Program-made: the position numbers and the translations under genes
Shown here: positions 1 to 28,604 of the stretch, in pieces
Layout of the letters: the number at the start of each line of letters is the position of its first letter
Numbering within the stretch: the first letter of the stretch is position 1
Notes under the pieces: generated by a model
Seen by the model: only the letters and a program-made list of their open reading frames with translations
Database searches by the model: none
What the model was told of the DNA's origin: nothing
DNA from: a virus
Length of the DNA stretch: 28,604 nt
Reading direction: 5' to 3' (one strand)
IMG/VR virus record: IMGVR_UViG_3300001749_000003
Coordinates: 27,931-56,534 of that record

Positions 1-2
1 AG

Positions 3-242
3 TATGCCAAGTATGTAACACCACACATGAAGACAAGGTTGTTATATTTTGTATCAATTGATACACTGGTTAATACTGCAGATCAAGAACACCTAAACAC
101 TATACCGCTGAAGAACTGGGATCATTGGACAACTGTACTAATACCCAGTAATATTGCGTTGTATAAAAAGGTCTGTACCCTCAAAGAAGCAGCAAAACAG
201 TTAATTGAAGAATATCACGAGGGAAATCATGAGCAAACTTAG
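3..242 (+). CDS. Hypothetical protein, probably 5'-truncated by the window edge
   Basis: The frame stays open to the left edge of the window. The first internal ATG at 27 has no purine-rich ribosome binding site in front of it, so the true start probably lies upstream and this is the C-terminal part of a gene. The visible part has about 80 residues, mixed polar and aromatic, with a 'NWDHWTTVLIP' stretch and a charged helical C-terminus (KEAAKQLIEEYHEG). I see no membrane segment or known motif. Its last 14 bases overlap the next small gene, an arrangement typical of translationally coupled phage genes. Function unknown. Confidence 0.55.
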   Translation, partial: YAKYVTPHMKTRLLYFVSIDTLVNTADQEHLNTIPLKNWDHWTTVLIPSNIALYKKVCTLKEAAKQLIEEYHEGNHEQT

Positions 243-342
243 AAAAGTGTTGGGTTTTACAACTAAGTTGCTGTTGGCTTTCCAAATATTAATCACACCA
301 ATACTTATCATAGTAGCAATAATTATCTATATAGGTACTTAG
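229..342 (+). CDS. Small single-span membrane protein (37 aa)
   Basis: This short ORF begins at ATG 229, five bases after a clear GAGGG ribosome binding site at 219-223, and ends with TAG at 340-342. It encodes 37 residues. A basic N-terminus (MSKLRK) is followed by a long hydrophobic stretch of about residues 13-36 that can span a membrane once, so an N-in inner-membrane topology is likely. It overlaps the upstream gene by 14 bases, and the next gene starts 8 bases downstream behind its own AGGAG, so the three are probably co-transcribed. The membrane segment is seen directly. A role is unknown; small phage membrane proteins of this kind include superinfection-exclusion and lysis accessory proteins. 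Confidence 0.6.
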   Translation: MSKLRKVLGFTTKLLLAFQILITPILIIVAIIIYIGT

Positions 343-350
343 GAGAACCC

Positions 351-638
351 ATGAAAGATTCAATTTTAGCACTAATATCATCATTGTTAGTAATCTTGGC
401 AATGTCAGCTATAACAACAAAAGTTATGGCGAGCCCATGTTATGACACAATGAAACATATTGAGAAGAACCACAAGACCTTATCAATGGGTAACTTGGAA
501 GGTACTACCCAGTTTCGAGATAAAACATATCAATGTGTTATAAGATTTATTAAGACTACACCTAACTATGCCATGCCAATGTATGTAATAGTTGAGTTAG
601 ATCCTAAGAAGAACCTGTATGTAATTAAGTACCTATGA
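351..638 (+). CDS. Small secreted (periplasmic) protein with Sec signal peptide
   Basis: This gene encodes 95 residues. The start ATG is preceded by AGGAG at 341-345 with ideal spacing. The N-terminus has a lysine (K2), a hydrophobic core from about residue 5 to 20 (ILALISSLLVILAMSAI) and a likely signal peptidase I site after VMA near residue 27, giving a mature protein of about 68 residues. The mature part has two cysteines that could form a disulphide in the periplasm. It does not resemble a lipoprotein, because there is no lipobox, and it does not resemble a spanin by position. It sits between the small membrane protein and the YPRL/FW paralogue array. Its function is unknown; export to the periplasm is the only supportable statement. 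Confidence 0.6.
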   Translation: MKDSILALISSLLVILAMSAITTKVMASPCYDTMKHIEKNHKTLSMGNLEGTTQFRDKTYQCVIRFIKTTPNYAMPMYVIVELDPKKNLYVIKYL

Positions 639-645
639 GGTAATA

Positions 646-1062
646 ATGACACATTTAATAATGAAGTACCCCAGAATTAGCAAAGAAATGTTGAAGAAGT
701 ATAGTCCAGATGCAGTGGAAATATTGCTAACTCTGCTTGACAGAAACAATAATAAGCAAGAAGTAGTAGACAGAGATAAAATATCACAAACAATGTACTG
801 GAGTAATACGTACGAAGGGCACAACTTTTGGTCTGATATTAACAAGGTATTAGGAGATAACGACAAGCTTACCAAGAAGTACCCAAAGTTGTACAAATAC
901 CTGACAAGTAAATTGAGCAAGACATATACTTTAGAGATATTAGGTAGGCTTAACGCAAATGGTGCCTCAGATGAAAGAAATATAGCGTGTTCACTTGACT
1001 GGTCAGAATCCAATGAAGGGTTTACATACTGGGAAAAACTTGATTCAACTATGGAAGATTAA
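646..1062 (+). CDS. Two-domain member of the YPRL/FW small-protein paralogue family
   Basis: This gene encodes 138 residues built from two copies of one domain. Copy 1 starts at about residue 7 (KYPRI) and ends in YWSNTYEGHNFW. Copy 2 starts at about residue 77 (KKYPKL) and ends in DWSESNEGFTYW. The shared pattern is K-Y-P-[RK]-[LI], a leucine-rich helix of about 20-25 residues, a variable charged linker, and then W-x(6)-G-x(2)-[FY]-W. The same pattern recurs in the next four genes and at 5209. Ribosome binding site GAGG lies at 637-640. I know no family name. The location in an accessory array suggests an early host-interaction role, but that is only inference. Confidence 0.65.
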   Translation: MTHLIMKYPRISKEMLKKYSPDAVEILLTLLDRNNNKQEVVDRDKISQTMYWSNTYEGHNFWSDINKVLGDNDKLTKKYPKLYKYLTSKLSKTYTLEILGRLNANGASDERNIACSLDWSESNEGFTYWEKLDSTMED

Positions 1063-1063
1063 C

Positions 1064-1271
1064 ATGAAATTAACAGAGAAATATCCAAAGTTAAGTAATA
1101 GTTTAAGTAAGATACATAATAAAGATGTTGTATCTTGGCTGCTGGGATTAATTAACAAAAAATAAAAGTAAAAATTTGTGTGACTAATGTAGCCTATCTA
1201 CATCATTTATTTGGTCAGAAACACTTCAAGGTGTAAGGTTTTGGTATATCATAAATTCATACAAGAAATAG
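1064..1271 (+). pseudogene. Broken copy of the YPRL/FW paralogue family
   Basis: The ATG at 1064, directly after the preceding stop, encodes 33 residues beginning MKLTEKYPKLSNSLSKIH, which match the N-terminal half of the paralogue family, then stops at TAA 1163-1165 in an A-rich run. About 40 bases later a different frame (stop at 1269-1271) encodes SFIWSETLQGVRFWYII, the hallmark C-terminal half of the same family (compare SFTWYETQQGHDFW in the gene at 1547). The two halves lie in different frames with stops between them, which points to a frameshifted gene. The 33-residue N-terminal peptide could still be translated. Confidence 0.6.
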
Positions 1272-1289
1272 CTAACAAGGTGTTGGGAA

Positions 1290-1544
1290 ATGAGTAACTG
1301 TTCGGATAGAGAAATACCCATGAAAGAATTAAAAGATAAATACCCAAGGCTATACAGAAGCCTAAGTATGTTCAATGAAGATACGGTTTACCTACTATTA
1401 ACAAAGGTTGATGGAGAGAATTCGATTGACGCAAGCTCGTTAATAGGTTCATTTACGTGGGATAACTCAAAAGATGGTTTCGACTTCTGGGCAGATATTT
1501 ACTACAACAATAAACTACCAATATGCATATTTGATATGGAGTAA
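1290..1544 (+). CDS. YPRL/FW paralogue family protein
   Basis: This gene encodes 84 residues. After a polar N-terminus it carries KDKYPRLYRSLSMF, a leucine-rich helix (TVYLLLTKVD), a short acidic linker and GSFTWDNSKDGFDFWADIY. This is the full one-domain form of the family that also occurs at 646, 1547, 1787 and 5209. GGGAA directly upstream serves as ribosome binding site. There is no cysteine cluster, signal peptide or membrane span, so a soluble cytoplasmic protein is likely. It forms part of a tandem array, consistent with local duplication and divergence. Function unknown. Confidence 0.65.
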   Translation: MSNCSDREIPMKELKDKYPRLYRSLSMFNEDTVYLLLTKVDGENSIDASSLIGSFTWDNSKDGFDFWADIYYNNKLPICIFDME

Positions 1545-1546
1545 TC

Positions 1547-1786
1547 ATGTTAAAAGATAGATACCCAAGACTATTTAGTATGTTAGAACAAAATTATGGA
1601 ACTTGTGCAGCTACAGTATTACTAGGTATGACACCACACAGTGATGCAGAAGATCATAATATGCTTGATATGCCATGTATTATAGATAGTTTTACATGGT
1701 ATGAAACTCAACAGGGCCATGATTTCTGGTATGAAATATATAAGGATATGGAAGGTATCAATAACATGTTTGAATTGGGGGCATAA
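1547..1786 (+). CDS. YPRL/FW paralogue family protein
   Basis: This gene encodes 79 residues starting 2 bases after the previous stop, behind GGAG at about 1537-1540. The domain starts at once (MLKDRYPRLFSMLEQ) and ends with SFTWYETQQGHDFWYEIY, very close to the W-x(6)-G-HDFW ending of the copy at 5209 (LIWSETQQGHDFW). The middle is divergent and acidic (HSDAEDHNMLD). It is probably co-translated with its neighbours. Function unknown; the strongly conserved aromatic ending suggests a shared binding surface. Confidence 0.65.
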   Translation: MLKDRYPRLFSMLEQNYGTCAATVLLGMTPHSDAEDHNMLDMPCIIDSFTWYETQQGHDFWYEIYKDMEGINNMFELGA

Positions 1787-2047
1787 ATGAGTGATACAAC
1801 AGCAAACTATTCACACCTAGCTAAGAGGTTAGATAAGGAACTTGGAAAGGTTTTAATAGCTAAATACCCACTATTAACTGAAAGGTTAGGCAAAACATTT
1901 AAGAAGAAGAAAGTAGTAGAGATGCTTAAAAAAGTTGACAAAGAAGATGGTGTAGACGCTCTTGTGTTAGCTAACTCTTTCACTTGGCTGAACTCAGTAG
2001 ATGGTTATAATTACTGGCTACCAATACAAGGTCTAACTAGACAATAG
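1787..2047 (+). CDS. YPRL/FW paralogue family protein, lysine-rich
   Basis: This gene encodes 86 residues and starts on the base after the preceding stop, with GGGGG upstream as ribosome binding site. It carries IAKYPLLTERLGKTF, a lysine-rich helix (KKKKVVEMLKKVDKEDG) and NSFTWLNSVDGYNYW. It has an N-terminal extension of about 24 residues and is the most basic member of the array. It directly precedes the helicase gene at 2056, so the array and the helicase probably share a transcript. Function unknown. Confidence 0.65.
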   Translation: MSDTTANYSHLAKRLDKELGKVLIAKYPLLTERLGKTFKKKKVVEMLKKVDKEDGVDALVLANSFTWLNSVDGYNYWLPIQGLTRQ

Positions 2048-2055
2048 GAAATAAC

Positions 2056-3366
2056 ATGAGCTTATACCCAGATCAAGTAAAAGCCAAAGAAGACTTTGAA
2101 GAATGGTTAGATGGTGGTAGCCTGACATGTGGGCTGTGGGCTGGTGCTGGTATGGGAAAGTCTCACATGGTTAAGCACCTGATTGATGAAGTGCTATCTG
2201 TCTCACCATACAAAGTAGTACTAACAAGCATGACTCATGCTGCTGTAGAGGTGCTTTCTAACCTAACTGGGCTAGATGTATCAACTCTGCACTCTACTAT
2301 GGGTTGGTTTCCTAAAACTGACAAGAATACAGGTGAAGAAACATTAAGTACACCTGAGATGCGTGGTAAAGACCCAAGATTAAGCAGAAACATGCTAGTT
2401 ATTGTTGATGAAGCTGGTTTAATGGGACACTTAGAGTGTAGATTATTAATTGAAGAAGCCAAAAAAGCTGGAGCTAGGTTGCTGTTTATTGGTGATAATA
2501 AGCAATGCTTTCCAGTGTTTAAGGAAGGTGATAAAGTTTGTATACCAGCTTATGACAGCACTGAGGTTTACCTGCAATTAACTATACCAAAGCGGCAGAA
2601 CAAAGGTGACGTAGTTTATGCACTGGCCCAAAGGTACAGGGCAACTGTAGATGGAGCCAGACAGCCAAAACTGCAAACTATGATGAACAGTGATTCTTCT
2701 GGTAAGGGTGTGGTGGTTGTTGATGATATTGAAGATGCCGCTTTTGAGGCATTTGACTGGGCTCAGAAAACTGACTGCATTAAGAAAGTTAAAGTGTTGG
2801 CATTTACTAACAAAAGATGCCTGACTTTGAATAGAAAGATTCGCAAAAAGGTGCTTGGATTATCAGATCCTACACCCACTATTGGCGAAGAAATGGTAGC
2901 TAATACTTCAATTACTGATGCAACTGGTGAGAATGAGTTAATAAGAAATAATGAAAGGTTAATAGTTGAATCAGTAGAGCCAACAGAAAGCAATGGTATG
3001 AGGGGAGCTTTCATCGGATTTGTGGGTGTAGGTGAACAAGTATTCGTACCAGAAAGCCCAACTAAGTTAGCTGAAAGATTAAAGCAACTAGCCAGTGAAG
3101 CTAAGTTAGCTAAAAGGCAAGGTAAGTCAAATGTTGCATCAAGCAAGTGGAGGTCACTGTTTAGCCTAAAAGATGCCTGTGCTGATATTAGGTTTACCTA
3201 TGCAATGACAGTTAATAAATGTCAAGGCAGTACACTGAAACAAGTACTAATTGATATGTATGATATTGATAGTTGTAGAGATACTGAACAGAAAGCTAGG
3301 TTGGCCTATACTGCAGTTTCAAGAGCTACAGATAAAGTTATAATAGAAGGTGAATTAAGCCACTAA
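2056..3366 (+). CDS. SF1 DNA helicase, Dda/RecD-like
   Basis: This 436-residue protein has superfamily 1 helicase motifs in order: Walker A GAGMGKS at residues 30-36, a TSMTHAA motif Ia near 57-63, Walker B VIVDEAG near 115-121, motif III FIGDNKQ near 144-150, a TVNKCQGST motif near 380, and AYTAVSRATDK near 420. Its length matches T4 Dda (about 439 residues). Dda is a 5'-3' helicase that helps start replication and removes proteins from DNA. The family match is strong. A direct role in replication initiation or recombination is inferred from it. GGAA precedes the start. It follows the paralogue array and is separated from the main replication genes by the lysis block. Confidence 0.88.
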   Translation: MSLYPDQVKAKEDFEEWLDGGSLTCGLWAGAGMGKSHMVKHLIDEVLSVSPYKVVLTSMTHAAVEVLSNLTGLDVSTLHSTMGWFPKTDKNTGEETLSTPEMRGKDPRLSRNMLVIVDEAGLMGHLECRLLIEEAKKAGARLLFIGDNKQCFPVFKEGDKVCIPAYDSTEVYLQLTIPKRQNKGDVVYALAQRYRATVDGARQPKLQTMMNSDSSGKGVVVVDDIEDAAFEAFDWAQKTDCIKKVKVLAFTNKRCLTLNRKIRKKVLGLSDPTPTIGEEMVANTSITDATGENELIRNNERLIVESVEPTESNGMRGAFIGFVGVGEQVFVPESPTKLAERLKQLASEAKLAKRQGKSNVASSKWRSLFSLKDACADIRFTYAMTVNKCQGSTLKQVLIDMYDIDSCRDTEQKARLAYTAVSRATDKVIIEGELSH

Positions 3367-3378
3367 CAAGGAAATATT

Positions 3379-3627
3379 ATGAACGGTAAGCAAGCAAAAA
3401 CACTAAGAAAAATCTCAGGTTTTGATAAGAGTCAAACCAACTATCAAGTAGCAAACAACTCTGAAAGAACTGAAGTAATACGAGATGTATTAGGCCAAAT
3501 AGTGGGAACTTATAAGACCTATACAATAATTAATACAGATGCAACCAAAGTAATGTATAAGAAGCTTAAGAAACACATGACCAAGACAGGTGAAATTGAT
3601 ATTGCCTTGGTTGTGGCACCCAAGTAA
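3379..3627 (+). CDS. Small basic hypothetical protein
   Basis: This gene encodes 82 residues with many lysines and begins MNGKQAKTLRKISGF behind AGGAAA. It has a 'VIRDVLGQIVGTYKTYTI' beta-rich middle and a YKKLKKHMTK basic stretch. I recall similar openings (MNGKQAKxLRK) in small uncharacterised proteins of other phages but cannot name a function. No membrane segment or cysteine pair is visible. It follows the helicase by 12 bases and is probably co-transcribed with it. Confidence 0.6.
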   Translation: MNGKQAKTLRKISGFDKSQTNYQVANNSERTEVIRDVLGQIVGTYKTYTIINTDATKVMYKKLKKHMTKTGEIDIALVVAPK

Positions 3628-3656
3628 GGTTGGATACTAATAGTAATACAGTTAGT

Positions 3657-3672
3657 GGAGGTTGTTATGTAA
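3657..3672 (+). promoter_or_regulatory. Possible start-stop element (ATG TAA) behind a strong ribosome binding site
   Basis: In the 122-bp gap after the gene at 3379, a perfect GGAGG (3657-3661) is followed at optimal spacing by ATG (3667-3669) and immediately by TAA (3670-3672). Minimal start-stop ORFs of this kind can stall or protect ribosomes upstream of a gene. It could equally be the remnant of a decayed small gene. No experimental support is available from sequence. Confidence 0.25.
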
Positions 3673-3749
3673 CACTTAACGTAATATTTATTTCAAAACC
3701 AGAAACATAAACTTAAAGAACTTAATTAATTAACTAAAGAGAAATTATT

Positions 3750-4067
3750 ATGAACGAATCAATTGTAGAAGTATTTGGCAAATTTGCAGTAGAACTTGGT
3801 GATGGCCCTGAGCTATTTGAAACAGTAGAAGAAGCACAGTTGGCACTATCTCAGTATGAAAATATTGAAGAGCACCAGAGTCTAGCAGATGGCTATTGTG
3901 CGTACAAAGGACTTACAGGCAAAGGTGCTAAAACTAAGTCTAACACTATTGTAGACTTCTTGAATTGGGTTGCTGCAGATCGACCAGAAGCACAGGAAGC
4001 AGAAGCCACTGCAGATGAAGTACCAGAAGAAAGTAGTTCTGAAGATATGAACGAAATAATCTTCTAA
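3750..4067 (+). CDS. Acidic hypothetical protein
   Basis: This gene encodes 105 residues. The first 75 are compact and mildly acidic. The last 30 are strongly acidic (EAQEAEATADEVPEESSSED) and end in IIF, so the protein finishes with an acidic tail and an aromatic residue, superficially like the tails of phage ssDNA-binding proteins. There is no OB-fold pattern I can defend, so this is only a resemblance. It stands alone between a 122-bp leader and a terminator-like hairpin at 4075, which suggests its own transcription unit. GAGAAA lies upstream of the start. A DNA-mimic or binding-partner role would be speculation. Confidence 0.6.
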   Translation: MNESIVEVFGKFAVELGDGPELFETVEEAQLALSQYENIEEHQSLADGYCAYKGLTGKGAKTKSNTIVDFLNWVAADRPEAQEAEATADEVPEESSSEDMNEIIF

Positions 4068-4074
4068 ATAATTA

Positions 4075-4098
4075 GCTCACCTCAGAAATGGGGTGGGC
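4075..4098 (+). terminator. Terminator-like hairpin
   Basis: GCTCACC (4075-4081) pairs with GGTGGGC (4092-4098), giving 7 base pairs including one U-G, around a 10-base loop. It is followed by AATTTAGGTTT, a weak T-rich tail. It lies in the gap between the acidic protein gene and the holin candidate. The short U-tract makes it a weak intrinsic terminator at best. Confidence 0.4.
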
Positions 4099-4129
4099 AA
4101 TTTAGGTTTACCAAGATTGAGAAACAACT

Positions 4130-4570
4130 ATGCTAAGTTACATAAAACTACTAATTAGTCCAGCAACAAAGCTGTTAGAAAAAGGTGTGGACTATGCAGA
4201 TACAAAACAGAAAATCAAAGCAGCCAAACAAGTAAGAGCTGATGAATTAGCAGCAGAAGTACACAAAAGTAAGATTAAATCAATTGAGTTGGGAGATCTT
4301 ACTAATGCTGAGCTAGATAAAACAGCAAACCAGCGCATGCCGTGGGCTGATGATCTAACTTATGCACTATGGTTAATACCAATACCACTAGCATTCTTTC
4401 CAAGCACTCTACCTCATGTAATAGCTGGCTTTGAGGCAATAGGTAACTTCCCAAAGGAGTATACTTACTCGCTTGGCATGATGATGATTAGTGTGTTTGG
4501 ATATAGAAAATTAGTACTACCAATTGTGGAGACAATAATATCAAAATCCTTAATAGGTCGGAAACATTAG
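4130..4570 (+). CDS. Holin candidate (GTA-holin-like architecture)
   Basis: This 146-residue protein opens with a short hydrophobic or amphipathic segment (LSYIKLLISPATKLL), followed by a charged alpha-helical region of about residues 22-65. Hydrophobic segments follow at about 77-92 (TYALWLIPIPLAFFPS) and 111-135 (YTYSLGMMMISVFGYRKLVLP). The order helix, 'PWADDLTYALW', two membrane spans and 'GYRK' resembles the GTA/3TM-type phage holin family. It lies 8 bases before the endolysin gene, the usual holin-endolysin arrangement. A holin would form the inner-membrane lesions that time lysis. The ribosome binding site is weak (GAG about 12 bases upstream), which is common for holins. An alternative is an unrelated membrane protein of the lysis block. 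Confidence 0.65.
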   Translation: MLSYIKLLISPATKLLEKGVDYADTKQKIKAAKQVRADELAAEVHKSKIKSIELGDLTNAELDKTANQRMPWADDLTYALWLIPIPLAFFPSTLPHVIAGFEAIGNFPKEYTYSLGMMMISVFGYRKLVLPIVETIISKSLIGRKH

Positions 4571-4578
4571 TATTTACC

Positions 4579-5199
4579 ATGGTTTGCTTAATAATAGTTA
4601 GTTTATATACGTTAAGTATGATTAATAATGCTAGCAAGCAAACTATCCAATACATAGAAGTGTCTTCATTAGAGGGAAACAAAACACCCTATGTAGTTGA
4701 AGAGACAACAACACCACTAACAACACTGGAGATAGATACAATGAATGTAGAAAAAATATTGATGCAAGAAGAGGGATACAGGAACGAGCCCTACTTATGC
4801 TCAGAAGGATATGTTACCATAGGTTTTGGTACAAAGTTGCATAAAAGCAAGGGAATGAACACAGAAGATTTTCCAATCAAAATAAATCTGGTGATTGCGG
4901 AAGAGTGGTTAAAAGAAGACGTATCTAAAATTACCACTGTGTTGGGAAAGTCAAGCAAGGCTAACATATTTGCAAAACTAAACAACGACAGACGAGCAAT
5001 CATTATATCTATGGCCTATCAAATGGGTGTATCTGGAGTGCTTAAATTTAATAATATGTGGAAAGCGTTAGAAAAAGAAGACTACATTGCTGCTAGAAGT
5101 GAAGCATTAGACAGTCTTTGGGCCAGACAGACACCACAACGTGCTATGAGACATGCTGATGTTCTTGCAGGCCACTCGCTATATAATACATATAAATAA
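4579..5199 (+). CDS. Endolysin, T4-lysozyme type (GH24), with hydrophobic N-terminus
   Basis: This 206-residue protein matches T4 lysozyme over about residues 55-206: QEEGYRNEPYLCSEGYVTIG, then AIIISMAYQMGVSGVLKFNN and SLWARQTPQRAMRHADVLAG. The catalytic triad follows the E-8aa-C-5aa-T pattern (E65, C74, T80), so Cys replaces the T4 Asp20, a variant known in active GH24 endolysins. Residues 2-15 (VCLIIVSLYTLSMI) are hydrophobic and could act as a signal-arrest-release or signal-anchor segment, placing the enzyme outside the inner membrane. The ribosome binding site of ATG 4579 is poor. An internal ATG at 4741, behind GGAG, would give a 152-residue cytosolic lysozyme of T4 size, so two products are possible. 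It follows the holin candidate. Confidence 0.88.
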   Translation: MVCLIIVSLYTLSMINNASKQTIQYIEVSSLEGNKTPYVVEETTTPLTTLEIDTMNVEKILMQEEGYRNEPYLCSEGYVTIGFGTKLHKSKGMNTEDFPIKINLVIAEEWLKEDVSKITTVLGKSSKANIFAKLNNDRRAIIISMAYQMGVSGVLKFNNMWKALEKEDYIAARSEALDSLWARQTPQRAMRHADVLAGHSLYNTYK

Positions 5200-5208
5200 G
5201 AGGTTAAA

Positions 5209-5445
5209 ATGTACAAGGAAGATAACCCAAGACTATTTAAAACACTATCAAGAGACTTTGGGGCTAGAAAGGCAGTTAAGTTAATGTCTTTGATGGATGC
5301 AGGAAGTGCATCAGAGTGTGCAGTAGATTTATCTGGTGTGTTGATTTGGAGTGAAACACAACAAGGACATGATTTTTGGGCCAAGCTTGATGATGTAACA
5401 GAGAGAAGGTTAAGAAAAGAAAGAAAGAAGTTGTTTAGATTATGA
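5209..5445 (+). CDS. YPRL/FW paralogue family protein (dispersed copy)
   Basis: This gene encodes 78 residues starting behind GAGG after the endolysin stop. It carries KEDNPRLFKTLSRDFG, a helix (AVKLMSLMDAG) and LIWSETQQGHDFWAKLDDV, so it belongs to the same family as the array at 646-2047 although it lies 3 kb away. The usual Tyr of the YP motif is Asn here. The C-terminus is basic (RRLRKERKK). Its stop overlaps the next start (ATGA), so the two are translationally coupled. Function unknown. Confidence 0.65.
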   Translation: MYKEDNPRLFKTLSRDFGARKAVKLMSLMDAGSASECAVDLSGVLIWSETQQGHDFWAKLDDVTERRLRKERKKLFRL

Positions 5446-6092
5446 ACAAGAACCAGTATATAGATCTAGTTAAGGATTGGGTAGCCTCAAGGGATGGGGC
5501 TTATTTAGCCAAAGAGAATCAGATAGTTTACTATGAATCTATTACAGGAAGAAAGCGTGATTTTAAGTGGGTATACTTAACACCAACAGAAGTAGTTAGG
5601 ATTATTACGGTAACAAGATTATCCCCAGATACGCATAACCTCAAGGTAGAGCACTTATTAGCTGCTTGCCAAGAGTTAGAAAGGGTATATGAGTATGGTG
5701 TTAGGTCAAACCTTCCAGTAAAGCAAGAGGTTTTTAACTTTTACTCTGAAGCAAGTACGAATGTTGGCGAACAAGTAATGGAACAACTGGTTAAGGAGCT
5801 AAGTTCAGAAGGATATAGTGCTATCTTGATAGATATTATTGAGGAACTGTACACAGATATTTGTGGTAAGTTGAAAGTTGAGGTAGGTGTTAAAGAAAGA
5901 AGAGACTTGTTAATGAAACACTTTCAAGATATGGGTTATGAAGTCAAGGTAGGTGCATACAGACCATTAGTAGAGGGTAAGAAACAAAAAGCCGTATTAA
6001 TGGTTGGTAGGAAGCCTAAAGATATTGTGACATTATTATCAAAGACAGTTAAATATAACATAGTCACTAAGATATATGGTATGTTAAGATAG
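5442..6092 (+). CDS. Hypothetical protein, 216 aa
   Basis: This gene overlaps the upstream gene by 4 bases. The protein is soluble by appearance and mainly alpha-helical. Visible stretches include 'MNKNQYIDLVKDWVASRDGAY', 'YSAILIDIIEELYTDI' and a basic C-terminus with 'AVLMVGRKPKDIVTLLSK'. I see no nucleotide-binding loop, zinc site or membrane segment and do not recognise the family. Codon use looks like that of its neighbours. It is followed by a 58-bp gap before the next gene. Confidence 0.6.
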   Translation: MNKNQYIDLVKDWVASRDGAYLAKENQIVYYESITGRKRDFKWVYLTPTEVVRIITVTRLSPDTHNLKVEHLLAACQELERVYEYGVRSNLPVKQEVFNFYSEASTNVGEQVMEQLVKELSSEGYSAILIDIIEELYTDICGKLKVEVGVKERRDLLMKHFQDMGYEVKVGAYRPLVEGKKQKAVLMVGRKPKDIVTLLSKTVKYNIVTKIYGMLR

Positions 6093-6150
6093 CTAAAAGC
6101 TAATAAGAGCAAATATAACTTTAAACGAGAGATGTTCCTATGAGGTTAAT

Positions 6151-6507
6151 ATGAAAACAGCATATAATTATGAGTGTCCAATAAAGAAAGGCTACACAGA
6201 GTTCAAGCTAAACAAGAAAGATCACAACATACTATTTAAGTACAGACAAGGCAATTGGAAAATTAAATACACTTACTTCATAAAAGGTGATGTAATTATA
6301 TTGTTTGGAATGCCCAGTTTGGCAGTTAAGGTAGCAAGTTTATTTCTTTTGCCATACTACGTATTAGTGTATGGGGTGAGTAAATCAGAAGAAATATATA
6401 GAGAAGTATTAGCAACATGGAACCCACTAAAGTCTGGCTACTTTGTAAAAGATAAAATATATGAAGGAAGGGGAGACCTTTATGATAAGATTAAGGATTT
6501 ATTATGA
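6151..6507 (+). CDS. Hypothetical protein with a hydrophobic central segment
   Basis: This gene encodes 118 residues; GAGG lies upstream of the ATG. A basic N-terminal half (KLNKKDHNILFKYRQGNWKIKY) is followed by a hydrophobic stretch at about residues 50-78 (VIILFGMPSLAVKVASLFLL then PYYVLVYGV), which may form one or two membrane passes or a hairpin. The C-terminal third is soluble and charged. No family recognised. Its end overlaps the next start by 4 bases, so it is translationally coupled to the HD-domain hydrolase. Confidence 0.55.
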   Translation: MKTAYNYECPIKKGYTEFKLNKKDHNILFKYRQGNWKIKYTYFIKGDVIILFGMPSLAVKVASLFLLPYYVLVYGVSKSEEIYREVLATWNPLKSGYFVKDKIYEGRGDLYDKIKDLL

Positions 6508-6956
6508 AGGATCAAACAAATAGATTAGATATTGCAATACTTATAGCTGTAAATGCACATTTAGGGCAAATGGATAAGTCAGGAAAGCCCTATATTTTAC
6601 ATCCTCTGCACTTAATGAATCAGCTAATGTATGATGCAGAGCTAGCCATAATTGGTGTGTTACATGATGTGACTGAAGACAGTTATATGACCACTAATGA
6701 CCTTAAATTATATGATTTTAGTGACAGGGTAATTTCTGCATTAATATTGTTAGAACATAAAAAGGGGCAGAGCTATGAGTCATACATTGAAGCTATATGT
6801 CAAAACAAAGATGCCATAACAGTAAAGCGCAAAGATCTTGAACACAACTCAGATATTACTAGGTTAAAGGGTATTACTAACAAAGATCTGGAAAGAACAA
6901 AGAAATACCATAAAGCATTTACAAGACTGGGTGAAGCCAGAAAGCAGTTTCTATAA
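6504..6956 (+). CDS. HD-domain hydrolase, MESH1/SpoT-like (p)ppGpp pyrophosphohydrolase candidate
   Basis: This 150-residue protein matches the hydrolase domain of RelA/SpoT-type proteins and small alarmone hydrolases. Visible elements are AHLGQMDKSGKPYILHP (H19 and H33), GVLHDVTEDS (H54-D55 and E58-D59) and VKRKDLEHNSD (D111 and N114). These are the metal-binding HD residues and the flanking motifs of the family, and the length fits a stand-alone hydrolase with no synthetase domain. The expected activity is removal of the 3'-pyrophosphate of ppGpp, which would blunt the host stringent response; some relatives act on NADPH or other nucleotides. The family match is seen in sequence and the substrate is inferred. 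It lies directly before the primase-helicase gene. Confidence 0.8.
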   Translation: MKDQTNRLDIAILIAVNAHLGQMDKSGKPYILHPLHLMNQLMYDAELAIIGVLHDVTEDSYMTTNDLKLYDFSDRVISALILLEHKKGQSYESYIEAICQNKDAITVKRKDLEHNSDITRLKGITNKDLERTKKYHKAFTRLGEARKQFL

Positions 6957-6973
6957 CAAATTAGGAGTATAAA

Positions 6974-8683
6974 GTGGGTGTATGTATAGAGAAAATCCCT
7001 TGCCCAGATTGCGGGGGCTCAGACTGCCTTCAAACTTTCTATGACGAAGAAAAAGGTACTAACTATGGTATCTGTTTTGGTGCTTGTGGTTTAGAGTTCA
7101 AAGGAGATCCCTATAGTAGTGGTGATGTTGTAAAAGCTGAGCCGAAGTCTGAAGAAGAGATCCAAGAAGAAATTACAAGTATTAAAGAGTGCACTATATT
7201 TAATCCTAAAGGTGCCTACAGAGGAATACCCTCAGACTTCTTTAGGAGCTGGGGTTGTAGGCTGCTTGTTTCTGAATATGATGGCAAGACACCCTATGCA
7301 GTAGGACTGCCTTACTCAAATATGGGTGAGTTGGTTGGTTGGAAAGCTATAACTATGAAGAAGAAGGCATTCTTTAGTATTGGTAACACAAAAGATTGTG
7401 ATCCATTTGGACTGGAAAGAGCACTAAAGCTGGGTGGTAAAAAGCTATGGATTACTGAAGGTGAATACGATGCAATTGCTTTAGATTACTGCCTAGTAGA
7501 ATCACAGAAAGATGGTAAGTTTCCAAAGAAGATGTACCCAGTTATATCCTTAACTTCTGGTGGTGGTTCTATTGCCAAAAACCTCAAGAAGATACGAAAA
7601 AGGGTTAAAAGAAAGTTTTCTGAGGTTATATTAGTCCTTGATGACGATGAAGTTGGCCAGAAAGCAGAGAAAGATGCACAAGCTATATGGCCAGAGGTAC
7701 TAGTTGTAACAAAACCAAGTGGCTGCAAAGATGCTAACGATGCTGTAAAGGCTGGCAAGCATATTGAAATGGGCAATTCTGCATACTGGGAAGCTTGTAA
7801 ACTACCAATTGAGGGTGTGATTAGTGTATCAAAAGTTCTAAAGAAGGCTGTTGAGCCCATAACTTATGGACTATCATACCCATATGAAGGATTAACAGAA
7901 CTAACTTATGGCCAAAGGTTCTCTGAAGCTGTATGTTTAGGTGCTGGTGTTGGAGTAGGTAAAACTGTCACAGCACATGAGTTTATGGCACATAATATAG
8001 TTGCACATAACATGGGCTGTTTTGCTATATTGTTAGAAGAGCAGAACCATGACACTGTAAGAAATGTTTGTTCTAAAATAGATAACACACCTTATACAGA
8101 TCCTAATGCAGATTTTGATGTTGATAAACTGATAACAACTGCCAATACTTTAGAGGATAAACTCTATATGTGGGAGTCAGACGGAGATCAATCACTAAGA
8201 TTTGATATGGACGAAATAATGTCTGCCATTAGATTTAATGTTATGGAATATGGTACTAAGTTTGTTTACCTAGATAACTTTACTAGGCTGGTAGATCATC
8301 TTGATCCGAGTTCAGCTAATGAGTTTATAAACAAGTATTCATCAGAAATAGAAAACCTAGCAGTTCAGCTTGATATTCATATAATGTGTTATTCTCACTT
8401 GAATCCACCTAAAGTTGGGCCAAGTCATGAAGAGGGAGCACCAGTATATGCATATCAGTTTACTGGTTCTAGAGGAATAATGCGCAGTTTTCCTATGCTA
8501 ATGTCATTTAGAAGAAACAAACATGCAGATGGTGAGGGTATGAGTAACAACAATTCTATAATAGGTGTTATTAAGAATAGGAAATATGGCAATGAAGGTA
8601 ATATTAAAACAACTTATATTCCCAATACTGGTAGACTAATGCAGTCTGAGTGGGAAGGTGAACTAATGAGTAAAGGGAAGTAG
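6974..8683 (+). CDS. DNA primase-helicase, T7 gp4-like
   Basis: The start is GTG 6974, eight bases after GGAG at 6963-6966. The 569-residue protein has the whole T7 gp4 layout at nearly its length (566). A zinc module lies at C10-x2-C13 and C34-x3-C38 (T7 has CX2C in the second pair). A TOPRIM primase follows with TEGEYD at 161-166 and LDDDEVG at 222-228. The hexameric helicase has Walker A GVGVGKT (K330), Walker B FVYLDNF, CYSHLNPP followed by HEEGAP, and an arginine-rich QFTGSRGIMRS segment. It unwinds the fork 5'-3' on the lagging strand and makes RNA primers for the polymerase encoded downstream. Confidence 0.93.
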   Translation: MGVCIEKIPCPDCGGSDCLQTFYDEEKGTNYGICFGACGLEFKGDPYSSGDVVKAEPKSEEEIQEEITSIKECTIFNPKGAYRGIPSDFFRSWGCRLLVSEYDGKTPYAVGLPYSNMGELVGWKAITMKKKAFFSIGNTKDCDPFGLERALKLGGKKLWITEGEYDAIALDYCLVESQKDGKFPKKMYPVISLTSGGGSIAKNLKKIRKRVKRKFSEVILVLDDDEVGQKAEKDAQAIWPEVLVVTKPSGCKDANDAVKAGKHIEMGNSAYWEACKLPIEGVISVSKVLKKAVEPITYGLSYPYEGLTELTYGQRFSEAVCLGAGVGVGKTVTAHEFMAHNIVAHNMGCFAILLEEQNHDTVRNVCSKIDNTPYTDPNADFDVDKLITTANTLEDKLYMWESDGDQSLRFDMDEIMSAIRFNVMEYGTKFVYLDNFTRLVDHLDPSSANEFINKYSSEIENLAVQLDIHIMCYSHLNPPKVGPSHEEGAPVYAYQFTGSRGIMRSFPMLMSFRRNKHADGEGMSNNNSIIGVIKNRKYGNEGNIKTTYIPNTGRLMQSEWEGELMSKGK

Positions 8684-8684
8684 T

Positions 8685-8957
8685 ATGATAAAACAAATAG
8701 ACAAAGATTTAAGTATCCTAACAAGTGCAGATGTAGAAGAGTTTGAGTTTGATGAAGAACTTGATGCCTACACAGAAGAGTTAGGGCACCTAGAATTAGA
8801 AGAACAACTAGCAGAGATACTAGACAGAGACCTAAACCTAGACACAAGGGAAACTGCTAAGTCACAAGATATATTTGATAGGTGGCAATCAGAAGAGTTT
8901 GATGAAGAAGTACATACGCCAGAAGGTGTATACTTAGGTGATAATATTTATATTTAA
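8685..8957 (+). CDS. Very acidic small hypothetical protein
   Basis: This gene encodes 90 residues, more than a third Asp or Glu (EEFEFDEELDAYTEELGHLE), starting one base after the primase-helicase stop. It has no aromatic-acid tail, zinc site or membrane span. Such strongly acidic small proteins in phage replication operons sometimes mimic DNA or bind helicases, but nothing specific supports that here. GGGAAG at the end of the upstream gene could act as ribosome binding site. It sits between the primase-helicase and the paralogous pair at 8978 and 9211. Confidence 0.6.
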   Translation: MIKQIDKDLSILTSADVEEFEFDEELDAYTEELGHLELEEQLAEILDRDLNLDTRETAKSQDIFDRWQSEEFDEEVHTPEGVYLGDNIYI

Positions 8958-8977
8958 TTAACTTTGTGGAGAATCTT

Positions 8978-9211
8978 ATGAAAGCTGAATTAGTATATGC
9001 AAGACCGTTTAAAATGCTTGATGGCTCAGATCCTGACCTTACACTTGATAGTCAGTATTTAGTAGTTAGGGCCTTTGTAGAGTGTGATACCACAATTGTA
9101 TCTATACTTGATGACGAAGATAATGAGCATCAATTTAATATAGACTCTGGTTGGTTTGATCAACATTTTGATCTTATCGGAGATCTTGAAGTAGAAAAAG
9201 GTGATGAATAA
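8978..9211 (+). CDS. Small hypothetical protein, 'DDEDN' beta module (copy 1 of a pair)
   Basis: ATG 8978 is chosen because GGAG at 8968-8971 is well spaced for it; a GTG four codons upstream (8966) overlaps that site. The 77-residue protein reads ARPFKMLDGSDPDLTLDSQY, then VSILDDEDNEHQF and FDQHFDLIG. The next gene shows the same order: phe-x-met/asn-DGS, 'L-T-x-x-x-x-Y', 'VSI-[IL]-DD', and a terminal 'F'. The pair therefore arose by duplication. The pattern suggests a small SH3-like beta barrel. A related module appears at the N-terminus of the protein at 12042. Function unknown. Confidence 0.65.
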   Translation: MKAELVYARPFKMLDGSDPDLTLDSQYLVVRAFVECDTTIVSILDDEDNEHQFNIDSGWFDQHFDLIGDLEVEKGDE

Positions 9212-9411
9212 TGGTTGCTATTACCTATGTAAAAGAGTTTTTAATGAACGATGGCAGCAAACCCTGTTTAACAATTAATGGGGTCTATGAAATCGTACAG
9301 GAAAGTGGTAATAGTGTATCTATAATTGATGATACAGGCTGTGTCCACTCATTTTACACCAATCAAGACTTCTTCAAAGAGTGTTTTACTGTGGAGTGTG
9401 AGAATGAGTAG
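9211..9411 (+). CDS. Small hypothetical protein, 'DDTG' beta module (copy 2 of a pair)
   Basis: This gene encodes 66 residues and its start overlaps the upstream stop (TAATG). It carries VKEFLMNDGSKPCLTINGVY, VSIIDDTGCVHSF and FFKECFTV, a clear paralogue of the protein at 8978. Its end overlaps the DNA polymerase start by 8 bases, so translation of the pair and the polymerase is probably coupled. A role close to the polymerase or helicase is only suggested by position. It lacks any membrane span or enzyme motif. Confidence 0.65.
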   Translation: MVAITYVKEFLMNDGSKPCLTINGVYEIVQESGNSVSIIDDTGCVHSFYTNQDFFKECFTVECENE

Positions 9412-11320
9412 ATTATACTGTTCAGATATTGAGGGTGATGGGCTGTTAGATGATATTACTAAAGTTTGGTGTGCCTCTTTCACAGAGCTAGACAACCAAA
9501 TGAAAACTGTAAGGTCGTTTAATAGGACAGACCAAGAAAGTATATCAAAAATGTTCACCAATGAAGATAATATACTAGTAATGCATAATGGTGTAGCTTT
9601 CGACAAACCTGCTATTGAGAAAATTTATAATGTAAAAGTTAAGGCAGAGATAGTAGATACATTATATTTATCTTGGTATTTGTACCCTAAAACAGTCAAA
9701 CATGGTTTGGCCGTTTGGGGAGAAGAGTTGGGCATAGCTAAGCCAGAAATTGACGATTGGGAGAACCTAACACTAGAGGAATATGTCCATAGGTGTGAAG
9801 AAGATGTACGAATACAAGTAGCTTTGTGGCGACAGATTTGGAAACACTTAATGCTTCTTTATGGTAATGAAGATCTGTGTTGGAAAGCTATTAGGCACCT
9901 AAACTTTAAGGCCAAGTGTGCTGCTTTACAGGAGAAGGCCAAATGGAAACTTAGGGTTAAGGAAGCAGAAGAAGCATTAGACTCATTTGAGGAGAAGATT
10001 TTACTAGCAACAAGCGAACTAGAAATTAATATGCCTCAAGTGCCAATATACAAAATTAAATCTAGACCAAAGAAGCCATACAAAGCAAATGGTGACTTAT
10101 CAGCAATTGGTAAGAAATGGTTAGAATTCTGTATTGATAATAAGTTAGACTTTGATGACAAAGAAGACCACAAATATATTAGTGGTTATAAAGATCCTAA
10201 TGCTGGTTCTTCTGCACAGATTAAAAGTTGGCTAGAAACACTTGGTTGGGTTCCAGAAAGCTTCAAATTTGTTCGTGATAAAGAAACTAACAAATTAAGA
10301 AAGATACCACAAGTTAAAAATCAAGACACTAACCTATTGTGTGACTCAATAACCAGACTTATATCTAAAAATCCAGAGCTAAAACACTTAGAAGATCTAT
10401 CTATTCTTAAGCATAGACATGGTGTGGTAAATGGGTTGCTTAAGAATGTAGATGAAGATGGTTTTGTGTATGCTGCAATTCAGGGATTAACAAACACATT
10501 AAGGTTTAAGCACAGAGTTTGTGTTAATTTACCCTCTGGAAGAAAGCCTTATGGTAAACTTATCCGTGGGCTGCTTATGTCCAGAAGTAATAACACTGAG
10601 TTGTGCGGTTCTGACATGTCTTCACTGGAAGATAGAACTAAGCAACACTACATGTGGGTTCATGATCCAAAATATGTTAAAGAGATGCAACAAGAGGGCT
10701 TTGATCCACATTGTGATATAGCTAAAGAAGCTTCAATCATGACAAACAGTCAAGTGTTGGAGTATAAAGCTTTCAATAAAGATGATCACACAGATCAAGA
10801 GTATGCACAACATGAAAAGCTATCACTACTAAGACATGCAGGCAAAAGTACTAACTATGCTGCAACCTATGGTGCTACTGGCCCAACATTGGCTAGAGCT
10901 GCTGGTGTAAGTGAAGATTTAGGCGATACACTTCATGCTGCATATTGGAAACGTAACTGGTCACTAACTGCTATCGCTGATGGTTGTATTGTTAAAACTT
11001 CAAGGGGTATGAGTTGGTTATGGAATCCTGTTGCACAACTATGGGTATACCTAAAGAATGATAAAGATAGGTTTAGTACTCTTAACCAGTCAACTGGTAC
11101 TTACTGTTTTGATAGATGGTTATATCATGTATTGGAAGAACGAGAGCAACTAACAGCACAGTTTCACGATGAAGGTATTTGGGAACTTAAGAAGGGTTTT
11201 AGAGACGAGATGACCAAGATCCTCAAAGGTGCCATAAACAAAGTAAATGAAGAGTTAAAGTTAAACAGGGATCTAGACTGTGATGTAGAGTTTGGAGACA
11301 ACTACTCAGAAATTCACTAA
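9404..11320 (+). CDS. DNA polymerase, family A, T7 gp5-like, with 3'-5' exonuclease domain
   Basis: ATG 9404 is chosen over an open frame that extends upstream, because GGAG lies at 9393-9396 and the exonuclease domain begins at once (CSDIEGDG). The 638-residue protein has exonuclease residues D8 and E10, the ExoII motif MHNGVAFDKP, and CEEDVR near the third acidic site. The polymerase domain has motif A SDMSSLEDR (D404), motif B R477-HAG-K481-STN-Y485 and motif C HDEG (588-591). Tyr485 matches T7 Tyr526, the position linked to ready use of dideoxynucleotides. T7 gp5 is 704 residues, so this enzyme is shorter, and a thioredoxin-binding loop is not evident. It replicates the genome with the primase-helicase at 6974. 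Confidence 0.95.
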   Translation: MSRLYCSDIEGDGLLDDITKVWCASFTELDNQMKTVRSFNRTDQESISKMFTNEDNILVMHNGVAFDKPAIEKIYNVKVKAEIVDTLYLSWYLYPKTVKHGLAVWGEELGIAKPEIDDWENLTLEEYVHRCEEDVRIQVALWRQIWKHLMLLYGNEDLCWKAIRHLNFKAKCAALQEKAKWKLRVKEAEEALDSFEEKILLATSELEINMPQVPIYKIKSRPKKPYKANGDLSAIGKKWLEFCIDNKLDFDDKEDHKYISGYKDPNAGSSAQIKSWLETLGWVPESFKFVRDKETNKLRKIPQVKNQDTNLLCDSITRLISKNPELKHLEDLSILKHRHGVVNGLLKNVDEDGFVYAAIQGLTNTLRFKHRVCVNLPSGRKPYGKLIRGLLMSRSNNTELCGSDMSSLEDRTKQHYMWVHDPKYVKEMQQEGFDPHCDIAKEASIMTNSQVLEYKAFNKDDHTDQEYAQHEKLSLLRHAGKSTNYAATYGATGPTLARAAGVSEDLGDTLHAAYWKRNWSLTAIADGCIVKTSRGMSWLWNPVAQLWVYLKNDKDRFSTLNQSTGTYCFDRWLYHVLEEREQLTAQFHDEGIWELKKGFRDEMTKILKGAINKVNEELKLNRDLDCDVEFGDNYSEIH

Positions 11321-11329
11321 GGGGTTAAT

Positions 11330-11548
11330 ATGAGCAATGATTTAGAGTTAGCACTACTAGGTAAGATCAAAACGAGAAAATACTCAGTTGATGTTAGGTA
11401 TGTTGATGGAACAAACACTATTAAGCACTACTCATGGAGTGGCGATAAAATGCCAAAACCTGCTAAGATACTTAAAGTTATTGCTTATGTTACGTTTGTG
11501 AAAGTCCCTAAATTAATATTTAATTTCATAAAAGGCCTATATGATTAG
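11330..11548 (+). CDS. Small basic hypothetical protein
   Basis: This gene encodes 72 residues starting 9 bases after the polymerase stop, behind GGGG. The first half is polar and beta-like (KYSVDVRYVDGTNTIKHYSW). The second half is basic and hydrophobic (KILKVIAYVTFVKVPKLIFN) and could lie on a membrane as an amphipathic helix. Its end overlaps the signal-peptide protein at 11541 by 8 bases. No family recognised. Confidence 0.6.
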   Translation: MSNDLELALLGKIKTRKYSVDVRYVDGTNTIKHYSWSGDKMPKPAKILKVIAYVTFVKVPKLIFNFIKGLYD

Positions 11549-11960
11549 ATTTACATGTATGTTGGCTTTAATTTGTTTTCTAACAATACCCGTAAAATCA
11601 AATGCAACATCATTAGTCTTAGGTGGCATTAGTAGGCACACAAGCAGTGGTTATTGGGTAGAGGGTGAGCTTGTTAAGTGGAATGAAACCAACAAACTAT
11701 TAGCAATTGAGCATAAAAATTTATTTGTTGGTAAAATGGAGAACAGCTATAACGAAAACACTACTTTTGCTGGCTATATTTATGACATTGATAAGACTTT
11801 TGGAGTAATGGGTTTACTTACAAATAAGTATGGGAAATCTGAATTACCTAAAATTGGTTCACTTAGGTTGGGTGGGTTCTTTACTGTAAAGTTAGGCCCA
11901 CTTTTGTTTCTTACTGTACCAAGTAGTGTGTATGTTATGGCATTCCAATTAAAGTTATAG
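11541..11960 (+). CDS. Secreted barrel-like protein with signal peptide
   Basis: This gene encodes 139 residues. A classic Sec signal peptide is visible: a basic residue, a hydrophobic core (CMLALICFLTIPV) and a likely cleavage after SNA near residue 22. The mature part alternates glycine- and aromatic-rich strands (LVLGGISRHTSSGYW, KNLFVGKMENSYNENTTFAG and FGVMGLLTNKYGK) and ends in a hydrophobic strand, FQLKL. This fits a small outer-membrane beta-barrel or periplasmic beta protein. I recall similar 'VGxxxNSY' proteins in other phages and prophages, without a settled role. A phage outer-membrane protein made during infection could block further adsorption (inference). Confidence 0.6.
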   Translation: MIRFTCMLALICFLTIPVKSNATSLVLGGISRHTSSGYWVEGELVKWNETNKLLAIEHKNLFVGKMENSYNENTTFAGYIYDIDKTFGVMGLLTNKYGKSELPKIGSLRLGGFFTVKLGPLLFLTVPSSVYVMAFQLKL

Positions 11961-12041
11961 GTACGATTATGGGCAATTTTATTAAGAAGGGCATATAAAC
12001 TTACACTAAGATTTAAAGAAATAAAGACGGAGTTGAGAAAG

Positions 12042-12602
12042 ATGAAGGTTAAAAAGATATTACTACGGGCCAAGTTTAGTGGTACGGATGTAACAATTGG
12101 TAAGGTGTACAAAATAAAAAATGATGGTGAGTTTCTTGATGATGCCGGTGATTGTAGGAATGAGGTTGATTTTGACTGGGAGTCTGTACCTACAGAACCT
12201 GAGAAAGATGTAAACCCAAAAGCTGTAAGAGGTGACGAGAAAGCACCACTACATGCTTATCCAATGTTACCAATTATTCAGCTAGGAAATGTTATGGCTG
12301 GTGGAGCACACAAGTATGGGCTATATAACTACCGAAAATCTAAAATTTCAGCTCAAACCTATATAGGTGCTATTCAAAGACACTTATTTCTGTGGGCTGA
12401 TGGGGTAGATATTGATGAAGAGTCACAACAAAGTCACTTAGCTCACGTTATGGCTTGCTGCAGTATATTACTAGATCGCCAGATAACTGGACAGTTAGTA
12501 GATGATCGTAGTAAGACTGGATTTATGCAGAATGAATTGGATAGATCAAAGAGCACTTTCAAAGATTTTAAAGATAATGTTAAGGGCTTAGGAGAAACCT
12601 AA
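12042..12602 (+). CDS. dATP/dGTP diphosphohydrolase-like protein (DUF5664 type) with N-terminal beta module
   Basis: ATG 12042 is preferred because GGAG at 12029-12032 is nine bases upstream; an in-frame TTG at 12033 would touch that site. The 186-residue protein has two parts. Residues 1-55 carry VTIGKVYKIKNDGEFLDDAG, resembling the small proteins at 8978 and 9211. Residues 65-150 carry KAPLHAYPM, then GGAHKYGLYNYRKSKI, AIQRHLFLWADGVDIDEES and HLAHVMACCSILLD, which match the phage family annotated as dATP/dGTP diphosphohydrolase N-terminal domain (DUF5664). That family is expected to act on purine deoxynucleotides. Its position before ThyX and RNR agrees with a role in the dNTP pool. Confidence 0.75.
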   Translation: MKVKKILLRAKFSGTDVTIGKVYKIKNDGEFLDDAGDCRNEVDFDWESVPTEPEKDVNPKAVRGDEKAPLHAYPMLPIIQLGNVMAGGAHKYGLYNYRKSKISAQTYIGAIQRHLFLWADGVDIDEESQQSHLAHVMACCSILLDRQITGQLVDDRSKTGFMQNELDRSKSTFKDFKDNVKGLGET

Positions 12603-13439
12603 ATGTTTAAAGCAACAATAATACAAGACAGTATAAGCAGTAAAGGGTACAGAATAACTACTATGGAGATAGAATACCCCAGATTTATTCATAGTGAGTT
12701 TATGACACACAGGGTATTTTCAAGGAATGCAGCAAGCTCAAGGGCTATACCTATTGATGTTATGATGCAACAAGTTAGAGAAAGACCTGCGATGCCAATT
12801 CACTGGGGAGCCAATAAACCTGGGATGCAGGCAGACAACCAAGTTGAAGATACTTACAAAGCAGAGCTAGCTTGGTGTAAAGCCAGCAAAAGGGCTGTTA
12901 AATCTGCAGAAAAGTTAAACAAACTTGGTCTACATAAGCAAGTTGTAAATAGGGTACTAGAACCATTTCAAACAATGAAAACAGTTGTAACTAGTACTGA
13001 TTGGTGTAACTTCTTTGAATTGCGTACACATAAAGATGCACAGCCAGAGATTCGTAGACTGGCAGGACTTATGAGTGATGCAATGATAGAGTCCTCACCA
13101 ATGGCAATTGCAGATTTAGAATGGCATGTTCCTTATGTAGGTAGATACAGAAATAATAGAGGAATAATGCACTATTATGTAACAGAAGAAGGTTTAGTAA
13201 ACCCCACAATATTAACAGCAGATGAAGCCCTAAAAGTTTCTGCCTCATGTTGTGCCCAAACTAGCTATCGTAAGAATGATCAAAGTTCAGAGAAAGCACT
13301 AAGGATTTATGACCGACTAATAAACAGTAAGCCAGTACATGCCAGTCCTTTTGAGCATCAAGCTACACCAAGTAACAACAAAGATCTATGGGGTAACTTC
13401 CAAGGGTTTAACCAATATCGCAAAGAATTAGGTTTCTAA
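12603..13439 (+). CDS. thyX: Flavin-dependent thymidylate synthase ThyX
   Basis: This 278-residue protein starts directly after the upstream stop, behind GGAG. The ThyX signature is present as THRVFSRNAASSRAIP (residues 35-50), and a second conserved block, FFELRTHKDAQPEIRRLAG, lies near 138-156. ThyX makes dTMP from dUMP using FAD, NADPH and methylene-tetrahydrofolate. The first residue of the RHRxxSxNxxSxR motif is Thr instead of Arg, as in longer ThyX variants. It is followed by class II RNR and dUTPase, so the cluster makes dNTPs, removes dUTP and methylates dUMP. Confidence 0.95.
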   Translation: MFKATIIQDSISSKGYRITTMEIEYPRFIHSEFMTHRVFSRNAASSRAIPIDVMMQQVRERPAMPIHWGANKPGMQADNQVEDTYKAELAWCKASKRAVKSAEKLNKLGLHKQVVNRVLEPFQTMKTVVTSTDWCNFFELRTHKDAQPEIRRLAGLMSDAMIESSPMAIADLEWHVPYVGRYRNNRGIMHYYVTEEGLVNPTILTADEALKVSASCCAQTSYRKNDQSSEKALRIYDRLINSKPVHASPFEHQATPSNNKDLWGNFQGFNQYRKELGF

Positions 13440-13450
13440 GGAGCAACTAA

Positions 13451-15397
13451 TTGCAAAGTTTTCGTAGTAAAGTAATAACAAGACGCACATATAACCGACC
13501 AAAGAACGAAGAAGGAACCGTTTTTGAATCTTGGGAAGAAACTGTTGACCGAGTTATAGGCCATCAAAAGTGGTTATGGGAAAGGCAACTTAGTAAAGAC
13601 CTTAATGATAGGCAGCTAAGTGAACTTGAAGAATTACGAGCCCTAATGCTAGAGCGCAAATGTTCAGTATCAGGTCGTACTTTGTGGCTAGGTGGTACTG
13701 ATATTGCCAAGACTTGTGAAGCATCTCAGTTTAATTGTTCAGGAACAGTTGTAGAGACTGTTTACGATGTGGTTGATACTATTTGGTTGCTAATGCAAGG
13801 TTGTGGTGTAGGGTTTAAAGCACAAACTGGGCAACTGACTGGCTTCCGTAAGAAGTTGGACGTGGAGGTTATTAGATCTACAAGAGCCAACAAGGGAAAC
13901 CCTGATAATGTTGAATTTATTCGTGATGGTGTTTGGACTATTCGAGTAGGAGATAGTGCACAAGCTTGGTCTAAATTCTTTGGAAAACTAATTATTGGCA
14001 AACATAATGTTAATAAGTTAGTTTTAGACTTTACTGAAGTACGCCCTGCTGGAACTAGACTAAAAGGATATGGTTGGATCTGTTCAGGTGATGAACAAAT
14101 AGCTAAAGCCGCAGTTGCTATTTCTAATATTCTTAATAAAAGAGCTGATAACCTACTTACCAAGATTGATATTTTAGATGTTGAGAACTGGTTAGGTACT
14201 ATACTTTCATCAAGAAGATCTGCAGAGATTGCATTGCATGATTATGGTTCTTCTGAGTGGGAAGAATTTGTCAGTGCTAAGAAAGACTACTGGTTATATG
14301 GCAATGATCATCGTACACAATCTAACAACTCTTTATTGTTCTGGGATAAGCCAACTAAGGCACAACTCACAGACATATTTGAAAGGATGGTTGATGCAGG
14401 TGGATCAGAGCCGGGTTTTGTTAATGCCAAAGCAGCCAGTGTTAGGGCACCTTGGTTTAGCACATTAAATCCTTGTGCAGAAATATTGCTTCCTAATAAA
14501 GGGTTTTGTAATTTAGTAGAAATTAATGTAGCTGCATTTGATACTTTAGCTAGCTTAATGAAAGCTATTAGAATCATGGCAAGAGCTAATTACAGGCAGA
14601 CTTGTGTAAACCTAGATGATGGAATATTGCAAGAGAGTTGGCACGCTAACAATGACTTCTTAAGATTATGTGGAGTGGGCTTAACTGGTATTGCACAAAG
14701 ACCTGACTTAGGCTCAAGAGAACTTGGGTTGATGCGAAAGATGGCCCATGCAGCAGCAAACACTATGGCCGATGAATTAGATACACCAAGGCCAAAGAAT
14801 GTAACTACAATTAAACCTTCTGGAACTCTTAGTAAGATCATGGATTGTTCTGAGGGACTACATACACCACTTGGTAAGTATATCTTTAACTGGGTAGGTT
14901 TCTCAGTACATGATCCATTAGTTGAGAAGTTGCTAGAAGCTGGCTATGATAGCTTGCCAAAACCCGCTGATGAATCTACTGTATTAATCAAATTACCTGT
15001 TGAGTACAATGGTTGCAGTTTTACAGATGTAGATGGCACAGAAGTAAACCTAGAATCAGCACTTGATCAGCTAGAAAGATACAAGATGTATCAAACTAAC
15101 TGGACTGATCAGAATACTTCTGTAACTATAAGCTATGATCAAAATGAAATACCCGATATTATTGACTGGTTAAGAGCTAACTGGGATTACTATGTAGGTG
15201 TTAGTTTTATTTATCGCAATGATCCTACTAAGACAGCACAAGATCTTGGATACCTATACCTTCCACAAGAGGTTGTTACTAAGGAAGTGTATGAATCTTA
15301 TGTTTCTACTTTAAAAGATGTAGACATAGATCAAGCTAATTCACATGAAGAGCTTGAAGAAGAAGGTTGTGTTGGTGGGGTGTGCCCAATACGTTAA
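13451..15397 (+). CDS. nrdJ: Class II (adenosylcobalamin-dependent) ribonucleoside-triphosphate reductase
   Basis: The start is TTG 13451, seven bases after AGGAG at 13439-13443. The 648-residue protein shows the monomeric B12-dependent reductase pattern of Lactobacillus leichmannii RTPR (739 residues). The redox pair is C96 (SQFNCSG) and C353 (GFCNLVE). The thiyl-radical Cys and catalytic Glu are C342 and E344 (NPCAE). A KPSGTLSKIMD phosphate-binding stretch is present, and the C-terminus carries shuttle cysteines C640 and C645 (GCVGGVCPIR). It reduces NTPs to dNTPs without oxygen or a second subunit, but needs host cobalamin. No NrdB-type subunit gene is present, as expected. Confidence 0.93.
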   Translation: MQSFRSKVITRRTYNRPKNEEGTVFESWEETVDRVIGHQKWLWERQLSKDLNDRQLSELEELRALMLERKCSVSGRTLWLGGTDIAKTCEASQFNCSGTVVETVYDVVDTIWLLMQGCGVGFKAQTGQLTGFRKKLDVEVIRSTRANKGNPDNVEFIRDGVWTIRVGDSAQAWSKFFGKLIIGKHNVNKLVLDFTEVRPAGTRLKGYGWICSGDEQIAKAAVAISNILNKRADNLLTKIDILDVENWLGTILSSRRSAEIALHDYGSSEWEEFVSAKKDYWLYGNDHRTQSNNSLLFWDKPTKAQLTDIFERMVDAGGSEPGFVNAKAASVRAPWFSTLNPCAEILLPNKGFCNLVEINVAAFDTLASLMKAIRIMARANYRQTCVNLDDGILQESWHANNDFLRLCGVGLTGIAQRPDLGSRELGLMRKMAHAAANTMADELDTPRPKNVTTIKPSGTLSKIMDCSEGLHTPLGKYIFNWVGFSVHDPLVEKLLEAGYDSLPKPADESTVLIKLPVEYNGCSFTDVDGTEVNLESALDQLERYKMYQTNWTDQNTSVTISYDQNEIPDIIDWLRANWDYYVGVSFIYRNDPTKTAQDLGYLYLPQEVVTKEVYESYVSTLKDVDIDQANSHEELEEEGCVGGVCPIR

Positions 15398-15417
15398 TAG
15401 AGGATGAAAGGGATAAC

Positions 15418-15831
15418 ATGAAGTTTGTAAAATTAGATGAAATGGCAACACTACCAATCAGATCTACAAAACATAGTGCTGGGTATGATCTATTTTCTAC
15501 CAAAACAGTATCTATCAAAGCTGGTGCAAGAGAGTTGATTAGTACTGGCATTAGTTGGGAGAAAACCTGCCCAAACTCCAAAGAGGTAGGTTTTATTAAA
15601 CCGAGATCCAGCCTAGCATATAAGCATGGTATTGATGTTATGGCTGGGGTTATTGACGGTGATTACACTGGTGAGATTAAGGTTTTGTTAATCAACCATG
15701 GTTTTCAGCATTTTCATATAAAGTCTGGCGATAAAATTGCTCAAATTGTATTGCTAGATTATGTAATAACAGAGCCCGACAATTTAGTTTCTACTGAAAG
15801 ATTTGGTGGATTTGGAAGTACTGGTAAGTAA
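15418..15831 (+). CDS. dut: dUTPase (trimeric dUTP diphosphatase)
   Basis: ATG 15418 is chosen because GGG lies just upstream and the fold starts there; an earlier in-frame start would overlap RNR. The 137-residue protein has all five trimeric dUTPase motifs: AGYDLFS (1), PRSSLAYKHGI (2), GVIDGDYTGEIKV (3), SGDKIAQIVL (4) and RFGGFGSTG (5). It hydrolyses dUTP to dUMP and pyrophosphate, keeping uracil out of DNA and feeding dUMP to ThyX, encoded two genes upstream. The length is normal for the family. Confidence 0.95.
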   Translation: MKFVKLDEMATLPIRSTKHSAGYDLFSTKTVSIKAGARELISTGISWEKTCPNSKEVGFIKPRSSLAYKHGIDVMAGVIDGDYTGEIKVLLINHGFQHFHIKSGDKIAQIVLLDYVITEPDNLVSTERFGGFGSTGK

Positions 15832-15857
15832 CTTAAATTAATATAGAGAGAAATAAA

Positions 15858-16541
15858 ATGACAGCAACAGCTAAAGCAAAAGAAACATCTATTGTAACAC
15901 TTAAGAATGTAGTATTCATGTACACCTCAGTTAGTCGCCCAGTTGAACAGTTAAACACTGACAATAAGCCACCACTATCTGATGATGAATTAGAGTTCCA
16001 CTCGTTTGAAATTAAAATTTTAATTAGTGAAGAGCGATTTAAGAAGCTTAAGAAAGCATATAAAGGTGCTAAGAACTTCGCCAATGCTAAAGAGTATACT
16101 GCCGAAGAAGTAACAGAGAAGTTTGGTGAAGAGATTCTTACTAAACTTAACTCTGGAGAAGAGGGGTCTGAAGACTTTGTTATGATTAAGTTTAGTCAGA
16201 CTTGTCTTGTAGGCCCAGCAGCCAAACGCCGACCTTCATTTCCTATTACACAAATTGGTATTAAAGGTCGTGTTCAGGATATGAATGGAAACACTATAGA
16301 CCAAGAAACAAGTGTTGGTAATGGCACTATTGGCCACTTTCAATTCAAGCCAGTTGAAAGTAAGAATGGATTGTACCTATATCCAAAACTTCTTTGTATT
16401 ATTGACTTAGAAGAGTATGTATCAACTGTTGAGGAAGACGAAGAATCATTAGGTTTGGAAGAGCTTGATGAGGTTGATACAGAAAATATGGCAGTAGAAG
16501 AAGAAGGTTCTGGTGATGACTTCATAGAATCAGAATTCTAA
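15858..16541 (+). CDS. Single-stranded DNA-binding protein, T7 gp2.5-like
   Basis: This 227-residue protein is close to T7 gp2.5 in size (232). It has a beta-rich body with KNVVFMYTSVSRPV near the N-terminus and VMIKFSQTCLVGPAAKRRPS in the middle. Its tail from about residue 185 is very acidic (EEDEESLGLEELDEVD) and ends in ESEF, with C-terminal Phe as in gp2.5. In that family the tail contacts polymerase and primase-helicase. The family call rests on size, tail and gene context more than on sequence identity. GAGAGA precedes the start. A strong terminator follows the gene. Confidence 0.8.
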   Translation: MTATAKAKETSIVTLKNVVFMYTSVSRPVEQLNTDNKPPLSDDELEFHSFEIKILISEERFKKLKKAYKGAKNFANAKEYTAEEVTEKFGEEILTKLNSGEEGSEDFVMIKFSQTCLVGPAAKRRPSFPITQIGIKGRVQDMNGNTIDQETSVGNGTIGHFQFKPVESKNGLYLYPKLLCIIDLEEYVSTVEEDEESLGLEELDEVDTENMAVEEEGSGDDFIESEF

Positions 16542-16560
16542 ATAGTATTATATAGTAACT

Positions 16561-16590
16561 ACCCAGCTTATAAATTATAGGCTGGGTTTT
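16561..16590 (+). terminator. Rho-independent terminator after the ssDNA-binding protein gene
   Basis: ACCCAGC (16561-16567) pairs perfectly with GCTGGGT (16581-16587). The inner TTAT/ATAG bases extend the stem to about 11 pairs with a 5-base loop. It is followed by TTTTC. It lies 20 bases after the ssb stop and closes the nucleotide/SSB transcription block. Confidence 0.8.
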
Positions 16591-16609
16591 CAGTTTGCTA
16601 GGGGTTATT

Positions 16610-16744
16610 ATGAAAACATACAAAGTAGTATCATGCAATGGAAGAACAGGGCATGTATCTGGGTACACGTATTCAGATTGCTATCAACAAGCATCTGAGT
16701 TTTGTGGGGACGATGGCATAAAGGTATTTGAATTATGTCAATAG
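16610..16744 (+). CDS. Small four-cysteine protein (44 aa)
   Basis: This short ORF begins at ATG 16610 with GGGG at 16601-16604 as ribosome binding site, and ends at TAG 16742-16744, overlapping the exonuclease start at 16735 by 10 bases. It encodes 44 residues with cysteines at 9, 24, 32 and 43 (VVSCN, SDCYQ, EFCGD, ELCQ), which could bind a metal or form disulphides. It is the first gene after the terminator at 16561 and may couple translation to the exonuclease. No family recognised. Confidence 0.6.
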   Translation: MKTYKVVSCNGRTGHVSGYTYSDCYQQASEFCGDDGIKVFELCQ

Positions 16745-17643
16745 TAGATCTGGGTTTAATTGACTATGACAGTAAGACATTACTAATAGATGGTGATATT
16801 ATTGTTTATCAGCCATGTTGTGTATTTAATGAAGATCTTGATATTGATAGAAATCAAATTAAGAAGGTAATTAACAACAAAATAGAAAAGCTTATGGACT
16901 TAGCTGGATGTGATAAGTATATAATGTTTGTTACCACCAAGACTAATTTCAGAGATGACTTAGTTGATGACTATAAGCTACACAGGGACTTGGTTGATAG
17001 ACCAGTGAACCTAGCTTGGGCAAAGCGATGGAGTGTAAATAACCTAAACACACATTATGTACCCAAGCTAGAAGCTGATGATCTGATTGGTATTTACCAG
17101 AAACATGACACAATTATTTGGAGCTTAGATAAAGATCTTAGGCAAATTCCTGGGATGCACCTTGACGATATAACTGGTTTGCTAAAGGAAGTTTCTGTAG
17201 AGGGCTTACTAAGGAAAAAGACCAAAGGCATACACTTTGAAGGTACTATTGGCCTATACTACCAAATGTTAGTTGGTGATAATACTGACTATATTGTTGG
17301 TTGTGGCAAAAGAGTAGAGACTACATACAAGTCAGGTGCCAAGAAAGGTCAAAAGTATATTAGACGTGTTGGCGTAGGCCCAATGGCAGCTTACAAGTTG
17401 CTTATTCAATCTAAATTAGACTCAGTAAGACTTGATATTGATCCATTAGATGCTGCACTAGAAGTGGTAATTAATGAGTACAAGAAACTACATGGTAAGT
17501 CATGGCAAGTGCATTTAGAAACTCAGGCCAATCTGCTATTTATGGTTCGTGAGCAAAATGGTAATACCATAAAGAGATGGACTTGTGATGGCAGGGATGA
17601 ATACTTTGATTTAACTAAAGGGGTAATTATTCATGGCTATTAG
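16735..17643 (+). CDS. 5'-3' exonuclease, T7 gp6 / flap-endonuclease-like
   Basis: This 302-residue protein is the size of T7 gp6 (300). Metal-binding acids are visible in LLIDGDIIVY (D20, D22), KLEADDLIG, IIWSLDKDLRQIPG and LVGDNTDYIVG. DDYKLHR matches the basic clamp near the active site. The helix-hairpin-helix DNA grip reads GVGPMAAYKLL. About 24 mostly basic residues (from GKRVETTYKSGAKKGQKYIR) separate GDNTDYIVG from GVG, longer than the usual spacing. In T7 this enzyme removes RNA primers and degrades host DNA from 5' ends. Its last 11 bases overlap the endonuclease VII gene. Confidence 0.88.
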   Translation: MSIVDLGLIDYDSKTLLIDGDIIVYQPCCVFNEDLDIDRNQIKKVINNKIEKLMDLAGCDKYIMFVTTKTNFRDDLVDDYKLHRDLVDRPVNLAWAKRWSVNNLNTHYVPKLEADDLIGIYQKHDTIIWSLDKDLRQIPGMHLDDITGLLKEVSVEGLLRKKTKGIHFEGTIGLYYQMLVGDNTDYIVGCGKRVETTYKSGAKKGQKYIRRVGVGPMAAYKLLIQSKLDSVRLDIDPLDAALEVVINEYKKLHGKSWQVHLETQANLLFMVREQNGNTIKRWTCDGRDEYFDLTKGVIIHGY

Positions 17644-18028
17644 AAAGCTAACCCCAACTGGTGTGGCAGCTTGCCGAAAACAATATGCTACTAGACAGAA
17701 ATATATTTGCCCAGTGTGTAAAGGTACACTTGCCCATGGGATAACAGCATTAGATCATTGCCATAACACAGGTCATATTAGGGCCACATTATGTCAATCA
17801 TGTAATGTCAGTGAGGGCAAAGTAAAAGCTGGAGTACTGTTTAGAACACCAAAGAGTAATCTAGCTTACAAAGATCCTGTAAGTTGGTTAAGGAACTTAG
17901 CAGACTACTTAGAACACCACAAAGCTAACCCTTCAGGAATAATACACCCAACTTTCGATTTAAAGGCTGGTAAGCAAACACCAAGAAAACGTAAGCCAGC
18001 TACTACAAGACGGAAAAAGAAAGTATGA
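17633..18028 (+). CDS. Recombination endonuclease VII (Holliday junction resolvase)
   Basis: This 131-residue protein has the endonuclease VII core: zinc cysteines in CPVC (26-29) and CQSC (58-61 region), and the catalytic ALDHCHNTGHIRATLC stretch of the beta-beta-alpha metal fold, ending in the conserved CNVSEGKVK. The C-terminus is highly basic (RKRKPATTRRKKK) and probably aids DNA binding. T4 gp49 of this family cuts branched DNA before packaging. Here it replaces the T7-type endonuclease I and is coupled by overlap to the exonuclease on its left and the metallophosphoesterase on its right (ATGA). Confidence 0.9.
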   Translation: MAIRKLTPTGVAACRKQYATRQKYICPVCKGTLAHGITALDHCHNTGHIRATLCQSCNVSEGKVKAGVLFRTPKSNLAYKDPVSWLRNLADYLEHHKANPSGIIHPTFDLKAGKQTPRKRKPATTRRKKKV

Positions 18029-18786
18029 ATAATGACATATTAGTAATTGCAGATACCCAAGTGGATAATAATACGCCGACTGAGCACTTGGTATCTTTAA
18101 GTAAGTATATCTGGAAGAACAAGCCAGCACACATTGTACACATAGGTGATCACTGGGACTTACCAAGCCTTAGTTCTTATGTTACAAATGCTGAGAAAGA
18201 AGGGCGCAGACTTAAGGATGATCTAGAAGGTGGTGAACGAGCCCTAAAACTTATTATGGAGCATCCTAACCAGAAGAATAAGTCTGGTAAAAGGGTGAAG
18301 TATAAGCCAAACTTACACTTCATTATGGGTAATCATGAAAACAGACTTAACAGGTTTATCCAAGATAATCCAATCCTAACTGATATGATCAACATAGAAA
18401 GTCTTGTTGAGGCTGAAGGTTGGAAAGTACATAACTTCTTAGAGCCACTATTTATTGAAGATATTTGCTTTATACACTTCATGCCAAATCCAGAAAGCGG
18501 AAGACCTGTAGGTGGAAGTATTGAGAATAAGCTTAACAAGTTTCCACACAGTTTTGTACATGGCCACCAACAGAAGTTTCAGTATGGCCGTAGACAGAAC
18601 TTGAAAGGTAAACCCCACTTTGGTGTATGTGCAGGCTCATTCTATATGCATGATGAAAACTACCGTGGTGCAAACAATACTGAGATTAGGGGCTTTGTAC
18701 ATATCAAAAGTTTTGAAAACAGGTATGGCTACCCAGATCATGATGTGGAGTTTGTTAGTCTAGAAAGATTGATAAAACAATATTGA
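18025..18786 (+). CDS. Calcineurin-like metallophosphoesterase
   Basis: This 253-residue protein carries the metallophosphoesterase motifs in order: IADTQ (D10, with Gln12 where many relatives have His), VHIGDHWDLPS (D42), IMGNHENR (102-107) and FVHGHQQK (G180-H181). The D-x-Q variant is familiar from phage copies of this family. The core and length fit a stand-alone phage phosphoesterase found in replication operons of marine and enteric phages. The substrate is not known; DNA or nucleotide phosphates are plausible. Its start overlaps endonuclease VII by 4 bases, and its 3' neighbours are a small gene and DNA ligase, which supports a role in DNA processing (inference). Confidence 0.88.
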   Translation: MNNDILVIADTQVDNNTPTEHLVSLSKYIWKNKPAHIVHIGDHWDLPSLSSYVTNAEKEGRRLKDDLEGGERALKLIMEHPNQKNKSGKRVKYKPNLHFIMGNHENRLNRFIQDNPILTDMINIESLVEAEGWKVHNFLEPLFIEDICFIHFMPNPESGRPVGGSIENKLNKFPHSFVHGHQQKFQYGRRQNLKGKPHFGVCAGSFYMHDENYRGANNTEIRGFVHIKSFENRYGYPDHDVEFVSLERLIKQY

Positions 18787-18793
18787 GAATTTT

Positions 18794-18988
18794 ATGTTAA
18801 GTAGCGAGCAAGTACTAAAAGATGCACAAAGTCTAGTAGAAGACCTAGTTAAAAACCTACCAAAAGGTATTGATAGGGATGCAGAGAAAGAATTAATCCT
18901 AGATGCACAAAAAGTATTTAGGATGGCTGCTAATATAATTGACCTTATGGTACTAGAAGAACCAAGTAAGTCAGGTGGCTTACACTAA
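18794..18988 (+). CDS. Small helical hypothetical protein
   Basis: This gene encodes 64 residues, almost wholly alpha-helical in appearance (LKDAQSLVEDLVKNLP and EKELILDAQKVFRMAANIID). It starts 8 bases after the metallophosphoesterase with GAGAA upstream. There is no membrane span or cysteine. A small partner of the neighbouring DNA enzymes is possible. No family recognised. Confidence 0.6.
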   Translation: MLSSEQVLKDAQSLVEDLVKNLPKGIDRDAEKELILDAQKVFRMAANIIDLMVLEEPSKSGGLH

Positions 18989-19011
18989 CTTATACAATAG
19001 AGAATCTAAGT

Positions 19012-19953
19012 ATGAATATATTTGAATTTTTAGGTTTGCCAAAAGATCACAGGGCAGAGTCTAAAGTGACACAACTTGTTAAGCATTACGATGAAGTTGT
19101 AGAAAAGAACAAGGCTGGAAAGAGACTTTGTGTACAAACTAAGAAGGATGGGGTTTGTAGTCTGGTAGCAGTGTATAAAGGTAAATTAGAAATATTTTCA
19201 AGGACTGGTAAGAAGTTTACTAACACACACAATATTAAAGATAAGTTGCTTACAATGAACTTAGGTGACGGAATATACATGGGTGAGCTAACTTGTGACT
19301 TAGCTAGCCTTGAAGTATTGTCTGGAGCTGTTAATCCAAATAGAGTAAACAGATTATCAGAAGATCTTATTCACATACCAAACAACTTAGTGATAAACTT
19401 CTTTGATCTTGTATCAGTTGAAGCATTTTCTTATGGTGTGGCAACTGAAACCTATGAATTACGATATAATGAATTAAGATCTAGGGTTGTTTCTGAATCT
19501 TATCGCGTATTTATATTATCTTATGTCACAGTTGATAGTGAAGAAAAGATTAGAATGATTCTAAACCTAGCTGTAGATAAAGGTGAAGAAGGTGTTGTAA
19601 TTCGTGACTTAGATGCAGGCTGGGTAGCTGGTCATAAAGGCTACCGAGTAATGAAGTTGGTTCGTGGGGTTGATTATGATCTGTTATGTATCAACTATGA
19701 AGTAGGAACTGGCAAGTACTCTGATAAAGTAGCTAATTTAATCTTCAAATGGAAAGGTGTAAAGGAGATTAAATGCATGTTGGGTAAAGGTTGGACTCAT
19801 GATATGGCTAAGGATATGCTAACTAATGTTAAAAGTGATCCACCTATAGGTAAGATATTTCAAGTTTATGCACTAGAAGAGTCAAGTAAAGGAAAGCTAA
19901 GGCTACCAAAAGTAGGAGAGTTACGGCACGATAAAGTATCACCAGATGTTTAA
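19012..19953 (+). CDS. ATP-dependent DNA ligase
   Basis: This 313-residue protein has nucleotidyltransferase motifs: motif I TKKDGV, with K44 as the likely AMP-accepting lysine, IFSRTGKKF (Ia), GIYMGEL (III), INFFDLV (IIIa), GEEGVVIRD (IV) and YRVMKLVR (V). It is somewhat shorter than T7 ligase (359) but has both the adenylation domain and a C-terminal OB-like part. It seals nicks left after primer removal by the exonuclease encoded at 16735. It lies 13 bases before the RNA polymerase gene. Confidence 0.92.
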   Translation: MNIFEFLGLPKDHRAESKVTQLVKHYDEVVEKNKAGKRLCVQTKKDGVCSLVAVYKGKLEIFSRTGKKFTNTHNIKDKLLTMNLGDGIYMGELTCDLASLEVLSGAVNPNRVNRLSEDLIHIPNNLVINFFDLVSVEAFSYGVATETYELRYNELRSRVVSESYRVFILSYVTVDSEEKIRMILNLAVDKGEEGVVIRDLDAGWVAGHKGYRVMKLVRGVDYDLLCINYEVGTGKYSDKVANLIFKWKGVKEIKCMLGKGWTHDMAKDMLTNVKSDPPIGKIFQVYALEESSKGKLRLPKVGELRHDKVSPDV

Positions 19954-19966
19954 TTAGGGAGGTGTC

Positions 19967-21811
19967 ATGATAGAACTAGACGGTGGTGTTACCTTACCTT
20001 TTCCTATGAAGGCTAAAGGGTTTACAAAGCCCAGTGGTTTTAGTAGAAAAAGATGGGAAGAGTCTAAACCAGATATGTGGAAGAGGGCCTATCAACATTG
20101 TTTGCACTCACTACATTCTTTGTTTGGTGACTCGATGCACACTGTTGTGCCTAAGTTGTCTAAAAAGATGTTGGAGGCCACCGATCCACATAGCGTAGCC
20201 TTAAGATTCCTTGGTGAAATGCAAATTGCTGGTTATATAGTGATAGCTGTTGGTTTTAATAAGAGGGTTGTTAGGCCAACTAAAAAGTTCTTAAACTTAA
20301 ACTTAGAAAGCATAAAACCACCGGAGACAGCCATTAGGTTGCCAGACCTAGAACATGAAAGAATACCTCAGATACCAGTTAGAGGTGGGATAAATAATAA
20401 TGATAACAAGAAAGTTTTTAAAGTTGTATATAGTATTTCTAAGGAATTGTTCGAGGTAAATGAGTATATATTACAACTAGTTAGAGACTTTCCACCAGAA
20501 TTTAAAAGTGATGGCTCTGGTTATATGTTTAGGCGCTGCTTATTTTCTATTGATGAATTTAGAGGTAAGAAGTTTAGGTTTCCACAATTCCTAGATAGTA
20601 GGGGAAGAACTTATTCAAGCACAACAGTAGGGTTTGGGCCTCAAGGCTCTGATTATGAGAAGGCACTAGTTATACCAGCATACAGTGAAACATTAACTGT
20701 GGCTGGACATGGTGCACTTTATGAAGCAGCACTTGGTTACTCTGAAATACCTTGGTCAATAGAAGAAATGATATTGCACGCCAAAGATCCACATACCTAT
20801 GAAAGTGAGTGGACTAAGGCAGATAAACCCTACTCATATATGTCTTGTGCTAACTTACTTTACAGATACTCACAAGATCCTAGTCAAAAGTTACCAGCTT
20901 TTATACCCCTAGATGGCAGATGTTCAGGCTTACAGCACTGGAGTGCTATTACTAGATCTAATTCCATAACAAGATATATAGGGATGCATAAAGAAGAGGC
21001 AGAACTAGATATATATGAGAAAATAGCAGAAGACTGGAGAGACAGTTTAGTACCTGAAGATAAGAAATATGCAACTAGAAAGGCTGTGAAAATACCAGCT
21101 ATGACATGGGCTTACAATGCTACAGTACAAACCACCAAGGATCATATCCAAAGCTTATTTGGTGCTAGAAAAGAGTGGTGTACAGTTGAGGAAAAGTATG
21201 TTGTTGTTGGTGAAGGGCTAGATTGGAAAGAAGTAAACAGGCTAAGTGAGGATCTGTTTAGGCAACTAAACCTAACTTTATTTCCACTAAGCAATGCTGT
21301 GGCTTGGTTAAGTCAGTGTGCCAGAGTTATCGCAAAGAAAGGTAATGCTGAGATATATTGGATTACTACAGACGGGTTTAAGGCCAAGCAAAGGAAAGTT
21401 ATTGGAAAGGAGATAAAGGTAAGTTGTTGCCTAAGTAATGGCAAAATGTTCTCTTTAGGACTATTAGATTTTACGTCAAATAAGCCTAATGTAGCTAAAC
21501 ATATTTCTTCTTTGGCACCCAATGTTGTCCATGGTAATGATGCAGCACATCTAAGAAAAGTTGCTGAAAGGTTAAGTGAGAAAGGCAGACCAATGATATT
21601 TATTCATGACTCTTTTGCCACACATTGCAACTACCGAGAAGAACTCTATAGTTCGATAACTGAAACTTTCAGGGATCTATATAGCTCAAATTACCTCTTA
21701 ATGTTGCATAAATACTGGGAAGATTCTTATGATGTAGGTCTAGAATTACCACCAGAATTAGGTGACTGGGATCAAAATTTAATAGTGGATTTAGGTAAAT
21801 TCTTTATATAG
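19967..21811 (+). CDS. Single-subunit RNA polymerase, T7-type, short form
   Basis: The start has GGGAGG upstream. The 614-residue protein has the T7 RNA polymerase palm and fingers: FPQFLDSRGRTYS (203-217, like T7 DWRGR), motif A LDGRCSGLQHWSA (D316), motif B R371-x3-K375-x6-Y383 region (RKAVKIPAMTWAYN), TTDGF, LAPNVVHGNDAAHLR (516-530) and motif C IHDSFATH (D548). T7 has 883 residues. The part before motif A is 316 here against 537, so much of the N-terminal promoter-binding domain is missing. T7 Gly640 is Asn here. It lies between replication and virion genes, as in phiKMV-like phages, and probably transcribes late genes, perhaps with a cofactor. Confidence 0.93.
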   Translation: MIELDGGVTLPFPMKAKGFTKPSGFSRKRWEESKPDMWKRAYQHCLHSLHSLFGDSMHTVVPKLSKKMLEATDPHSVALRFLGEMQIAGYIVIAVGFNKRVVRPTKKFLNLNLESIKPPETAIRLPDLEHERIPQIPVRGGINNNDNKKVFKVVYSISKELFEVNEYILQLVRDFPPEFKSDGSGYMFRRCLFSIDEFRGKKFRFPQFLDSRGRTYSSTTVGFGPQGSDYEKALVIPAYSETLTVAGHGALYEAALGYSEIPWSIEEMILHAKDPHTYESEWTKADKPYSYMSCANLLYRYSQDPSQKLPAFIPLDGRCSGLQHWSAITRSNSITRYIGMHKEEAELDIYEKIAEDWRDSLVPEDKKYATRKAVKIPAMTWAYNATVQTTKDHIQSLFGARKEWCTVEEKYVVVGEGLDWKEVNRLSEDLFRQLNLTLFPLSNAVAWLSQCARVIAKKGNAEIYWITTDGFKAKQRKVIGKEIKVSCCLSNGKMFSLGLLDFTSNKPNVAKHISSLAPNVVHGNDAAHLRKVAERLSEKGRPMIFIHDSFATHCNYREELYSSITETFRDLYSSNYLLMLHKYWEDSYDVGLELPPELGDWDQNLIVDLGKFFI

Positions 21812-21814
21812 CTT

Positions 21815-21837
21815 ACAGGGCTTCTCTAAGGCTCTGT
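21815..21837 (+). terminator. Terminator-like hairpin after the RNA polymerase gene
   Basis: ACAGGGCTT (21815-21823) pairs with AGGCTCTGT (21829-21837) in nine pairs, including G-U wobbles, around the loop CTCTA. It begins 3 bases after the polymerase stop. The downstream tract (AGGCCACTTTATTTATA) is only moderately T-rich, so termination efficiency is uncertain. Confidence 0.55.
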
Positions 21838-21954
21838 AGGCCACTTTATTTATAAGACAAGCAAACGCACTGGTTAGCCATAAAGGGCACACTGAGCAAG
21901 CTAGCAACTAGGTTTGCTGATACGTAAATCAAATTGGTCAGACTTAGATAAACT

Positions 21955-21978
21955 TTTACTAATATTCTTATTAGTAAA
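21955..21978. repeat. Perfect 10-bp inverted repeat
   Basis: TTTACTAATA (21955-21964) and TATTAGTAAA (21969-21978) are exact reverse complements separated by TTCT. The stem is all A-T except one pair and lacks a following U-tract, so an operator, protein-binding site or origin element is more likely than a terminator. Confidence 0.7.
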
Positions 21979-22016
21979 TATTTACCCAAAACAAGCCAAA
22001 TAATAACTACTTTATG

Positions 22017-22060
22017 AGGCCAAAAAAGCCTATGCCCCTAGCCCAGTAACCACGGGGGCT
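22017..22060. repeat. Cluster of short GC-rich stems
   Basis: AGGC (22017-22020) pairs with GCCT (22028-22031) around an A-run. AGCCC (22040-22044) pairs with GGGCT (22056-22060), and CCCC at 22035-22038 can alternatively pair with GGGG at 22054-22058. This is a GC-rich island in otherwise AT-rich sequence and a candidate protein-binding or terminase cleavage site. The pairings are short and partly exclusive. Confidence 0.35.
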
Positions 22061-22116
22061 GGAGTGGTGAAAAATGCACAGATTAGCACCTATTAGAGGG
22101 AGAGACTAACTAGATG

Positions 22117-22214
22117 CTTAATAATATCTTAATAATACTTAATAATATCTTAGTAAGAACTTAATAGTAACTTACTAACAACTTACTTAGATATACTTTT
22201 GTACTTAACTTATT
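22117..22214. repeat. Phased 11-bp tandem repeat (CTTAnTAAnAn) upstream of TerS
   Basis: Successive units start at 22117, 22128, 22138, 22149, 22160, 22171 and 22182: CTTAATAATAT, CTTAATAATA, CTTAATAATAT, CTTAGTAAGAA, CTTAATAGTAA, CTTACTAACAA and CTTACTTAGAT. A weaker unit occupies 22193-22203, and CTTAACTTATT follows at 22204 in the same phase. Spacing is 11 bp except one 10-bp step, so all units face one side of the helix. The array ends about 40 bp before the TerS start. It may bind the small terminase or an origin protein, or bend the DNA. Confidence 0.75.
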
Positions 22215-22255
22215 AGAATCTAATTATACCCAACTTATTTAATGGGAGAATTCAA

Positions 22256-22699
22256 TTGGAACTAGAAAGTGTAGATTTTGAAAATATTGCACAGGCCATG
22301 CTAAAAACTAGAGGTGATCTAGCTAAGGCATCCAGAGAGGATAGTGTTTTATACAATGCCATGGCCTTAAGAGTTATTGTAAAAGACAATCCTGCTATTC
22401 GTCAAAGATACCATGAACTGTTGGTAGATGAAATGCAGGAAAAGGGTTTACACATAGCTGAAAGAATACTTAAGATGGCTGAGTTGCAAGAAGCTGCTTT
22501 TGGTGGCACTTACCTTAATCCTGATACAGGCAAAGAAGAACCAATACCTGCTGATCCTAAAACTGTTATTGATATATCGAAAGAAATATCTAGGCTCATA
22601 GCAGAAGGGAAAGGGCAACCTATGTCCAGTAAGCAAACGGTTCTTATTGCTAGCAAGGAAGATGTTGAAGAAATACTAACTGGGTTCCTAGAGAGCTAA
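22256..22699 (+). CDS. terS: Terminase small subunit
   Basis: The start is TTG 22256, preceded by GGGAG at 22244-22248. The 147-residue protein has a helical N-terminus (DFENIAQAMLKTRGDLAKAS, HTH-like), a middle with LHIAERILKMAELQEAAFGG and a 'NPDTGKEEPIPADPKTVIDISKEISRLIAEG' type oligomerisation segment, of which the DPKTVIDISKEISRLI helix is typical of small terminases. It directly precedes the interrupted large subunit. It is expected to bind the packaging start site, for which the repeat at 22117 is a candidate. The assignment rests partly on context. Confidence 0.75.
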   Translation: MELESVDFENIAQAMLKTRGDLAKASREDSVLYNAMALRVIVKDNPAIRQRYHELLVDEMQEKGLHIAERILKMAELQEAAFGGTYLNPDTGKEEPIPADPKTVIDISKEISRLIAEGKGQPMSSKQTVLIASKEDVEEILTGFLES

Positions 22700-22709
22700 T
22701 GGAGAACCT

Positions 22710-22916
22710 ATGAGTTATATTTCTAATCTAGATGAACATGAGATAGAAGTACTAAGAAATCATCTTGAAGGAAACTTCCAAGACTTCTCAAGATTTTGTT
22801 TTAAGATCTTAACTGGACAAGAACTAATATTTGTTGATTACTATGTTGTGTTGTTTGAAGCTATCCAGAAGTTGATAGACCAAACATGCACTAGGATGAT
22901 TATTAATATACCGCCT
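22710..22916 (+). CDS. terL: Terminase large subunit, exon 1 (N-terminal 69 residues)
   Basis: This exon begins at ATG 22710 with GGAG just upstream and encodes 69 residues ending TRMIINIPP. In terminases this hydrophobic strand leads straight into the ATP-binding Walker A loop, but here the reading frame meets TAA at 22917-22919. The missing residues (YSKRAGKT) appear in frame at 24038. The exon ends in ACCGCCT, which pairs with an internal guide-like sequence in the intron. The coding sequence is therefore join(22710..22916,24038..25450), 539 residues. Without splicing only a non-functional 69-residue peptide is made. Confidence 0.85.
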
Positions 22917-22935
22917 TAACCTATATCGGGGCGGT
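22910..22935 (+). other. Group I intron P1 helix at the 5' splice site
   Basis: Exon bases ACCGCCT (22910-22916) pair with intron bases GGGCGGT (22929-22935): six Watson-Crick pairs plus a terminal U22916-G22929 wobble. A U-G pair exactly at the 5' splice site is the hallmark of group I introns. The loop between is 12 bases. Confidence 0.8.
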
Positions 22936-24037
22936 CTAAACTCTTTTAATTCGATGAAACCTAAACATTTAGTTGTAGGCAATGTCGAGCTATAGTGAAT
23001 AAAGTAGCTAAAGTGTAGAGGTCAGTCCATTGTGGACGTAGGATGCAAGCGCATTCGAAACTTAGAGGTTAGCTAGAAGCTAACAAGACATGATCCAATC
23101 ACAGTAGAAATACTGGAGACTTTACAAGATGGAAATAGAAACTGATTACATATCAGAAAAGTATAAAGTGGGGAGCATACATTCAAATAGCTATGGCCCT
23201 ATTAAGATACTAGGTAGAAATAAATATAAACCCAGTGAATATAGAATAGAATTTTTAAATACTGGTAGTACTAGATTTGCATTAAGCGGTAATATAAAAA
23301 ATGATAATGTTAAGGATTATTATCAGCCAAATACGTTTGGGGTAGGTTACTTAGGAGATTTTGAGAAGGTTCCTAAGTCTAAACTACACAGAAGATTGTA
23401 CTTACTTTGGTCTAACATGTTATTAAGATGCTATGGTACAACGTACAACAATTCTGGAACAGTAAGCTATACGTATACAGATGTAACAGTTTGCCCAAGA
23501 TGGCTTAACTACAGCAACTTTTTCTTTAGTGTACAAGAGGTTAAAGGTTTTGACCTATGGCTAAAGGGTAATGAAGAATACCACTTAGACAAAGATAAGT
23601 CAGGATCTAGGTATTACTCACCAGAAACTTGTGAGTTTATAGACAGAAAAGAAAATATGGATTTGGCACACTTAAAGCAAAGAGTAGTAGCTAAACAGGC
23701 GTGGGTAGTTTATGTTGATGGCACACTTACCTTTGTTAGAGACTACATAAAGTTTGCTGAGCATACAGGGTTAAAAGCTTATGAGGTATTAAAACTTCTA
23801 AACGGAACACATAAGAAATGCAAAGGTTATATGTTGGCTGATGGTACTACTATGTATACGTTCTTGGTTGGGGGTGTAGAGTATAATTGCATACAATTTA
23901 CTGAACTGGCTACTAAGTACAACACCATGACCTCGGTATTTTGGAAGCTGGTTAGTGGTAAGAGAAACAGGTATAAAGATGTTAAATTTATTCGTAGTGA
24001 AGTCATTAAGGTTAGCGACCTTGAACAAAACGAATAG
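22917..24037 (+). mobile_element. Group I intron (1121 bp) inside terL, with an internal endonuclease ORF
   Basis: The boundaries follow from three independent signs. Exon fusion restores the terminase frame and Walker A motif, P1 has the U-G pair at the 5' site, and the last intron base is G24037 as required. The 212 bases before the ORF contain several stems: AGCTA/TAGCT (22988, 23005), GTCCA/TGGAC (23025, 23033), ATGC/GCAT (23043, 23051), GTTAGC/GCTAAC (23068, 23079) and CAGTA-GAAA-TACTG with a GNRA loop (23102-23115). TGTAGAGGTC (23014) can also pair with GACTTTACA (23118) with one bulge. I could not assign P3, P7 or P10 with certainty, so the subgroup is open. Confidence 0.8.
23129..24037 (+). 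CDS. Intron-encoded homing-endonuclease-like protein
   Basis: This 302-residue protein starts behind GGAG at 23115-23118. Residues 15-75 (GSIHSNSYGPIKILG then EFLNTG) and about 88-175 resemble a widespread phage HNH/homing-type family, with LLWSNMLLRCYG, VTVCPRWLNYSNF, LDKDKSGSRYYSP and CEFIDRKEN. The C-terminal part has two NUMOD/IENR-like DNA-binding repeats: one with FVRDYIKFAEHTGLKAYEVL and KGYM, and one with FTELATKYNTMTSVFWKLV. Catalytic residues cannot be assigned by eye. It would cut an intronless terL and spread the intron. The ribosome binding site lies in the predicted structured RNA, so its translation may be held down. Its stop codon supplies the intron's last base. Confidence 0.78.
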   Translation: MEIETDYISEKYKVGSIHSNSYGPIKILGRNKYKPSEYRIEFLNTGSTRFALSGNIKNDNVKDYYQPNTFGVGYLGDFEKVPKSKLHRRLYLLWSNMLLRCYGTTYNNSGTVSYTYTDVTVCPRWLNYSNFFFSVQEVKGFDLWLKGNEEYHLDKDKSGSRYYSPETCEFIDRKENMDLAHLKQRVVAKQAWVVYVDGTLTFVRDYIKFAEHTGLKAYEVLKLLNGTHKKCKGYMLADGTTMYTFLVGGVEYNCIQFTELATKYNTMTSVFWKLVSGKRNRYKDVKFIRSEVIKVSDLEQNE

Positions 24038-25450
24038 TACAGCAAGCGAGCTGGTAAAACATTAATTATATCTCAACTGTTACCACTATTTGCTTGGGTA
24101 AGAAATCCTAGCGGGCATACGATACTGACTGGCTTTAACTCTGATGTACTTGCTGAAAGTTCTGGCTACATTAGAACTATTATGTCAGATCCAGACTTTC
24201 AAAGAGTGTTTCCAGATGTTATTATTGACAACAACAAGAAGTCTGTTGAAAGATTAGGCACTATGAGTGCTGGTGTTATACATGCTATTCCCACAACTGG
24301 TAAGCTTACTGGTAAAGGGGCTGGTAGTTTGGCAGAAGGGTTTGCAGGCCTTATGTCTATTGACGATGTTATCAAACCTGATGATGCTAATTCGCCAACA
24401 GAGAGGGATAAGATCAATGCTAGATACTCTAACACACTACTATCCAGACTTAACTCTGTCACCACACCACTAGTTATCATTATGCAAAGACTACATGAAG
24501 AGGATCTGTGTGGTTACTTGATGAAAGGTGGTAGTAGTGATACATTCGCTTGGCTTAACATCCCAGGAATTATTACACCTGAGACAGGTTCTAAGGAATG
24601 GTATGATAAGATTATTGATATGTATGGCTACACTCATGTAGATCCTTTATATTATAAATTAAAAGAGGGTGAGCACAGGAAGTATGAGGAAAGAGATTTT
24701 CCAGTTCTGGGTTCCAATAAGACAGCTAAGCAATTAGTATCATCTTTCTGGCCAGTACGTAAGACACTGGATAGCTTACTTGGGCTACTTAAGAAAGATA
24801 GTTATACATTCTTCTCACAATATATGGGAATGCCTGTTGGTAAAGGTAAGTCAGCACTAACTAGTGACATGATAAACACCTATGAGTCTGTTGATACTAG
24901 AGATATAAGGTACACTTTTGTAACTGCTGATACTGCTTCCACAACAAAGACATATTCAGATTATACTGTAGCTTGTTTCTGGGGAGTTAGTAGAAGAAAA
25001 CAGTTATACCTGTTAGATGTTGTAATAGATAAATGGGAAACACCAGACTTAGTAATTGAAATGAGAAAGTTCTGGAAGCTGTGTAAGAAACAAAACAAAG
25101 CAAACCCCAACATGAAGCCAAGAGGTTTCTACATGGAAGATAAGTCTAGTGGCCTATTTCTAAATCAACAATTCCTGAAAGATGGGACTGTTAACGTTAA
25201 GCCAGTGCCTAGAGATGGGACTGGAAGTAACGACAAGTTCACTAGGTTTCTAAGTACTATACCATACTTTAAAGAAGGTAGAATACTACTTCCCAAGAAT
25301 CACGAACATTATATACACATGCGTAAAGAGTTACTTGGCCAAACTGCTTTTGGTTCTAGTACAGGTCATGATGACTTCGTGGATAATGTTTCAGATGCCA
25401 GCGTTATAGCTTTTGATGCTAAAAGTATGAACTATGATGATTGGTCATAA
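24038..25450 (+). CDS. terL: Terminase large subunit, exon 2 (ATPase and nuclease)
   Basis: This exon has no start codon of its own and continues exon 1 in frame, encoding residues 70-539. Walker A SKRAGKT (71-77) resembles the SRQLGKT form of T4 gp17. Walker B is GLMSIDD (173-179), and the coupling motif VIIMQRLHEEDLCGYL lies at about 215-229. The RNase H-like nuclease shows FVTADTAST (D367), FYMEDKSSG (E436) and GHDDFVDN (513-520). It translocates DNA into the head and cuts the concatemer. An in-frame ATG at 24182 would give a product without the ATP-binding loop, so it is not a plausible start. Confidence 0.93.
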   Translation, partial: YSKRAGKTLIISQLLPLFAWVRNPSGHTILTGFNSDVLAESSGYIRTIMSDPDFQRVFPDVIIDNNKKSVERLGTMSAGVIHAIPTTGKLTGKGAGSLAEGFAGLMSIDDVIKPDDANSPTERDKINARYSNTLLSRLNSVTTPLVIIMQRLHEEDLCGYLMKGGSSDTFAWLNIPGIITPETGSKEWYDKIIDMYGYTHVDPLYYKLKEGEHRKYEERDFPVLGSNKTAKQLVSSFWPVRKTLDSLLGLLKKDSYTFFSQYMGMPVGKGKSALTSDMINTYESVDTRDIRYTFVTADTASTTKTYSDYTVACFWGVSRRKQLYLLDVVIDKWETPDLVIEMRKFWKLCKKQNKANPNMKPRGFYMEDKSSGLFLNQQFLKDGTVNVKPVPRDGTGSNDKFTRFLSTIPYFKEGRILLPKNHEHYIHMRKELLGQTAFGSSTGHDDFVDNVSDASVIAFDAKSMNYDDWS

Positions 25451-25461
25451 CAGAGTACGAT

Positions 25462-25650
25462 ATGGATTTAAAAACAAGAATAGATGGAAAGAGTTTAACT
25501 AATAATTCTTTCAAGATTATGAGTGAGGAAGGTGAAGAGCTAGCTGAGATTACTCAGACCACTAGCTCTGGCACAACCTTAAATATTAAAACTAAGAAAG
25601 GCCTATATATACAGAAACCTAGTGGTTGGGCCTCAAGTAAACAGGATTAA
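25462..25650 (+). CDS. Small hypothetical virion-region protein
   Basis: This 62-residue protein is rich in Thr, Ser and Lys and looks beta-stranded (LAEITQTTSSGTTLNIKTKK). ATG 25462 is preferred; a TTG seven codons earlier (25441) overlaps terL and has no ribosome binding site. It lies between terL and the spike gene. It could be a small structural or connector protein. No family recognised. Confidence 0.5.
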   Translation: MDLKTRIDGKSLTNNSFKIMSEEGEELAEITQTTSSGTTLNIKTKKGLYIQKPSGWASSKQD

Positions 25651-25652
25651 TT

Positions 25653-25880
25653 ATGGTTATCAGTAATACGTGGGTTGAAGTAGCAAGTGCTGGATGCATA
25701 CTTCAGAAGTCAGGAACTAATACACTAATGTTAGCTTATGCTGTTGCAGCACCAGTAACAGAAAGTACTTTTTCAATAAGCCATAACCTTACTCAGATAT
25801 TTCCCGCTGTAGCAGGCAAGACATTATGGGCGAAATCTACTGAGGGGGATGTAAACATATCGGTAGAAGACTTAGCATAA
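25653..25880 (+). CDS. Small hypothetical virion-region protein, probably beta-rich
   Basis: This 75-residue protein starts 2 bases after the previous stop, behind AGGA. The sequence runs WVEVASAGCILQKSGTNTLM, then a Val/Ala-Pro stretch, and ends with AGKTLWAKSTEGDVNISVED. The 'G-K-T-LWAKS-x-x-G' ending resembles small proteins found next to head-spike genes in other podovirus-type phages. A decoration or spike-base role is plausible but unproven. It is followed after 9 bases by the spike gene. Confidence 0.6.
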   Translation: MVISNTWVEVASAGCILQKSGTNTLMLAYAVAAPVTESTFSISHNLTQIFPAVAGKTLWAKSTEGDVNISVEDLA

Positions 25881-25889
25881 GGTGACAAT

Positions 25890-27575
25890 ATGGATTTACT
25901 GTTAAGTAATAAGATAACTAGTTACTTTGTACATAAAATAAAAACCATTGTTGTAGATCCTATCTTATACTCCCTACTAAGTTCAGTTGGCCCATTTACA
26001 TTTACTAGGTTAGGTGAGCAATCATTTTCAGACTATGAAGATACTGTAAAGAAAGTTGAGACAGATATACCATCTTTCGTTGGCACTAGGCAGGTTGAAA
26101 ATGAGCTAAGAGATAGGGCATTAAATTACTGGGTAGCTACAAGTGGTGCAACTTTTGTTGATAATGGGGATGGTTCTATAAGAGCTACCTTGCCTGCTGG
26201 TGGTGGTGTATATAAAAGAACTTCTTCATTAAAGGCGGCAGGCAGTGAGTTTCGACTTAGTTCAGAAGCTTTGCATGTTAGCGGATCTACTAATGATTTA
26301 AGGATACAAGATTCTGGGGGCTATACAGGAATATTGTTGTCAGGTATTAATGAGTTAATAGGTGATGAGTATGTAAGAATATCACCAGATACAGGAACTT
26401 TAATACAAGATGCTACAGTGGGTGTATGGTGGAGAAATGCGGGAACTACTGAAATAGTATTTGACATTAGAAACACCCAAATAGAAGATGTTACAGGAGA
26501 GATAAATAAAAACCCATCTGAATTTGTTGTGGATACTGGACACTTCACAACATTGAATGGTAATACTGTAGATGTAAATGGATTAGTTACTGAAAGTACA
26601 GGTGCAGAAATAGTTGGTTCAGGTGGTGTACTACTAGAGGGTGTTGGAACAAACAAGTTACTTTATAGTGAAGACTTTACAGATGCTGAATGGAACAAAG
26701 CTACAACTACTGTTGAGCTAGCATCAGTTGAGGCACCAGATGGAACACTTACAGCATTTAAAGTGTCTGGATCTGGCTACTTAGCCGCACAAGGTACTTC
26801 ACTTCCTGGGGACAATAAAAGTATATGGGCAAGAACTGTAACTGGTACTGGGTTTGCAAATGTATTAGTCCACAATGGTAACAATAAACTAACAGAACTA
26901 ACAGAGGTATGGAAAAGAATATCATTTAATTACGAAGATGATGCCAATTTTCCATCTAACTTCTACGCTGCAGATTTAAGATCTGGTGATCTTACTGAAT
27001 TTTATATATGGGGTGCGCAACTAGAAGCAAAGAAATATTATACGTCTTATACTAAAACTTCTGGAACAACTGTAACAAGATCTGCTACAAGCTTGACTGC
27101 AAGCTTGTCAACTATTGGTGTTCCAAACCTAAGAAACAACTTTAGTGGTCAGATTAAAGTAAGACCTCAATTTGACTATGATGATGCCAGAGTAAACTTC
27201 TCTAGGCCACTAGCAATAGAATCAGATGATGGTGCTTATTTACTTGCCATTATTTTTAACCCAGCTTCTGATAGGGTGTATATTAGGATGGACAATAATG
27301 GTATTGTATCTGAAACAAGCTACTTAGTTGGTTCAATAAACTATGCTAGGGACGAACTGTTAAACATAAGGTTTTCAAAGAATAATAGTTCTGGGTTAAA
27401 GATGTGGATTAACAATATCACACCAGTTGTAAATGGAGATACAAGCGCTAAAACTGACTATGTCAGTCCACTAACAAAAGTGGAAGTGGGGTCTGGTTTA
27501 GACTCAGAGGTATTTGAATCTATTGTTATTCACCCAACAGCACTTAGTGATATAGAATTGGAAGCACTAACATGA
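25890..27575 (+). CDS. Head spike fibre / tail-spike-like protein with LamG-like C-terminus
   Basis: This 561-residue protein has no membrane segment. After an N-terminal part of about 70 residues that may attach to the virion, there are beta-rich repeats. A carbohydrate-binding-like domain at about 255-400 starts NKLLYSEDFTDAEWNKATTT and ends FYIWGAQLEAKKYYTSYTKT, the pattern called phage head spike fibre domain. The last 150 residues resemble a LamG/concanavalin-like lectin fold (AYLLAIIFNPASDRVYIRMD then LKMWINN and a final HPTALSDIELEAL). It probably binds host surface glycans. It lies between terL and the portal gene, and its stop overlaps the next start. Confidence 0.72.
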   Translation: MDLLLSNKITSYFVHKIKTIVVDPILYSLLSSVGPFTFTRLGEQSFSDYEDTVKKVETDIPSFVGTRQVENELRDRALNYWVATSGATFVDNGDGSIRATLPAGGGVYKRTSSLKAAGSEFRLSSEALHVSGSTNDLRIQDSGGYTGILLSGINELIGDEYVRISPDTGTLIQDATVGVWWRNAGTTEIVFDIRNTQIEDVTGEINKNPSEFVVDTGHFTTLNGNTVDVNGLVTESTGAEIVGSGGVLLEGVGTNKLLYSEDFTDAEWNKATTTVELASVEAPDGTLTAFKVSGSGYLAAQGTSLPGDNKSIWARTVTGTGFANVLVHNGNNKLTELTEVWKRISFNYEDDANFPSNFYAADLRSGDLTEFYIWGAQLEAKKYYTSYTKTSGTTVTRSATSLTASLSTIGVPNLRNNFSGQIKVRPQFDYDDARVNFSRPLAIESDDGAYLLAIIFNPASDRVYIRMDNNGIVSETSYLVGSINYARDELLNIRFSKNNSSGLKMWINNITPVVNGDTSAKTDYVSPLTKVEVGSGLDSEVFESIVIHPTALSDIELEALT

Positions 27576-28051
27576 GTGATGTAGTAAACATACTTTTAGT
27601 ATTAAAAGGTAGCAAGAAAGATCAACTAGGTAAATATAAAAATAATAGAGGTTTAGATATAGATCAAGACAACTTACTAGAAGATATATTAAGTCATCCA
27701 GATGTTAATCACGCTGGCTTCAATAGCAGTTTTAAAGTTGGTGCTGGTATGTTGGAGTGGTTTACATACTCAATATACATACACATAGACTCAGACAGAC
27801 TACAAAAACTGCTTGATTGGGTAGAATCTAAACCAAGTGATGCTAAGATATGTGGCTCTTGGAACATGGATGGATCTAAGTATAAAGGTAGTAATGGTAA
27901 GGTAAAACATAAAACTATTTCTGGGCTACTAGCTGGGTTTGTACCTAACAAAGTAGTCTACAATACAGATGGTGATGAAACTAGCAACACTGTTGCTACA
28001 GAACCAGAACAAGTAAACCTGTTAGCAGGTCAGAAACCAAGAGAATTTTAA
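27572..28051 (+). CDS. Hypothetical protein coupled to the spike gene
   Basis: This gene encodes 159 residues, starting by ATGA overlap with the spike gene. Visible stretches are VVNILLVLKGSKKDQLGKYK, EWFTYSIYIHIDSDRLQKLL and 'AKICGSWNMDGSKYKGSNGK'. There is no membrane span, cysteine cluster or enzyme motif. A chaperone, spike assembly factor or minor virion protein are possible from context. No family recognised. Its distance to the portal gene is 20 bases. Confidence 0.6.
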   Translation: MSDVVNILLVLKGSKKDQLGKYKNNRGLDIDQDNLLEDILSHPDVNHAGFNSSFKVGAGMLEWFTYSIYIHIDSDRLQKLLDWVESKPSDAKICGSWNMDGSKYKGSNGKVKHKTISGLLAGFVPNKVVYNTDGDETSNTVATEPEQVNLLAGQKPREF

Positions 28052-28071
28052 CTTGGTAATAAGGAGTTACT

Positions 28072-28604
28072 ATGAAGAGTGATGTAAGTCAATCTGATGT
28101 AGTTATTTCCAAACAATCTAATATGGCTACACTACAAGATGGCCTTACCAACCTAGCAACTGGCCTTGGTGGTACTCAAGATAAAGCTACCTTCAATCAG
28201 TGGAATCACTCTGGACGTAATTTTGATCATGTTACCCTATCAGCACGCTATCGTGAATGCTGGTTAAGCCAGAAAGTTTGTAAGATAGTCCCACAAGATA
28301 TGACTAGGGAGTGGCGCAAGTTTAACTCTAAGTTAGCTCAAGAGGCCGACAAAGAATTTGAAGTTGATAGCTTGTTCAGGGAAGCTTACAAGTGGGCTAG
28401 GTTGTACGGTACTAGTTTTATTGTACTAGATATTGATGATGGAAGAACTACAGATAAACCTGTAAATTGGAAGAGGTTAAAAGAAGGATGTTTAAGATCC
28501 ATGCATGTTGTGGATAGAACCAGAATAGTAACCTTAGGTGAGATTGATCAGAAACCTATGAGTGTTACATTCGGCATGCCTGACCACTACCAATTCGTGA
28601 ACAC
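28072..28604 (+). CDS. Portal protein, DUF1073 type (3'-truncated by the window edge)
   Basis: ATG 28072 follows AGGAG at 28062-28066. The frame stays open for 177 codons to the window end. The visible part matches the DUF1073 phage portal family: LTNLATGLGGTQDKATFNQW, ARYRECWLSQKVCKIVPQDM, TREWRKF and AYKWARLYGTSFIVLDIDDG. Portals of this family form the dodecameric DNA channel at one head vertex and dock the terminase encoded upstream. The family is found in several podo- and siphovirus-type phages but not in T7. About 60-65 percent of the protein is probably missing from this window. Confidence 0.88.
   Translation, partial: MKSDVSQSDVVISKQSNMATLQDGLTNLATGLGGTQDKATFNQWNHSGRNFDHVTLSARYRECWLSQKVCKIVPQDMTREWRKFNSKLAQEADKEFEVDSLFREAYKWARLYGTSFIVLDIDDGRTTDKPVNWKRLKEGCLRSMHVVDRTRIVTLGEIDQKPMSVTFGMPDHYQFVN

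Follow-up and report, generated by a model that had tools for sequence, protein, structure and literature searches.

Terminase locus and virus record

The gene of the large terminase subunit (TerL) lies on the plus strand of the window, i.e. the whole stretch of 28,604 nucleotides analysed here, and is divided into two exons by an insert of 1130 nt. Exon 1 (22710-22916) encodes 69 aa ending in RMIINIPP, aligns with 62-75% identity to exon 1 of ten relatives, and runs into an in-frame TAA formed by the first three bases of the insert. Exon 2 (24047-25450) encodes 467 aa that begin with RAGKTL and include the terminase 6C nuclease domain; it was assigned to the terminase large subunit by both PHROGs (phrog_38, E 2.4e-71) and Pfam (PF17289, above cut-off). 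The insert (22917-24046, plus strand) starts with UAACC, ends in G24046 and carries the open reading frame of an HNH homing endonuclease; an empty-site alignment to 32 relatives and a covariance model match point to a group I intron. An intein was considered and rejected, given the stop codon at the first bases of the insert, which is not an in-frame protein.

The window forms the last part of a 56,534-base record of an uncultured, metagenomic virus. Although this record is classed as linear, its ends repeat each other (window 25917-28604 versus G000:C1:1-2688, 2604 identical bases followed by a few mismatches), and it therefore probably represents a single unit of about 53.8 kb that is circularly permuted. 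Among cultured phages, the TerL sequences nearest to that of the window (48-50%) are those of Vibrio phage VPs20, Escherichia phage 4HA13 and phiEcoM-GJ1, members of the Chaseviridae.

Just beyond the window, the portal gene of this phage is likewise split by a group I intron that contains a related HNH ORF (L085, G000:C1, about 3045-3870; ORF 3281-3847), and this intron scored 63 bits with the Rfam group I model RF00028. The portal gene of relatives is unbroken and reads ...KDLI-WEYLK.... At the predicted junction, the exon would end in GACTTGAT with a P1 helix ACUUGAU/GUCAAGU. An origin of the TerL intron by intragenomic duplication from the portal intron is not favoured, as the two endonucleases share just 35% identity.

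Splice junctions and restored reading frame

Excision of positions 22917-24046 yields a single TerL frame of 536 aa. The original prediction had placed the intron end at G24037, with TerL split between NIPP and YSKRAGKT and a spliced product of 539 residues; the interruption at Walker A proved real and removal of the intron does restore one terminase frame, but both the junction and the length had to be revised. An IMG/VR search with exon 2 recovered eleven near relatives (66-75% identity) with a full-length, uninterrupted TerL, and a second search with exon 1 returned 34 loci, in 32 of which PP and RAGK are directly joined. In these 32 uninterrupted relatives spanning the site, the protein reads NIPP|RAGKT with zero residues between. 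The DNA of the near relatives from the exon 2 search, aligned to the spliced version proposed originally, lacks nine bases between exon 1 and CGAGCTGG. Therefore, TACAGCAAG (24038-24046) is part of the intron and TerL comprises 536 aa. A distant locus among the 34 (L155) reads NIPPRYGKT and is likewise uninterrupted. Another one, L153, situated on the same contig as L014, encodes around position 3183 a TerL without approximately 20 residues covering Walker A, the frame being maintained; the assembly could be wrong at this point, or the gene could be defective.

It is scarcely credible that the same intron uses G24037 as its 3' splice site and inserts YSK before RAGKT. The frame would stay open and the intron would also end in G, but the 32 spanning relatives have no residues at this place, and P10 would be reduced to 1 bp, as against 3 bp with G24046. 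This P10 would pair the intron strand UCG (22926-22928, plus strand), located just 5' of the guide sequence, with CGA (24047-24049) of the 3' exon. Among the scanned candidates that end in G and keep the frame, only G24046 restores the family sequence. Walker A of the spliced TerL hence reads NIPPRAGKT and not PPYSKRAGKT, the "YSK" before RAGKT being an artefact that arises when the intron is ended at 24037. This illustrates how false residues enter an active site if the 3' splice site is misplaced.

Predicted ribozyme core

All helices described here lie on the plus strand. The 7-bp P1 with a U-G pair and a guide at 22929-22935 was present as originally proposed: exon bases ACCGCCU (22910-22916) pair with GGGCGGU (22929-22935), the U-G pair is located at the 5' splice site, and the helix (22910-22935), seen in the sequence and in the minimum free energy (MFE) fold, folds by itself at -11 kcal/mol. 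The 5' strand of P3, CUCU (22941-22944), pairs with AGAG (23064-23067) and covaries in alignment A5; only four P3 pairs are clear, a pattern also seen in L082 and L083. P4 (UCGAUG 22951-22956/UGUCGA 22983-22988) encloses P5 (CCUA 22960-22963/UAGG 22976-22979), so that both together occupy 22951-22988, and in the alignment 100% and 93% of the cells of P4 and P5, respectively, are paired with both sides changing. P6 (GC 22989-22990/GU 23013-23014), with the P6a loop, spans 22989-23014 according to the alignment.

The 5' strand of P7, GAGGUCA (23018-23024), contains a bulged A23019 and the guanosine-binding site G23020-C23095, and is compensatory relative to ACGACUA of other phage introns; its 3' strand UGAUCC follows J8/7 (AAGACA) at 23085-23096 as placed by the alignment and the covariance model. 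Two peripheral, IA-like hairpins, P7.1 (GUCCA-UUG-UGGAC) and P7.2 (GGAUGC-AAGC-GCAUUC), are predicted at 23025-23056, and P8 (GUUAGCU-AGA-AGCUAAC) at 23068-23084; region 23018-23100 alone folds into P7, P7.1, P7.2 and P8 (MFE, z -2.8). P9 (CAGUA-GAAA-UACUG, 23102-23115) carries a GNRA loop and was obtained by alignment, covariance model and MFE fold. A terminal stem AUUCGU/ACGAAU (23990-23995/24030-24035, thus 23990-24035) is weakly predicted by MFE folding (z -1.6), and the MFE of the whole 5' part was not significant (z -1.4).

The insert thus combines a P1 with U-G pair and guide, P4-P6 and P3-P9 domains, a P7 with bulge and G-C pair, a terminal G (G24046) and a possible P10, all of them characteristic of group I introns. 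Introns of subgroup IA have two hairpins, P7.1 and P7.2, that separate P7 from P3, and the predicted presence of both suggests an IA-like intron.

Detection of the core and the altered P7

The Rfam covariance search recommended together with the original prediction was negative as such: nothing relevant was found in the window at the gathering threshold or in the region at E 10, and RF00028 did not match. P7 here is GAGGUCA/UGAUCC, as compared to ACGACUA/UAGUCU in other introns (in one of them ACGACCA/UGGUCU); in three pairs both partners are exchanged and a fourth is now G-U, while the bulge and the G-C pair are kept. RF00028 models P7 as unpaired conserved letters and misses this intron because the compensatory changes then cost bits. 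The TerL introns in T7-like phages of Salmonella and Edwardsiella reached 45 and 41 bits with RF00028, below the cut-off but with E 5e-9 and 1e-7. The RF00028 cut-off concerns detection and does not define a group I intron.

P3-P9 were placed by hand alignment to the Salmonella and Edwardsiella TerL introns. Covariation was assessed for 29 core pairs in 11 introns aligned by plain MAFFT. Both sides are changed in 20 of these pairs, versus an average of 11.2 in shuffles and 1-5 in slid structures; 94.6% of the cells are paired, versus 29-48% in the slid controls, which are biased in favour of the structure as it had been drawn up on the same sequences. RNAalifold predicted P3, P4, P5, P6 and P9 unaided.

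A covariance model (R1) built from ten phage introns, leaving out that of the window and treating P7 as pairs, was searched against the entire 56.5-kb record to which the window belongs. It matched 22938-23118 with 82.2 bits and, by rough calibration, an E-value of about 1e-27. In this record, only the portal intron, a member of the training set, scored higher, and the next match below had 11.9 bits. Across 13 first relatives, R1 found nothing comparable. A core descriptor, built post hoc, had the intron as its single match and gave none in 60 simulated strands. Searches for DNA relatives of the intron among phages and plasmids gave short chance matches only, and its exact pattern was not found in IMG/VR.

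A decayed, non-splicing intron or a selfish endonuclease insertion, with TerL made as two chains or the genome being defective, is very improbable. The weak P3 and the unusual P7 sequence might point in this direction, but every core helix pairs, and the P7 changes are compensatory and do not resemble decay. Moreover, the 302-aa ORF and both TerL exons are all open, and exon 1 alone lacks RAGKT.

Intron-encoded HNH endonuclease

The ORF at 23129-24037 (plus strand) encodes 302 aa and matches the profile of the HNH homing endonuclease family phrog_2081 (E 1.7e-45); the match to the I-HmuI NUMOD-like domain PF22083 (E 0.009) reached 16 bits and remained below the cut-off of 27. Members of the phrog_2081 family have been found in introns that interrupt DNA polymerase genes of Bastillevirinae (PMC11878797). 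The stop codon of the ORF precedes the 3' splice site by nine bases. Its last codons can double as the terminal intron stem (23990-24037), and similar overlaps seem to exist in L083 and L084. A GGAG ahead of the start codon overlaps the end of P9, which may limit translation of the endonuclease.

The AlphaFold model of the endonuclease is of low confidence (pLDDT 67.5), being poor in the C-terminal third, and no PDB nuclease was matched by sequence or by the fold of this model. A single-sequence search of IMG/VR gave no close relatives, while an alignment-based search gave 12 loci, only some of which are TerL introns; none of nine endonuclease neighbourhoods inspected in phage records is annotated as interrupting a terminase gene. 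The relatives in Salmonella and Edwardsiella phages are likewise located within group I introns in TerL.

Proposed mechanism and significance

We conclude with high confidence, on the basis of sequence comparison and structure prediction, that 22917-24046 is an IA-like group I homing intron, with predicted splicing of 22916 to 24047 and predicted mobilisation by its HNH endonuclease. The original assignment as a group I homing intron is thereby upheld by the complete P1-P9 core, the compensatory P7, an HNH protein whose family is known for homing, and closest relatives that lack the intron. As expected for a mobile homing intron, alleles with and without the intron exist at one and the same site, 32 of them being empty. 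The intron is probably active; splicing, GTP use, cleavage and homing are what we infer from the sequence. In the TerL transcript, the intron would fold into the P1-P9 ribozyme and use GTP bound in P7 for the cut after U22916, and the joining of 22916 to 24047 would produce NIPP-RAGKT and the 536-aa terminase. In mixed infections, the HNH endonuclease probably cuts intronless TerL near codon 69, and repair of the cut gene would copy the intron in. Intron endonucleases are reported to be able to decide the contest between co-infecting phages (PMC11620839).

Without splicing, the TerL frame ends at codon 69, this phage has an intron in its portal gene as well, and a "molecular-on-switch" hypothesis has already been published for phage introns (PMC11878797). 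These observations would fit a regulated switch in which timed splicing restricts the terminase to the late phase and gates packaging. However, the intron is patchily distributed and absent in 32 relatives, as would suit a mobile element on which the phage does not depend, and we regard such a switch as improbable.

With respect to the homing intron proposed here, a more far-reaching hypothesis is that both ATPase motifs of TerL, Walker A and Walker B, have been reached by homing time and again, across unrelated phages, by a single lineage of HNH introns, with guide and endonuclease target changing together. The active site of the packaging motor would then be a shared landing pad, and the TerL and portal introns of this phage would make packaging dependent on splicing. 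We consider this speculative and rather doubtful. Related phages with intron sites at Walker A and Walker B offer a clean system for studying how homing introns change their targets. Since the standard Rfam search can overlook a phage group I intron whose P7 has been rewritten, viral metagenomes may hold more introns than are counted, and gene calls in them may likewise fall short.

Comparison with other terminase introns

Introns in TerL are already known, and the HNH intron in Walker A described here is a mobile intron of a familiar kind. According to a review, residues critical for function are often encoded at homing sites, terminases are among the targets, and P7 is diagnostic (PMC3984707). 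This agrees with the original rationale that a conserved target is favoured, as do the other TerL introns found at Walker A and Walker B. In the open-access literature, we found no paper that connects a group I intron with Walker A of a terminase.

TerL introns were described in LL-H and Moonbeam (PMC4299906) and in five of 52 Bastillevirinae (PMC11878797), and that of SIOphi, one of the latter, was spliced in vitro and in vivo (PMC11878797). All of these are group I introns in TerL like the one studied here, but are associated with other endonuclease families. The introns of the I-HmuI family in SPO1-like phages share an HNH protein with NUMOD-like C-terminus, but reside in the DNA polymerase gene, and the respective Pfam match is below cut-off here. 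TerL introns are also present in the Walker A region of Vibrio phage qdvp001 and near Walker B of Aeromonas phage 2L372D, both locations being approximate.

TerL intron 1 of Shewanella phage KASIA (MZ568826) is a group I intron as well (R1, 60.8 bits), and splicing of the KASIA TerL intron in infected cells was demonstrated by RT-PCR (PMC8541194). Judging from the terminal G and P1, it would split Walker A at GRA-YGKT. In contrast to our phage, KASIA belongs to another lineage with another TerL, and the HNH gene resides in its second TerL intron. In the DNA polymerase gene of KASIA (L156, 10300-12320), R1 detected three group I core pieces, consistent with the annotated introns.

The Autographiviridae Salmonella phages CHRF_10025 and Vi06 and Edwardsiella phage vB_EtA_DT115P1 share with our virus a TerL group I intron with a phrog_2081-type HNH protein (38% identical to that of the window), but their introns have a canonical P7 and occupy the Walker B site (ADD|VE or ADD|IE). 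In the close relative L147 (IMGVR_UViG_3300003691_000288), whose TerL is 79% identical over the first 176 residues and also carries a homologous HNH group I intron (3529-4415; R1, 126 bits), Walker A is intact and this intron is located at Walker B (IDD|VIKP). A common origin of the L147 intron and that of the window may be considered, but the pairing of their endonucleases has a support of only 89/88. This Walker B site is the same one that is used in the unrelated, T7-like Autographiviridae.
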